A stretch of DNA of 64,000 nt from Candidatus Zixiibacteriota bacterium. Lineage in GTDB: Bacteria > Desulfobacterota > Binatia > UBA9968. The notes beneath the pieces are model-generated. The model ran no database searches. It saw only the letters and a list, made by a program, of their open reading frames with translations, and was not told the origin of the DNA. A program made the position numbers and the translations under genes. How positions within the stretch are numbered: the first letter of the stretch is position 1; every line of letters starts with the position of its first letter. The DNA is taken from contig DATLYW010000048.1 in the NCBI GenBank assembly GCA_035574315.1, forward strand, positions 248,001 to 312,000, written 5' to 3'. Of this stretch, positions 1 to 64,000 are shown one piece after another.

Positions 1-1189
1 GCAGCTTGATCGTGGTCGTTTTTCCCGACCCCGTCGCCCCGACGACCGCCACCCGCTCCCCCGGCTCGATGCGGAAGCTCACCCCTTTCAACACCGGCTC
101 GTTCGGCCTGTAATGAAACCAGACATCGTCGAACACCACCTCCCCGCGAAACGGTCTGGGAACGACCGCGCGCTTCGGGCTGGCGATCGAGACCGGCGTG
201 TCCAGGAGCTGAAAAATCCTTTCGGCCGACGACATCGCCGACTGCAGGACCGCGTACTTCTGGCTGAAGTCCCGCAAGGGAACGAAAAAGCGGTGGATGT
301 ACTCCTTGAACGCGACCAGCGTGCCGATGCCGACCGCGCCGTGCAGCACCTCGCCGCCGCCCCACCAGAGCAGCAGCGCCACGCTCACGGAGCCCGCGGC
401 TTCCACCATCGAGTAGAGCGCCGCTTCGTACAGGTTCGACATGTGGTAAGCGTCGCGGTGAGCGGCGTTGAGCGCGTCGAACTCCCGGTAGCTTCGCGCC
501 TCCCGGGCGAAGAGCTGGATCACCGCCATCCCGGTGATCGCCTCGCCGAGATAGGCGTTGATCCGCGCGATGCGCTCCCGGATCTGGCGGTAGGTCTGGC
601 GCGCCTTGACGCGGAAAAAGTTGATCGCCAGCGCCATGGGCGGGATCAACGCCAGAGAGACCAGAGCGAGGCCGACGTCGAGGTAAAACATGATCGCGAC
701 GATCCAGGCGACCATGACGAAGTCCGAGATCAGCGTCATGACCCCCGACGAGAACATCTCCTGGAGCACGTCGACGTCGGTGGTCATCCGCGTCACCAGC
801 CTGCCTACGGGGTTGCGGTCGAAATAGCCCATCGGCAGCTTCTGCACGTGCGAGAAGATCGCCACGCGCAGATCCGCCAGGCACCGCTGCGCCACCAGCA
901 TCGTGAGGTAGTAATGGAAGAAGAGCGTCGCGACCTCGCCGGCGAGCGCACCGAGAAATAGCAGGCCGACGTTCTGCAGCCCCCAGAAGTCCCTGGCCGC
1001 GATGAAGCGGTCGATCGCGACCTTCATCAGATAGGGCTGTGCCAGTCCGAACGCCTGCTGCAGCGGGAGGAGCAGCATCGCGAGCCAGAACAGCCGCCGG
1101 TACGGAAGCATGAAGGCCCAGAGGCGCCTGATCAGGCGGGCGTCGTAGGCGCGGCCGAGGCTTTCTTCGCGCTGCTCCACCGGGTCCAT
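1..1189 (-). CDS. ABC exporter half-transporter, second subunit (3' end cut off by window edge)
   Basis: An N-terminal six-helix ABC exporter membrane domain followed by the start of an ATPase domain; the visible part ends just after the Walker A motif GATGSGKTT near the window edge. The protein starts MDPVEQREESLG at an ATG placed directly after the TAG stop of the upstream gene, so the two are translated in tandem with no gap. Motifs such as GYFDRNPVGRLVTRMTTDV in the coupling-helix region are typical of MsbA/LmrA-type exporters. With its neighbour it probably forms a heterodimeric lipid or drug exporter in the inner membrane. The substrate cannot be read from sequence. Confidence 0.9.
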   Translation of the reverse strand, partial: MDPVEQREESLGRAYDARLIRRLWAFMLPYRRLFWLAMLLLPLQQAFGLAQPYLMKVAIDRFIAARDFWGLQNVGLLFLGALAGEVATLFFHYYLTMLVAQRCLADLRVAIFSHVQKLPMGYFDRNPVGRLVTRMTTDVDVLQEMFSSGVMTLISDFVMVAWIVAIMFYLDVGLALVSLALIPPMALAINFFRVKARQTYRQIRERIARINAYLGEAITGMAVIQLFAREARSYREFDALNAAHRDAYHMSNLYEAALYSMVEAAGSVSVALLLWWGGGEVLHGAVGIGTLVAFKEYIHRFFVPLRDFSQKYAVLQSAMSSAERIFQLLDTPVSIASPKRAVVPRPFRGEVVFDDVWFHYRPNEPVLKGVSFRIEPGERVAVVGATGSGKTTTIKL

Positions 1190-2929
1190 CTAGATCCGCT
1201 CCAGCTCCTCCGTCAAACGCTGTTGTTCGTAGATCTCCGCGTACACCCCGCCCCTGCGGATCAGATCCTCATGGTTCCCCCGTTCGACGATCTCGCCCTC
1301 GTCCATCACGAGGATCTCGTCGGCATCCTTCACGGCGGAGATCCGGTGGGAGATGATGAGGCAGGTCTTCTGCTTGAGGATCGATCGGATGCCCGCGAGG
1401 ATCTCGGCTTCGGTCTGGGCGTCGACGCTCGACAGGCAGTCGTCGAGAATGAGCACCGGGGGATCCATCACCAGCGCGCGGGCCAGCGTCGCCCGCTGCT
1501 TCTGGCCGCCCGAGAGCGTCACCCCGCGTTCGCCGACGACCGTGTCGAGCCCGTCCGGAAAAGCCTCGAGATCGCGGTCGAGCCGCGCCAACCGGACGGC
1601 GCGCTCGAGCTCTTCTTCCCCGACGTCCTCGCGCCCGAAGGTCAGATTGCGCCTGAGCGACGTCGAGAACAGGAACGGGTCCTGAGGCACGTAGCCGATC
1701 GTTTGCCGGAGGTCGCGCAGCGACAGGCGGCGGAGGTCCTGCCCGTCCCACAGGATCGTGCCGCAAGCCGGATCGAAGAGCCGCGGGAGAAGCTGCGCCA
1801 GGGTGCTCTTCCCCGAGCCGATCCGCCCGACCAGGGCCACGGTTCGACCCTTGGGCAGGAGCAGGTTGACGTCGCGCAGCGCCGGACGGCCGTTCTTCTG
1901 CCGATCGTAGGCGAAAGTCACGTCGCGGACCTCGATGCCGCGTTCCAGCCCGGTCACCTTGACCGGCTCGGCGGGCTCGGCGATCTCGGGCTGGATCTTG
2001 AAGATCTCCTCCAGCCGCTCCATGGCCGCGCGGCCGCGTTCGATCAGCGAGAGCATCCAGCCGAACGCGGCCGTCGGCCAGGCGAGCACGTTCAGGTAAG
2101 CCACGAAAGCGACGATGTCCGCTACCAGAATGTCGCCGCGGATCACCCTCATTCCCCCGTACCAGATCACCACCAGCACCGTGAGCCCGTTCACCCCCTG
2201 CATCACCGGCGTGATGATGCCGCGCATCCGGGCGAGCTCCAGGCTCTTTTCCTGGTAAACGTCGTTCAGCTCCACGAAGCGCTGCGTCTGATGGGCCTCC
2301 TGCGCGTGCGCCTTGACGACGTGCATGCCGCTCAGGTTCTCCTGTACGTGGCTGCTCAAGACCGACATCTGCTGCTGCACCTCGAGGGAGCTCTTGAGAA
2401 TCCGGCCGCGGAAGCGCCGCACCGCGAAGATCAGCAGCGGAAACGGCGCGAGCGCGGCCAGCGTCATTCGCGCGTCGATGGAGAACATCAGGGCGAGCGC
2501 GTAGACGTAGTAGAGCGGCGCGTTGACGAAGTTCAGGATCCCCGGCCCGAGCATCACGCGCACGGCCGAGATGTCGTTGATCACCCGGGACATCAGGTCC
2601 CCTGTGCGCTGCGAATGGTAAAAGGACGGCGGCAGCTTCTGTAGGTGAGCGAACAGGTCGTTGCGCAGGTCGTACTCGACGTTGCGCCCGGCGTTGAAGA
2701 TCAGGGCGCGCGACCAGGTGCGCACGATCCCCTGGGCCACCGCGGCAGCGCCGATCAAGCCGGCGTAGAAGGCGACGTCCCTCAGCGGCCCGCCGTGCTC
2801 GATGGCGCGCACCGCCTCGCGCATCCACCATGGGATCCACATGACCAGCGTCGTGGTGGCAACGAGACAGAGGGCGCCGAGCAGGTAGCGCGCGCGGTAG
2901 CGCCGCAGGTAGATGATCAACCGCCCCAT
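1190..2929 (-). CDS. ABC exporter half-transporter with degenerate Walker B (first subunit)
   Basis: A 579-residue fused membrane-ATPase half-transporter. Six hydrophobic segments fill roughly residues 1-310. The ATPase domain carries Walker [10 protein letters not shown], signature LSGGQKQR, Walker [12 protein letters not shown] and H-loop SHR. The residue after the Walker B aspartate is Asp instead of the catalytic Glu, as in the weakly hydrolysing partner of heterodimeric exporters such as TM287/288. The start [17 protein letters not shown] was chosen because upstream sequence in the same frame is non-membrane and overlaps the divergent typA. It lies immediately upstream of the second half-transporter, so the pair is probably one operon and one heterodimer. 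Confidence 0.92.
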
Positions 2930-3009
2930 GGGCCTGAACGTTAAAAATACTCCACGGCGCCAGGCGAAGCAAGAAAACGTCTTTTTGGCGGCGTGGCGCG
3001 CCGGCGCGC

Positions 3010-3038
3010 TTGACAAGGAGCGGCTGGTCCCCGATAAA
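3010..3038 (+). promoter_or_regulatory. Sigma-70-like promoter of typA, possibly giving a leaderless mRNA
   Basis: TTGACA at 3010-3015, a 17-base spacer, then GATAAA at 3033-3038. The predicted start of transcription, about seven bases further on, coincides with the typA ATG at 3045. No Shine-Dalgarno-like sequence lies in the proper window before the ATG; the only GGAG is inside the promoter spacer. Confidence 0.6.
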
Positions 3039-3044
3039 GCACGC

Positions 3045-4877
3045 ATGACTTCGCCGACTCTCGCCCGGCGCCCGGACGTCCGCAACATCGCGATCATCGC
3101 GCACGTCGACCACGGAAAGACCACGCTGGTCGACGGCCTGCTCCGCCAGAGCGGCATCTTTCGCGCCAACGAGCCGGTGGCGGAGCGCGTCATGGACTCG
3201 ATGGAGCTCGAACGCGAGCGTGGCATCACGATCATGGCCAAGAATGCCTCCGTTCGCTTCCGCGGGATCAAGATCAACATCGTGGACACGCCCGGGCACG
3301 CCGACTTCGGAGGCGAGGTGGAACGGACCCTGGCGATGGTGGACGGCGTCATGCTGCTGGTCGACGCCTCCGAGGGGCCGCTGCCGCAAACCCGCTTCGT
3401 CCTGAAAAAAGCGCTGGAATCGAGCCTTCCGCCGCTCGTCTGTATCAACAAGATCGACCGCCCGGACGCGCGGCCCCGGCAGGTGCTGGACGAGATCTAC
3501 GATCTGTTCATCGACCTCGAGGCGACCGAGGACCAGCTCGACTTCCCCGTGGTTTACACCAACGCGCGCGCCGGCACGGCCACGCGCGACCTCGCGCGGC
3601 CAGGCGTCGATCTCGAGCCGCTCTTCGAGCTGATCGTGGACACGCTTCCCGGGCCGGCGGTCGATCCCGACGCGCCGGCGCAGTTTCAAGCCAACAACCT
3701 CGATTACAACGATTACGTTGGCCGGCTGGCAATCGGCCGGATCAAGAGCGGCCGCCTGACGCCCGGGCCGTACGCTCTTTGCCGGGCCGACGGAACGCGG
3801 GCGGCCGTGAAGGTCACCCGGATCTACGCCTGGGACGGTCTGAAAAGGGTCGAGGTCGCGTCGGCAGAGGCGGGCGATATCGTGGCGGTGGCCGGCATCG
3901 AGGACATCACGATCGGTGATACCCTGGCCGACCCCGAGCGTCCCGTGGCGCTTGCGCCGCTGCGTGTCGACGAGCCGACGATCGCGATGATCTTCAGCGC
4001 CAACACCTCGCCGTGGGCCGGCCGCGAGGGCGAGTTCGTCACCTCGCGCCAGCTCCGCGAGCGGCTGTTCCTTGAGCAGAAGAAGAACATCAGCCTGAGG
4101 ATCGCGGAAACGGGGCAGCCCGACGCCTTCCAGGTCACCGGGCGGGGCGAGTTCCAGCTCGCCATCCTCATCGAGACGATGCGCCGCGAGGGCTACGAGC
4201 TGATGGTCTCAAAACCCGCCGTGGTCACGCGCGAGATCGGGGGGGTGCTCCACGAGCCGACGGAGCTCCTGGTGGTCGACATCCCGGAGGAGTTCATCGG
4301 CGTGGTGTCCCAGCTGCTTGCCGTCCGCAAGGGAAAGATGGTCAAGATGAACACCGGGAGCTCGGGCCGCGTGCGCCTCGAGTTTACGGTCCCTTCCCGC
4401 GGCCTGATCGGCTTTCGCGGCCGCTTCTTGACCGACACCCGGGGTACGGGCATTTCGAACGCCCTTTTCGACGGCTGGATGCCGTGGCACGGCCCCATTC
4501 AGGCGCGCGCCAACGGAGCGATGGTCGCGGACCGCGAAGGAGTCGCCACGCCCTACGCGGTTTTCCACCTGCAGGAGCGCGGGGCGATGTTCATCCCGCC
4601 GGGGGCGCGGGTTTACGAGGGAATGATCGTCGGCGAGTACTCGCGCGCCGCCGACCTCAACGTCAACGTCTGCCGGGAGAAAAAGCTGACCAACATCCGC
4701 GCCGCCGGACGCGACGAGAACATCCTCATCACGCCGCACCGGGAGATGGGGCTCGAGGACGGGATCGAATGGATCGCCGACGACGAGCTGATCGAGGTGA
4801 CTCCGCAATCGATCCGCCTGCGGAAGAAAATCCTCGCGCAGTCGGACCGGCCCAGACGCCGCGTCGACGGGGAGTAG
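3045..4877 (+). CDS. typA: TypA/BipA ribosome-associated translational GTPase
   Basis: A 610-residue GTPase of the EF-G-like TypA/BipA family, which binds ribosomes and supports stress adaptation and ribosome assembly. G1 motif AHVDHGKTT is at residues 19-27, G3 DTPGH near residue 81 and G4 NKID near residue 135, followed by the EF-G-like domains and the C-terminal TypA domain. Length is normal for the family. The ATG at 3045 is chosen because the conserved [15 protein letters not shown] block begins at residue 13 and no other start codon lies between. It is transcribed divergently from the ABC exporter pair and stands alone in its direction. Confidence 0.97.
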
Positions 4878-4885
4878 CGCCGCAC

Positions 4886-5248
4886 TCAATCGGAGTGCAG
4901 CGCCAGGCGGTTCCCCTCGCTGTCGAGAACGATGGCGCGGAAGCCGAACGGGCCGATCGAGCGTTTCGGCTCGAGCACCTTGCCGCCGTTGGGCTCCACC
5001 GCGGCGATCGCGTCGTCCAGCCGGCCGTTCGCGTTGAGGTAGACCGTCGGCCCGTGCGCCGACGGGGCATGCGCGCCGCCCGCGAGCAGACAGCCTCCCG
5101 TCTCGCCGTCCCGGTGGGGCAGGACCCCTAGCACCGCTCCGCCGAGCTCGCGCTTCTCGACCTTTGCTCCGAGCACCGCGGAATAGAAACGGATCGCGCG
5201 CTCCAGGTCGACGACCGGAATGTCGCACCAGACGATTGGACTGGCCAT
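4886..5248 (-). CDS. VOC-family (glyoxalase/bleomycin resistance fold) protein
   Basis: A 120-residue single-domain protein beginning MASPIVWCDIPVVDLERA, the usual start of a vicinal oxygen chelate fold, with repeated beta-alpha-beta-beta-beta units (FYSAVLGAKVEKRE; later FGFRAIVLDSEGNRLALHS). Members bind a metal and act as glyoxalases, dioxygenases or drug-binding proteins; the substrate is not predictable here. It ends nine bases from the convergent typA stop and sits downstream of the glutaredoxin-like gene, possibly co-transcribed. Confidence 0.85.
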   Translation of the reverse strand: MASPIVWCDIPVVDLERAIRFYSAVLGAKVEKRELGGAVLGVLPHRDGETGGCLLAGGAHAPSAHGPTVYLNANGRLDDAIAAVEPNGGKVLEPKRSIGPFGFRAIVLDSEGNRLALHSD

Positions 5249-5290
5249 CTCTTCTCCTTCGAGCCCCGAGCCGTCCAGCCGACGGACCGC

Positions 5291-5536
5291 TCAGGCCCTT
5301 TGGCTCAAATGCCGTTCCAGCTCCTTTGCGGTCACGCGATACTTGAACGCTTTGCGGCCGTTCACGAACAGCACAGGCACCTCGTGGCCGTAGCGCTCGC
5401 GCAGCGTCTCGTCCTCGTCCACGTCGATCTCGCGCCAGTCCAGCGCGCGACGGGCCGTCACTGAACGTACGATCTCTTTCATCTCCTCGCAGAGACAGCA
5501 ACCTTTCCGGGTGTAGAGAACGATTTCGTTTTTCAC
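5291..5536 (-). CDS. Glutaredoxin-like thiol-disulfide protein
   Basis: An 81-residue glutaredoxin/DUF836-like protein. The redox motif CCLCEEM follows the first strand (residues 13-16, a CxxC with an extra Cys), then come WREIDVDEDE and the cis-Pro loop VPVLFVNG, and a C-terminal helix. It probably transfers electrons from glutathione or thioredoxin to an unknown target. The ATG overlaps the stop of the upstream AsmA-like gene by four bases, so the two are translationally coupled. Confidence 0.88.
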   Translation of the reverse strand: MKNEIVLYTRKGCCLCEEMKEIVRSVTARRALDWREIDVDEDETLRERYGHEVPVLFVNGRKAFKYRVTAKELERHLSQRA

Positions 5537-8500
5537 GGCGCCGCCGGCGGCCTCGCCTCTTCCCGGGGCCCTCCCGGCTCGGCTCCGGCAGGCGTCCCCT
5601 TGTTTTCCTCGCCGATAAAGGGAATCAGCTTCTTCGGCACTCCGAGAACGCTGAAGAAGACTTCCGAAAGCGTGCTCAGCGGCGCCGGCGTGATGGTCGG
5701 ATCGTCGATCGGCCCGTTGATATTGAAGCTGGCCACCAGAAAGGAATTCTTGATCGCCGCGATGCCGCGCCCGATCAGCGGTATGGAGCTGATGGCGGTG
5801 TCGATCCCGGCGAAGGGGCGCACCGCCATGACGAAATCGATATTGTCGTTGGGCACGTCGATCTTCCCCGATCCGGTCATGCGCAGATCGTCGCTGTCCA
5901 CGACGAGATTCTGCGTCGTGTACACTCCTTTTTCCACCCTGAAATCGCCCGTGATACTGCGGAAGCGGATCCCCTGTTTGGTGAGATCGGGGAGCTTCAA
6001 GGTGAACCAGCGCGAAAGGTCCAGGAGGTTGAGGATCTGGATCAGGATGCGGAAACGCTGGATGGTGCCGTCCTCGATCCGCAGGTGGAAGGCCCCGTTC
6101 AGGTTGCGCTTCCGCTCCGCCCCGTCCTTGCCAATCGATTCCAGGCTCCCCTTGACGTGAGCCTTGCCCGTCATCTCCGCGTTCTCGATCTCCAGCCAGC
6201 GCAGCAACGTTTGCACAGGCACCGCCTGAAGCCGCGAGTCGATGCTGAAGGCGAGGACGTCCGGCCTGTCTGCAACGGTCACCGTCCCCTCGATGGCTCC
6301 GCTCGCGGCGCGCATGGTCACGCGGTCGAGCTTCCAGACCCGGCGGTCGATGACGACATCGGAGCTGAAGTCCGAGAATTCGAACGCCTTCAGGCGACCC
6401 CGGCCCAGTCGAATCCGTCCGGAGGCGCGGAGCTTCGCGTAAAACTCGCTCGATTCCGGATCGATCTGCGCGAAGAGGTAGCCCAGATCGAGATTCGGAG
6501 CCGCGAAATCGAAAAGGAGCCGCGGCTCCTCACGATAACGCCATCGGCCGCTGAAGGTGACCGGAAATCCCGCGAGCAGCCCTTTGAGATTTTCCACCTC
6601 GATTCCCGCCTCCTCGATCCGGACCTTCCCGTTGAGCTCGCGCAGGGGCTGGAGCAGCGGCCTGGTCATGAGCTGAACGTTGGCCAGGTCGAGCTCTCCC
6701 GAGAACCGACGATTCTCCGTACCCGTCAGCGGCCCGCGGTACCGCACGAAGCCCCGCACCAGGCCGCTGCTCCGAGCCGGGTCGCCCAGATCGAGCAGGC
6801 GCGACACGACCTCCGCCCGGACGCCGCCGGAAGCGATCACCAGGTCGAAGGAGCCGTTCGGCGCCGTGTACTCGTGCAGTCCCAGCCGAATCTGCACGGG
6901 CGACCCGTCCAGCAGCGCCGAGATCTTCTCCGCTCTGATCTCGGCGGGGGCAAGGCGGACCGAGCCGCGGAGCTCGGCAAGCGAAACGTCCCCGGCCCGC
7001 AGCCGGGCCCGATCCAGCGCCACGTCGCCTTCCCACTCGACCGCTCCCCGCGCCGCCTTTTTCACACCGGCGGAAACCGTGGCCGACCCTGCGATCTGGC
7101 GAATCGAAGCGAGGGCGGAAGCCAGCCGGCCCGGGAGCCGATCGGGCGGAACGACCTCTTTCAACTCGGCGAGGTCGATCACGGCCTGTACCTGGAAAGC
7201 GAACGCGCCGCTCGCGGGCGGCGAAAGCCCGTACCATCCGTTCGCCTGTACCAGGCGCGACTGGCCGTATTCGCCTCCGACGCCCGCAACCGAAAGCAGC
7301 CCCTTTTCCGCCTTGAGGCTGCCGCGCACCCGGCGAAACGGCAAGGGCGACCAGGGAGTGAGCTGGCCCCCCACGCCGGCGAATTCCGCCTCGAGCGACA
7401 CGCGGTCCCACGGATAGGCTTTCCCGCCCCCCGAGAGCTCGGAAAGCGTCCCGCTGCCCGTTGCCGACTTTATCGAGACCTCGCCCTCCTCGATGGCGGC
7501 GACGACGCGCTCGACTTCGGGCGCCCAGCGCGCGGCGGGAAGGTACTTACGCAGCACGACGAACGGCGTTCGGGCTACGGTAGCCGCGAACCGCAACCGG
7601 GGATTTTCGCTGTCCAGCGACCGAACCTCGCCGCGGAACCTCAACCGCAGCTCGTTCGAGCGGAGACTGAAGTCGGTGACATGGAGATCCCACGGTTGCC
7701 AGCTGACGTCGATCTCCGCCGTGCCGCTGCCCGGAGCGAGCGGCCCCCGGAACCAATCCGGGGCCTCAATCGACAGGCGCCGGAAAGGAACGGTGCCTTT
7801 CACCAGCAGTCGGGTCGCGGGGGTCCCTTCAAAGCGGAGCCGCGGCGAGAGAAAACCGTCGATCGAGCGGATCGAAAACCGTTCGCCGAGCTGCTCGCGC
7901 ACCATACCGGCCGGCAGATCCGCCAGCTGAAGCTCGCCCTGCCAGTAGGCTTTTCGCAGGTCTGCCGCGTCTTCCGTCGCGATGACCCGGCCGTTTGCGC
8001 GCAGCGCCGTCCGCCAATTGCCGGAGCTGACGCCGCTCGCGACCGAGAAGGCTACCCCTCCTCGCACCGGAGGCCGGGAGCCCGCGACACCGGTCCGCGG
8101 CTCGGCCCGGCTCGCCTCCGTTCGGCTGCGGAGTCGTTCGAGCGTCAGTTGGACATCGTGCAGGAGGATCTCTTGACCGCTTCCCCGCCGGAGGTCGACA
8201 AGCTTCAGGTCGCCGCCCGAGACCTTGATCGATCGCAGATCGAGCCTCAGCCGCGCGTCGCCTTGCGCGAGGAAGGGGAGGTTGAGCAGCTTGTCGATCA
8301 GGGGAACCCGGCCGTCCTTTTCCCTCACCAGAACCCCCGCCGGCCGGTCGATCCGGATCTCGTAGAAATCCAGCTGCCGGTGCAGAAGCGGGGCCAGAGC
8401 CACGCGCGCGGTCAGTTCCGCAGCCGTGAGAATCGGCCGCGGTCCGCCCGCCTCGAAGAGCGCCAGGTCGCGGAAGCTGGCGCCGGTGATCCAGCCCAGC

Positions 8501-8676
8501 TCCACGCGCGCCTGGCCCAGCTCCACTCGCAGCCCGGTTTCGCGCTCGATCTCCCTCACGAGGAAGCGGCGCAACTCGCCAATCTGCACCAGATAGTAGA
8601 ACGCGGCCAGGACCACCGCGATAAACAGAACAAACGTCGTGAAAGCAAAGCCGAAAAACTTAAGAACTTTCCGCAT
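5533..8676 (-). CDS. AsmA/YhdP-like envelope protein
   Basis: A 1047-residue protein with one N-terminal membrane anchor (FGFAFTTFVLFIAVVLAAFYY) and a long beta-rich periplasmic region. The C-terminal part (about residues 880-1010), with LTKQGIRFRSITGDFRVEKG and IDFVMAVRPFAGIDTAISSIPLIGRGI, matches the AsmA-like C-terminal domain of YhdP-type proteins. Members of this superfamily form long hydrophobic-grooved bridges that carry phospholipids between the inner and outer membranes. I start it at MRKVLKFF, directly before the anchor; an upstream in-frame Met at 8745 would add 23 unlikely residues. It is divergent from the BldC-like gene. Confidence 0.85.
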   Translation of the reverse strand: MRKVLKFFGFAFTTFVLFIAVVLAAFYYLVQIGELRRFLVREIERETGLRVELGQARVELGWITGASFRDLALFEAGGPRPILTAAELTARVALAPLLHRQLDFYEIRIDRPAGVLVREKDGRVPLIDKLLNLPFLAQGDARLRLDLRSIKVSGGDLKLVDLRRGSGQEILLHDVQLTLERLRSRTEASRAEPRTGVAGSRPPVRGGVAFSVASGVSSGNWRTALRANGRVIATEDAADLRKAYWQGELQLADLPAGMVREQLGERFSIRSIDGFLSPRLRFEGTPATRLLVKGTVPFRRLSIEAPDWFRGPLAPGSGTAEIDVSWQPWDLHVTDFSLRSNELRLRFRGEVRSLDSENPRLRFAATVARTPFVVLRKYLPAARWAPEVERVVAAIEEGEVSIKSATGSGTLSELSGGGKAYPWDRVSLEAEFAGVGGQLTPWSPLPFRRVRGSLKAEKGLLSVAGVGGEYGQSRLVQANGWYGLSPPASGAFAFQVQAVIDLAELKEVVPPDRLPGRLASALASIRQIAGSATVSAGVKKAARGAVEWEGDVALDRARLRAGDVSLAELRGSVRLAPAEIRAEKISALLDGSPVQIRLGLHEYTAPNGSFDLVIASGGVRAEVVSRLLDLGDPARSSGLVRGFVRYRGPLTGTENRRFSGELDLANVQLMTRPLLQPLRELNGKVRIEEAGIEVENLKGLLAGFPVTFSGRWRYREEPRLLFDFAAPNLDLGYLFAQIDPESSEFYAKLRASGRIRLGRGRLKAFEFSDFSSDVVIDRRVWKLDRVTMRAASGAIEGTVTVADRPDVLAFSIDSRLQAVPVQTLLRWLEIENAEMTGKAHVKGSLESIGKDGAERKRNLNGAFHLRIEDGTIQRFRILIQILNLLDLSRWFTLKLPDLTKQGIRFRSITGDFRVEKGVYTTQNLVVDSDDLRMTGSGKIDVPNDNIDFVMAVRPFAGIDTAISSIPLIGRGIAAIKNSFLVASFNINGPIDDPTITPAPLSTLSEVFFSVLGVPKKLIPFIGEENKGTPAGAEPGGPREEARPPAAP

Positions 8677-8816
8677 GAACAAACCGCAACGGTCCCGGAG
8701 CTGGCATTTCAGCTCCATGCTAAAGGAAGCGTTCCTGGGCCGCAAGCCGGCGATTTCCTCAGTCGGGCGAGGCCCGACCGTCGCCCCGCCGAGGGCCTGG
8801 GGGAGCGAAAGTTGCC

Positions 8817-8845
8817 TTGACAGTCCGGCGCGAACTTGTTAGAAG
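8817..8845 (+). promoter_or_regulatory. Sigma-70-like promoter for the BldC-like gene
   Basis: TTGACA at 8817-8822, a 17-base spacer and TAGAAG at 8840-8845, about 57 bases before the ATG at 8902. A GAGGGGG ribosome-binding site precedes that ATG. Confidence 0.55.
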
Positions 8846-8861
8846 GAAAAAACTTTTTTCC
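8845..8861. repeat. Perfect 17-bp inverted repeat at the transcription start
   Basis: GGAAAAAACTTTTTTCC: two perfect 8-base arms around a single C, overlapping the end of the predicted -10 box and the expected +1 of the BldC-like gene. The position fits an operator. The binding protein is unknown; self-regulation by the gene product is one possibility. Confidence 0.5.
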
Positions 8862-8901
8862 CGCGCCTGATACGCCCGCGGTTTTTCTCCGAGGGGGTTT
8901 T

Positions 8902-9096
8902 ATGGTGGAAAGAGAAGAGGAGCTGTTGAACAGCAAGCAAGTTGCCGTTATCTTGGATGTGAGCCCCGATACGGTGAACGAGTTTGCCCGCAAGAACATT
9001 CTTCCTGCTTTCAAGAAAGGCAAGCAGTGGCGCTTTCGAAGGCGGGATATTTCCCTCTTCTTCAAGAAACAGTCTCGGGACATCCGGGATGCTTGA
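8902..9096 (+). CDS. BldC/excisionase-like helix-turn-helix DNA-binding protein
   Basis: A 64-residue winged-helix protein of the MerR-like 'excisionase family DNA-binding' type. LLNSKQVAVILDVSPDTVNEF forms the helix-turn-helix and KKGKQWRFRRRDISLFFKK the wing. The start MVEREEELLN is preceded by GAGGGGG seven bases upstream. It lies upstream of the methyltransferase gene with 26 bases between, so they may be co-transcribed. No integrase or phage gene is nearby, so a transcription-factor role is likelier than excision. Its targets are unknown. Confidence 0.8.
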   Translation: MVEREEELLNSKQVAVILDVSPDTVNEFARKNILPAFKKGKQWRFRRRDISLFFKKQSRDIRDA

Positions 9097-9122
9097 GCTA
9101 TTTTCCGCAACGGGGATGGCCC

Positions 9123-9815
9123 ATGGGTGAGATCGAAGCGCACCGGAGTAAAATCTATTCGGATCTGGCCCCGCTCTACGATAAAGTCTTTGGCAAGATA
9201 TTTTATCCGCGCTTACAGCGCGTCATCGAAGACCTGAACCTGCCCCCCGGCTCCCGTATCCTCGAAGTGGGGGCGGGAACCGGCACCTCTTTCCCGGCTT
9301 ATCCCCGCCACTGTGACGTTATCGGGATCGACCTCGCTCCCGACATGCTGGCGCGTGCCCGGCAGAAAATCCGCAAGAACGGCTGGACCCACGTAAAGGT
9401 GATGCAGATGAACGCGCTGAACCTGCAGTTTCCGGACAACGCGTTCGACTACGTGATGGCGTTCCACGTCGTAACCGTCGTCCCGGATCCGGTGCGGATG
9501 ATCGCAGAGGCGAAAAGGGTCTGTAAGCCGGGAGGAAAGATCGTGATCGTCAACCACTTCACGACCGATGTCCCGGTTCTCGGATCGCTCACCGAAGCGC
9601 TCGATCCGTTCACGCGCCGGCTTGGATGGCGCACCAACCTCCGCCTCAAACCGTTCATCGAAGCGACCGATCTCACCGTCGAGCGGATCTACAAGCTTTC
9701 CAAGTCCTCCCTGTACACCGTCCTGGTAGGGACCAAGCTGGCGAACGGTCACCTGCGGCCGCCGATCGGGTTGAAAGGGCATCGCGTCAGGAAAGACGGC
9801 CGCGGCTACATCTAG
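9123..9815 (+). CDS. Class I SAM methyltransferase, PmtA-like (phosphatidylethanolamine N-methyltransferase type)
   Basis: A 230-residue Rossmann methyltransferase. The SAM-binding motif I is LEVGAGTGTSFPAYP (from about residue 44), followed by VIGIDLAPDM and MNALNLQFPDNAFDYV. The segment VVTVVPDPVRMIAEAKRVCKP with GGKIVIVNHF and the C-terminal part resemble bacterial PmtA enzymes that convert phosphatidylethanolamine to phosphatidylcholine. The family is certain and the substrate is an inference. The start MGEIEAHRSKIYSDLAPLYD fits PmtA-like N-termini. Confidence 0.82.
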   Translation: MGEIEAHRSKIYSDLAPLYDKVFGKIFYPRLQRVIEDLNLPPGSRILEVGAGTGTSFPAYPRHCDVIGIDLAPDMLARARQKIRKNGWTHVKVMQMNALNLQFPDNAFDYVMAFHVVTVVPDPVRMIAEAKRVCKPGGKIVIVNHFTTDVPVLGSLTEALDPFTRRLGWRTNLRLKPFIEATDLTVERIYKLSKSSLYTVLVGTKLANGHLRPPIGLKGHRVRKDGRGYI

Positions 9816-9889
9816 TAGTAGGCGGGATTTCCGGCCGATCGACCGCACAGGCGACTCGAGCCGGCGGCGCTCACGACGGGCGAGCCGGC

Positions 9890-10096
9890 TCAGGGGGGAA
9901 GGTCCTTGGACGGGTTCTGATTTTCCTTCGGGGTGGTCTTGCCCGCCTCCTCGCCGTCGTCGCCGCTGACTCCTTTCTTGAAGTCGCGAATCGCCTTTCC
10001 GAGCCCGCTGCCGATCTGGGGGAGCTTGCTCGGACCGAAGATGACCAGGGCGATCACCAGGATCACCAGCAGTTCTTGGAGCCCGAATCCAAACAT
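9890..10096 (-). CDS. tatA: Sec-independent protein translocase subunit TatA/E
   Basis: A 68-residue protein with the classic TatA layout: a short N-terminal membrane helix ([18 protein letters not shown]), the hinge [17 protein letters not shown], an amphipathic helix and an acidic, lysine-containing tail. TatA oligomers form the variable pore of the twin-arginine pathway that exports folded proteins. No tatB or tatC is present in the window. It lies eight bases downstream of degQ and is probably co-transcribed with it. Confidence 0.95.
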
Positions 10097-10104
10097 GGAG
10101 CCTC

Positions 10105-11529
<1,425 letters not shown>

Positions 11530-11639
11530 GGCGTTGGCTCTCCTTTGCTCAAACGGATCAACCATAGCAAATCCGCCACGCCCCTTTAAGGGCTGCCCGC
11601 AGGGACCCCCCGGTCGAGTCTCCGCCTGCTCCCCGGCGT

Positions 11640-11663
11640 GCGCGGGAGCGATCGCTCCCGCGC
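11640..11663. repeat. Perfect 24-bp GC-rich palindrome between degQ and mgtE
   Basis: The half-site GCGCGGGAGCGA is followed at once by its exact reverse complement, with no mismatch and no spacer. It contains GCGATCGC at its centre. It lies in the 178-base divergent intergenic region, 110 bases upstream of degQ and 44 bases upstream of mgtE, and has no T-tract, so it is not a simple terminator. Operator or nucleoid-protein site are possibilities. Confidence 0.6.
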
Positions 11664-11707
11664 GGCGGATTGCAAAATACGGCTGGCAATGGTTAAGAAA
11701 GAACGGG

Positions 11708-13081
11708 ATGGCGACGCAGGCGAACAATTTCCGAACGCTGCAGCTCGATCAGGAAACGTTTCGCGCGATGCTGCGAACCGCAACGCCCGATCGCGTGCTG
11801 CGGGTGATCGGCAAGAGTCACCCCGCCGACATCGCCCTTCTGTTCAAGGGGCTCCAGCCTCCCGAGATCCGCCAGCTGTTCGATATCCTTTTTTTCGCCA
11901 GGCGCGCTGAAAAGACGCTCAAGGAGCTTCCCCCGGAGCTCCTGCCGGACATCCTCGCCCTGATCGACGACGAGAAGGTGGCGCGCCTCATCGTTCGCGC
12001 CGATCCGGATGACGCCGTCACCTTCATCGACAGCCTGCCCGAGGAGCGACGCGAGAACGTTCTTTCCCTGCTGGATCCCGACCGGAGCGCCGAGGTCCGC
12101 GAGCTGATCAGTTACCCCGAAGACAGCGTCGGCCGGATCATGACGACCGATTTCATGGCGCTGCCTCCGGAGACCACCGCTCAGGGAGCGATCGACAGGA
12201 TCCGCGAACGCGGGGAGCTCGAGACCTTCTTTTACCTCTACGTCGTCGACCACGCGGGCGTGCTCGTCGGCGTCGTGCCGATCCGCAATCTGGTCATCGC
12301 GCCTCCGGACCGCACGTTGAGGGAGATGATGATCGTCGACCCGATCAAGGCCGACGTGATGACCGACAAGGAGGAAGCCGCACGGCTGGTCGCGAAGTAC
12401 GAGCTGCTGGCGCTGCCGGTCGTCGATCAGGAGGGCCGGCTGCAGGGAATCATCACCGTCGACGACGTCATCGACATCATCAACGAGGAAAGCACCGAGG
12501 ACATGTACAAGATGGCCGGGTTGGCCGAGGAGGACCGGGTCTTTACGCCCGTCGGCCGATCGATCCGAATGCGGCTTCCGTGGACCATCCTGAACCTGGC
12601 CACGGCCACGCTGGCGGCCTCGATCATCGCCTTGTTCGAGGGAACCCTGCACGAGCTGATCGCGCTCGCCACGTTCATGCCGATCGTCGCGGGGGTGGGG
12701 GGAAACGGGGCGACGCAAACCGCCACGGTGATCATCCGGGCGATCGCGCTCGGCGAGCTCGAGTTTTCGTCGGCGTGGAAGGCCGTCTTGCGCCAGGTCT
12801 CGGTGAACGTGTGCCTGGCGGTCGCCGCGGGCTCAGTCATCGCGCTCGCCGCTTTCCTGTGGAAAGGCAACCCGATTCTCGGACTGGTCCTGGCCTGCGC
12901 GATGGTCCTCAACCTCGGCCTGGTCGCGGGGTTGAGCGGTGCGGTGATTCCGCTCCTCCTGAAGGCGCTGCGGTTCGACCCGGCGCTGGGTTCCGGAATC
13001 ATCGTGACCGGCCTCACCGACGCTCTCGGCTTTCTCTCTTTCCTCGGTCTCGCGACCGCCTTTATACGCTATCTGACCTGA
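11708..13081 (+). CDS. mgtE: MgtE magnesium transporter
   Basis: A 457-residue MgtE Mg2+ channel. It has an N-terminal superhelical domain (about residues 20-130, with LPPELLPDILALIDDEKVA), a CBS pair (about 140-260, with GRIMTTDFMALPPETT and VVDQEGRLQGIITVDDVIDII), and five membrane helices from about residue 285 with PIVAGVGGNGATQTATVIIRAI, the family's pore region. The cytoplasmic domains sense Mg2+ and gate the pore. The start MATQANNFRTLQL was chosen from the family N-terminus; the ribosome-binding site is weak. Its last 20 bases overlap the convergent flippase-like gene. No M-box-like leader fits in the upstream region. Confidence 0.95.
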   Translation: MATQANNFRTLQLDQETFRAMLRTATPDRVLRVIGKSHPADIALLFKGLQPPEIRQLFDILFFARRAEKTLKELPPELLPDILALIDDEKVARLIVRADPDDAVTFIDSLPEERRENVLSLLDPDRSAEVRELISYPEDSVGRIMTTDFMALPPETTAQGAIDRIRERGELETFFYLYVVDHAGVLVGVVPIRNLVIAPPDRTLREMMIVDPIKADVMTDKEEAARLVAKYELLALPVVDQEGRLQGIITVDDVIDIINEESTEDMYKMAGLAEEDRVFTPVGRSIRMRLPWTILNLATATLAASIIALFEGTLHELIALATFMPIVAGVGGNGATQTATVIIRAIALGELEFSSAWKAVLRQVSVNVCLAVAAGSVIALAAFLWKGNPILGLVLACAMVLNLGLVAGLSGAVIPLLLKALRFDPALGSGIIVTGLTDALGFLSFLGLATAFIRYLT

Positions 13082-14054
13082 TCTCCGCTTCCGCCGCCAT
13101 GACGGCCGGGGCCGGCCCGCGCCGCAGCAGGAAGACGACTCCGCCGATCAGGCTGTCGACCGCCACGATCAGCAGGAGCAGGAGCCCGAACGCGATGCCG
13201 GTTTCCGAACCGAAACCGATCACGCCGAGCATGAAAATGTACCCCCCCTCGCGCAGCCCGATCCCGTTCAGGCTGACCGGGATGGCCGAGAACGCGCCGA
13301 CCAGCGGATAGAGGATGATCGCGTAGGCGAACGGGATCTCCACGTGCAGGGCCCAGCCCATGACGACGTGCATCCAGGCCTGCATCACGTGAGCCACGAA
13401 CGAAAGCAGAACCGCCTGCGGAATCGAGCGCACCCGATCGCGGTAGCCGCCCAGGGCGATCCGGAGCTTTTTCACGAGCGCGTGGCCGTTGGGTGGCAGG
13501 ACGAGCCGGACAAACGGCACGAGCACGGCGGCGACCGCCCCTGCCCCGGCGAGCGCGAACGTCAGCGAGCGGATCGCAGCGGGAACCGCGAACTGCGGAA
13601 AGAGCGCCAGGCCGAGGGCCCCCAGCCAGAGTAAAACGACCATACCGACGGCCCGATCCATGAGAACCGACACGACCGAGTGAAGCGTCGAGCCCGCCCC
13701 GCCTCCTGCCCGGCTCTGCCGCCCGTCGCGAGCGAGATAGTAGACCCGGCTGACATCCCCTCCGACGGTCCCTGGAGCGAAAAGGTTGAAGAACATTCCG
13801 ATCAGGTAGTATACGAGGAAGTTCCGGAAGCGGATCTCGAAGCCCAGCGGCCGGGCAAGCACCGCCCAGCGGGCCGCGCTGATCGTTTGCGTCGTCAGGT
13901 AGACTCCCAGCGCCAGCACGATGTAGGAGAAATCCGCGGCCGCCAGCGTGCCGAGGAAGCGCTCGAGATCGATGCGCGTCAGGAAATAGGCGAGGAGGCC
14001 GCCGCTGACCATCAGCTTGGCCACGAGGACGCGTGCGGCCTTGAGCTTCTTCAT
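13062..14054 (-). CDS. Lysylphosphatidylglycerol synthase transmembrane-region / UPF0104 family membrane protein
   Basis: A 330-residue polytopic protein with about eight membrane helices. It starts MKKLKAARVLVAKLMVSGGLLAYFL and carries GMFFNLFAPGTVGGDVSRVYYLAR, characteristic of the flippase-like domain of LPG synthases (UPF0104/AglD-like). It has no soluble aminoacyl-transferase domain, so it is probably a lipid or polyisoprenoid flippase-type protein of unknown substrate. Its ATG overlaps the purN stop (ATGA), showing translational coupling after purM-purN; the functional link to purine synthesis is not obvious. Confidence 0.85.
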   Translation of the reverse strand: MKKLKAARVLVAKLMVSGGLLAYFLTRIDLERFLGTLAAADFSYIVLALGVYLTTQTISAARWAVLARPLGFEIRFRNFLVYYLIGMFFNLFAPGTVGGDVSRVYYLARDGRQSRAGGGAGSTLHSVVSVLMDRAVGMVVLLWLGALGLALFPQFAVPAAIRSLTFALAGAGAVAAVLVPFVRLVLPPNGHALVKKLRIALGGYRDRVRSIPQAVLLSFVAHVMQAWMHVVMGWALHVEIPFAYAIILYPLVGAFSAIPVSLNGIGLREGGYIFMLGVIGFGSETGIAFGLLLLLIVAVDSLIGGVVFLLRRGPAPAVMAAEAEIRSDSV

Positions 14055-14713
14055 CCTTCGAGGGGCGGCTCGATCAGCACCGCGTTCTCGCTGCGGGGCC
14101 ACCCCTTCACCAGCACCCTGCGCCCGAGCACCTCGAGACGGCCTTCGCTGTAGAGCTGAATTGCGCGAGGGTAGATCCGGTGCTCCTGCTCGAGGATGCG
14201 GGACGCGAGCGATTCCTCGCTGTCGTCCGGGTACACGGGCACCACCGCCTGAATGATGATCGGCCCTTCGTCGCACGCCTCGTTGACGAAATGGACCGTG
14301 CACCCGGAAAAGCGCACCCCGTGCTCCAGCGCCTTTTTCTGCACGTGGAGCCCCGGAAACGACGGCAGCAGGGCCGGATGGATGTTCATGATCCGGTTCG
14401 AGTACGCTTTGACGAAGACCGGCGAGAGCAGGCGCATGAAGCCCGCGAGCACCACCAGCTCGACGCCGCGCGCCCGCAGGATCTCGACGACGGCTTCGTC
14501 GAAAGCCTCGCGGCTGGGGTAGCTCTTGTGGTCGAGAACCTCGGTCGGAATCCCGTGATTGCGCGCCCGGACCAGCCCATAGGCGTCCGCCCGGTTGCTC
14601 ACCACCACCCGGATCTCGGCGTCCAGCTTCCCGGCTGCGATCGCGTCGATGATCGCCTGGAGATTGGTGCCGCTGCCCGAGATCAATACCGCGATCGGAA
14701 GTCGTCGCGCCAT
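14051..14713 (-). CDS. purN: Phosphoribosylglycinamide formyltransferase
   Basis: A 220-residue folate-dependent GAR transformylase, step 3 of de novo purine synthesis. It starts MARRLPIAVLISGSGTNLQAI with the phosphate-binding SGSGTNLQ loop. The family catalytic segment is present: FMRLLSPVFV, then NIHPALLPSFPG with the catalytic Asn-His, and later CDEGPIIIQ with the catalytic Asp. It is ten bases downstream of purM in the usual purM-purN order and overlaps the flippase-like gene that follows. Confidence 0.97.
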   Translation of the reverse strand: MARRLPIAVLISGSGTNLQAIIDAIAAGKLDAEIRVVVSNRADAYGLVRARNHGIPTEVLDHKSYPSREAFDEAVVEILRARGVELVVLAGFMRLLSPVFVKAYSNRIMNIHPALLPSFPGLHVQKKALEHGVRFSGCTVHFVNEACDEGPIIIQAVVPVYPDDSEESLASRILEQEHRIYPRAIQLYSEGRLEVLGRRVLVKGWPRSENAVLIEPPLEG

Positions 14714-14723
14714 GGATTCCCCC

Positions 14724-15761
14724 TCAAGAGACAAACTCCACTCCGCGGACGCCCTTGCGGATCTCCCCGACGAGAAAGTATCTCTCGCCCATCCGTTCGA
14801 GCGCTTCGGTGACCGCGGCGACACGCCGCTCCGCCGCGACGAGGATCATTCCCAGGCCGTTGTTGAAGGTTCGGTCCATTTCCTCCCGGGAGATCCGCCC
14901 CAACCGGCGGATCAGGTCGAAGATCGGCGGCCGTGGCCAGCTCCGAGCGTCGATATGGGCGCGCCTCGTCGGCGGCAGGATGCGCGGAAGGTTTCCGGGG
15001 ATTCCCCCGCCCGTGATGTGCGCCGCTCCCTTGATCCAGCGCCGCGACCAAAGCTTCTTCATCACGCCCGTGTAGATGCGGGTGGGCTCGAGCAGCTCCT
15101 CCCCGAGAGTCCGGCCCAGCTCGGGAACCCGGGTGCTCAGCTTGAGCCGCCCGAGCTCGAGCAGGACCTTGCGCGCCAGAGAATAGCCGTTGCTGTGCAA
15201 GCCGCTCGAAGGCAGCCCGATCAGGACGTCGCCGGGGCCGATGATTCGCGGATCGACGACGTTCCGCCTTTCGACCACGCCGACCGCGAAGCCCGCGAGA
15301 TCGTATTGGCCCCTGGGGAAATCGCCGGGATGCTCCGCCGTCTCACCGCCGATCAGCGCGCACCCCGCCCGGCGGCAACCCTCGGCGATCCCGCGAACGA
15401 CGGACTCGGCGATCTTCACGTCGAGCTTGCCGCAGACGAAATAATCGAGGAAAAAAAGCGGTTCCGCCCCTTGAGTCAGAATGTCGTTCACTCCCATCGC
15501 GACCAGATCGATCCCGACGGTGTCGTGGCGCCGCATCATGAAAGCGATCTTCAACTTCGTGCCGACGCCGTCGGTCGACGACACCAGAACGGGGTGGCGG
15601 TAGCCCCGGCTCTTCAGATCGAACAGCCCGCCGAAGCCGCCGACGCCCGCCAGCAAGCCTCGGATCCTGGTCTTTGCCGCGATCGGCCCGATGCGCCGTA
15701 CCAGTTCCTCGCCGGCATCGATGCTGACACCGGCCCGGGCATAGGTCATGCCTGATTTCAT
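14724..15761 (-). CDS. purM: Phosphoribosylformylglycinamidine cyclo-ligase (AIR synthetase)
   Basis: A 345-residue PurM, step 5 of purine synthesis. Visible family motifs are GVGGFGGLFDL near the N-terminus, STDGVGTKLKIA (ATP binding), DLVAMGVNDILTQGAEPLFFLDYF, GGETAEHPG and the C-terminal HITGGGIPGNLPRILP. Length is normal. It is first gene of the purM-purN-UPF0104 operon. Confidence 0.98.
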   Translation of the reverse strand: MKSGMTYARAGVSIDAGEELVRRIGPIAAKTRIRGLLAGVGGFGGLFDLKSRGYRHPVLVSSTDGVGTKLKIAFMMRRHDTVGIDLVAMGVNDILTQGAEPLFFLDYFVCGKLDVKIAESVVRGIAEGCRRAGCALIGGETAEHPGDFPRGQYDLAGFAVGVVERRNVVDPRIIGPGDVLIGLPSSGLHSNGYSLARKVLLELGRLKLSTRVPELGRTLGEELLEPTRIYTGVMKKLWSRRWIKGAAHITGGGIPGNLPRILPPTRRAHIDARSWPRPPIFDLIRRLGRISREEMDRTFNNGLGMILVAAERRVAAVTEALERMGERYFLVGEIRKGVRGVEFVS

Positions 15762-15817
15762 GCGACGGACCGCTGGTGAACCTTAAAAAGCGATCATAGC
15801 GCAGGAAGCGGCGGAAA

Positions 15818-16612
15818 TCACACCGTCGATCCCCGCGCGGCCTCCGGATTGCCGGCGGCGGTCGCCAGCAGGCCACGGATCTTCAGCGAAGCTTCGGCGA
15901 GGATCGGAGAGCTCATCATCTCCATGGTTCGCGGCCGCGGAAGGTCCACCGTGAGAGTCTGGAGCAATCTACCGGGCCGCGCCGACATGATCAAGACGCG
16001 GTCGGAGAGAAACACCGCCTCCTGAATGCTGTGGGTTACGAACAGCACCGTTTTCTTTCTTTCTTCCCAAAGGCGCAGCAGCTCGAGGTCGAGCTCGTCG
16101 CGCGTCATCGCGTCGAGCGCGCCGAACGGCTCGTCCATCAACAGCAGCTGCGGGTCGGTCACCAGCGCGCGGCAGAGCGAGACCCGCTGCTGCATGCCGC
16201 CGGAGAGCTGGTACGGGTACATGTCCTCGAAGCCCTCGAGCCCGACCAGCCGGACCAGGGCGCGGGCGCGCTCCACGTGGCTCGCGGAATCGAGCCGCGC
16301 GAACTCCACCGGCAGCATGATGTTGTCCAGTACCGAGCGCCACTTGAGCAGGACTGGAGACTGGAAGACCATGCCGACGCTCTCCAGGGGCCCGCGGACG
16401 GGGTGCCCGGCGACGAGCACGGAACCGGACGAGGGCGGGAGAAGCCCCGAGACGATCTTCAACAGCGTGCTCTTGCCGCAGCCGCTCGGGCCGACGATAG
16501 AGACGAACTCGCCCGCCTGGATCTCGAACGACACCCGCTCCAGGGCGTTCACGGTTCTGCTGGCGTTCGCGAAGGTGCGCGAGACGTCCCGGACGGCGAT
16601 CAGCGTCGGCAC
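15818..16612 (-). CDS. SsuB/TauB-type ABC importer ATPase
   Basis: A 264-residue importer ATPase of the nitrate/sulfonate/taurine class. It has Walker A GPSGCGKST, Q-loop MVFQSPVLLKWRSVLDN, signature LSGGMQQRVSLCRALVTDP, Walker B LLLMDEPFGALDAMTRDE and H-loop FVTHSIQEAVFLSDRV. The start is a GTG at 16612 (VPTLIAVRDVSRTF), 26 bases after the binding-protein stop; an in-frame upstream extension only overlaps that gene. It is third gene of the permease - binding protein - ATPase operon and would power the importer from the cytoplasm. Confidence 0.93.
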   Translation of the reverse strand: MPTLIAVRDVSRTFANASRTVNALERVSFEIQAGEFVSIVGPSGCGKSTLLKIVSGLLPPSSGSVLVAGHPVRGPLESVGMVFQSPVLLKWRSVLDNIMLPVEFARLDSASHVERARALVRLVGLEGFEDMYPYQLSGGMQQRVSLCRALVTDPQLLLMDEPFGALDAMTRDELDLELLRLWEERKKTVLFVTHSIQEAVFLSDRVLIMSARPGRLLQTLTVDLPRPRTMEMMSSPILAEASLKIRGLLATAAGNPEAARGSTV

Positions 16613-16638
16613 GAGAGAATCCGGCGGTCCCGAGGCCT

Positions 16639-17649
16639 TCAGCGCTTGATGAACCGGTTGGTGTAGACTTCCGCGGCGGAGACCTTTCGCGCGACGTCGA
16701 AGAATTCGTTGGTGATGCGCACGGTCTTCTCCATGATGTCTTTTCTCATGTAGCCGAGGCCGTGCTCCACCGATTCGGGTGGGATCATGACCTCGGTCAG
16801 CGCGTTCTTGAGCTGCAGGGTGGTCAGGGCCGGATCGAGCTCCGGCTTGTGTTTGAGCAGGATCTGCAGGGACTCCTCCTGGTGATCGCGGGTGTAGCGC
16901 AATCCCTCCATCGTGCCTTCCACGTAGGCCCGCACCAGATCCGGCCGTCGCTTCAGGTCGTCGTCCTTGACGACCAGCCCGCTGCCGTAGATGTCCAGCC
17001 CCGTATCCTTCATGAAGACGCGCTGCAGCTTGATGCCCTGCTTCGAGGCGGCCAGCTCGGCCACTTCGTCGTTGGACGCGCGGTACATCACGATGAAGTC
17101 CGCCTTGCGGGTGGCGAGCGCGGCCGGTTGCAGCGGCGCCGCAGTCTCCTGAATGCGGATCGATTTGAAGTTGATCTTGTTGATCCGGGCCCACGCGGGC
17201 ATCAAGTACCATTGCGCCTGCCCCGGGCTGATCGCCCAGGACTTCCCCTCGAGGTCCTTCAGCGTCTTGATCGGGCTGTCTTCCCGCCAGAGGATCGTCG
17301 CCGGGACATACCCGAGCTGCGCCACCGTGATGACCGGCGTCCCCCTCGAGCGCGCGACGATCGCCGTCGCCATGTCGGCGAACCCGAAGTCGGCCCCCCC
17401 GGCGGCGATGTTGCGCACCGTGTCGGCCGAGCCCGAGCCCGCGTGGATCGTCGCGGCCATGCCGCGTTTGGCATAAAAGCCCTTCTCCAGAGCCACGAAC
17501 CACGGCGCGTGCTTCCCGCCGATGATGAAATCGAGGCGGATCGTCGCCGGCTTGAGCTCCGCCGCCCCGGCGGCGCCAACCCATAGCGACAACAGGACCG
17601 CTCCCGTGGCTCCCAATGCGATGCGCGACCCCGGCCGAGAAATCGTCAT
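16639..17649 (-). CDS. NMT1/SsuA-type ABC substrate-binding protein
   Basis: A 336-residue periplasmic binding protein with a signal peptide (IALGATGAVLLSLWVGAAGAAE). IRLDFIIGGKHAPWFVALEKGFYAKRG is the typical opening strand of the NMT1/THI5-like fold, followed by GSADTVRNIAAGGADFGFADM. Relatives bind sulfonates, nitrate, pyrimidine-like thiamine precursors or aromatic acids, so the ligand is not predictable. It lies 14 bases downstream of the permease, so this importer is complete, unlike the solitary binding proteins elsewhere in the window. Confidence 0.9.
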   Translation of the reverse strand: MTISRPGSRIALGATGAVLLSLWVGAAGAAELKPATIRLDFIIGGKHAPWFVALEKGFYAKRGMAATIHAGSGSADTVRNIAAGGADFGFADMATAIVARSRGTPVITVAQLGYVPATILWREDSPIKTLKDLEGKSWAISPGQAQWYLMPAWARINKINFKSIRIQETAAPLQPAALATRKADFIVMYRASNDEVAELAASKQGIKLQRVFMKDTGLDIYGSGLVVKDDDLKRRPDLVRAYVEGTMEGLRYTRDHQEESLQILLKHKPELDPALTTLQLKNALTEVMIPPESVEHGLGYMRKDIMEKTVRITNEFFDVARKVSAAEVYTNRFIKR

Positions 17650-17663
17650 GTGACCTCCGTCTG

Positions 17664-18440
17664 TTAGAATGAGCCCTCGACCTGGCGCACCTCGGCGCTC
17701 CAGGGAGCGACTCTCTTTTGCACCAACTCGATCAACCAGAAAAGCCCGAGAGAAAGTAGGGCGAGGATCAACAAGATCACCAGCGCGAACGCGGTGTCGA
17801 GGCTGTAGTTGGCCTGAAGCACCAGATAACCCAGGCCTTCGTTGGCGGCGACGAACTCCGCGACGATCGCTCCGGTGACCGAAAGCACGATCGCGACGCG
17901 GATCCCGGCGAACATGTAGGGCAGCGAGTTGGGCAGCCTGATTTTCTTGAACACGTCGAACTGCGAGCCGCGATTGATGCGCGCCAGCTCGAGCAGCTCC
18001 GGCTCGACTTCTTTCAGCCCCACCACCGTGTTGACCACGATCGGGAAGAACGCCACGAGAAACGCGATCGCGATCTTGGAGAACAGGCCGTACCCGACCC
18101 AGATCACCATCAGCGGCGCGAATGCGCTCTTCGGCATGGCGTAGAGGATCACGATCAGCGGATAGATGGTATTCTGGAGGTGGCGCGAATAGACCACCGC
18201 GATTGCGAAGGCGACGCCCAGCAGGAGCGAGAGCCCGAAGCCGCCGACCGCCTCGACGAACGTGATGAGCGCGTGGTTACCCAGGATCGGCAGCTTCTTC
18301 ACCAGCGCCAGCCACAGGTCGCGCGGCGGAGGCAGGATGAACTCGGGAACCTTGATCACCTCGACCAAAATTTCCCAGAGCACCAGCAGCGCGGCGAAAA
18401 AGATCACCGGCTCGATCACGTTCTTGGCCGGGAGCTTCAT
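17664..18440 (-). CDS. SsuC/TauC-type ABC importer permease
   Basis: A 258-residue inner-membrane permease with about six helices. The EAA coupling motif is ELLELARINRGSQFDVFKKIRLPNSLPYM, and the N-terminus KNVIEPVIFFAALLVLWEIL is typical of BPD-type permeases for nitrate, sulfonate or taurine. It is the first gene of the three-gene operon; the 60-base gap upstream separates it from the COG3146 gene read in the same direction. Confidence 0.92.
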   Translation of the reverse strand: MKLPAKNVIEPVIFFAALLVLWEILVEVIKVPEFILPPPRDLWLALVKKLPILGNHALITFVEAVGGFGLSLLLGVAFAIAVVYSRHLQNTIYPLIVILYAMPKSAFAPLMVIWVGYGLFSKIAIAFLVAFFPIVVNTVVGLKEVEPELLELARINRGSQFDVFKKIRLPNSLPYMFAGIRVAIVLSVTGAIVAEFVAANEGLGYLVLQANYSLDTAFALVILLILALLSLGLFWLIELVQKRVAPWSAEVRQVEGSF

Positions 18441-18500
18441 GGTTCCACGCAGAAATTAATGGAAAGCCCGGGGAGAGTCAAGGAAATCACGGAAAATCTG

Positions 18501-19661
18501 CTACTTAGAATTGCTCCCGGTCTTGAGCTGGCTGTGCTCGAGAAGCACATCGCGCTTCTCGCGAACGAGATTCCGTTCCTGCTCGAGGTAGCGCTCGACA
18601 GCGCCGCGGAAGCGCTCGTCGGTGAAGTAGTGAGCGCTGCGCGTCGGCTCGGGATCGAGCCCGCGAAGCTGTTTGAAGCTCCCGCCGGCTCCGGCCTCGA
18701 ACCGGCGCAGACCCGACCGGATGCAATGCTCGATCGCGGAATAGTAGCAAACGTTGAAGTGCAGGAACGGATGGTCCTCGAAGCTTCCCCAGTAGCGGCC
18801 GTACATGGCTGTGCGGTCGCGGACGTTGAACGTTCCGGCGATGACTTTTCCCCCCCGCTCCGCCACCATCAAACATAGATGGTCCGAAAAGCGCACCCCG
18901 ATCTCCTCGAAAAACTCCCGGTTGAGGTACTGCCTGCCGTAGTACAGCCGGTCGATGTGGGCCTTGTAGAGCCGGAACATCGTTCGCATCAACCCCGGCC
19001 GGAGATCCGCCCCTTCGACCGGTCGAATCGTGATGCCTCGCTCCGCGATCTCCCTGCGCTCGCGTTTGATCTTGTTGCGCCGCTCGCTGCGAAAGCTCGC
19101 GAGGTAATCGTCGAACGAAGAAAAATTCCGGTTCTGCCAGTGGAACTGGATTCCCAGCCGCGGCAGGAACCCGGCCGATTCCAGGGCTTCGCTCTCCTCC
19201 TCCAGGCAGAAGTTCACGTGCACCGACGATATCCTGTTGTCGTGGGCGATCTTGGCGAGCGCCCTTCCCATGAGCCGCAGCAGCGGCGCGCGGGGTTCGG
19301 CCGGGTCCGTGAGCAGCCGCGGGCCCGTAACCGGCGTCATCGGCACACCGATCAGCAGCTTCGGATAGTACGCGATCCCGCAGCGACGGGCGGCTTCCGC
19401 CCATTCATAGTCGAACACGAACTCGCCCATGCTGTGGAGCTTGAGGTACATCGGGCAGGCGCCTACCGCCCGCCCGCCCCGCTCGATCACCAGATGGTGC
19501 GGCACCCACCCCGTCTCCGGCCCTGCGCAGCCGGTCTGCTCCAGCGTATCGAGCCAGTCCCATTTCAGGAACGGCGAGCGGTCGCCGGCGAGACGGTCCC
19601 ATTCGGCCGCCGGGATTTCCGCGACTTTCCGCACGATCCTAAAAACGGTCTCGGCCGCCAT
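18501..19661 (-). CDS. COG3146 (DUF482) GNAT/FemAB-like acyltransferase
   Basis: A 386-residue cytoplasmic protein. The N-terminal half has FLKWDWLDTLEQTGCAGPETGWVPHHL, the central part FDDYLASFRSERRNKIKRERREI, and the C-terminal part GRYWGSFEDHPFLHFNVCYYSAIEHCI plus GAGGSFKQLRGLDP, all diagnostic of the COG3146/DUF482 family, whose GNAT-like fold relates it to FemAB peptidoglycan acyltransferases. The real substrate is unknown. It may be a separate transcript, divergent from the DUF1178 gene. Confidence 0.85.
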   Translation of the reverse strand: MAAETVFRIVRKVAEIPAAEWDRLAGDRSPFLKWDWLDTLEQTGCAGPETGWVPHHLVIERGGRAVGACPMYLKLHSMGEFVFDYEWAEAARRCGIAYYPKLLIGVPMTPVTGPRLLTDPAEPRAPLLRLMGRALAKIAHDNRISSVHVNFCLEEESEALESAGFLPRLGIQFHWQNRNFSSFDDYLASFRSERRNKIKRERREIAERGITIRPVEGADLRPGLMRTMFRLYKAHIDRLYYGRQYLNREFFEEIGVRFSDHLCLMVAERGGKVIAGTFNVRDRTAMYGRYWGSFEDHPFLHFNVCYYSAIEHCIRSGLRRFEAGAGGSFKQLRGLDPEPTRSAHYFTDERFRGAVERYLEQERNLVREKRDVLLEHSQLKTGSNSK

Positions 19662-19757
19662 CGAAGCCCCATCGTAACACGGGCCGAAGAGCCGTCAAAC
19701 CGCGGCACTTCCCGGGCAGCGGCCTCGACCGGACCGGATCGCTTGCAAGGTCCGGCC

Positions 19758-19786
19758 TTGACAAGTCGAGCCCGGAAACTTAATGA
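19758..19786 (+). promoter_or_regulatory. Probable promoter of the DUF1178 gene
   Basis: TTGACA at 19758-19763 followed after 17 bases by the weak -10 candidate TAATGA at 19781-19786. AGAGAGG just before the ATG at 19806 serves as ribosome-binding site. Confidence 0.4.
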
Positions 19787-19805
19787 TGCTAGCCAGAGAG
19801 GCTCC

Positions 19806-20261
19806 ATGGTTATCTACAACCTGGTCTGTAAAAAGAAGCACAGCTTCGAGGGCTGGTTCCCAAGCTTCGAGGAATTCGAGAAACAAGCCAAGAACCGGCA
19901 GATCTCCTGCCCTACCTGCGGCACAACGCGAGTGCAGAAGGTGCCGCACGCCTGTGCCGTGCACGTCAAAAAAGAAGATCGTGCCGTGCGGAAGCGCCCC
20001 GAGACGATGCCTCGGGCGGCGGCTCCGGAGCCTACGCCTTCGCCAGCCGACCTCAAAGAGATGCTTCTCCGCCTGCACCATTACGTCCGCGAGAACTTCG
20101 AGGACGTCGGCCCCCGGTTCGCCGAAGAAGCGAGGCAGATCTATTACGGGAAAGCGGAGGAGCGGCCGATTCACGGCACGGCCACGCCCGAGGAACGCTC
20201 CGAGCTGGAAGAAGAGGGCGTTCCTTTCGTGACGCTGCCGAAGCCCGTGCTGGATAGCTGA
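19806..20261 (+). CDS. DUF1178 family protein
   Basis: A 151-residue protein beginning MVIYNLVCKKKHSFEGWF, with SFEEFEKQ and a zinc-ribbon-like CPTCGTTRVQKVPHACAV, then a proline/alanine-rich linker and a conserved C-terminal part (VGPRFAEEARQIYYGKAEERPIHG). This is the standard architecture of DUF1178, a widely conserved proteobacterial family of unknown function. Cys8 with the CPTC pair could bind zinc. It precedes the aminotransferase gene by 110 bases. Confidence 0.9.
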   Translation: MVIYNLVCKKKHSFEGWFPSFEEFEKQAKNRQISCPTCGTTRVQKVPHACAVHVKKEDRAVRKRPETMPRAAAPEPTPSPADLKEMLLRLHHYVRENFEDVGPRFAEEARQIYYGKAEERPIHGTATPEERSELEEEGVPFVTLPKPVLDS

Positions 20262-20371
20262 GAGCGCGGCCTTTGCCGGCCAACGCTTTTCGTGTGCCCG
20301 CGGGGTGCCGGCAGGCGGCGCTCGAGAAGGTGTCCGTTCCGGGAGCGGCGGGGAATCCGGAGCAAGGGCTC

Positions 20372-21345
20372 ATGGCGAGCGTTCCTATTTTCACCTCGGC
20401 GGAAGCGCTGGCGCGCTTCAGCCGGGCGGTTCACCCGCGATCGGGCAATTTCTACGCGATGTACTCGAGCGTTCTCGGCGGGATCGTAACCGACCCCGCG
20501 TTGATGCTCGTGCCCCTCGACGACCACATGGTGCATCGCGGTCACGCGGTCTTCGACACGGCGGCGCTCGTCAACGGCATGCTTTACCAGCTCGACCCGC
20601 ACCTGGACCGCCTGCTGCGCTCGGCCAGGGAAGCCAGGATTCCGCCCCCCTACCCGCGGGAGCGCCTGCGAGAGATCATCCTGGAGACCGCGGCCGCGGG
20701 CGGCAGGAAGGATGGATCCGTGCGTTACTGGCTGTCCGCCGGCCCGGGAGGATTTGCGCTGGGTCCCGGGGAGTGCGCGGGTAGCAGTTTCTACGTGGTG
20801 GTTTTCAAACAGGAGACCTACCCCGAGCGTTATTACCGCGAGGGGATGAGGCTGGTGACGAGCACGGTTCCCATCAAGCCCCCTCTTTTCGCCCGTATCA
20901 AGTCCACCAACTACCTCCCCAACGTGCTGGTGGCGCTCGAAGCGGCCGACCGCGGCGCCGACAACGGGATCTTCATCGACCAGCGCGGCATGGTGGCCGA
21001 GAGCTCGAACATGAATGTGGCGTTCGTTACGCCGGAACGCGTCTTTCGCCACCCGCCCTTCGATGCGATTCTTTCCGGCATCACCATCCAGCGGGTCCTC
21101 GAGTTCGCTGAGCGCCTGGTGCGAGACGGGGAGCTCAGCGCTGTGCGCGTCGCCGACATACCCGTGGAGGAGGGACGGACCGCGGCCGAGATGATGCTGA
21201 TCGGGAGCTCCATCAAGATCGCCCCGGTCGTCGAATGGGACGGCCGCCCGATCGGCGACGGCAAGCCCGGGCCGATCGCGAGAAAGCTGCTCGAGCTCTG
21301 GGAGGCCGACGTCAGAAGCGGCGCCGGTCAGCTCGTTCCGGTTCC

Positions 21346-21358
<13 letters not shown>
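20372..21358 (+). CDS. Class IV aminotransferase (D-amino acid / branched-chain type)
   Basis: A 328-residue fold-type IV PLP enzyme. The N-terminal part has [21 protein letters not shown], the lysine likely to hold PLP is in [11 protein letters not shown], and [11 protein letters not shown] is the usual phosphate-binding segment. Family members are D-alanine aminotransferase, 4-amino-4-deoxychorismate lyase and branched-chain aminotransferases. The pattern looks closest to plant-type D-amino-acid transaminase relatives, but the substrate is not certain. The start [11 protein letters not shown] was chosen because upstream in-frame sequence looks non-coding. Its 3' end overlaps the convergent metH by 13 bases. 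Confidence 0.88.
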
Positions 21359-25040
<3,682 letters not shown>

Positions 25041-25044
<4 letters not shown>

Positions 25045-26024
25045 GCTTTGCTTTCCACGACCCCCGTCGGCCCCGGAACGACGGCACGCGCGACGAAAAT
25101 CTCGACCGGCCGGTTGCCGTTGCGCGCCATCCGCTCGCCGGCGTAGGAGCCGGTGAGGTTGAACTCCACGTCGACCGCTCCCGCTGCGCCCAGCCATCGA
25201 GCCATGGTCTCGTGCCCGAAACCGAGCCAGCGGTGCGCCATTTGCTGACGCATCCACAACTGCGTATGCTCCACGAGATCCACCACGATCACGCTGCCGC
25301 CGGGACGGACGATGCGGCGGAGCTCCGCAACCGCGCGCCCGGGATCCTCCAGAAAGTGCAGCACCATGACGCAGAAGGCGGCGTCGACGCCCGCCGAGGC
25401 GATCGGCAGATCCGCGGCGTCGCCGTAGAGAAACTCGACGTTGCGGACATGCTTTTCCTCCGCGATGGCCCGGGCGCGCCGCAGCATCTCCCGCGAGAGG
25501 TCGACGGCGATCACCTTTTGAGCGAAGCGGGCCAGCTCGAACGTGAGGCTCCCGGTGCCGCAGCCGACGTCCGCCAGCACCAGATTCCGCGGAAGAAGCT
25601 TCTCGATCGCGATCGACGCCACGCGATCGTCGAAGTAGTTCCGGCGGATCCGCTCCCAGTCCCCCGCAACCGCTTCGAAATAGCCGCGCGAGCGGCGCAA
25701 CCGCCGCCTGCGGCAGGCCTCGAGCCGGGCGCGGTCGTGCTTTGCCTCCGGCAGCTCGGCCAGACGCGATCGCAGCGAGGCAAAGATCCTGCGGGCCTCT
25801 TCGGTCATGTCGGGGCGCAGCGAAAAGTAAACCGAGGTTCCTTCCCGCCGATCCCGCACCAGCCCCGCGTCGCGCAAGATGGCGAGGTGACGGGAAACAG
25901 AGGATTGAACCGATTCCACGACTTCCTGGACTTCTCCCACCGTGAGCTCTTCTTCCGCGACGGCCGCTAGGATGCGCAGCCTCATCGGATCGGCAAAGGC
26001 TTTGAGCAACCGGACCAGCTCCAT
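25041..26024 (-). CDS. ArsR-family regulator fused to a SAM methyltransferase domain
   Basis: A 327-residue two-domain protein. Residues 1-90 form an ArsR winged helix ([23 protein letters not shown], then [16 protein letters not shown]). Residues 115-320 form a class I methyltransferase fold with [10 protein letters not shown] at 151-160 and [10 protein letters not shown]. No cysteine metal site is evident in the DNA-binding part, which argues against a metal sensor. Such fusions next to methionine genes recall SahR-type regulators that sense S-adenosylhomocysteine. I infer that it controls metH, whose ATG it overlaps, and possibly itself through the repeats just upstream. Confidence 0.9.
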
Positions 26025-26057
26025 AGATTATCGCAATATATAGATACTTCGATAGAT
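26023..26057. promoter_or_regulatory. AT-rich repeat region, candidate operator of the ArsR-methyltransferase/metH operon
   Basis: ATAGAT occurs three times in direct orientation, at 26023, 26040 and 26052, and TATCG (26029-26033) is mirrored by CGATA (26050-26054). The sequence is AT-rich in an otherwise GC-rich region and sits directly upstream of the regulator's start codon, where ArsR-type repressors normally bind. Confidence 0.5.
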
Positions 26058-26123
26058 GTTCAATGGCCTCTGAGGGAAGGCGACCTCGCCGGGACGCCTC
26101 CATGACGGAGAAAAGCTGCTAAG

Positions 26124-26543
26124 ATGGCCCCGAAAACCGACGAGACCAGGGATATGGACCGGCCGGATTACCTGTTCGTTTACGGAACGCTGCGCCGCGG
26201 CACGGCTATCCCGGCGCAGCACGCGTTGGAACGCCTGTCGACATTCAGCGGGACCGGGACGTTTCGAGGGGTGCTCTACGATCTCGGCCCATACCCCGGG
26301 GCCTGCCGCTCCCGAAACCCCAAGGCTTGCGTCAGGGGCGACCTCTACCGAGTGCACGACCCGGACAGGCTCTTTTCCTTCCTCGACGCCTACGAAGGCA
26401 GGCTCTTCAGGCGCGAGCGTGTCACGGTCCGCTCCGCGACGGGGGCAAGGGTCCGTGCATGGATCTATCTTTATCGCGGTCCGTTGCGAGGAGAGGCGAT
26501 CATCGAGGGGGGCGATTATCTCGCCCACCTGGCGCGATGCTAG
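26124..26543 (+). CDS. Gamma-glutamylcyclotransferase (GGCT/AIG2)-like protein
   Basis: A 139-residue GGCT-like protein with YLFVYGTLRRG, a YPGA segment and LDAYEGRLFRRERVTV, the latter holding the acidic residue usually catalytic in the family. Relatives release 5-oxoproline from gamma-glutamyl compounds or amines. The start could be 26124 or the internal Met at 26154, which lies closer to the conserved YGTL strand. It is divergent from the ArsR-methyltransferase gene, and its stop shares a CTAG with the convergent methyltransferase stop. Confidence 0.85.
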   Translation: MAPKTDETRDMDRPDYLFVYGTLRRGTAIPAQHALERLSTFSGTGTFRGVLYDLGPYPGACRSRNPKACVRGDLYRVHDPDRLFSFLDAYEGRLFRRERVTVRSATGARVRAWIYLYRGPLRGEAIIEGGDYLAHLARC

Positions 26544-27121
26544 CCCGGTTTTTGCGCGAAAATCCCGGCCCGGAACGCGGGCCGCCCGCCGTCGAAGAAT
26601 TTACCCTCGCGGTAGAGGAGAACGCGAAAATCGCGAAACATCGAGAGCAGCTCGTTGCGCTGTAGAAGATAAGCCGGGTTGCGCGGATGGCCGATCTCAC
26701 GCTGATCGATGAGATAGGTCTCGAAGACCACGAAGCCTCCCGGGACCAACGAGTTTTTCAGCGGCACGGTCAACGAGCGTTGCAGGTAATTGAAGTCGAC
26801 GACGAGCCGGTAGCGATTCTTCGGCAGCGGCTCCGACTCCAGGTCCGCCTGGCGCCAATCGACGCTCAGCCCGGCGCCGAGCGCACGACGGCGCGCTTCC
26901 GCGAGCGCGACCGGCGAAACGTCGACTCCCACGACCTCGAATCCGAGGGACGCGAGGAAAAGCGCGTTTCGCCCCTCGCCCGTGGCCACGTCGAGGGCCG
27001 GGCCGCGCGGAATGTCCCACCAGCCGCTCTCGAACACGCGCTTCAAAAAAGGAGACGGCTCGGAAGCCCCCGGCCCGGCCCGGTATCTGCGGTTCCACCG
27101 CTCCCGATCTTCCGTCGACAT
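26540..27121 (-). CDS. Class I SAM methyltransferase (TehB-like small type)
   Basis: A 193-residue methyltransferase beginning MSTEDRERWNRRYRAGPG, with PALDVATGEGRNALFLASLGFEVVGVDVSP as motifs I and II. The opening WNRRYR and the following layout are typical of small TehB/thiopurine-methyltransferase-like enzymes; the substrate is unknown. It is 41 bases downstream of comF in the same direction. The start was chosen at the WNxRY-type N-terminus; upstream in-frame sequence overlaps comF. Confidence 0.83.
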   Translation of the reverse strand: MSTEDRERWNRRYRAGPGASEPSPFLKRVFESGWWDIPRGPALDVATGEGRNALFLASLGFEVVGVDVSPVALAEARRRALGAGLSVDWRQADLESEPLPKNRYRLVVDFNYLQRSLTVPLKNSLVPGGFVVFETYLIDQREIGHPRNPAYLLQRNELLSMFRDFRVLLYREGKFFDGGRPAFRAGIFAQKPG

Positions 27122-27162
27122 TTTTTCGTGCAACCCGCAAAGGGACTGGAACGCGCCCGACG

Positions 27163-27927
27163 TTACACGGTGCGCGCCAGCGTGAGCACGCAAACCTCCT
27201 CCGCGCCCGCCCGCAGGAGCGCCCGGGCGCACTCGTTGACCGTGGCACCTGAAGTGTAGACATCGTCGATCAGGAGCACGCGCCGGCCCTCGAGCTCTGC
27301 ACCCTCCCGCACCGCAAAAGCTCCGCGCACGTTCCTCCTGCGCTCTTCCTCGCTCAGCTGCGTTTGCGGCGGGGTTTCCTTGACCCGTCGGAGGGCAAAA
27401 GGGTCCAGTGGAACAGCGTAGACGCGGCTCACCTGCCGGGCCAGGACGACCGACTGGTTGAAGCCCCGCCAGCGCAACCGCCTGGGGTGCAGGGGAACCG
27501 GAACGATCAGGTCGGAGGCGTACTGGGCCAGGAACCCGGCGCAGCCCAACGCCATCAGGCGCCCGAGCGGTTTCCCGAGAGCGATCTTGCGCCCGTACTT
27601 GAACCGGTGCAGCACTTCCCGCAGCGGCGCCCTATCGGTTTCCTCCCGCGGATAGCAGGCCCATGCCCTTGCCCTCGAAAAACGCGGTGGGCGGGCCAGG
27701 CAAGCGCCGCAACGGTGATCCCCGCCGCTGGCGTCGGGGAAGGGGCGACCGCAGATCGTGCAGAGCGGCGGCTGGATCAAGCGGATGCGCCCGCGGCACG
27801 GGACGCAAAAATACTCCGAATCGCTTCCCCGGATGCGCTCCCGGCAAGCGCGGCAACGTGGCGGGTACAGCCAGTCGATGAGGCGAGCGAAACGGTCCGC
27901 GGGAAAAGGATTGCGCCTCGGGATCAT
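27163..27927 (-). CDS. ComF family phosphoribosyltransferase-like protein
   Basis: A 254-residue ComF protein. The N-terminal zinc-binding part has CRACRERI, FCVPC, CTICGRPF and CGAC. The C-terminal part has the PRPP-loop LLIDDVYTSGATVNE. ComF proteins are needed for single-stranded DNA uptake during transformation and are linked to DNA recombination; the enzymatic substrate is not known. It follows gpmI by 37 bases in the same direction. Confidence 0.92.
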   Translation of the reverse strand: MIPRRNPFPADRFARLIDWLYPPRCRACRERIRGSDSEYFCVPCRGRIRLIQPPLCTICGRPFPDASGGDHRCGACLARPPRFSRARAWACYPREETDRAPLREVLHRFKYGRKIALGKPLGRLMALGCAGFLAQYASDLIVPVPLHPRRLRWRGFNQSVVLARQVSRVYAVPLDPFALRRVKETPPQTQLSEEERRRNVRGAFAVREGAELEGRRVLLIDDVYTSGATVNECARALLRAGAEEVCVLTLARTV

Positions 27928-27964
27928 GCGAGGTCCCGGTTCCGCTGCCGAGCGGCGCCGAGAA

Positions 27965-29509
27965 TCAGGAATGGACGATGAGCGAGCGGCCGGTCATGAT
28001 CTCTGGACGATCGATCCCGAGAAGCTCCAGAATCGTCGGCGCAACGTCGCTGGCGGTTCCCGTTCTGAGCGCGGCCCGGGTGCGCCCCTCGTCGATCAGG
28101 AAAAACGGCACTGGGTTCGTCGTGTGGGCCGTATGCGCCTTGCCGGTATCGTAGTCGATCATCTGCTCGATGTTACCGTGGTCGGCGGTGATGAGCACGT
28201 GCCCTTTTTCCGCGAGCGCGGCTTCGACGACCTTTCCCACGCAGGCGTCGATCGTTTCACACGCGCGCACGGCCGCGGCGAAATTCCCGGAATGGCCGAC
28301 CATGTCCGCGTTGGCGTAGTTGCCGATCACCAGACCGAAGCGACGCTCGTGCAGCATGCGAACCAGGGTCTCGGTAATCTGCGGCGCGCTCATCTCGGGC
28401 TTGAGATCGTAGGTGGGCACGTCCTTGGGCGAGGGGATGAGAATTCGCTCCTCGCCCGGGAATTTTTCCTCCTGCCCGCCGTTGAAAAAATAGGTGACAT
28501 GCGCGTATTTTTCAGTTTCGGCGATCCGCAGCTGCGGAATTCCGTGGCGGCTGGCGATCTCCCCCACGATCTCCTTGAGATCGCGCGGCGGGAACGCGAC
28601 CGGCAGCCTGAAGGTCTCGTCGTACTGCGTCATCGTCACGTACGCGGACAACTTGGGCCGCCGCTTGCGCGTGAAACCGTCGAAGTTCTCCTCCGTGAAC
28701 GCCCGCGTGAGCTGGCGCGCCCGGTCCGCCCGAAAATTGAAAAAGACCACTCCGTCGCCGCCGCGAATCAGGCATTCCGGAACCGCCGCCTCGATCACGG
28801 TCGGCAACACGAACTCGTCGCTGACGTTGGCGCGGTAGCTCTGGCGCACCCCCTCCAGAGCCGAAGCCGCACGGTTGCCGACGCCTTCGGTCAGGCAGAG
28901 ATACGCCTTTTCGGTGCGCTCCCAGCGCTTATCCCGGTCCATCGCGTAGTAACGCCCCGTCAAGGTCGCAATGCTCGCGTGGGGATAGGCCTTCAGCTTC
29001 TCTTCGAGATCCAGCAGGAACTGCTCTGCGCTGTGCGGCGGGGTATCCCGGCCGTCGAGAAAAAGATGGAGAAAGACCCGCGCGACCCGCTCGCGCCGGC
29101 TCATTTCGATCAAGGCTTCGAGGTGACGCTGGTGGCTGTGGACGCCCCCGTCCCCGAGCAGCCCCATCAGATGCAGCCGGCCGCTCGCCGTCCGGGTCTC
29201 GCGCATGCCGGCGCGCAGGACCGGGTTCTCGTAGAACGTCCCCTCGTCGATCGACTTATGGATGAGCGTGAGGTCCTGGTAAACGATGCGGCCCGCGCCG
29301 AGGATCATGTGGCCGACCTCGGAATTCCCCATCTGTCCGTCGGGAAGACCGACGTCGGTTCCCGAAACCGAGAGGCTCGAGACCGGGTAGCGGTCGCGTA
29401 ACGCGTCCATGTTGGGCATGCGCGCGTGGGCGATCGCGTTGCCCTCTTTTCTCGGGTTGATTCCGAACCCGTCCAGGATGATCAGAACGACCGGTCGCAG
29501 TGACGCCAC
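27965..29509 (-). CDS. gpmI: 2,3-bisphosphoglycerate-independent phosphoglycerate mutase
   Basis: A 514-residue Mn-dependent glycolytic mutase that interconverts 3- and 2-phosphoglycerate. The N-terminus has LIILDGFGINP (metal-binding Asp), and the catalytic serine lies in GQMGNSEVGHMILGAGR. The C-terminal metal-binding HGNIEQM and GNYANADMVGHSG motifs are intact. It follows rsfS with 29 bases between, in the rplU-to-gpmI block. Confidence 0.98.
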   Translation of the reverse strand: MASLRPVVLIILDGFGINPRKEGNAIAHARMPNMDALRDRYPVSSLSVSGTDVGLPDGQMGNSEVGHMILGAGRIVYQDLTLIHKSIDEGTFYENPVLRAGMRETRTASGRLHLMGLLGDGGVHSHQRHLEALIEMSRRERVARVFLHLFLDGRDTPPHSAEQFLLDLEEKLKAYPHASIATLTGRYYAMDRDKRWERTEKAYLCLTEGVGNRAASALEGVRQSYRANVSDEFVLPTVIEAAVPECLIRGGDGVVFFNFRADRARQLTRAFTEENFDGFTRKRRPKLSAYVTMTQYDETFRLPVAFPPRDLKEIVGEIASRHGIPQLRIAETEKYAHVTYFFNGGQEEKFPGEERILIPSPKDVPTYDLKPEMSAPQITETLVRMLHERRFGLVIGNYANADMVGHSGNFAAAVRACETIDACVGKVVEAALAEKGHVLITADHGNIEQMIDYDTGKAHTAHTTNPVPFFLIDEGRTRAALRTGTASDVAPTILELLGIDRPEIMTGRSLIVHS

Positions 29510-29538
29510 GGAACGTGCCTCGCGAAGAAACTCTCGCG

Positions 29539-29940
29539 TCAGGGATGATCGGCCGCGGCCCGCTGTCGGCCCGCCCAGGTGGAATAGGGCTCCGGCAGGG
29601 CCACCCTGGGAGCATGGCTCCAGAGGCCGTCGAGATCGTAAAAAGCGCGCACCGGTTCATAGAAGACGTGGACCACGACGTCGGAAAAGTCCAGCAGGAC
29701 CCAGTGCCCGCGACCGGCCCCTTCCACCGACGGAGCTCCGACCCGCGCCCGGTGGGCTTCCTCCTCGATTCCTTGCGCGATGCTTTGCACCTGGCGGTCC
29801 GATCGACCGGAGCAGATCACGAAATAGTCGGCGATCGAGGTCAGCTCGCGAACCTCCAGGACGGTCACGTCGCTGGCCTTTTTCGACAGCGCCGCCCGCA
29901 CGACCAAAAGCGCTTTATCCCAGGAGCCGGCCGAGGTCAA
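29539..29940 (-). CDS. rsfS: Ribosome silencing factor RsfS (Iojap)
   Basis: A 133-residue Iojap protein with KASDVTVLEVRELTSIADYFVI and the conserved HWVLLDFSDVVVHVF segment. RsfS binds ribosomal protein L14 and blocks subunit joining under starvation. Its ATG overlaps the nadD stop by four bases, in the order nadD-rsfS common to many bacteria. The rlmH gene that often follows is absent. Confidence 0.97.
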   Translation of the reverse strand: MTSAGSWDKALLVVRAALSKKASDVTVLEVRELTSIADYFVICSGRSDRQVQSIAQGIEEEAHRARVGAPSVEGAGRGHWVLLDFSDVVVHVFYEPVRAFYDLDGLWSHAPRVALPEPYSTWAGRQRAAADHP

Positions 29941-30605
29941 CTGGATCGCTTCTCCGCTCGCGGGCCGCGATAGAGCCCGTTCTTCTCGATGTACGCTTCG
30001 ACCTCCAAGGGAACCAGGTATCGGATCGACTGTCCGCGGCGTACCTTTTCGCGAATGGCCGACGCCGAGATGGCGAGATCGGTGAGCTTCAAGAAAAACA
30101 ACTGGGTACCACTCCGGTGCCGGTACAGCCTACGTCTGGAATCATAACAAAACAGCCGGCGCAGGGCAACGGAAGTCCCGCGGAAGGGATTCGAGTCGCG
30201 ACTTCCCGGCCGCGACGTGACGATGAAATTGCAGAGCGGAAAAAGCTCCCGGAAATCCTTCCACGAGTCGATCTCGCGGAAGGCGTCGAGCCCGAGAATA
30301 AAATAATACGTGTGCTTTTCCGCGGATCGCGCGAAGTGGCGCAGCGTGTCGATGGTGTACGAGACGCCCGCTCGCTCGATCTCGACGGTGGAAACCGCGA
30401 AAGCGCGATGCCGGGCGACCGCCAGTCGCACCATGGCGAGCCGGTGGCGGGCCGGAGTGATCGCCTGGCCGCGTTTGTGCGGCGGTGTCGAAGCGGGAAT
30501 GAAGAGAACCCGATCGAGGGCAAAGGCTTCCCGCACCTCCTCGGCGCTGCGGAGATGGCCCCAATGGATCGGGTCGAAGGTGCCGCCGTAGAGGCCGATC
30601 TTCAT
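29937..30605 (-). CDS. nadD: Nicotinate-nucleotide adenylyltransferase
   Basis: A 222-residue NadD that forms deamido-NAD from nicotinate mononucleotide and ATP. GGTFDPIHWGHLRSAEE is the nucleotidyltransferase phosphate loop at residues 8-24, and ISASAIREKVRRGQSIRYLVP is the C-terminal ISSTxIR-type motif. It lies between proA and rsfS, the usual location, and is coupled to rsfS by an ATGA overlap. Confidence 0.97.
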   Translation of the reverse strand: MKIGLYGGTFDPIHWGHLRSAEEVREAFALDRVLFIPASTPPHKRGQAITPARHRLAMVRLAVARHRAFAVSTVEIERAGVSYTIDTLRHFARSAEKHTYYFILGLDAFREIDSWKDFRELFPLCNFIVTSRPGSRDSNPFRGTSVALRRLFCYDSRRRLYRHRSGTQLFFLKLTDLAISASAIREKVRRGQSIRYLVPLEVEAYIEKNGLYRGPRAEKRSS

Positions 30606-30693
30606 CGAGCGCCGAACGCCCTTCCCGCGGCTGAACCGGGGCGGGCCGCAACGCTCCGCTTCGCGAGGCGGCGATGGATCGTTGTGGGCCGGT

Positions 30694-31962
30694 TCATTCC
30701 CTGATCTGCCCGTTGCCGAACACGATGAATTTGGTGGTCGTGAGCTCTTCCAGCCCCATGGGCCCGAAAGCGTGGATCTTGCTGGTGCTGATGCCGATCT
30801 CCGCTCCGAGTCCGAGCTCGCCGCCGTCGTTGAATCGGGTCGAGGCGTTGACCATGACGGCCGAGGAGTCGACCCGATCGACGAACTCGCGCGACTTCTG
30901 GTAGTTCGAAGTGACGATCGTCTCGGTGTGGCTTGATCCGTAGCGCTCGATGTGCGCGATCGCCTCGTCCATGTCCTTTACGACCCGCACCGCGAGGATC
31001 AGATCCAGGTACTCGGCTCCCCAATCCTCTTCCGAGGCCGGCCGGATGCCGGGAACGAGCGCCCGGGTACGCTCGCAGCCGCGCACCTCGACCCCTGCCG
31101 CCAGGAACTTGGCGATCATCGCGGGAAGGAAATCGGCCGCAATCGCCTCGTGGACCAGGAGCGTCTCCATCGCGTTACAGACCGAAGGGCGCTGCACCTT
31201 CGCGTTCATGCAGATGCGCTCGGCCATCTCCAGCGAAGCGTCGCTGTCCACGTAGACGTGGCACACGCCCTTGTAGTGCTTGATCACGGGCACTCGCGAG
31301 TTCGCGGCCACGGCGCGGATGAGATCCTCGCCGCCGCGCGGGATCACGAGGTCGATGAACTCCTCGAGCTGCAGCAGCTCCTGCACGAGCCCGCGCTCGC
31401 GGGAGGCCGCGACCTGGATCGCCGCTTCGGGAACGCCGCAGGCAAGGCAGGCTTCCCGAAGGACTTCGCCGATCGCCTGGTTGGAGCAAAACGCCTCGCT
31501 GCCGCCGCGCAGGATCGCGGCGTTGCCCGACTTCAGACAGAGCGCGGCAGCCTCGGCGGTTACGTTGGGACGCCCCTCGTAGATCATCGCAATCACGCCG
31601 AGCGGGATGCGCATGCGGCCGACCTGGAGCCCGTTGGGACGGCGCCACATTTTCACGATCTCCCGCACCGGGTCGGGAAGCGCGGCGACCTCGCGCAGGG
31701 CGTTCGCCATCGCGCCCACCCGGGCGGGATCGAGCATCAGCCGGTCGAGCAGCGCCCTGCTCGCCCCCGATCGGCTCGCCTCCCGCATATCCTTGCGGTT
31801 TTCCGCGACCAGAAAATCGGTTCTGGCCTCGAGCCGCTCGGCCATGAGCCGCAGCGCGCGATTCTTTTGCTCGGAGGAGAGCATCGCGACGGCGCGCGAG
31901 GCCTGTTTCGCGTTCCGTCCCAGCCGAGCCGCTTCTTCCCTGAGCGCAGACGCGTTTTTCAC
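30694..31962 (-). CDS. proA: Gamma-glutamyl phosphate reductase
   Basis: A 422-residue ProA that reduces gamma-glutamyl phosphate to glutamate semialdehyde with NADPH in proline synthesis. The catalytic Cys is in [14 protein letters not shown], and [23 protein letters not shown] and [18 protein letters not shown] are family motifs. I choose a GTG start at 31962 because AAAAGGAG lies just before it and the length matches the family; an upstream ATG would overlap proB. It follows proB by 19 bases. Confidence 0.97.
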
Positions 31963-31981
31963 CTCGGCTCCTTTTCCGCCC

Positions 31982-33118
31982 TCAAAGCACCACGAGATCG
32001 TCGCGATGGATGACCTCGTCGTACGCCTTGTAGCCCAGCACTTTTTCAATTTCGCTTGTATGCAATCCTTTGATTTGATTCAACTCTTGGGCGGTGTAAT
32101 TGACCAGCCCGCGGGCGAACTCCCGTCCCTGCGCGTCGACGCAGCGGACGCACTCGCCCGCCCCGAACGTCCCCCGGATCTCTCTCAGCCCCGACGGGAG
32201 CAAGCTCTTGTTCTTGTGCACGAGCGCGTCGCGCGCGCCCGCATCGACGACCAGATCTCCCGCCGGCTTGAGATTGTAAGCGATCCAGTGCTTGCGGTTG
32301 GTCATCCGGCTGCCCTCCGGCAGGATCAGCGTGCCGACTTCCTGCTTTTCGTCGAAGATGCGCCCGAGCACGCCGACCCGAAGGCCGCTGGCGATCACCG
32401 TCGGAATGCCGGCCGCGGCCGCGGTCTCGGCCGCCCTGATCTTGGTGACGATGCCTCCCGTTCCCAGAATGCCGCGGCTTCGCCCCTTCACCAGCCCCTT
32501 CGCCGTCTTGATGTTCTCAACCAGGGGGATCAGCGCTGCGTCAGCGTGGAGCCGTGGGTCACGGTCGTACACCCCGTCCACGTCGCTCAAAATGACCAGG
32601 AGGTCGGCCTGGAGCAGGGTCGCCACGAGCGAGGAAAGCCGGTCGTTGTCGCCGAACTTCATCTCGTCCACCGCGACGGTGTCGTTCTCGTTCACGATGG
32701 GGACGATCTCGGACTCGAGCAGCATCTGGAAGGTGTGTTTGGCGTTGAGATAGCGCTGGCGGTTCGCGAGGTCCTCGCGGGTGAGCAGCACCTGGGCGAC
32801 CCTCTTGCCGAAGCGTGAAAAATAGCTCTCGTAGAGCGCCATCAGCTTGATCTGCCCGACCGCGGCCAAGGCCTGCTTCTCGGGAATCGTCCTCGGTCCT
32901 TCCCTGCGTCCCAGGCTCGTCATTCCCGCGGCGACCGCCCCCGAGCTCACCACCACGAGCTCTTTTCCGTGGTCGTGCAGGCGCGCCAGCTCGCGCACCA
33001 GCTCCTTAAGCCGGGCTTCCTCGATGCCTTCCAGCGATGAGAGGATCTGGCTTCCGATCTTGACGACGACGCGGCGCGCCCGGCGCAAAATCCGCCTCTT
33101 ATGCTCCCGCTGGCTCAC
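31982..33118 (-). CDS. proB: Glutamate 5-kinase with PUA domain
   Basis: A 378-residue ProB, the first and feedback-controlled step of proline synthesis. The kinase domain has [21 protein letters not shown] and [14 protein letters not shown]-terminal PUA domain (about residues 285-365) contains [21 protein letters not shown]. Its first 20 bases overlap the end of obgE, so it is read as part of the obgE-proB-proA unit. Confidence 0.97.
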
Positions 33119-34139
33119 CGCTCGCTTCCTTTTCCCGGCGCAGCTCGTCGAGGCGCGCCCCGGTGCGCTGCACCAGCGCCCGGACTCCTTCGCCGGTCGC
33201 CGCCGAGATCGCGGACACCGGGCGCCAACGCGCCGGAATCCTTTCTTCCAGCAATCTCGCCCCCGCCCTCCCTTCGGGCAAATCGATTTTGTTCACGACC
33301 ACGATCTGCGGCTTGGCGGCCAACCCCGCGTCGAACAGCTCGAGCTCCCGGTTGACGGCCTTCCAGTCCGCGAGCGGGTCCTCCTCCCGGACCCTCGAGC
33401 CGTCGATGAGGTGGATGAGCAAGCTGGTCCGGGTGACGTGGCGCAGAAACTTGTGACCCAGCCCGTGCCCCAGATGCGCCCCCTCGATCAAGCCGGGAAT
33501 GTCCGCCACCACGAAGCTCCGGCCGTCGCCGTAGCGGACGACGCCCAGGTTCGGCACCAGCGTCGTGAACGGATAGTCCGCAATCTTCGGCCGGACCGCC
33601 GAGATCGCCGCGATCAGCGTCGATTTCCCTGCGTTCGGAAATCCGACGATTCCCACGTCGGCCAGCAGCCGCAGCTCGATCACGAGCTCACGCTCTTCCC
33701 CCGGCTCTCCGGGCTGGGCAAAGCGAGGGCTTCGGTTGGTCGAGGAAACGAAATGGGCATTCCCCTTGCCACCTCTCCCCCCGGCGGCGACCACCACCCG
33801 CTGTCCGGGCTCCTTGAGATCGCCGATCAACTCACCGGTAACCGCATCCCGGATGATGGTGCCCACGGGAACCTTGATGATTCGATCCTCTCCGGCCCTG
33901 CCGTGTTGCTCCTTTCCCCTGCCGTGCTCGCCGGGCCGGGCTTTGTACAGCTTCTGGTAACGCAGGTCGAGCAGCGTCGTCAGTTGGGGATCCGCCACGA
34001 CGACCACGTCGCCGCCTTTTCCGCCGTCGCCTCCGTCCGGTCCCCCGCGCGGGACGAATTTCTCGCGCCGAAAGCTCACGCACCCTCGCCCCCCGCGACC
34101 GGCGATCACCCGGATCCTGGCTTCATCGACGAACTTCAT
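33099..34139 (-). CDS. obgE: Obg family GTPase
   Basis: A 346-residue Obg GTPase. The glycine-rich Obg fold (about residues 1-158) has [15 protein letters not shown] and [16 protein letters not shown]. The G domain has [13 protein letters not shown] near residue 167, [12 protein letters not shown] and VNKIDLPEG. Obg is essential for late assembly of the large ribosomal subunit and couples it to growth and stress. It follows rpmA beyond an intrinsic-terminator-like hairpin. Confidence 0.98.
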
Positions 34140-34165
34140 GGAACGCGCAGCGCCTTTCTCGAGAC

Positions 34166-34195
34166 AAAAAAAAAGCCCCGCAAAGGGGCTTTTTT
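34166..34195 (-). terminator. Intrinsic terminator (possibly bidirectional) between rpmA and obgE
   Basis: An 11-bp stem, AAAAAAGCCCC (34169-34179) against GGGGCTTTTTT (34185-34195), with a 5-base loop. Read on the minus strand it is followed by a run of nine U. It should end or reduce transcription after rplU-rpmA, so that ribosomal protein genes are expressed more strongly than obgE and the proline genes. Confidence 0.85.
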
Positions 34196-34211
34196 GCCGC
34201 TCCCCGGAGCG

Positions 34212-34469
34212 TCACGCCACCGGGAGGACGTCGACGCGTTTTCTCGTCCTGTCGTACCTCGCGTACCGGACGATGCCGTCGATCTTGGCGAACAGCGTGT
34301 AGTCGCGCCCCATCCCGACGTTCTTGCCCGGATGGATTTTCGTTCCCAGCTGGCGTACCAGGATATTTCCCGCGAGCACTCGCTCTCCGCCGAAAACCTT
34401 GACGCCGCGCCGCTGCCCCTGACTGTCCCTGCCGTTGCGGGAGCTGCCCCCCGCTTTTTTATGCGCCAT
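34212..34469 (-). CDS. rpmA: 50S ribosomal protein L27
   Basis: An 85-residue L27, beginning [19 protein letters not shown] with the usual flexible N-terminus that reaches the peptidyl transferase centre, then [19 protein letters not shown]. The N-terminus lacks the cleavable extension found in Firmicutes. It lies 14 bases after rplU and directly before the terminator. Confidence 0.98.
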
Positions 34470-34483
34470 CGAAAGACTCCTGG

Positions 34484-34798
34484 CTAGAACTCGATACCCG
34501 TGATTCTGACGGCCGTTTGCTCCTGCCGATGGCCGCGCTGCCGGCTGTAGCTCTTGCGCCGTTTCTTTTTGAAAACCAGGATCTTCTTGGCTTTCGACTG
34601 GCTTACGATTTCGCCCAGCACCCTGGCATCCGCGACCAGCGGAGCCCCGATCTTCGGCTCTCCGTCGCCGCCCACGAAGAGAACCTCGGAAAGCGTCACT
34701 TTGTCTCCCACCTCGCCAGCCAGCTTCTCCAGCTTGACGATGTCGCCCGTGGAGACGCGATACTGCTTCCCTCCGCTTCTGATAACGGCGTAAGTCAT
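34484..34798 (-). CDS. rplU: 50S ribosomal protein L21
   Basis: A 104-residue L21 starting [15 protein letters not shown] and ending with [18 protein letters not shown] and ITGIEF, the RNA-binding part of the family. The start at 34798 agrees with the family N-terminus; upstream in-frame residues lie in the promoter region. First gene of the rplU-rpmA transcript. Confidence 0.98.
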
Positions 34799-34829
34799 GG
34801 CTCTAAATACCCGATACCCGTGAAAAAGA

Positions 34830-34858
34830 TAATTAGAGTAAAGACCGCGCAAAGTCAA
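34830..34858 (-). promoter_or_regulatory. Sigma-70-like promoter of rplU-rpmA
   Basis: Read on the minus strand: TTGACT (34853-34858), a 17-base spacer, then TAATTA (34830-34835). The leader before the rplU ATG is only about 25 bases, too short for the structured L21 leader known from some other bacteria. Confidence 0.6.
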
Positions 34859-34981
34859 CCAACGCGCCGGGCCCGCTCCCGTCGGAGATCCCTCCCCCCT
34901 GACCCGAACAACCGCGATATGACCGGGTTCCGGCTAATTCTGGTCCCCAGCCTGCGACGGAGGAAGGTCGTCGAAAGGCTG

Positions 34982-35010
34982 TTGACAATGGGTTCCCAGG
35001 CTGGCATAAA
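34982..35010 (+). promoter_or_regulatory. Sigma-70-like promoter of the marR-permease pair
   Basis: TTGACA at 34982-34987, a 17-base spacer and CATAAA at 35005-35010. The expected transcription start near 35017 falls inside the palindrome at 35010-35026, so repression by an operator-bound regulator is easy to picture. Confidence 0.6.
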
Positions 35011-35026
35011 TATCGATATACGATAT
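35010..35026. promoter_or_regulatory. Palindromic operator candidate for the MarR regulator
   Basis: ATATCGATATACGATAT: perfect 6-base arms ATATCG/CGATAT around ATATA, overlapping the -10 region and +1 of the marR promoter and 19 bases before its ATG. MarR proteins typically autoregulate through such 16-20-bp palindromes. Confidence 0.6.
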
Positions 35027-35044
35027 TATCGTTAAACGAGACTT

Positions 35045-35518
35045 ATGAACCGGAAAACTCCCCACCCCGACTATCGTGCCATGGCGGAGTTCCGCTATCA
35101 GATCCGCCGTTTCCTGCGCTTCAGCGAGGAAGCCGCCCGGCGGGCGGGCATCGAGCCCCAACAGCATCAGCTCCTCCTGGCGATCAAGGGACTGCCGCAA
35201 ACCGCGAAGCCGACCATCGGGGTGCTGGCCGAACGGATGCAACTGCAGCACCACAGCACCGTGGAGCTGGTCGACCGGCTGGAGGAGAAAAAGCTCCTCT
35301 ACCGCCTGCGCTCGGCCGACGACCGGCGTCAGGTCCTGGTGAAGCTCACGCGCGAAGGCGAGCAGCTCCTCGGCAAGCTCGCCCTCTATCACTTCGAGGA
35401 GCTACAGAGCGTAGGGCCACGCCTGGTAGCGGTTCTCAAAACGTTGATCGCGCGCACGCCGAGACGCGACCATTCCGAGACCGACCCCGGCTCCAGTCCA
35501 AACCAACGGAGGGCGTGA
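35045..35518 (+). CDS. MarR family transcriptional regulator
   Basis: A 157-residue MarR regulator. The winged helix is visible: FRYQIRRFLRFSEEAARRAGI (dimer helix), PTIGVLAERMQLQHHSTVELVDRLEEK (helix-turn-helix) and RSADDRRQVLVKLTREG (wing with the DxR motif). Ligands are usually small aromatic or amphipathic compounds, unknown here. Its stop is three bases before the permease ATG, and a palindrome sits over its promoter, so it very probably controls that permease. Confidence 0.93.
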   Translation: MNRKTPHPDYRAMAEFRYQIRRFLRFSEEAARRAGIEPQQHQLLLAIKGLPQTAKPTIGVLAERMQLQHHSTVELVDRLEEKKLLYRLRSADDRRQVLVKLTREGEQLLGKLALYHFEELQSVGPRLVAVLKTLIARTPRRDHSETDPGSSPNQRRA

Positions 35519-35521
35519 ACC

Positions 35522-36373
35522 ATGGCCGAGCATCAGAACACCGCGGACGAGCTCCTGCTCGACGTCAAGATCGCCGAAACGTCGAAGCTCTACCGGTTCT
35601 ACCTCAACCAGGAAAAAAAGATTCTCGGCGCCGCGGGAGTGATCACGTTCCTCGTCCTGTGGGAGCTCGTCGGCAATACCTTCAACCTGATCAACCCGAT
35701 GTTCATGAGCGCCCCCTCGCTCGTGTTCAACGCCGCCGTTCAGCTTTTCGGCTCCGGCGAGATCTACAACGACCTTTACGTGAGCAGTGTGGAGCTTTTC
35801 TGGGGCTATCTGCTCTCGGTCGTCTTCGCTGTCCCGTTCGGCATTTCCGTCGGCTGGTACAAGAAGATGAGCCACATCTTCGACCCGTTCATCAACGGGA
35901 TGAACGCTACTCCGCGCGTGGCTTTGCTTCCGCTCGTGATCATCTGGCTCGGCATCGGTATTCTCTCCAAGGTGGGCATCATCTTCCTCGGCGCCGTGCT
36001 GCCCATCCTGGTCAACGCCCGCGACGGCGTGAAGACGACCCCGCTGAATCTCATCAACGCTGCCAAGAGCTTTGGCGCCTCCGAGTGGCAGGTTTTCAAG
36101 TCCGTGGTGCTGCCGTCCACGCTCCCCTTCATCCTGAGCGGCATGCGCCAGGGAATCGGGCGCGCCCTGGTCGGCGTGATGGTCGGCGAGCTTTATGCCG
36201 CCACGGCCGGCATCGGCTTCATGATCACCGTCGCCGGAGCGACCTTCCAGACCGACAAGGTTTTCGTCGGCGTCCTCATCTTCGCGTTGAGCGGCATGGT
36301 GCTGACCGAACTGCTCAACAAGTTCGAGCAACGCTTCGAGCGCTGGCGCCCGAAGGTCGGTGCAATGCAATAG
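35522..36373 (+). CDS. SsuC/TauC-type ABC importer permease without adjacent partners
   Basis: A 283-residue BPD-type permease. After a charged cytoplasmic N-terminus (residues 1-32) come about six helices, with the coupling motif NLINAAKSFGASEWQVFKSVVLPSTLPFI. No ATPase or binding protein is adjacent: marR lies directly upstream (three bases) and the lemA gene downstream. It must borrow partners encoded elsewhere; the solitary NMT1-type binding proteins at 46340 and 62353 are candidates by family. Confidence 0.92.
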   Translation: MAEHQNTADELLLDVKIAETSKLYRFYLNQEKKILGAAGVITFLVLWELVGNTFNLINPMFMSAPSLVFNAAVQLFGSGEIYNDLYVSSVELFWGYLLSVVFAVPFGISVGWYKKMSHIFDPFINGMNATPRVALLPLVIIWLGIGILSKVGIIFLGAVLPILVNARDGVKTTPLNLINAAKSFGASEWQVFKSVVLPSTLPFILSGMRQGIGRALVGVMVGELYAATAGIGFMITVAGATFQTDKVFVGVLIFALSGMVLTELLNKFEQRFERWRPKVGAMQ

Positions 36374-36488
36374 AGACAGCCCGCTCCTCACGGCCGGGTT
36401 CGCACGAGCCCGGGCCGCGGCCTCTCAATCGGGCGCCCCTTGCCCTTTTTCGGGTGCGGCCTTACATTCAGAGCCACGGAGGTATCCG

Positions 36489-37085
36489 ATGGCGATTGCG
36501 TACGGTCGAGTCGCGCGCTCGCTTGGCGCGCTGGCGCTGCTGCTGTGGATTTCGGGTTGCGGTTACAACCGGCTCCAGGCGCTCGACGAGGAGGTCAAGA
36601 GCGCCTGGTCCGAGGTGCAAAACCAGTATCAGCGCCGCGCCGACCTGGTCCCCAACCTTGTCGCGACGGTGAAGGGCGCCGCGCAATTCGAGCAGGAAAC
36701 CTTGCAGCGCGTCATCGAGGCCCGGAGCAAGGCGACCGCGGTCAATCTCGACGCCGCCGCCCTCAGTGATCCCGAGGCGTTCAAGAGATTCGAGCAGGCC
36801 CAGCGGGAGCTTTCGAGCGCTCTTTCGCGTCTGCTGGTGGTTGTCGAGCGTTACCCGGAGCTGAAGGCGAGCCAGAACTTCCGCGACCTGCAGGCGCAGC
36901 TTGAAGGCACCGAAAACCGCATCGCCGTGGCCCGCAAGCGCTACATCGAAAAGGTCGCGGAATACAACACCGGCGTCCGCTCTTTCCCGACGAATTTGAC
37001 CGCCAAGTATATCCTCGGCCTGGAAGTCCGGCAGAACTTCAGCGCCGACGAGGGTGTGGCCCGACCGCCGCAGGTGAAGTTCTAG
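36489..37085 (+). CDS. LemA family lipoprotein-like protein
   Basis: A 198-residue LemA protein. A signal with a lipobox-like end (LALLLWISGCGYN) suggests lipidation at Cys, followed by helical YNRLQALDEEVKSAWSEVQ and the family motif NQYQRRADLVPNLVATVKG; the C-terminus has KKRYIEKVAEYNTGVRSFPT-like sequence. The GGAGG seven bases before the ATG at 36489 supports this start. It is followed 17 bases later by a TPM-domain gene, the arrangement common for LemA. The molecular role is not known. Confidence 0.92.
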   Translation: MAIAYGRVARSLGALALLLWISGCGYNRLQALDEEVKSAWSEVQNQYQRRADLVPNLVATVKGAAQFEQETLQRVIEARSKATAVNLDAAALSDPEAFKRFEQAQRELSSALSRLLVVVERYPELKASQNFRDLQAQLEGTENRIAVARKRYIEKVAEYNTGVRSFPTNLTAKYILGLEVRQNFSADEGVARPPQVKF

Positions 37086-37102
37086 GGCGGGACTCGGGCG
37101 AA

Positions 37103-38071
37103 TTGCTGCCGATGATTGGAGCTTTTCGCAGTGCGATCCGGTCCCGCCGACTCCGGCTCGCCTGCCTGCTCGCGGCCGCGATTTCCCCTTGCGCCGCCGC
37201 GGCCTTGGAGGTTCCGCCGCTGCGCGGGCGGGTCAATGATCTCGCCGGCATGCTCCCTCCCGAACGCATCGCCCGGCTGGAGCAACGTCTGGCCGCGTTC
37301 GAGAGCGAGACCGGCCATCAGGTCGCGGTCCTCACGATCCCGAGCCTCGAGGGCGACGATCTCGAAAGCTTCAGCATTCGCGTCGCCGAGAGTTGGAAGA
37401 TCGGTCAAAAGGGTTTCGACAACGGCGCAATTCTGCTGGTCGCTCGCGACGATCGCAAGCTCCGCATCGAGGTCGGCTACGGGCTCGAGGGCGTGATTCC
37501 GGACGCGATCGCGAGCAGGATCGTCCGTGAGACGATCGTTCCGCGGTTTCGCCGGAACGATTTCGCGGGGGGGATCGAAGCGGGGGTGGAAGAGATCCTG
37601 CGCGCCGCCCGCGGCGAGAAGCTCCCCGACGCCCCCCGTCGCAGCGCTCCGGAAAACGGTTCCGCATGGGCGCCTCTGCTTTTTCTCCTGCTGATCCCGA
37701 CCTACCTGGCAAGCCATCTTGTCGCCCGACGACGGCGCCGCGCTCCGTTGGTTGGCGCGCTTTCCGGCGCAGTCCTCGGTGGTCTGGGGGCCGGGCTGGC
37801 GCTCGGGTCGGGCGCGGGCTTCAGTCTCGCCCTTCTTGTCTTTCTCGTCCTCGCGGCAGTCGCCATCGGAATCGCTGGCGGGCTCCACAACGAGCTTGAG
37901 GGATGGGAGACGTTTGGGCGCCGACGCAGGGGCCGCTGGAGCGGTCCCTTTTACAGCGACACCTTCGGGCCGGGGTGGTCCGGCGGAGACTTCGGCGGAG
38001 GAGGTTCGACCGGCGGATTCAGCGGGGGAGGCGGCGGCTTCGGAGGAGGCGGCGCGTCCGGGAGCTGGTAA
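37103..38071 (+). CDS. TPM-domain membrane protein (YgcG family)
   Basis: A 322-residue protein with an N-terminal signal, a TPM_phosphatase domain at about residues 40-160 (GRVNDLAGMLPPERIARLEQRL, then WKIGQKGFDNGAILLVARDDRK and GYGLEGVIPD), two membrane helices at about 190-260, and a Gly/Ser-rich tail ending GGFGGGGASGSW. The domain is linked to photosystem repair and periplasmic phosphatase-like functions in relatives. The start may be 37103 or the Met at 37112. It is encoded between lemA and a second TPM gene. Confidence 0.9.
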   Translation: MLPMIGAFRSAIRSRRLRLACLLAAAISPCAAAALEVPPLRGRVNDLAGMLPPERIARLEQRLAAFESETGHQVAVLTIPSLEGDDLESFSIRVAESWKIGQKGFDNGAILLVARDDRKLRIEVGYGLEGVIPDAIASRIVRETIVPRFRRNDFAGGIEAGVEEILRAARGEKLPDAPRRSAPENGSAWAPLLFLLLIPTYLASHLVARRRRRAPLVGALSGAVLGGLGAGLALGSGAGFSLALLVFLVLAAVAIGIAGGLHNELEGWETFGRRRRGRWSGPFYSDTFGPGWSGGDFGGGGSTGGFSGGGGGFGGGGASGSW

Positions 38072-38073
38072 CC

Positions 38074-38706
38074 ATGAACGCGGAGAGTTTCTTTTCGCCG
38101 GAAGAAAAACGCCGCATCGAGGACGCGGTCGCCTGCGCCGAGCGGACGACCTCCGGCGAGATCGTCCCGATGATCGTAAGCGCGAGCGGCCGTTATGCCG
38201 AGGTGGAGATGGCCGGGCTGGTCGCTGGGCTCGGCGCCGGAGTCCTGGCGGCTTTGCTCCTGCACGATCCGTGGGCGCCGCTTTACGCGCAGTTTCTCTG
38301 GCCGTTGATCGGAGGAGTGCTCGGCTTCGTCGCCTGCAGCGTGCCCGCGATCAAGCGGCTGCTGGTGCCGAGGGCCAGAATCGAACGCGCCGTGGCTCTG
38401 CGGGCTCTCGCCGCGTTTGCCGCTCACGGCATCCATCTCACTCGAGAGCACACCGGAATCCTGATCCTGGTTTCCCTCCTCGAGCACCGCGTCGAGGTAT
38501 TGGCCGACCGGGGCATCAACGAAAAAGTGCCCCCGGGCACCTGGGACGAGATCGTTCAGACGATAACGGAGGGGCTCAAGTCCGGGCAGGCCTGTGACGC
38601 TCTCTGCCGCGCCATAGCCCGCTGCGGCGAGATTCTCGCCCGTCACTTTCCACGCGCGGCCGACGACAGGGACGAGCTCGCGAACAAGCTCGTGACCGAA
38701 TCCTGA
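38074..38706 (+). CDS. Second TPM-domain membrane protein (COG3762-like)
   Basis: A 210-residue protein with a TPM-like segment at both ends of two central membrane helices: SFFSPEEKRRIEDAVACAERTTSGEIVPMI at the start and LTREHTGILILVSLLEHRVEVLADRGINEKV after residue 125. The start ATG is two bases after the stop of the first TPM gene, so the three genes lemA-TPM-TPM form one operon. It lacks a signal peptide. Function unknown; it probably acts with its neighbours in the envelope. Confidence 0.88.
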   Translation: MNAESFFSPEEKRRIEDAVACAERTTSGEIVPMIVSASGRYAEVEMAGLVAGLGAGVLAALLLHDPWAPLYAQFLWPLIGGVLGFVACSVPAIKRLLVPRARIERAVALRALAAFAAHGIHLTREHTGILILVSLLEHRVEVLADRGINEKVPPGTWDEIVQTITEGLKSGQACDALCRAIARCGEILARHFPRAADDRDELANKLVTES

Positions 38707-38722
38707 CGGCGGCCTACCCGCG

Positions 38723-40801
38723 TCATTTCCGGATCAACCGCACGTCGACGGCGGCGAGGCCCGCGCCCCGCTCCCGAACGACCAGCGGGTTGAGCTCCAG
38801 ATCGGAGAGATGCCCGCGGTGGGCGGAGAAAATGTTCGAGAGCCCGACCATCGCCTTTACCAGGGCGTCCACGTCGCGCGGCGCCTGGCCGCGAACCCCC
38901 TCCAGGATGGGATAGCCCTTCAGCTCTTTCAGCATGCGCCGCGCGTCCTCTTCGCCGACCGGCAGGAGGCGAACGGCGACGTCTTTCAGGACCTCGACGA
39001 AGACTCCGCCGAGGCCCACGATCATGAACGGCCCGTATTGCGGGTCGGTGCGCGCGCCGAGAATCATCTCGGTTCCCCGAACCATTTCCTGCACCAGCAG
39101 CTTGGCGGCGCCGTGCGCCAGACCGAGCAGCCGCTTCCCCTCCGCTTCCACTTCGCCGGCGCTCCTCAGGTCAAGGGCCACCGCCCCGGCTTCCGTCTTG
39201 TGCACGATCTCGGGAGCGATCAACTTGAGCGCCACCGGAAAGCCGATCTTTTCCGCCTCCGCCGCGGCCGCCTCCGCGGTCTCAACCAGCCCCTGGCGCG
39301 GCGGCGGCAGACCGTTCGCTTGAAGCAGGGCGGCAAATCGATCGTCTTCAAGCTCGCCGGGGTCGCCAGCCGCCGGAGCGAGCCGCGCAATTCCCGCCCG
39401 CGCACGCTCCCCATAGGCGCCCAGCGCGGCGAGCGCACGCAAAGTCGGCTTGATCGCCTGCAGGAACGGAATCCCGGCCTCCTCCTGGAACGCCCGGCTT
39501 TCGTCCGTGCAGCTGTAGGTCGAGCGTGAGAAGGCGAGAATCGGCTTTTCCGTGGCCGCTGCCAGGCTTTTGAACAGCGCCGCATCCCGTTTTTCCGGAA
39601 AGCGGGGCAGCTCGCCGTGGATCGCGAGCAGGTCGACCCCGTCGTCCTGCGCGTGGAGCTTGACGATGTTGATGAACCCCTGTTCGTCGCCGAACCCGGC
39701 GACGCCACACTCCAGAGGATTTTCCACCGCCAGCTCCGGCGGAATCAGCGGCCGGACCGCCTCTTTGGTCTGCTCGCTCAGCTGCGCGAGGTTGGTCCTC
39801 AGCTCCTCGGCGTGATCGCAGATCAACCCCTTCATCCCGCCGGAGTTGACCACGATCGCCGCTCGCCCGCCGCGCGGGAAGCGTCCCGCGGAAAAGGCGA
39901 GGGTGATTTCCGTCAGATCCTCCAGCGTCGGACAGCGGACCAGGCCGAACCGCTCGCACACGGCGTCGAACACCTCGTCGGCGCCCGCGAGCGCCCCGGT
40001 GTGCGAGATCGCCTGTCGCCTGCCCATTTCCGACCTGCCCAGCTTGACCACGAGAATGGGTTTTTTCCTGTGGAGCGCCTCGGCGGCCACGTTCATGAAC
40101 TCTTCAGGCCTGCGGATTCCCTCCGCCATGACGACGATCAGCTTGGTCTCGGGATCGTCGACCATGAAGGACAGATAGTCGACGAGATCGAGGCTGATCT
40201 CGTTGCCGCTCGAGACCGCGTACGTGAATCCGATGCCCCGTTCCGTGGCCCCCTTGATCCAGTTACCAAGGGAACCGCCGCTCTGAAAGATCAGACCGAC
40301 CAGGCCCTTCTTGAGCAGAGGGGTCGAGGTGGGAAAGGTCCACAGCCCCTCGGCGACGGAATAAAAGCCCATGCAGTTGGGGCCGCAAACGACGAGCCCG
40401 CTGCGCTCGCATAGCTCGCGCATCGCCTGCGCCCGTTTCTTCCCCTCGGGATCGTCTCCCTCCCCGAAGCCGGCGCTGTAGACGGTGGCGGACTTGGTGC
40501 CGATCTTCGCCGCCTCCTCCAGCACCCCGAGGACCGCCCGCGTCGGAATCAGGACGAGCAGCTGCTCCGGGACCTCGGGCAGCGCTCCGAGGTTGGGGTA
40601 GCAGGGATCCTCCGCGATCTCCTTGTAGTTCGGGTTCACGAGAAACACTTTGCCGGAGTAAGCCTTCTTGAGATTGCGATAGATTCCCATGGGCCAGCGG
40701 CCCTTCGGCGATGCCCCGATCAGAGCGACCGAACGGGCGCGGAGAAGATTTTCGACCGGCCGCCGCTGAAAGCCTCCGGTCGCAGGGGTCGTGCTCATCA
40801 T
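38723..40801 (-). CDS. ADP-forming acyl-CoA synthetase (acetate-CoA ligase type, fused alpha-beta)
   Basis: A 692-residue fused enzyme. The CoA-binding domain opens RARSVALIGASPKGRWPMGIYRNL, succinyl-CoA-ligase-like domains follow with the phosphorylated His in QAISHTGALAGADEVFD near residue 264, and an ATP-grasp domain begins about residue 480 (EAEKIGFPVALKLIAPEIVHKTEAG). Such enzymes interconvert acyl-CoA plus ADP with acid plus ATP. It is the last gene after a complete solute importer (43 bases from the ATPase), which suggests it activates the imported acid. The specific acid is unknown. Confidence 0.9.
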   Translation of the reverse strand: MMSTTPATGGFQRRPVENLLRARSVALIGASPKGRWPMGIYRNLKKAYSGKVFLVNPNYKEIAEDPCYPNLGALPEVPEQLLVLIPTRAVLGVLEEAAKIGTKSATVYSAGFGEGDDPEGKKRAQAMRELCERSGLVVCGPNCMGFYSVAEGLWTFPTSTPLLKKGLVGLIFQSGGSLGNWIKGATERGIGFTYAVSSGNEISLDLVDYLSFMVDDPETKLIVVMAEGIRRPEEFMNVAAEALHRKKPILVVKLGRSEMGRRQAISHTGALAGADEVFDAVCERFGLVRCPTLEDLTEITLAFSAGRFPRGGRAAIVVNSGGMKGLICDHAEELRTNLAQLSEQTKEAVRPLIPPELAVENPLECGVAGFGDEQGFINIVKLHAQDDGVDLLAIHGELPRFPEKRDAALFKSLAAATEKPILAFSRSTYSCTDESRAFQEEAGIPFLQAIKPTLRALAALGAYGERARAGIARLAPAAGDPGELEDDRFAALLQANGLPPPRQGLVETAEAAAAEAEKIGFPVALKLIAPEIVHKTEAGAVALDLRSAGEVEAEGKRLLGLAHGAAKLLVQEMVRGTEMILGARTDPQYGPFMIVGLGGVFVEVLKDVAVRLLPVGEEDARRMLKELKGYPILEGVRGQAPRDVDALVKAMVGLSNIFSAHRGHLSDLELNPLVVRERGAGLAAVDVRLIRK

Positions 40802-40844
40802 GTTCCAACCTTCCAGTCTTGCCCGAAGGGGCGCGTCTTCCAGC

Positions 40845-41924
40845 CTAAGCCGCCGGGTAGACGTGCCAGCGTTCGGACGGGAGAATAACGGTCGTGCTCT
40901 GTCCGACGGCCAGATCGGAGTCGCCCGGCAGTTTCGCCAGCAGTTGAACTCCGTTGACCTCGACCTCGAAGAGCGTGCTGTCGCCCAGGTAGTTCTTGGT
41001 CGTCAGCCTGCCGCAGACGCCCGGGACGCTGGCGGTCGAGTCGGAGCCGAGCCGGACGTGCTCGGGGCGGATCGCCAGCGTTACAGCGTAGCCTGCGCCG
41101 ACTCCGGGAGGCAGCGGCAGGCGCAGAGTCCCCAGCGGGCATTCCACCTGCGCCGCGCCGGTGACCTTTCCCTTGACAAAGTTCATCTCGCCGACGAACT
41201 GCGCCACGAAGAGGTCGACCGGCTTTGCGTAGATCTCGTGCGGCGGGGCCACCTGGAGGATCTCGCCGTTGTGCATCACGCAAACCTTGTCGCCGAGGCT
41301 CAGGGCTTCCGCCTGATCGTGGGTGACGTAAAGCGTCGTGACGCCGATCGCCTTGGTGATCTTGCGCAGCTCGACGCGCATCTGTTCTCGCAGCCGGGCG
41401 TCGAGGTTGCTCAACGGCTCGTCCATCAACAGGATCTTGGGCTCGGTGACCAGCGCGCGCGCCATTGCGACCCGCTGCTGCTGCCCGCCGCTCAGGTCGG
41501 TCGCAGGCCGGTCTTCCAGCCCCGCGAGCTGCACGCGCGCCAGGGCGTTGCGCACCCGCTCTCCGACGGCGGCCTTGGAAACTCGCTTTTGGCCCTGGGT
41601 CAGGGGAAACGCGACGTTTTGAAAAACGGTCATGTGCGGCCAGATCGCGTAGGATTGAAAGACCATTCCGAGGTCGCGCTTCTCCGCCGGCACGTAGACG
41701 CCCCGCTCGGCGGAGTTGACGAGACGGCCGCTGATCTCGATTTCGCCGCCGTCGGGTTTTTCCAGACCGGCGACGCAACGAAGCGTGGTGGTCTTGCCGC
41801 ATCCGCTCGGCCCGAGCAGGACGCAAAACTCTCCCTCCCCCACCTCGAGGTCGATGCTCCGCAACGCGTCGACCGCCCCTCGCCGCCCGTGAAACGTCTT
41901 CTTGAGCTTTCGGATGCTGATCAT
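40845..41924 (-). CDS. PotA/FbpC-type ABC importer ATPase with TOBE domain
   Basis: A 359-residue ATPase of the spermidine-putrescine/iron/thiamine class. It has Walker A GPSGCGKTTTLRC, Q-loop MVFQSYAIWPHMTVFQNVAF, signature [19 protein letters not shown], Walker B LLMDEPLSNLDARLR and H-loop YVTHDQAEALSLGD. From residue 240 a TOBE beta-domain follows (IRPEHVRLGSDS). It is the third gene of the binding protein - permease - ATPase operon. Confidence 0.93.
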   Translation of the reverse strand: MISIRKLKKTFHGRRGAVDALRSIDLEVGEGEFCVLLGPSGCGKTTTLRCVAGLEKPDGGEIEISGRLVNSAERGVYVPAEKRDLGMVFQSYAIWPHMTVFQNVAFPLTQGQKRVSKAAVGERVRNALARVQLAGLEDRPATDLSGGQQQRVAMARALVTEPKILLMDEPLSNLDARLREQMRVELRKITKAIGVTTLYVTHDQAEALSLGDKVCVMHNGEILQVAPPHEIYAKPVDLFVAQFVGEMNFVKGKVTGAAQVECPLGTLRLPLPPGVGAGYAVTLAIRPEHVRLGSDSTASVPGVCGRLTTKNYLGDSTLFEVEVNGVQLLAKLPGDSDLAVGQSTTVILPSERWHVYPAA

Positions 41925-41952
41925 GAGAAAACCCGCCCCGTCCTGCCGCCGG

Positions 41953-43710
41953 TCACGAGCCCTCGCCGATTTCCCCGAGGCGGGAGAGGACCGCCCGCAT
42001 CACCCCCACGACCAGCGCGGCGAAGAGAATCAGCACCACGCCCAGAGCCGAGACCTGCGGCACCCAGCCGCTGCCCCAGAACTGCCACACGATGGTGGAA
42101 ATGACCACGCTGTGGCGCGTATACAGCGTGAGCGCCATCGTGACCTCGCGATAAGAAAGCATCGCGATCCAGATCCAGCTGTTCAAGATCCCCGCCGCGA
42201 TCAGCGGCAGCACGATCTTCCACAGCACCCGCGGCGTGGAGGCGCCGGCGACCTTCCCGGCTTCTTCCAGCTCGCGATGCACCTGGATCATGACGCTGTT
42301 GGTGGTCCGCGTGCCGTAGGCGATCCAGTTGATCGTGTGGGCGACGACGATGATGAAAACGGTGCCGTAGAGCGGGAAAACATCGCGGTACGCCAGGCCG
42401 AGATACGCCAGCCCGACCGCCATGAGGATGCCCGGAACCGCATGGGGAATGAACGCCAGCGTGTCGAGCCATCCGCGAAACGAAACCTGAGTCCGGACCA
42501 CCGCCCATGACACGAGTACGCTGAGGATCATCGTAAGGGTGGGCACCGCAAACATGAGAATCAGCGTGTTGACGAGCGGCCGCGTCCCGACGTGAATCGG
42601 GATCTCGAGATAATGCTTGAACGTGATCGAGGACCAGGCCGCGGCCGAGGGCAGCTGCAGGTACGGAGTGATCGAGGCCCACAGCAGCACGATGAAGGGG
42701 ATGAATACCTCGATCGCGAGGTAGAAAAACACGAAGCCCAGGGCCGGCCATTTCCACCGGCCGAGGGCGATTTCCCGGGGACGGTAGCCCCGCCCGGTGA
42801 TCACCGTGTATTTCTTTCCCTGCTTGACCAGCCGGACGTAGAGAAAGGCGAGCAGGAGGCCGCAAACGAGCATCACCGCCCCGTAAGCGCCGGCCATGCC
42901 ATAGTCGGGGATGCCGGTGGCGGGCGTGGTCGCGCTGTAGATGAGCGAGCTCAGGACCAGGATCCGCGAAGGCATGCCGATGATCGCGGGGACCTCGAAC
43001 ACCGCGATCGCGGTCATGAACAGGTAGACCATGACGGCGGCGATCGCCGGCATCGTGATCGGAATGTTGATCTTCAGGAAGGTCCTCAGCTTTCCCACCC
43101 CGGAGGTGTAGGCCGCTTCCTCCAGCGACGGATCCATCGAACGGTAGGCGGCGGCCAGCATGAAAAACGCCCCGGGAACGAAAGAGACCCCCTGCACGAA
43201 CGCCATCCCGGTCAGGCTGTAGAGATTGAACGGCGGCTCCCCCAGCCCGAAAAGCTCCTGCAGCCAGCGGTTCAGCAGGCCGATCCGCGGGCTGAGCAAC
43301 AGGATCCACGCGATGGTGCGGAGGAAGACCGGGATCAGGATCCCGATGGTGAGAAAGACATAGATGGTTTTTTTCAGCGGGATGTCCGTCCGCATCAGGA
43401 TCCAGACCAGCGGGATCGTGAACACCAGGGTGACGGCCACGCTCGAGACGGCGAAGACCAGCGTGTTGCCCAGCACCTGGTAGGTCGCCGGGTCGAGGTA
43501 GACGGAAACGAAGTTTTCCAGCGTAAATGGAACGTCCTCACCGGGAAATCCGGTGCGAAGGCTCATCAACACCACCATCGCGACCGGCACCCCGACGAGG
43601 AGCAGCAGAACCGCGAAAAGCCCCCCCGCGAACAGGCTTGTTCCGTGCCGTTTGATCTGCTCCAGGCCGCCGGTGGCGAGCGTCAGCTCGCGCCGCATCT
43701 CCGCTTCCAT
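41953..43710 (-). CDS. Fused double-permease of a COG1840-type ABC importer
   Basis: A 585-residue membrane protein that carries two permease halves in one chain, as in FbpB/AfuB. The first half has an EAA-like loop with DPSLEEAAYTSGVGKLRTFLKINIPITMP, the second EEAGKVAGASTPRVLWKIVLPLIAAG. About twelve helices are visible. It is 19 bases downstream of the binding protein gene and 28 before the ATPase gene. Confidence 0.92.
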   Translation of the reverse strand: MEAEMRRELTLATGGLEQIKRHGTSLFAGGLFAVLLLLVGVPVAMVVLMSLRTGFPGEDVPFTLENFVSVYLDPATYQVLGNTLVFAVSSVAVTLVFTIPLVWILMRTDIPLKKTIYVFLTIGILIPVFLRTIAWILLLSPRIGLLNRWLQELFGLGEPPFNLYSLTGMAFVQGVSFVPGAFFMLAAAYRSMDPSLEEAAYTSGVGKLRTFLKINIPITMPAIAAVMVYLFMTAIAVFEVPAIIGMPSRILVLSSLIYSATTPATGIPDYGMAGAYGAVMLVCGLLLAFLYVRLVKQGKKYTVITGRGYRPREIALGRWKWPALGFVFFYLAIEVFIPFIVLLWASITPYLQLPSAAAWSSITFKHYLEIPIHVGTRPLVNTLILMFAVPTLTMILSVLVSWAVVRTQVSFRGWLDTLAFIPHAVPGILMAVGLAYLGLAYRDVFPLYGTVFIIVVAHTINWIAYGTRTTNSVMIQVHRELEEAGKVAGASTPRVLWKIVLPLIAAGILNSWIWIAMLSYREVTMALTLYTRHSVVISTIVWQFWGSGWVPQVSALGVVLILFAALVVGVMRAVLSRLGEIGEGS

Positions 43711-43729
43711 CGGGCGTTCCCCGGACGGG

Positions 43730-44761
43730 CTAGCGATTGAAGCCCAAGATCTTCCCGTACTCGCGAGCGAGCTTGTCGACCAGCTTCGCCTGATCCTGCT
43801 TCATGTAGACGACCTTCTTGCCCTGAGCGAACTTGTAGGCGTCGGTCCCCGGAACGTACGCCGAGGTATGGCCGGTATACTTTTTCCAGAGCGTCTGGAC
43901 CTCCGGCGAAGCCATGAAGGCGACGAAGAGCGTCGCCACGTTGGGGTGCGGGGCGTGCTTCAGGACGCCCACGTGGTATTCCGGCGAGACGACCGGCTGG
44001 ACCTCGGTGGCGAACGCCAGCGGCGCTCCCGACTGCTCCGCCTCGTGGAGCTGGCTGTCCTGCAGCGTGGCGGACAGCAGCACCTCGCCCAGGATGAGCC
44101 GTTGCGCCATTTCCCCCGCGCGACTGAGGATCGGTTTCTGGGCGGCGAGCTTTCTTACGAACTCCGTGGTCTTTTCCTCGCCCCACGCCCCGGCCGCCAG
44201 CCGGGCGAAATGATGGGTCGAGTTGATCACCCCGAGCTTCCCCTTCCACCTGGGATCGAGCAGATCCTCCCATTTCTTCGGCACGTCCTTGGCCGGAAGG
44301 AGCTTCTTGTTGTAGGTGGGAAGGGCGAACTGGTTCGCGATCGAAACGGTGCCGCCGTCGTACTCGATGCGCTCTTTCTTCACCCCAAGCTGAGTGTAGT
44401 CGAAGGTCTTGTGGAGCTTTCGCAGCCAGAGCGAGCCGTGGTGCGCGTCGGTTACCACCATCACGTCCCACTCGGCCGGCTGGCCCGAGGCCGAAAGCCC
44501 GATCACCTTGCCCGTATCCCGGGTCATGTTCCCGGACGGATTATACTGCAGCGTCACGTTGAGACCGTATTTCTTGTTGAATGCCTCGCCCAGCGCTTTC
44601 GCTCCCTCCGGACCCAGAGTCGAGGGGCCGTAGAACTCGAGCTGGCCTTCCTTTTTGGCTCCCGCGACGAGATCGTCGAGCGTTGCGCTCGCTGCGGTCC
44701 CTGCCCGGCCAGCAAGTACGGCGGCGAGGAAGCAGGCTAAGACTTTTTCCACGTTCCGCAT
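43730..44761 (-). CDS. COG1840-type extracellular solute-binding protein
   Basis: A 343-residue binding protein with signal peptide (MRNVEKVLACFLAAVLAGRAG) and an excellent AAGGAGG ribosome-binding site before the ATG at 44761. LDDLVAGAKKEGQLEFYGPST and FNKKYGLNVTLQY are typical of the family that includes ferric-iron binding proteins. I do not see the paired Tyr motif expected of FbpA, so an organic ligand is as likely as Fe3+. It is first gene of a four-gene unit with permease, ATPase and acyl-CoA synthetase. Confidence 0.9.
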   Translation of the reverse strand: MRNVEKVLACFLAAVLAGRAGTAASATLDDLVAGAKKEGQLEFYGPSTLGPEGAKALGEAFNKKYGLNVTLQYNPSGNMTRDTGKVIGLSASGQPAEWDVMVVTDAHHGSLWLRKLHKTFDYTQLGVKKERIEYDGGTVSIANQFALPTYNKKLLPAKDVPKKWEDLLDPRWKGKLGVINSTHHFARLAAGAWGEEKTTEFVRKLAAQKPILSRAGEMAQRLILGEVLLSATLQDSQLHEAEQSGAPLAFATEVQPVVSPEYHVGVLKHAPHPNVATLFVAFMASPEVQTLWKKYTGHTSAYVPGTDAYKFAQGKKVVYMKQDQAKLVDKLAREYGKILGFNR

Positions 44762-44976
44762 GGCATCCTCCTTGAATGGCTTCGGGCCCTTATCGCCGGC
44801 GGTTGCCTCTCGACAAGAGCCTGTTTCCTCATGGGCTTCCACCCTTTTTGCACGGGAGGGTCGGTTCGGACCGAAGGCTATCGGTGGCCGCGGCACACGC
44901 ATCGTCCGCAGGCCCTTCCTGATGCCGGGCGCCACGGACGGCTCCGGTCAGGGGTCCGGGCGCTGCCCGCCCGATT

Positions 44977-46170
44977 TCATCGAATCTTCGGTCCGGTATA
45001 CTCCAGAACGTAAAGCCCGCCCTTGATCCGGTCCGTCACGTAGATCAGCCCGTCCGCGTCCACGAAGAGATCGTTGAACATCGGCGCCTTCTGCCCGTCG
45101 GGCGGCGGCGGAATAAAGAAGCCGACCTCTTCCGGACGGTACGGATCGCGGATATCGAAAATTCGCAGCCCCGCGTTGTAGTAGGTCACGAAGATGACGT
45201 TCTCGCTCTGGAACGACCCGGGCCGGTTCTCGTGCACGTTGTGCGGACCGAAGCGCAGGCCCCGCTTGCAGAAGTCGCCTCGCGGCACCGGGCAGGTGCT
45301 GATGATTACCGGATTCCTTTCCTCGCGGATATCGATCAGCCAGACCCGCTTCTCGCCTTCCTGGCAGTCGTACTTGACCGCCTCGTCGACCGCGACGAGC
45401 AGCCGCCGGCCCGGGAGCGGCAGCGCGGTGTGCGCGTACCCCCCGTACGGCGGGCTCCAGTCCACCCGGCTGATCGTACGGGGCCGGCTCAGGTCGGAGA
45501 TGTCGAGAATGGCCACTCCGGCGTCGACCAGAGCCACATAGGACCGGTTTCCGTACGGAATCGCCCCGTGAACGTGGAAGTGCTCGCCCGGGAAGGGCTC
45601 CCAACCGGGTGGAGTTTCCTCTCCTTCCTTGGTTCCGGGTATCCACCATACGCCCGCTTGTTTGGGATGCGAGGGATCGGCGAGGTCCGCAATCAAGTAG
45701 GCGCGCTCCCGGATCCCGGGAATCATGGCGCCCACGTGGGCGTATTTCCCGTCCGTGAACCACATCCGGTGCACGCCCTTTCCCGGCAGCCGCAGATAGC
45801 CGATCTCGCGCGGGTCCGTCGGGTCGGCGATGCTGTAGATCTTGATCCCCGCCTCGTTGGGAACGCTCGCCGGGAGCGTTTTATCGAAGTACGGGCGCTC
45901 CTGGTTCTGGATCAGGATATCTCCGGCGATCTGCACCTTGTGCGCGTGGGTGTTGGGGGCGTGCGGCAGCTGGCGCACGACTCGGGGATCGGACGGATCG
46001 GCGGCGTCCAGGATGGTCAGCGCCATGGGCGACGTCCCCAGGTGAGCCACGTAGACGTAGCGGCCGTTCTTCAGCACCTGCATCCCGTCGCCGTGACCGT
46101 TCAGATCGTTCCACGCGATCAGCCGCACGTTTTGGCTTTCGCTTCTCGCCTGAATCTCCGCCACGTTCAT
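44977..46170 (-). CDS. LVIVD-repeat beta-propeller-like protein
   Basis: A 397-residue protein with repeated units of the type YLIADLADPSHPKQAG and WLIDIREERNPVIISTCPV, characteristic of LVIVD repeats that build a beta-propeller. It is rich in His and Trp motifs such as GEHFHVHGAIPYG and FGPHNVHENRPGSF. It has no signal peptide, so it is probably cytoplasmic. Catalytic role unknown. It diverges from the NMT1-type binding protein gene across a 169-base region. Confidence 0.85.
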   Translation of the reverse strand: MNVAEIQARSESQNVRLIAWNDLNGHGDGMQVLKNGRYVYVAHLGTSPMALTILDAADPSDPRVVRQLPHAPNTHAHKVQIAGDILIQNQERPYFDKTLPASVPNEAGIKIYSIADPTDPREIGYLRLPGKGVHRMWFTDGKYAHVGAMIPGIRERAYLIADLADPSHPKQAGVWWIPGTKEGEETPPGWEPFPGEHFHVHGAIPYGNRSYVALVDAGVAILDISDLSRPRTISRVDWSPPYGGYAHTALPLPGRRLLVAVDEAVKYDCQEGEKRVWLIDIREERNPVIISTCPVPRGDFCKRGLRFGPHNVHENRPGSFQSENVIFVTYYNAGLRIFDIRDPYRPEEVGFFIPPPPDGQKAPMFNDLFVDADGLIYVTDRIKGGLYVLEYTGPKIR

Positions 46171-46230
46171 GAGGCTGGTTTTCCTCGAAAAAGCTCGATT
46201 TCTCGCTCCGGCTCAACCGGGCGCACCGTT

Positions 46231-46259
46231 CTGATATACTTCCCGCTTGTCGTTGTCAA
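46231..46259 (-). promoter_or_regulatory. Sigma-70-like promoter of the LVIVD-repeat gene
   Basis: Read on the minus strand: TTGACA (46254-46259), a 17-base spacer, then TATCAG (46231-46236). CGAGGAAAACC before the ATG at 46170 may serve as ribosome-binding site. Confidence 0.55.
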
Positions 46260-46339
46260 CGTCCAAAGCCCTTTGGATTCCTTCGGGATCTGTGATATGA
46301 GCCGGCTCGACGCGTTTTGTCATCAGGAGGAGTCCGTCG

Positions 46340-47317
46340 ATGAGGAGGCTGCTGCCCGCGCTGGCGTGTGCCCTGTTCGCGCTCGCCGAATCGGTTTCGG
46401 CCCAAACCCAGCGAATCGCGGCCGCCTACAGCGCCGTGAGCGCCACACAGACCGCCTTTTACGTCGCGAAAGAGGCGGGGCTGTTCGAAAAGCACGGCAT
46501 GGTGGTCGATCCCGTGTACGTCGCTTCGGGAACGAAGGTCGTCCAGGCGATGATCGCCGGCGAGTTCCCCGTGGCGCTGGCCGGAGGGGTCGTCGTCAGC
46601 GCGAATCTCGCGGGCGCCGACGTGGCGGTGATCGGGGGGATCGTAAACGTCCCGGCCTTCTACGTCGTCGTCCATCCCTCGATCAAGAAACCGGGAGACC
46701 TCAGGGGCAAAGCTCTCGGGATCACCCGCTACGGCTCGTCCACCGACTTCACGCTCCGCTATCTTCTCAAGCAGTGGGGACTGGAGCCGGACCGGGACGT
46801 CAAGATCCTGCAAATGGGCGGCCAACCCGAAATCCTGGCGGGACTGAAGGCCGGAGCAATTCAGGGCGGCAACTTCAGCTCGCCGGGCGAGTTCAGGGCG
46901 AGAAAGGCCGGATTCACCTTGCTGGCCGATTTCCGTAAAGTCGGGCTCGACTATCCGACCGTGAGCCTGGTCTCGACCCGCTCCACCATCAGGAAGGACC
47001 CCGATACGGTCAAACGTTTTCTCATGGCCTATAGCGAGGGCGTCGAGCTTACCTTCCGCAACCGGGAGCTTGCCATGAAGGTTCTGGGCAAGTACACGCG
47101 CGTCAGCGACCGGGAAACCCTCGAGGCGGCCTATGCCTACGCCACCAACTTCATCGAGCGCCCGCCCCGGCTGCCGTACAAGGCGATCGACACGATTCTC
47201 GCCCAGCTCGCGGAGACCAGCCCCAAAGCCAGGGGCCACAAGGCCGCGGATTTCATCGATCCGACGTTCTACGACGAGCTGGAGAAGAGCGGCTTTTTCC
47301 GATCCGCGCGGCGCTGA
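46340..47317 (+). CDS. Solitary NMT1-type ABC substrate-binding protein
   Basis: A 325-residue periplasmic protein with a signal peptide (LLPALACALFALAESVSAQ). The body has FYVAKEAGLFEKHGMVVDPVYVASGT, VHPSIKKPGDLRGKALGI and a C-terminal FIDPTFYDELEKSGFF. CAGGAGGAG lies before the ATG. It is a clear paralogue of the protein at 62353. No ATPase or permease is adjacent; the gene instead heads the LigB/GDT1/LigA cluster, suggesting that its ligand feeds that pathway. Confidence 0.9.
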   Translation: MRRLLPALACALFALAESVSAQTQRIAAAYSAVSATQTAFYVAKEAGLFEKHGMVVDPVYVASGTKVVQAMIAGEFPVALAGGVVVSANLAGADVAVIGGIVNVPAFYVVVHPSIKKPGDLRGKALGITRYGSSTDFTLRYLLKQWGLEPDRDVKILQMGGQPEILAGLKAGAIQGGNFSSPGEFRARKAGFTLLADFRKVGLDYPTVSLVSTRSTIRKDPDTVKRFLMAYSEGVELTFRNRELAMKVLGKYTRVSDRETLEAAYAYATNFIERPPRLPYKAIDTILAQLAETSPKARGHKAADFIDPTFYDELEKSGFFRSARR

Positions 47318-47339
47318 CGCAACCGCTCGCGGTGCCGGC

Positions 47340-47369
47340 GTTTACACCCGGACGCCCGCCGTGGTAAAC
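47340..47369. repeat. GTTTAC/GTAAAC inverted repeat upstream of the LigB-like gene
   Basis: GTTTAC (47340-47345) and its reverse complement GTAAAC (47364-47369) are separated by 18 bases, just before the GGAGGT ribosome-binding site of the LigB-like gene. Half-sites about two helical turns apart could bind a dimeric regulator; the match may be chance. Confidence 0.35.
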
Positions 47370-47388
47370 AGGTTCGCGGAGGTAGGCC

Positions 47389-48231
47389 ATGGCGGAAATC
47401 GTCACGATCATCGGCATCACCCATAACCCTTTCATGCCGCGGTTGTTCCAGCGGCCCGACCGGCCGGCCGGATGCGACAAGGTCATCGAGCGGATCGCCA
47501 TGATGCGCGAGCGGCTCGCTGCCGCCCGCCCCGACGCCCTGGTCGCCATCGGCAACGATCACCTGCACCAGTTCTTCATGGACAACATGCCGGCCTTCAT
47601 GATCGGCAAGATGGATTGCTACGACGGAACCTTCTACGACGAAACGCGCGAGTTCGGGCTGCCGCGTTGCAGGCTCCCGGGCGACGTCGAGCTTTCCGAT
47701 GCCCTCATGGAAGCGGCCTTCGATCGCGGGATCGATTTCGCATACTCGAACGAGCTCACCGTCGACCACTCGATCGTCGTCCCGATGATGTTCGTGCGGC
47801 CGGAGATGGACATCCCGATCGTTCCGATTCTCACCAACTGCATCGCGCCGCCGATGCCGCGGCCGCGGCGCTTCTTCGAGGTGGGAAAGGCGATCCGCGC
47901 GGCGATCGACTCGCTGCCGGGAACGAAGCGGATCGGCGTCCTGGTGAGCGGCCATCTCTCGCTCGAGGTCGGCGGGCCACGGCAGTTCGAGCGCAGGCTC
48001 ACCGACCCGAGCTTCGACGCCGCCGCGGTCGGCTGGATTCAGAACGGCGACATCGACGCTGCCGCTGCGGGCTGCACGCCCGAGCGGCTGATCAAGGCCG
48101 GCAACATGACCTCGGGCTATCTGAACTTCTTGATGATGATGGGCGTGGCCAACGCGGCCAGGCCGGCGCATGCGGAAGGGCTGGACGCGGGTTTCCCCGC
48201 CGTTCCGTTCTTCCACTGGGGCCCGCAGTAG
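47389..48231 (+). CDS. LigB-family extradiol dioxygenase homologue with altered active site
   Basis: A 280-residue class III extradiol dioxygenase (LigB) fold protein. Two expected iron ligands are present: His12 in ITHNPFMPR and His58 in IGNDHLHQF; VDHSIVVPM near 127 also fits. Where the family has SGGLSH with the catalytic His, this protein has SGHLSLEVGGPR (Leu192). Where LigB-type enzymes have AGxEGxE with the third iron ligand, it has AGNMTSGYLNF (Met240, Gly243). A normal ring-cleavage reaction is therefore doubtful. GGAGGT precedes the ATG. It lies 71 bases downstream of the binding protein, with a LigA-like gene after one small gene. Confidence 0.82.
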   Translation: MAEIVTIIGITHNPFMPRLFQRPDRPAGCDKVIERIAMMRERLAAARPDALVAIGNDHLHQFFMDNMPAFMIGKMDCYDGTFYDETREFGLPRCRLPGDVELSDALMEAAFDRGIDFAYSNELTVDHSIVVPMMFVRPEMDIPIVPILTNCIAPPMPRPRRFFEVGKAIRAAIDSLPGTKRIGVLVSGHLSLEVGGPRQFERRLTDPSFDAAAVGWIQNGDIDAAAAGCTPERLIKAGNMTSGYLNFLMMMGVANAARPAHAEGLDAGFPAVPFFHWGPQ

Positions 48232-48273
48232 CAGAGGGCGACGGGAAAATCTCGGCATTTTTCAAGTGGGCTT

Positions 48274-48546
48274 ATGGACTGGAAGATCCTATCGACGGTT
48301 TTCGTCTCCGTGTTCGTCGCCGAGCTGGGCGACAAGACGCAGCTTGCGACCATGCTGTTCGCCTCCGACAGGGAGATCAGCAAGATCGCGGTATTCGCCG
48401 GAGCGGCGCTCGCCCTGGTTCTGACCTCGGCGATCGGCGTGCTCGCCGGCTCCGCGGTCTCGGGCTACGTCAGCGAGCGGCACCTCCGCTACGTCGCCGG
48501 CCTGGGTTTCATCGCGATCGGTCTGTGGACCTTTTTCCGCACCTGA
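48274..48546 (+). CDS. Half-size GDT1/TMEM165 (UPF0016) membrane protein
   Basis: A 90-residue membrane protein with three helices and one copy of the signature AELGDKTQLATMLFA (E-x-G-D-K-T). UPF0016 transporters carry Mn2+ or Ca2+ and usually have two such motifs in about 190 residues, or are encoded as adjacent half-size pairs. Only one half is found here, so a homodimer is likely. It stands between the LigB-like and LigA-like genes (42 and 12 bases away); a role in supplying or clearing metal is only an inference. Confidence 0.88.
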   Translation: MDWKILSTVFVSVFVAELGDKTQLATMLFASDREISKIAVFAGAALALVLTSAIGVLAGSAVSGYVSERHLRYVAGLGFIAIGLWTFFRT

Positions 48547-48558
48547 ACGAGGCGAGCG

Positions 48559-48870
48559 ATGAGCAAGTACCTGATGAACAAATTCATCCACCACGTCAAC
48601 ATGAACGAGGAGGCGGAACGGGAGTACAAACATCGCCCGCGCGCCTATCTCGAGCAGTGGGAGAAGAAGGAAAAGCTCAAGCTCACTCCCGAGGAGCGCG
48701 AAGCGCTGGCCACCAGGGACTACGGCAAGCTCTACGCCCTGGGTGCGCATCCCTTCACGCTGTGGAGCTTCACCGAGGCCGTGTGGGGACACGAGGTGCC
48801 GCGCGAAGAGCTGGTCAAGGACTACAAGGAAAAGACCGCCCGGGCCGGCTATCCTGATTTCAAGACCTGA
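48559..48870 (+). CDS. LigA-like small subunit of an extradiol dioxygenase
   Basis: A 103-residue helical protein with the LigA-domain pattern: NKFIHHVNMNEEAEREYKH near the start, LTPEEREALATRDYGKLYALGAHPFTLW in the middle. In protocatechuate 4,5-dioxygenase, LigA covers the active site of LigB. It is separated from its probable LigB partner by the half-size GDT1 gene. Its 3' end overlaps the convergent ABC ATPase gene by 22 bases. Confidence 0.85.
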   Translation: MSKYLMNKFIHHVNMNEEAEREYKHRPRAYLEQWEKKEKLKLTPEEREALATRDYGKLYALGAHPFTLWSFTEAVWGHEVPREELVKDYKEKTARAGYPDFKT

Positions 48871-49610
48871 CCAAGCCCGCCTTCGGCATCCGGACGCGCG
48901 GGTCGGACGAACCTCCCATCGCGCATGTGGTAGACTTTTTTGAAGTGCTCCACGGCCTTCGGGTCGTGGCTCGCCATGATGACCGTCTTGCCGTACTTTT
49001 CAGCGAGCGACAGGAAAAGCGCCGTGATCATTTCCGTATTTTCCGAATCCAGGTTCCCGGTCGGCTCATCGGCGAGGATCACCGAAGGATCGTTGGCCAG
49101 AGACAATGCCACCGCGACCCGTTGCTGCTCGCCACCGCTCAATTCTTCGGGCCTCTTGCGGCCCTTCTCGCCGAGCCCGACCATTCGCAGCAGCCCGTCG
49201 ACCCGGCGCTGGCGCTCCGCGGGGTCGACGCCGGCAACCAGCATCGGGAGCTCCAGATTCTCCGCGGCCGTCAGAGTGGGGATCAGGTTGAAGAATTGAA
49301 AGACAAATCCGACGCGATACAAACGGTATTTTTCGAGATCCCGCTCCGAAAGAGCGCCCAGGATCTGATCTCCCACCCGAACCTCTCCGGCGGTGGCATG
49401 GTCGACGCCGCCGAGAATGTTGAGCAGGGTGGTTTTGCCGCAACCCGATGGCCCCATGAGGGCGACGGCCGCGCCCGCCGGGATCTCCCAGTCGACGCCC
49501 TGCAGTGCCCGCACCCGTTCTGCCGAAGTCTCGTAGGACTTCTGTAAGCTGGAAACCCTCACCTCTACCCCGCGATTCTTGAAAAAACCGTCCGGATCCA
49601 TGGGGCTCAC
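48849..49610 (-). CDS. LolD/MacB-type ABC ATPase
   Basis: A 253-residue ATPase of the FtsX-permease class. It has Walker A GPSGCGKTTLL, the Q-loop segment GFVFQFFNLIPTLTAAENLELP, signature LSGGEQQRVAVALSLANDP, Walker B ILADEPTGNLDSE and H-loop MASHDPKAVEHFKKVY. The start may be 49610 (MSPMDP) or the Met at 49601. It lies 21 bases downstream of the large FtsX-type permease, its evident partner. Confidence 0.93.
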   Translation of the reverse strand: MSPMDPDGFFKNRGVEVRVSSLQKSYETSAERVRALQGVDWEIPAGAAVALMGPSGCGKTTLLNILGGVDHATAGEVRVGDQILGALSERDLEKYRLYRVGFVFQFFNLIPTLTAAENLELPMLVAGVDPAERQRRVDGLLRMVGLGEKGRKRPEELSGGEQQRVAVALSLANDPSVILADEPTGNLDSENTEMITALFLSLAEKYGKTVIMASHDPKAVEHFKKVYHMRDGRFVRPARPDAEGGLGQVLKSG

Positions 49611-49631
49611 CTTCCTCTTTGAACCGAACCT

Positions 49632-52580
49632 TCAGCTCTCGGTCACGCTTGCTCTCGCCGATCTCCTGAAGACCCACAGGCTGAAGAGCAGCGCCATCCC
49701 CGCCATCAAGGCCAACAAGCCCAGGGCGACCCACACCGTCTGCTGGGACACGACCAGATGCGTGGGCAGCAAGTGAACGACGGACTTCAATTGGCGCAGG
49801 CTCCAGATCAAGTTCGCCAAACCGAAGCCGGCCGCCAGCGCCACCAGCAAGCCCACCCCGAGACCTAGCAGAGCCGGCGCCAACAGACCCGAAGCAAGGA
49901 ATCGAAACACCAGCCCGGGCGATACCCCGCGCACCCGGAGGAGCCCGAGAGTGCGGCGGTCCTCGAGATAATTGGTCAACGCGATCGCCAGAATGGCGAC
50001 CACCGCCAGCAGCACGCCTCCGGCGAGATAAATGCGCATGTTTTCCATGGCGAGAAAGATGAACATGTCGCCGCCCACCTTTTCGAGCTCGCGCCGAAGC
50101 TCCCGGACCTCGAGCGGCCGCGCGCCGAGCGCTCGATTAAGATCCCTGACGATCCCGCCGGGATCGGCGCCCGGCTTCGTCCGGACGAGCACGAAAACGC
50201 GGGGAATCAGGACCTTGAGATTCGCGGCGGCCGGGTTGTCCATCGTCGCGACGAGATACGCGTCGGTGCTGGCGAGATGGTTCAGATAATCGATGCGTGC
50301 CGAAACGTAGCTCTGGCGATCCGACACGCTGCGCGGTGCCATTCCCGGCAAAAAGCCGATCACGCCGCCGGCAGGCAAGAGAACCGCCTTCCTGTCGAGA
50401 TCTGCTCCGAGCAGAACCGGCTCACCGGCTGACAGGTTCCAGAATGCCGCCACCGGAGGCGAGGCGAGGACCTTCCGGTCGGCGGCGGTCGTTACGACCT
50501 CGCTGAATTTTGCCGTGACGCCCAGGTGCTCTTCGAAGAGAGCCGTCCGAAGGTAGCGCCGGGGCTCCTCGATCAGATAGAGCGGCACGCCGCTCAAGCC
50601 GTAACCAGGATAGAAAAAGCCCGGCAGGATCGCTTCGAACAGGTAATCGAGCGAGGAAACGTCGGGTCGCTGAAAAGCGGCCAGGCGGGTTCTCAGCGCC
50701 GCGCGGAGCGCCTGCGTTTGTGCTCCGAGCCCCTGCTCGAGCTGTCGCGGCTCGACCAGGTCGGCGGGATTGATTGTCACGTGGAGCTCGCTTCCCATCT
50801 GCACCGTTGCACCCCTCAGCGCCTTCTCTTCGAACGACTTGGATGCAATGCCGGGATACAGGCTCACGCTCGCCATCAGCCCAACGATGAGCAGGAAGCT
50901 CGCGATCCGATGGGGCTTCAGCGACATGTGCGCGAGGGAAAGACCGTGCAGCTTCCCGCCGATAACGCGCGCCATCGAGCTCAACAGGCCGCGAAGCAGC
51001 GACCGCCGGGCGACCAGCAGCGCGACCAGGCCATGGACCAGGAGCGGCAGCGCCACGAAGTCGAGCACGCGATCCAGAAACAAGACGCTCTCCACGAGCC
51101 ATTGCCGCGCCTCGCTGTCCTCTCCGGCCGTCGCCAGCAGCTCGCCAAGGTTGAACCCTCCGATCCATCCGCCGATCTTGCCCGCGCCGGCGGCCAACGC
51201 GACCCCCTCGAGCACCGAGAAACGAACACGCGTCTGACTCGACTCGGACAGGGCGACCCGGCGCGACGCTTCCAGTGGCGAGATCGTCGTGGCGTACCGC
51301 ACCAGGCGTCGGCTGATGAGCAGGACGAGCAGCAGGCCGGCCACCAAAAAAAGAAGCATCCTCGTCGGTCCCTGGACCCGCGACAGAACGTCTGGGGGGA
51401 GGAGACGGCCCTCGTAGGCGAAGAGAGGAACGACGGTCCCCGAGACCAGGCCGGCAACTCCGCCGACAAGCCCGCCGAGGCCGATGGAGAGCAGCAGGCT
51501 CCACCCGAGGAGCCGGCCGGGTACGCCGCGAAGGCGCATGAGGCCCAGCGTTCGTCGCTCGTTCAGGATGAGCAGCGAGGAAAGATCCGAGGCGAGCATC
51601 CAGGCTATGGCCAGCAGGGGAATTGCGATCAGCAGCGTGGCGAGCCCGATGGCGCGCGAGATTTCCGCCATGCGCCTCAAGAGAACGAGCAGGGCGTTGT
51701 CCACGAAAATCGCCGGCCCCATGGACTTCGCTCTGCGCTCGACTTCCGCGTTGAGCGCTTCCAGGCGCGCGAGCGACCCCTCGACGTCCCAGCCGGAGAT
51801 CAGCGCCTTGCGATCGAGCCGCGCGACGTGCACGACCTCCGGCAGGTACTCACCCGCCGTCACGTGAATGTCGGCGCGGTCACCCAGCGCGCCGCGCGCG
51901 AGCGCGTCGAAGCGTCGGAGCACGCCGAAGTCATAGGGCGCAACGAGAATCACCCCGATATAAGGAACGAAGGAGATCGAGCCGACCTCCTCCATGAAGT
52001 AGCGATTGATATCGGACCGCTCCAGGCGCACCACGCCGCGCAGCGGGAGCTCGAACAGCCCCGCGCTGATTTTCTTCCGGTCGGAGTACACCCGCACCGA
52101 AAACCGCCGGGCCCCCTGCAGCGCGAGGTAGGCCTTGCCCATGTGCTGCTCCGGGCCGACGAGGGCGAGAAACGCCGCATCCGGCTCCGTTCCGGGGGGC
52201 CGCGCTTCGGGCGGCAGCAGATTCAGGTCGGTCGCGGCGAGAATCGACACCCAAGGAGCTGCAAGGGGCTTGCCGTCGACGATCAGGATCGCCTCGGGCG
52301 GCGGCTTCGAGCGCAGGAACGTGAGGCTCTCGACCCGCCGGATACCGCCGATCTCCTTCAGCTCCGCCGCCACTTCCGCGGAGACGGAGAAGTCCGTCGT
52401 CTGGTAGAGCGCAATGTCCCACGACAGGCGGGAGAGCTGGTCCTCGACGTAGAGCTTCAGCGCATGGTGGGAGGCGAGATTGATCGCGGCGAGCAAACCC
52501 GATACGAGAAGCGTGACGACGCCGAAAGCGACAAAAGCTCGCTTGCCGACGATTCGTGCGAGTCGCAGGAGCAGGAACAC
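49632..52580 (-). CDS. Large FtsX-type ABC permease (two FtsX domains)
   Basis: A 982-residue membrane protein with an N-terminal anchor (VAFGVVTLLVSGLLAAINLA), a large extracytoplasmic domain (about 40-280), a central cluster of membrane helices (about 310-570), a second extracytoplasmic domain and a C-terminal helix triplet with NYLEDRRTLGLLRVRGVSP, the FtsX/MacB coupling motif. Another such motif, LILNERRTLGLMRLRGVPG, is in the first half. These type VII systems move or release lipids and lipoproteins, or act mechanically on the envelope. It lies 54 bases downstream of the M29-like gene. Confidence 0.9.
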   Translation of the reverse strand: MFLLLRLARIVGKRAFVAFGVVTLLVSGLLAAINLASHHALKLYVEDQLSRLSWDIALYQTTDFSVSAEVAAELKEIGGIRRVESLTFLRSKPPPEAILIVDGKPLAAPWVSILAATDLNLLPPEARPPGTEPDAAFLALVGPEQHMGKAYLALQGARRFSVRVYSDRKKISAGLFELPLRGVVRLERSDINRYFMEEVGSISFVPYIGVILVAPYDFGVLRRFDALARGALGDRADIHVTAGEYLPEVVHVARLDRKALISGWDVEGSLARLEALNAEVERRAKSMGPAIFVDNALLVLLRRMAEISRAIGLATLLIAIPLLAIAWMLASDLSSLLILNERRTLGLMRLRGVPGRLLGWSLLLSIGLGGLVGGVAGLVSGTVVPLFAYEGRLLPPDVLSRVQGPTRMLLFLVAGLLLVLLISRRLVRYATTISPLEASRRVALSESSQTRVRFSVLEGVALAAGAGKIGGWIGGFNLGELLATAGEDSEARQWLVESVLFLDRVLDFVALPLLVHGLVALLVARRSLLRGLLSSMARVIGGKLHGLSLAHMSLKPHRIASFLLIVGLMASVSLYPGIASKSFEEKALRGATVQMGSELHVTINPADLVEPRQLEQGLGAQTQALRAALRTRLAAFQRPDVSSLDYLFEAILPGFFYPGYGLSGVPLYLIEEPRRYLRTALFEEHLGVTAKFSEVVTTAADRKVLASPPVAAFWNLSAGEPVLLGADLDRKAVLLPAGGVIGFLPGMAPRSVSDRQSYVSARIDYLNHLASTDAYLVATMDNPAAANLKVLIPRVFVLVRTKPGADPGGIVRDLNRALGARPLEVRELRRELEKVGGDMFIFLAMENMRIYLAGGVLLAVVAILAIALTNYLEDRRTLGLLRVRGVSPGLVFRFLASGLLAPALLGLGVGLLVALAAGFGLANLIWSLRQLKSVVHLLPTHLVVSQQTVWVALGLLALMAGMALLFSLWVFRRSARASVTES

Positions 52581-52634
52581 GGAGCAGCGCTCGAGGGCCG
52601 GCTCTCGCCGGTCCCGTTCAGGGAGTCTCGGCGA

Positions 52635-54338
52635 TCACCTGCGGCCTTTCATGGCCGGGTAGAAGTATTCGAACGTCCCGGCCTCGATTTTGCGCATGAC
52701 CTCTGCAAACGTCTTCCAGGGATCCCGCGCGTAGTCCTCGAATCTGCCGGGGGCGTTGATCCCCGGGATGTAGGGCGACCAGTCGTCGCTCAAGACCTCG
52801 TCGGGATTGCCGTAGCGGGAAGCCAGGGCCCGGATCTCCGGGCTCTTCAGCGCGTTCACTTCCCCTTTGTCGATCAGCGTAATCCAGGTGTTCTTCGTGC
52901 CGCGCACCCTCACCCGATAAGTCGGAAGCGTGTTGTGGATGTGCCACCAGTGATCGTTCGGCAGTGCATGCTGCTTGGCGAAGTCCATCCACTCCTTGGA
53001 CTCGACCGCCTTGTCCGGGCCGTGATCGAGGCGCAATCCGAAGCCCCAGTGAATCACCCCGGCGTTGTTGCGCTCGGAGGTGTTGACGCCCATCCCGTTC
53101 TCGTCGGGACGCCTGAAGAATTTTGGATTGGTACCCATGCCCGCCTCGTAGAGCCACCAGTAACCGGGCTGGTCGTGGAACGGGTAAGTAAGCTCGTTGA
53201 TCTTGGGATATTTGAGAAATTCCCGCCACAGCTCGCCGTAGATCCCGCCGCCCTTCACCTCGGTCACGTAACCGTCCTTCACGCGCACCTCGATGCGGGG
53301 AAAGGACCCGGTATGGTTGCTCGTGCCGGCGAACACGCCGTTGACCTTGACGAGGAACCGGGGATTGTACTTCTTCGTGAAGGCGGGATAGTCCACGGAA
53401 GAATAGGGGAATCGCCCTGTCGCCTGGTGCGGGAACATGAACAGGTGGCCTTGCTGATAGGCCCCCTCGGCCCAGGCCTTTGCCTGCTTTTCGTCGAGCT
53501 CGAAAGCGAAGCTGGTGCCCTCGGGGTCGCTGACTTCCACACGATCGGCCCATGCCAGGGGTTCGATCACACGCTCCTCGGCCAGCCTCCAGATGTCGCC
53601 GGGAAACGTCGCCGCTTTGTTCATCAGCTCGTAGCGGTTGTCGAAAATGAAGTTGCCGTAGAACTTGCTGCCGTGCGGCTCGATGCTCCTGCGCGTCACG
53701 GTGCGTCCGCCCCGGCGCCAGAAAACGGCGTTGACCTCCTTGTGCTGGTCGAGGTACCTGACGATCGCTTCGGCAACGCTCTTCCCGCCGAACCGCCGCC
53801 CCAGGTCGATCAACTCCTTGGAACTCTGCTCTTCCTTCTCGAACACCGCCCGGTAAAGGTCGGGCCGGCGTTCCTTGAGCCATCTCTTCGGGATCTCCGG
53901 GTCGCTGAAGCGTTGGAGGATCCAGGCTCGCGCCTCCATGTAGCCGTGCTCGGCGGTAAACCATCGGTTCGCCTTGACCGCCTTGACCGCCTGCTCCTTG
54001 CTGACGCCGAGGAGCTGATGCTCGGGAACCATCTGTACCTTGACTCCGCGTTCCTCATAGGCGCGCCGGATCGCCTGCAGGATCATTTCGTCCGCCGTCG
54101 GTTCGGTGAAAATTGCCACCGTCTGGCCTTTTTCGACGAGACCGAGCGGGGTCCTTCCTCCCGTCTGCCTCACGGCCGCACGGGCGTAGGGCATGACGTC
54201 CTCGATGGATTTCGGCGGTCTGAGATAAGACGGGAACCGCGGCTGCGGGTACTTGGACCGTTCGGCACCCGAAAGCGGCGCCACCGTGGCGACGAGCAGG
54301 AACACGAGCGTTGCGCTGAGTCTTTTTCCCATGGCCAT
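52635..54338 (-). CDS. Secreted M29 (aminopeptidase T)-like protein, function uncertain
   Basis: A 567-residue exported protein: a signal peptide (LSATLVFLLVATVAPLSGAE), then GQTVAIFTEPTADEMILQAIRRA, similar to the first domain of M29 aminopeptidases. The C-terminal third has FRKVNG-like sequence, GVFAGTSNHTGSFPRIEVRV, EAGMGTNPKFFRRPD and AGVIHWGFGLRLD, matching the metal-site region of M29 enzymes (the usual E.GxGTNP and H motifs); the last HxD motif is less clear. M29 enzymes are normally cytoplasmic, so secretion is unusual. The Met at 54332 has the better-spaced GGAGGG. The ABC permease and ATPase follow. Confidence 0.65.
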   Translation of the reverse strand: MAMGKRLSATLVFLLVATVAPLSGAERSKYPQPRFPSYLRPPKSIEDVMPYARAAVRQTGGRTPLGLVEKGQTVAIFTEPTADEMILQAIRRAYEERGVKVQMVPEHQLLGVSKEQAVKAVKANRWFTAEHGYMEARAWILQRFSDPEIPKRWLKERRPDLYRAVFEKEEQSSKELIDLGRRFGGKSVAEAIVRYLDQHKEVNAVFWRRGGRTVTRRSIEPHGSKFYGNFIFDNRYELMNKAATFPGDIWRLAEERVIEPLAWADRVEVSDPEGTSFAFELDEKQAKAWAEGAYQQGHLFMFPHQATGRFPYSSVDYPAFTKKYNPRFLVKVNGVFAGTSNHTGSFPRIEVRVKDGYVTEVKGGGIYGELWREFLKYPKINELTYPFHDQPGYWWLYEAGMGTNPKFFRRPDENGMGVNTSERNNAGVIHWGFGLRLDHGPDKAVESKEWMDFAKQHALPNDHWWHIHNTLPTYRVRVRGTKNTWITLIDKGEVNALKSPEIRALASRYGNPDEVLSDDWSPYIPGINAPGRFEDYARDPWKTFAEVMRKIEAGTFEYFYPAMKGRR

Positions 54339-54355
54339 CCCTCCACGGCCAGAGA

Positions 54356-54383
54356 TTTATTGACTTCGATCGCGGGTTGTCAA
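54356..54383 (-). promoter_or_regulatory. Sigma-70-like promoter of the M29-like/ABC operon
   Basis: Read on the minus strand: TTGACA (54378-54383), a 16-base spacer, then AATAAA (54356-54361). The leader before the start codon would be very short, about 11 to 17 bases, but includes GGAGGG. Confidence 0.55.
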
Positions 54384-54483
54384 GCCGTTTCACGCGGCGC
54401 CGTAGCCAGACGGGATCGCCGGACCCTCCGTTTGCATCTCCCGGCGTATTCGAGTAACGTCCGGCAGCTCGCGTTTTTTCGCT

Positions 54484-55845
54484 ATGGAGATCGGCAAGAG
54501 CATTCTTTTCCTTCCCCTGGCCCTTCTTGGAACGTTGGGGTGCGCCACGCTCGGTCACGAGGGTGCGAATCGCGCGCGGCCCGAGCGGCCGGTGGGCGGT
54601 GAAAGGTCCGCCGCCGGGCCCGCAGAGGCCGAGCGAGCCCTGATCGCCGAACCGCAAGCGGTGCGCGAAACCACGCTGGAGGCGCTCCCCGCAGAGGCGC
54701 CGGCGGAGGAGCCGCGCGCGCAACGGCCCGTACATTCTCCGAGCACCCGCGTGCCCGCGGCCGAGGGCGCCGCCAGGGCGCGCCGGCCGCACGCGCCTCA
54801 GGTGGACAGCCTGGTCGAGCTCCTGGGGAAGGATATCGACAAAGCCCTCGGGCAGCCGCCCGACCGCCGGCGCATCGAGTTCTCGTCGGCAGTCACCCGG
54901 AACCCGAAGGTCCGGTACTTCCTCAGGCACTACAGCCGGAACGGCCGGGCGCAATTGCGGAAGCTGCTCGCCCGCTCGGGGCGGTACTGGCCGATGATCG
55001 CAAAGATCCTGAACGAGGAAGGGTTGCCGGAGGAGCTTGGCTATCTCGCCTTGATCGAGAGCGGTTTCGTTCCGCATCGGGCTTCGCCCCGGGGCGCCGT
55101 CGGGCTATGGCAGTTCGTTCCGGCGACCGCCCGCCATTACGGCCTCAAGATCGACCGCTGGGTGGACGAGCGCCGCGACCCGGTCAAGGCGACGCGCGCC
55201 GCGGCGGCCTACCTCAAGGACCTGCACGACTATTTCGGCCGCTGGTATCTCGTCACCGCCGCCTACAACGCCGGCCCCGGCACCGTGGATCGCGCCTTGC
55301 AGTCGAGCGGAACGAGCGACTTCTGGACGCTGAGCGGCAACGCGCGCCTGAGCAACGAGACCCGGGACTTCGTACCCAAGTTCGTCGCGGTCGCGATGAT
55401 CGCCGCCGATCCGGCGAAGTACGGGATCCGCGACATCGAATACGAGCCACCGCTCGAGTATCGAGAGGTCGAGATCGACGAGCCGATGAGCCTGGCGACG
55501 CTGGCCGCCATGGCCGAGACGACGGTGGCCGAGCTTCGCGAGCTGAACCCGTCGCTCCTGCACGACCTCACGCCCCCGGACCCTTCGGGGTTTCGAATCA
55601 AGATCCCGACCGGCAGCGCGGCGGCCTTCGCCCGAGCCTATCGGCGACATCAGGAAACCCGCCCCGCAGGCGGTCGGGTGGTCATCCACGAGGTGCGCAG
55701 AGGCGAGACCCTCTTTTCGATCGCACGGCGCTACGGCCAGGAGGTTCGCGCGCTCATGCAGCTGAACGGGCTGGCGAGCGCCCGCCTGAGGGTCGGGCAG
55801 CGGTTGAAGGTGATCGTGGAAAGGATGGGAGGCCGATTGCGTTGA
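54484..55845 (+). CDS. MltD-like lipoprotein murein transglycosylase with LysM
   Basis: A 453-residue outer-membrane-type lipoprotein: lipobox LLGTLGC at residue 20, a Pro/Ala/Glu-rich linker to residue 105, then an SLT domain with the catalytic Glu in LALIESGFVPHRASPRGAVGLWQF near residue 192 and TAAYNAGPGTVDRAL. A degenerate LysM-like segment (SLATLAAMAETTVAELRELNPSLL) and a clear C-terminal LysM (HEVRRGETLFSIARRYGQEVRALMQLNGL) bind peptidoglycan. It cleaves glycan strands in the periplasm. Divergent from the M29-like gene. Confidence 0.95.
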   Translation: MEIGKSILFLPLALLGTLGCATLGHEGANRARPERPVGGERSAAGPAEAERALIAEPQAVRETTLEALPAEAPAEEPRAQRPVHSPSTRVPAAEGAARARRPHAPQVDSLVELLGKDIDKALGQPPDRRRIEFSSAVTRNPKVRYFLRHYSRNGRAQLRKLLARSGRYWPMIAKILNEEGLPEELGYLALIESGFVPHRASPRGAVGLWQFVPATARHYGLKIDRWVDERRDPVKATRAAAAYLKDLHDYFGRWYLVTAAYNAGPGTVDRALQSSGTSDFWTLSGNARLSNETRDFVPKFVAVAMIAADPAKYGIRDIEYEPPLEYREVEIDEPMSLATLAAMAETTVAELRELNPSLLHDLTPPDPSGFRIKIPTGSAAAFARAYRRHQETRPAGGRVVIHEVRRGETLFSIARRYGQEVRALMQLNGLASARLRVGQRLKVIVERMGGRLR

Positions 55846-55869
55846 GGCGCTCGGGCGGAGCCGGCATCC

Positions 55870-57156
<1,287 letters not shown>

Positions 57157-57225
57157 GCGCGTGCACCTTTCGATCCCCGATTTTGATTCGTTTTAGACCA
57201 TCCTCCCGCGCCGGTCAACCTTGCG

Positions 57226-57684
57226 TCACGCGGTCTGCGGGCTCAAAACCCAGGCGACGTTCCAGCGCGCCGCCTCCCGCGCGCAACAGACCAGGGTCGC
57301 GGGGCCGAAATCGGCCACCGGCCGCTCGGGATCGCCCGAAACCAGAGATGCCACCAAACGGCCCAAATGGGGAAGATGTCCCACCACGAGCACCGGCTCC
57401 TCGGCGGCCTGAAGCTCGGCCCGCAGCACCATCGGGTCGTCCTGAGGCAGCAAACCGCCGCTCTGCCGCACGCCTTTCTCCGGCCGGAGATGCAACGCGA
57501 AGATTTCGGCGGTCTCCCGCGCCCGTAGAACGCCGGAATGAAGGATTTCGGCGATGCGCAGTTGCCTTGCGGCGGCCGAGCGCGCCACGCGCTCCACGTC
57601 ACGGCGGCCGGCATCGGTCAGCGGACGACGCGGATCCAGCTGTTCCGGCGCGGCTTCACCGTGCCGCACGAAGTAGAAGTCCAC
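57226..57684 (-). CDS. sixA: SixA-type phosphohistidine phosphatase
   Basis: A 152-residue histidine phosphatase. The catalytic RHGE is at residues 7-10 ([13 protein letters not shown]), [14 protein letters not shown] follows, and the second His is in [11 protein letters not shown]. SixA dephosphorylates phosphohistidine in phosphotransfer and PTS-like proteins. It is divergent from the amino acid importer operon. Confidence 0.93.
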
Positions 57685-57715
57685 GTGGGTTCACCGTCCG
57701 GCGGGCTCGCAACGG

Positions 57716-57740
57716 CCCCGGCCGCCAGACGGCGCCGGGG
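57716..57740. repeat. Strong GC hairpin between sixA and the glnQ-type gene
   Basis: CCCCGG (57716-57721), a bulged C, CGCC, a 4-base loop, then GGCG and CCGGGG (57735-57740). It gives a ten-pair stem just upstream of the -35 box at 57752. There is no T-tract, so it is not a typical terminator; an operator or a chance GC-rich fold are possible. Confidence 0.35.
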
Positions 57741-57751
57741 TCCGGCGGCTG

Positions 57752-57779
57752 TTGCAAAAAGCCGTTGTTCATATAGTAT
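57752..57779 (+). promoter_or_regulatory. Probable promoter of the amino acid importer operon
   Basis: TTGCAA at 57752-57757, a 16-base spacer and TAGTAT at 57774-57779. Transcription from here places the TTG at 57752 outside the message, which supports the GTG at 57827 as translation start. Confidence 0.45.
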
Positions 57780-57826
57780 GCCGACCAGCGCTTTTCAACC
57801 GGACCGACGCGCGTCGCCGCACCCCT

Positions 57827-58555
57827 GTGATCGAGTTTCGCCGCGCCAACAAATGGTTTGGCCCGCTGCACGTGCTGAAGGATATCGACCTCGCGATCGC
57901 CGCGGGCGAGGTGGTGGTCGTCTGCGGCCCGAGCGGTAGCGGCAAGAGCACTCTCATCCGCTGCATCAACCGTCTCGAGCAGCTCGACTCCGGAGACGTG
58001 ATCGTCGACGGTGTCTCGCTCGCCGATCCGCAAACCGACGTCACCCGGCTGCGCGCCGACGTGGGCATGGTCTTCCAGTCCTTCAATCTCTATCCGCACA
58101 TGACCGCGCTCCAGAACATCACGCTCGCGCCGGTGCGCGTCAAGGGGCTGGCGGTCCGCGACGCCGAGGCGCTGGCGCGCGAGCTGCTGGCGCGCGTGGG
58201 TATTCCCGACAAGGCCGACGCCTACCCGGCCGCGCTCTCGGGCGGGCAACAGCAGCGGGTCGCGATCGCGCGCGCGCTGGCGATGAAGCCGAAAATCATG
58301 CTCTTCGACGAGCCGACCTCGGCGCTCGATCCCGAAATGATCAAGGAGGTGCTGGACGTGATGACCGCGCTGGCCGGCGAGGGAATGACCATGGTCGTGG
58401 TGACCCACGAGATGGGTTTCGCGCGGCGCGTGGCGCACCGCGTCGTCTTCATGGACGGCGGCGAGATCGTCGAGCAGGACCGCCCCGAGAGTTTCTTCGC
58501 CGCCCCGAAGTCGGCGCGCGCGCGGCAGTTCCTGGGAAAAATTCTCACGCACTGA
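57827..58555 (+). CDS. GlnQ-type polar amino acid ABC importer ATPase
   Basis: A 242-residue ATPase with Walker [15 protein letters not shown]-loop [18 protein letters not shown], signature [17 protein letters not shown], Walker [16 protein letters not shown] and H-loop [16 protein letters not shown], all standard for the GlnQ/HisP class. I choose a GTG start ([12 protein letters not shown]) because it gives the usual length and the region upstream holds the promoter. It is first gene of a four-gene ATPase - binding protein - permease - permease importer. Confidence 0.94.
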
Positions 58556-58565
58556 GGAGACGCGG

Positions 58566-59414
58566 ATGAATCGATCGCTCGGGTTGTTGCTGGCTCTGAT
58601 GCTGGCTCCGGCCGCCGCGTTCGCGCAGACGACGCTGGAAAAGATCGGCCGGACGGGGGTCCTGGTCATCGGCACGCGCACCGGCTCGCCGCCGTTCGCC
58701 TACGTGGACTCGAAGAACGAATGGGTGGGCTTTTCCATCGACCTGGTGGAACAGGCGGTCCTGCCGTCGCTCGCCAGAAAGCTCGGCAAGCCGATCCGGC
58801 TGGAGAAGAAAGAGTCCACGCCGCAAACCCGCATCCCTCTGCTCACCTCGGGCTCGGTCGACCTCATCGCGGAAACGATGACCGACACTCGATCGCGGCG
58901 CGACAGCGTCGATTTCAGCCTCACCTTCTTCGTCACCGGCGCCCAGTTCCTGGTGAAGCGGGGAAGCCCGATCAAGGGGCTGCAGTCGATCGCGGGCAAA
59001 CGCGTGGCGGCGCAGCAGGGCTCGACCAACGCGCGCATCATTCGCGAGCGCGTGCCGAGCGCGAAGCTCCTCGAGTTTCCCGACCAGCCGGCGGCGTTTC
59101 AGGCCCTCGCCCGCGGCCAGGTGGAGGCCTATGCCAACGACGGGGTTCAGCTCGCGGGCCTGAAAGCCAAGGCTCCGCGTCCGGCCGACTGGCTGGTCGT
59201 CGGCGAGTTTTTCTCGTACGAGCCCTACGGCATGGCAATGCGCAAGAACGACTCCGACTTCCGGCAGGCGGTGAACCTAGGTCTGATGGAGGCGATCGAA
59301 TCCGGCAGGTATTTCGCGCTCTACGACAAGTGGTTCGGGCCGAAGGGCGAAGTGCCCTACCCGCTGGCTCCTGAGGTCAGGCGCTTCCTCGAGATGCAGG
59401 TGGTGCCGAAATGA
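58566..59414 (+). CDS. Polar amino acid ABC importer substrate-binding protein
   Basis: A 282-residue periplasmic binding protein (SBP_bac_3 type) with a signal peptide (SLGLLLALMLAPAAAFAQT). LEKIGRTGVLVIGTRTGSPPFAYVD and GFSIDLVEQAVLP are the usual first strands, and SGSVDLIAETMTDTRSRRDSV a typical middle segment. The ligand is an amino acid or related compound; the neighbouring ornithine-cyclodeaminase-family gene makes a basic amino acid or opine plausible. Confidence 0.92.
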   Translation: MNRSLGLLLALMLAPAAAFAQTTLEKIGRTGVLVIGTRTGSPPFAYVDSKNEWVGFSIDLVEQAVLPSLARKLGKPIRLEKKESTPQTRIPLLTSGSVDLIAETMTDTRSRRDSVDFSLTFFVTGAQFLVKRGSPIKGLQSIAGKRVAAQQGSTNARIIRERVPSAKLLEFPDQPAAFQALARGQVEAYANDGVQLAGLKAKAPRPADWLVVGEFFSYEPYGMAMRKNDSDFRQAVNLGLMEAIESGRYFALYDKWFGPKGEVPYPLAPEVRRFLEMQVVPK

Positions 59415-59420
59415 AGCCCG

Positions 59421-60146
59421 ATGGCGTACCGCTTTGACTGGAGCGTGCTCTGGACCGGCCAGTCCGGTGCCTGGCTGCTCCAAGGTCTGCTGACGACGCT
59501 GGAGCTCTCGGCCCTCGCCTGGCTGCTCGCGGGGGCGCTCGGCATCGCCGCCGGCGCCCTGCGCACGCTGACAACGAAGCCGCTGCGGTGGCTGTCGGGG
59601 GGCTACGTCGAGTTCTTCCGCAACGTCCCGCTGCTGGTCTGGATGTTCTTCTGGTATTTCGCCGCGGCGCCGCTCCTGCCGCGGAACCTCCAGGATTGGC
59701 TCCTCGCGCACGGCGCCGAGTTCTGGGCCGGAACCGTCGCCCTCGGCGTTTATCACGGCGCACGCTTCGCAGAGATCGTCCGCGCCGGCATTCAATCGAT
59801 TCCCCGCACCCAGTTCGAGGCGGCCCTCTCGACGGGCCTCACCGTCGCGCAGTCGTACCGCTGGATCATCGTCCCCGTCGCGGTCCGCCTCATCATCCCT
59901 CCCGCGGCGAACGAATCCCTCAACCTGCTCAAGAACTCGTCGGTGGCGCTGACCATCGGCGTCGCCGAGCTCACGTTCCAGACACGCCAGATCGAGGCCT
60001 ACACGGCCCGCGCTTTCGAGGCGCTGGTCGCGGGAACCGCGATCTATCTGGCGCTGTGCCTCGTCGTGGCGGCGCTGATGGCGCGGCTCGAGAAACGTTT
60101 CGCGATTCCCGGGCTGACCACGCGGGCGCGGCTGGGAGAGCTGTAA
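59421..60146 (+). CDS. Polar amino acid ABC importer permease (first)
   Basis: A 241-residue HisM/GlnP-type permease with five helices. The EAA motif is FEAALSTGLTVAQSYRWIIVPVAVRLIIPP, preceded by YVEFFRNVPLLVWMFFWY, typical for this class. It is six bases downstream of the binding-protein gene and pairs with the second permease. Confidence 0.93.
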   Translation: MAYRFDWSVLWTGQSGAWLLQGLLTTLELSALAWLLAGALGIAAGALRTLTTKPLRWLSGGYVEFFRNVPLLVWMFFWYFAAAPLLPRNLQDWLLAHGAEFWAGTVALGVYHGARFAEIVRAGIQSIPRTQFEAALSTGLTVAQSYRWIIVPVAVRLIIPPAANESLNLLKNSSVALTIGVAELTFQTRQIEAYTARAFEALVAGTAIYLALCLVVAALMARLEKRFAIPGLTTRARLGEL

Positions 60147-60148
60147 GC

Positions 60149-60820
60149 TTGGACCTCGACGTCGTCGTCCGCAACCTCGATTTTCTCATCCTCCAGGGCT
60201 TCATCGGCCTCGGCGCCTTCGCCGGCGGCACGCTGCGCCTGGCGCTCCCCGCCATCGGGCTGGGCTTCGCCCTCGGCGTGGCAATCGGCACGGCGCGCCT
60301 GGCGCGATCGCCCTGGCTGCGCGCTGTTGCGGCGGCGTACGTCGAGTTCTTCCGGGGCGTGCCGCTGGTGATGGTGATCTTCTGGTTCTGGTTCATCGCG
60401 CCCCAGCTGCTGGGGCGGGCGATCCCCGAGTACGGCGTCGCGCTCGCGGCCTTCGTCTTCTTTGAGGCGGCCTACCTGGGCGAGATCGTGCGCGCCGGCA
60501 TCCAGTCCGTGCCTCGCGGTCAGCTCGAGGCGGCGGCGGCGACCGGGCTCACCCGGGGCCAGGCGATGCGCTTCGTCATCCTGCCCCAGGCGCTGCGCAA
60601 CATGATTCCGGCCCTGGTGACCCAGTTCATCGTGCTGCTCAAGGACACCTCGCTGGCCTCGATCATCGGGTACGTGGAGCTCACCAAGGCGGCGCAGATC
60701 GTCAACAACCGTGAGATCCGCCCGTTCGAGCTCTACCTGTTCATCGCGGCGGTGTACTGGTTGTCGAGCTACGGCATGTCGCGCTGCGCCCGCCTCCTGG
60801 AATCGCGGCTGCGGTGCTGA
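60149..60820 (+). CDS. Polar amino acid ABC importer permease (second)
   Basis: A 223-residue HisQ/GlnP-type permease, with YVEFFRGVPLVMVIFWFWF, EAA motif LEAAAATGLTRGQAMRFVILPQALRNMIPALVTQF and LKDTSLASIIGYVELTKAAQ. The most likely start is the TTG at 60149, two bases after the stop of the first permease, with GGGAGAG upstream; no ATG or GTG fits better. It forms the second half of the membrane channel. Confidence 0.9.
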   Translation: MDLDVVVRNLDFLILQGFIGLGAFAGGTLRLALPAIGLGFALGVAIGTARLARSPWLRAVAAAYVEFFRGVPLVMVIFWFWFIAPQLLGRAIPEYGVALAAFVFFEAAYLGEIVRAGIQSVPRGQLEAAAATGLTRGQAMRFVILPQALRNMIPALVTQFIVLLKDTSLASIIGYVELTKAAQIVNNREIRPFELYLFIAAVYWLSSYGMSRCARLLESRLRC

Positions 60821-60861
60821 GCGGCGATCCTGAGCGCGCCGCCCCCAAAGAAAGGAACCCG

Positions 60862-61812
60862 GTGCTCTATCTGGAACGGACCCCCATCGACCGGATCCTG
60901 TCGATCGGCGAAATGATCGAGGCGGTCGAGGAAGCCCTGCGCGAGCTGGCGCGCGGGCGCGGCTTCGACTTGCCGCGCCGGCGCATCCACCACCCGAACC
61001 GCATGATCTTCGGCCTGCTGCCCGGGTCGGTGGGCGGTTTCATGGGCGCCTACCTGCAAACCGATCTCGACCGCCGGCTGCACCATGAGTCGATCATCCT
61101 CTACAGCGTCGAGACCGGCGAACCGTTGATCCTGTTTCAGGACTGCTCGATCAACGAGTTCAGGACCGCGGCTGCCGGAGCGATCGGCGCCAAGCATCTT
61201 GCCCGCGCCGCGGCGCGCCGGGCCGCGGTCTTCGGCAGCGCCACCCACGCCGCAATGCAGCTCAAGGCCGCGTGCGCCGTTCGCGAGCTGAAAGAAGTCA
61301 AGGTCTTCAGTCCGAACGAGAAGAGCCGGACCCGCTTCGCCGAGTCGATGGCCCGCGAGCTGGGGATCGCCGTCGTGCCGGCTGAGCATCCCGAGGAAGC
61401 GCTCGACGGCGCAGACCTCGTCATCACGGCGACCGATTCGCGCACGCCGGTATTCGACGGGCGCCGCCTGCCGGAGGGAACGCACGTGACCTCGATCGCC
61501 AACGGCGATGCGACCCGAACGCGGCGGGAGATCGACGACGCCACGATGCGCCGGGCCGATGCGATCTTCATCACGTCGAAGGAGACCGTGTGCGCGAACG
61601 AAAGCGACATTTTCCGCGCGGTCCGCGACGGCGTCCTCTCCTGGGATCGCGTCCGGGAGATCGGCGACCTCCTGCTGGGGAAGGCGCCCGGAAGACGCCA
61701 CGACCGGGACATCACGCTCTACAAGCTTCAGGGGACCGGGATCATGGACGTGGCGGTCGGCGCCAGAGCCTACGAGAAGCTGAAGGACGGCGGTCCGGCG
61801 CGGCGGCTCTAG
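60862..61812 (+). CDS. Ornithine cyclodeaminase / mu-crystallin family enzyme
   Basis: A 316-residue member of the family that includes ornithine cyclodeaminase, alanine dehydrogenases of archaeal type and opine-like reductases. GEMIEAVEEALRELARG and HESIILYSVETGEPLILFQDCSINEFRTAAAGAIGAKHLARA are family motifs; the Rossmann segment AAVFGSATHAAMQLKA binds NAD(H). I prefer the GTG at 60862 with AAAGGAAC before it; a GTG at 60814 overlapping the permease end is an alternative. Placed last in the importer unit, it probably acts on the imported amino acid. Confidence 0.88.
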   Translation: MLYLERTPIDRILSIGEMIEAVEEALRELARGRGFDLPRRRIHHPNRMIFGLLPGSVGGFMGAYLQTDLDRRLHHESIILYSVETGEPLILFQDCSINEFRTAAAGAIGAKHLARAAARRAAVFGSATHAAMQLKAACAVRELKEVKVFSPNEKSRTRFAESMARELGIAVVPAEHPEEALDGADLVITATDSRTPVFDGRRLPEGTHVTSIANGDATRTRREIDDATMRRADAIFITSKETVCANESDIFRAVRDGVLSWDRVREIGDLLLGKAPGRRHDRDITLYKLQGTGIMDVAVGARAYEKLKDGGPARRL

Positions 61813-61816
61813 CCGC

Positions 61817-62215
61817 TCATCCCATGGTCGAGACACGCTCCGGTCGGATCTTGTACATCACCCGGACTTCGCCCGGCTGGCGGTATGGATAACGCTCTTT
61901 TCCCAGGTATTTCTTGGTGAGCGCGTCGATGTGATCGTCCGCTCCCTGCTCGGTGATCTCGGCGACTTCCCCCCGGACGGCCAGGTAACGGTAGGGATTG
62001 TCCGGGTCCTGGATGGACAGGGCAACCTTCTTGTTGCGGCGCATGTTTCTGTCCTTGACGCGTCCCTTCGCCGTGTTGACGCGCACGTACGTGCCGTCGA
62101 AGTCGACCCACACCGGAGTGACCTGCGGGCTTCCGTCCTTCATGATCGTGGCGAGATGGGCGAAGGCGGGCTTGGAAAACAGGTCTCGGAACTGATCGGG
62201 TATGCGGTCTGCCAT
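61817..62215 (-). CDS. PPOX-class (pyridoxamine oxidase-like) F420/flavin-binding protein
   Basis: A 132-residue split-barrel protein: FRDLFSKPAFAHLATIMKDGSPQVTPVWVDFDG at the start, then RNKKVALSIQDPDNPYRYLAVRGEVAEI and a C-terminal Arg-rich PGEVRVMYKIRPERVST. This matches the family of PPOX-fold proteins that bind F420 or FMN (TIGR03618-like). The substrate is unknown. Its stop lies four bases from the convergent ornithine-cyclodeaminase-family stop. Confidence 0.9.
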   Translation of the reverse strand: MADRIPDQFRDLFSKPAFAHLATIMKDGSPQVTPVWVDFDGTYVRVNTAKGRVKDRNMRRNKKVALSIQDPDNPYRYLAVRGEVAEITEQGADDHIDALTKKYLGKERYPYRQPGEVRVMYKIRPERVSTMG

Positions 62216-62352
62216 GGTCTCTCCTTTCTCGCGAAATCTCCCGCAAGCTTACCGCAAAAAAAGGTTTTCGGAAGGTCGGCGCTTTTTTGCCGCGACCGAA
62301 CGTGCTATACGACGTCTGGGTTCGCTCATTAACCGATCCACGGAGGTACGCG

Positions 62353-63342
62353 ATGACATCGTTCGCTCGATGGGCTCTGGTGGCCGCCGCGCTCTCGTTC
62401 GCTTCGCTCGCGTCCGCGGCGAACGAGAAGATCAACACCTCTTACATTTCCATCACGCCGGGCTCTTCCACCGTGGTCTGGATCGCGAAGGAGGCGCGGC
62501 TGTTCGAGAAGCACGGCCTCGACGCGACGCCGATCTTCATCTCCGGCAGCATCCGCGGGATCCAGTCGATCCTGGCGGGAGAGATCCCTGTCGGCGAGGG
62601 CGGCGGGCCCGGTCTCACCAGCGCTCGCCTGGCCGGAGCGGACGTCGTCGCGATCGCCGGCAACGTGAACGTGCTGCCCTACTATCTCGTCGCGCATCCC
62701 TCCATCAAGAAGCCGGAGGACCTCAAGGGGAAGATCGGCGGCAACCACATCGCAGGCACCACTGCCGAGTTCGCACTGCGCGTCGGGCTGAAAAAGATGG
62801 GCCTCGACCCGGCGAAGGACGTGACGCTCAGAGTCATCGGCGGCACGATCGACCGCATGGTCGCGCTGCAGAAGGGGATCGTCCAGTTCACGGTGGCGAC
62901 CGAAGCCGGGAAGGCGACGGCCGAAAAGCTGGGTTTCCCCACCTTGATCGACATGGCGAACCTGAAGATTCCGTTCCCCCAGAACGGCCTCTATACCACC
63001 GGCAGGCTCGTGCGAGAGCGTCCGGACCTGATTCGAAGGTACCTCCGCGCCTACGTCGAGGCGATCCATTTCTACAAGACGCGGAAGGAAGAAACTCTGA
63101 AGATCATGCGCAAGTACTCCCGGGTCGAGGATCGCAAGGTGCTGGAAGAAGCCTGGGACTGGCACGCGCGCTTCATCCCCGACGCCCCCTATCCTCCCGT
63201 GGAAGGCTACCAGCTGATTCTTCAGGAGACCGCGGCGAGTAACCCGAAAGCCGCTCAGGCCAATGCCAGGGACTTCGTCGACTCTCGCTTCGTAAAGGAG
63301 CTCGAAGAAAGCGGGTTCATCAAGTCGCTTTACCGGCGCTGA
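62353..63342 (+). CDS. Solitary NMT1-type ABC substrate-binding protein
   Basis: A 329-residue periplasmic binding protein with a signal peptide (FARWALVAAALSFASLASAAN). WIAKEARLFEKHGLDATPIFISGS, VAHPSIKKPEDLKGKIGG and the C-terminal FVDSRFVKELEESGFI match the protein at 46340, showing a recent family expansion. CGGAGG lies ten bases before the ATG at 62353. No ATPase or permease is adjacent; its neighbours are the PPOX-fold and macrodomain genes. Confidence 0.9.
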   Translation: MTSFARWALVAAALSFASLASAANEKINTSYISITPGSSTVVWIAKEARLFEKHGLDATPIFISGSIRGIQSILAGEIPVGEGGGPGLTSARLAGADVVAIAGNVNVLPYYLVAHPSIKKPEDLKGKIGGNHIAGTTAEFALRVGLKKMGLDPAKDVTLRVIGGTIDRMVALQKGIVQFTVATEAGKATAEKLGFPTLIDMANLKIPFPQNGLYTTGRLVRERPDLIRRYLRAYVEAIHFYKTRKEETLKIMRKYSRVEDRKVLEEAWDWHARFIPDAPYPPVEGYQLILQETAASNPKAAQANARDFVDSRFVKELEESGFIKSLYRR

Positions 63343-63368
63343 CCGCCGGCTTCCGGGACCGCGCGCGC

Positions 63369-63926
63369 TCAATCCTCGGTAAACGCCTGGTTGGCGACGA
63401 AGACGGCAGCGTCTTCGGGGCTGAAGAAAACCAGCCTGACCTCGCGCACGGCCGGCTCGGCGCGCAAGAATTCCTCGATCGCGCGCGAAGAGACCTTTGC
63501 CGCCTCCTCCCGCGGATAGCCGTAGATGCCGGTCGAGATCGCCGGAAACGCCACGGTTTTGAGGCCGTGGTCGGCCGCCAGGCGGAGCGAGTTGCGGTAA
63601 CAGGCCGCCAGCAGCTCCGCCTTGTCCTCTCCCCCGCGGCCGTACACCGGGCCGACCGTGTGAATGACGTGCTTCGCGGGCATCTTTCCCGCCGTCGTGA
63701 TCACCGCCTGCCCGGTCGGCAAACCGTCGGGAAAACGGGTGCGCCGGATTTCCCTGCACTCGGCGAGGATTTCCGGTCCGCCGGCCCGATGAATGGCGCC
63801 GTCCACTCCGCCTCCGCCCATCAACGAGCTGTTGGCGGCGTTGACGATCGCGTCCACCGCCTCGCGCGTGATGTCGCCGACCTTGACCACCACGCGGCCT
63901 CCGAGAAACTTTCGAACCTCGCTCAT
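63369..63926 (-). CDS. Macrodomain protein (O-acetyl-ADP-ribose deacetylase type)
   Basis: A 185-residue macrodomain of the YmdB/MacroD class. The ADP-ribose loop is [18 protein letters not shown] near residues 30-47, followed by [28 protein letters not shown] and [10 protein letters not shown]-type sequence ([15 protein letters not shown]). Such enzymes deacetylate O-acetyl-ADP-ribose or remove ADP-ribose from proteins. The ribosome-binding site is purine-rich (GAGGGAGAGAGG). It follows the end of another gene entering from the right edge. Confidence 0.95.
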
Positions 63927-63939
63927 GGCCCTCTCTCCC

Positions 63940-64000
63940 TCAACGCGGCCGCGGCAACGGACGCTCGCGCGCCGCGAGCTCCGATACGAGCAGCCCGTAG
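63940..64000 (-). CDS. C-terminal end of an unidentified gene (cut at the window edge)
   Basis: The minus strand stays open from the window edge to a TGA at 63940-63942, giving [19 protein letters not shown] as the C-terminus. Only 19 residues are visible, so the product cannot be named. The position 13 bases before the macrodomain start suggests it is the upstream gene of the same transcript. Confidence 0.4.

Follow-up and report, generated by a model that had tools for sequence, protein, structure and literature searches.

Type II (class III) extradiol dioxygenases of the LigB superfamily are marked by two iron-ligand histidines (His12 and His61 in LigB), a glutamate ligand (LigB Glu242, DesB Glu239), a second pocket histidine (LigB His127, DesB His124), and a histidine acting as the base (LigB His195, DesB His192). 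An inactive large subunit is known in the 2-aminophenol 1,6-dioxygenase family. DesB binds its iron through His12, Asn57, His59, and Glu239. Dioxygenase activity was undetectable in a His192Phe variant of DesB (PMC3962378). MEMO1 holds iron through His49, His81, and Cys244, the cysteine occupying the position of the LigB glutamate; its Asp189, located three positions N-terminal to His192, is near the iron, a D189N substitution leaves iron binding unchanged, and no dioxygenase activity was found (PMC11081632).

The LigB-like ORF and its active-site residues

The 280-aa open reading frame (ORF) studied here is intact in the window, that is, the whole 64,000-nucleotide stretch of Binatia DNA that was analyzed (Table 1). 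It belongs to the LigB superfamily, as determined by its match to Pfam PF02900 (102.6 bits with a cut-off of 26.3; E 2.5e-29) and by its LigB fold, and sequence searches matched it with the solved LigB-fold enzymes MhpB, LigB, and DesB. Its matches to the NCBIfam class III extradiol models were far under the curated cut-offs, and thus it falls into none of the named NCBIfam subfamilies.

Table 1. Positions of the LigB-like gene, its active-site codons, and adjoining features in the window
Feature	Position	Strand	Evidence or remark
NMT1/SsuA-type solute-binding protein, next gene upstream	46340..47317	+	PF09084, E 1.2e-21
GGAGG, probable ribosome-binding site	47378..47382	+	6 nt 5′ of ATG, read from sequence
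LigB-like large subunit, 280 aa, without catalytic His and Glu iron ligand	47389..48231	+	ATG start; ORF, PF02900, fold match
His12 codon, corresponding to iron ligand His12 of LigB	47422..47424	+	His in 109/109 clade sequences
His58 codon, equivalent of LigB His61/DesB His59 iron ligand	47560..47562	+	His in 109/109 clade sequences
His127 codon, equivalent of LigB His127/DesB His124	47767..47769	+	His in 109/109 clade sequences
His189 codon, new His specific to the clade (LigB and DesB have Gly)	47953..47955	+	107/109 in clade, 0/21 outside
Leu192 codon, replaces catalytic base (LigB His195, DesB His192)	47962..47964	+	Alignment and clade counts
Gly243 codon, replaces iron ligand (LigB Glu242, DesB Glu239)	48115..48117	+	Alignment and clade counts
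GDT1-family membrane protein, 90 aa, between the two subunit genes	48274..48546	+	PF01169, E 1.7e-22
LigA-like small subunit, 103 aa	48559..48870	+	PF07746, 35.6 bits, cut-off 25.3

A profile of 59 members of the clade to which the ORF belongs was then aligned to LigB (PDB 1b4u), and both altered motifs were gap-free. GTGGMSH, which carries LigB His195, paired with SGHLSL (Leu192), and SGSEGVE, which carries Glu242, paired with AGNMTSG (Gly243). The initial annotation had placed His12 (THNP) and His58 (NDH) at iron-ligand positions, and both were found there in all 109 clade sequences; its reading of SGHLSL, followed by VGGPR, at the place of SGGLSH and of AGNMTSG as collinear with the ligand block was borne out as well. 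Because the alignment with LigB is gap-free, the lost iron ligand is a Glu-to-Gly change at position 243; of the two residues originally singled out in this block, Gly243 is therefore the ligand position, but Met240 is not. The claimed absence of the catalytic histidine and of one iron ligand, the carboxylate, was thus confirmed by alignment and across the clade. His12 and His58 match the two iron-ligand histidines, and the second pocket histidine is kept as His127. The GG of TGGLSH, in turn, now reads GH, giving a new histidine, His189, three residues N-terminal to the lost base. Since the Glu ligand and the base His are absent, we did not file the protein as a type II extradiol dioxygenase; it may nonetheless work like one.

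For structural comparison, an alignment-based AlphaFold2 model (pLDDT 88.7, pTM 0.91) was used, the single-sequence model being useless (pLDDT 34.5). VIA-align found the best match in DesB (3wku; Z 32.2, 267 residues, 2.7 Å, 22% identity), with LigB also matched over its full length (Z 31.2), 2-aminophenol 1,6-dioxygenase subunits (3vsh, 7txy, 8ihg) at Z about 25, and MEMO1 (7kq8) at Z 15.9. Purine nucleoside phosphorylases matched weakly (Z about 6), which was judged to reflect a common arrangement only. DSSP on the model ended strands at residues 10, 56, and 187, so that His12, His58, and His189 each stand two residues past a strand end, a predicted placing that is no more than suggestive.

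Conservation, phylogeny, and distribution of the clade

To compare the substituted positions, 109 clade sequences were set against 21 outgroup sequences that included LigB and DesB; the outgroup is a small sample of database matches, making the contrast strong but not exhaustive. Position 243 was Gly in 108 clade sequences and Ala in one, whereas all 21 outgroup sequences had Glu. At position 192, the clade had Leu (107) or Asn (2) and the outgroup His (19) or Leu (2); at position 189, the respective counts were His 107 and Asn 2 versus Gly 19 and Ser 2. His12, Asp57, His58, Asp126, and His127 were invariant in the clade (n = 109), while Gln61, Glu85, and Arg87 (each 109/109) and Lys74 and Thr241 (each 108/109) were conserved in the clade and not typical of the outgroup. 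The clade formed one side of a branch and was monophyletic with a support of 100/98, and its SH-aLRT support was 98 when residues 186-197 and 236-247 were masked. Whether close homologues keep the substitutions had been raised at the outset; they are kept across the whole clade, and this fixation demonstrates that the pattern is not due to chance.

Leu192 also occurred in two outgroup sequences, L049 (Shinella) and L137 (Ochrobactrum); these formed the sister group of the clade (support 99/93), and both had Ser189. Because this pair has Leu192 yet keeps Glu243, loss of the base probably preceded that of the carboxylate. Within the clade, L043 and L044 carried Asn192 together with Gly243 and His189. 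Compared in these two pairs of sequences, His189 tracks the loss of Glu243 and not that of the base. It is not strictly required across the clade, as two members, L068 and L072, have Asn189.

The clade was found in Binatia, in Rhizobiales and other Alphaproteobacteria, in Actinomycetota, and in Chloroflexota, with at least 526 relatives confirmed in one scan of species genomes. Among Binatia, the class of the window, 25 of 148 genomes gave a match at E <1e-100 and two more contained partial copies, all carriers falling within a single order, in two families. Some distant PF02900 members of the same phylum, whose C-terminal motif was not reliably alignable, were left out of the counts. Viral contigs were also searched, and no relative was found. 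Comparison with ten relatives (Nei-Gojobori) gave dN/dS values of 0.08-0.26, which are approximate because dS is about 1 or more, and the gene is under purifying selection.

Several unusual copies were observed as well. L068 (L068:1216-2061), a divergent paralogue with Asn189 and Ala243, lies on a 6.5 kb contig in which no LigA-like gene was found; its sibling L069:819-1664, in one genome with several clade copies, is typical and has a LigA-like gene. In the genome of the window itself, the LigB paralogue L002 (G000:C40:22753-23436) has NDQ in place of NDH, at the second iron-ligand His, and keeps TGGLSH and the C-terminal Glu, which is a different kind of deviation.

The LigA-like partner and the gene neighborhood

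In the window, 42 nt separate the LigB-like gene from the GDT1 gene, and 12 nt separate the latter from the LigA-like gene. Of 113 clade loci, 106 have a LigA-like gene in the same orientation, which in most cases immediately follows the LigB-like gene; some of the seven loci lacking it are short contigs. A separate LigA-type small subunit is thus encoded with the LigB-type subunit, as in the LigAB-type alpha/beta arrangement, and a functional heterodimer of the two is a well-supported prediction. No second intact LigB-fold ORF was found in 115 loci covering 1.29 Mb; near clade genes, only short C-terminal LigB-fold remnants were detected, in two contigs each present twice, and the three other LigB-family genes of the window's own genome are all on other contigs. 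A catalytically complete LigB-fold partner encoded alongside, as for AmnA, was accordingly not seen at these loci, and because of this an AmnA-type inactive subunit is unlikely, although a partner might be encoded elsewhere in a genome.

The remnants (L052:9382-9537 and L053:4942-5115; also L014 and L016) are of about 50 aa, bear a GNM(T/I)(T/S)G motif, and follow the intact gene, other genes having been inserted; in the contig stretches covered, no LigA-like gene was found. In L053, two ORFs of the insertion resemble, by eye only, a BrnT/BrnA toxin-antitoxin pair.

Regulators and transporters are among the clade neighbors. In Actinomycetota and Rhizobiales, the neighbors included an amidohydrolase (51/89 loci), a class III CoA transferase (50/89), an IclR regulator (46/89), and a short protein resembling citrate synthase and bearing the annotation citryl-CoA lyase (37/89), these counts being approximate because ORFs were chosen by homology. 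Recurrent neighbors in Binatia were the upstream solute-binding protein, a zinc-type dehydrogenase, and GDT1, the last lying between the subunit genes in the window and in several, thus part, of the Binatia loci and not elsewhere. This context suggests the breakdown of an aromatic or organic acid and points to no particular substrate; a literature search gave no paper linking LigB to citryl-CoA lyase and CoA transferase. GDT1 is a divalent cation/proton antiporter family, and a link to the enzyme's metal is only a thought. A 567-aa ORF on the minus strand (52635-54338) matched nothing in Pfam or NCBIfam at E 0.01, and its homologues recur near the LigB-like gene in three loci. At L113:4033-5544, the neighboring amidohydrolase carries a twin-arginine export signal (PF10518), which is unexpected, since a LigAB-like enzyme should be cytoplasmic.

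Possible functions and comparison with known systems

The best explanation of the whole is a LigAB-type heterodimer with a rebuilt active site, encoded in a catabolic operon, and we propose it tentatively, as a reading that falls a little short of probable. A divalent metal, probably iron, would still be held by His12 and His58, since both are invariant, and such a metal site is moderately likely. The third ligand would be His189, or else an open position would be filled by substrate or water; a stand-in role of His189 for the carboxylate is plausible from its co-occurrence with the loss of Glu243 and from its position. The initial annotation had named a histidine reaching the metal site from nearby, for example His189, as part of what would refute it; this too is plausible, given the nearness of MEMO1 Asp189 to the iron. 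The substrate would be a small (hetero)aromatic or a related organic acid, and the reaction, which is a guess, would occur at the ring-opening step of LigAB-type enzymes, without the classical base. In wider terms, it is possible, rather than probable, that the clade is a LigB-fold family, spread over several phyla, whose metal site (His12, His58, and His189) contains no carboxylate and which does without the classical base; it would then open a (hetero)aromatic ring or carry out a different metal-dependent reaction along a path so far undescribed in the LigAB fold.

Redox chemistry might also have been abandoned altogether. A LigAB-like hydrolase, lyase, tautomerase, or decarboxylase, in which His12, His58, His127, and His189 serve as acid/base or binding residues around no metal or a non-redox metal, would agree with the loss of both residues most tied to O2 chemistry from an otherwise strictly conserved pocket, and the clade-typical polar Gln61, Lys74, Glu85, Arg87, and Thr241 suggest another substrate or reaction. 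Dioxygenase activity of DesB, moreover, is abolished without His192 (PMC3962378). Nevertheless, strict conservation of the two iron-binding histidines of LigB and DesB and the LigA-type partner suggest that the metal pocket is still used, and we regard a non-redox enzyme as rather unlikely. The opposite case, an ordinary extradiol dioxygenase that takes its carboxylate from Glu85, Glu122, or Glu193 and its base from another histidine, could draw on Glu85 and Glu122 being present in 109/109 clade sequences and on Glu193 being nearly invariant in the 59-sequence alignment. However, nothing puts Glu85 or Glu122 at the metal, and L043 and L044 lack Glu193 along with Glu243, while L049 and L137 have both; this explanation is therefore quite improbable.

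The initial annotation had proposed either lost activity, with a binding or structural role, or a new chemistry. Loss of both the base and the carboxylate ligand would suit a non-catalytic subunit such as that of the two-subunit aminophenol dioxygenases, but the lack of any other intact LigB-fold ORF in the 115 loci, the LigA-type nature of the partner, the three remaining pocket histidines that are invariant in 109 sequences over several phyla, several invariant new residues, and purifying selection disfavor it and make it improbable. Of the two original options, it is thus the new chemistry, or the rebuilt site, that fits better. Sequencing error, frameshift, or a decaying pseudogene is scarcely credible. 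Nothing in the window points that way; among relatives, L034/L066 is frameshifted near the C terminus and the divergent L068 has Ala243 and no LigA-like gene found nearby, but the ORF is intact and under purifying selection, and more than 100 further sequences carry the same substitutions, which effectively refutes an error at the changed sites.

Several annotated clade members are labelled "extradiol ring-cleavage dioxygenase" though two residues regarded as essential are absent. This label should not count as shown for the clade; it may be wrong or may hide a new metal site. If the metal centre is rebuilt, the known range of non-haem metal sites in the LigB fold widens; if not, many annotations are wrong. 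The clade, apparently an unstudied as well as widespread branch of a ring-opening enzyme family, forms together with its sister group, in which the base is lost and Glu kept, a natural series for testing the need for the LigAB base and carboxylate ligand. No characterized clade member was found in the open-licence literature. PydA (3-hydroxy-4-pyridone dioxygenase) was considered and rejected as one, because its DDHFENH and EWICGM, compared by published conserved stretches, are unlike NDHLHQF and LNFLMMMG.

Among known systems, DesB (gallate dioxygenase, PDB 3wku) is the best fold match and has the equivalents of the three retained histidines (His12, His59, and His124), but it possesses the Glu239 and His192 that are both missing here, and its LigA-like part is fused, whereas it is a separate gene in the window. 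LigAB (protocatechuate 4,5-dioxygenase; PDB 1b4u, 1bou) shares the full-length fold, the equivalents of His12, His61, and His127, and the LigB plus LigA make-up; it differs in having Glu242, His195, and Gly where the clade gene has Gly243, Leu192, and His189, and the LigA-like gene is downstream in the window but upstream in the Comamonas ligAB pair. 2-Aminophenol 1,6-dioxygenase (PDB 3vsh, 7txy, 8ihg) likewise has the LigB fold, yet both of its large subunits are LigB-fold proteins, whereas in the window the partner is of the LigA type, with no second LigB gene nearby. MEMO1 (PDB 7kq8) is a LigB-fold relative in which the Glu ligand is replaced and iron is still bound through two His; it is much more distant, keeps the base-position His192, and has Cys rather than Gly at the ligand position. 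We know of no LigA partner for MEMO1. The offset between its Asp189 and His192 would be structurally equivalent to that between His189 and Leu192, and by analogy with D189N, which still binds iron, position 189 need not be a ligand. Gentisate and salicylate dioxygenases and halogenases are examples of cupin-fold iron enzymes with 3-His or 2-His sites. Such non-haem enzymes provide a precedent for carboxylate-free, O2-using iron sites (PMC4019311, PMC11264262). Their fold is unrelated, and their likeness to the clade would be mechanistic only.
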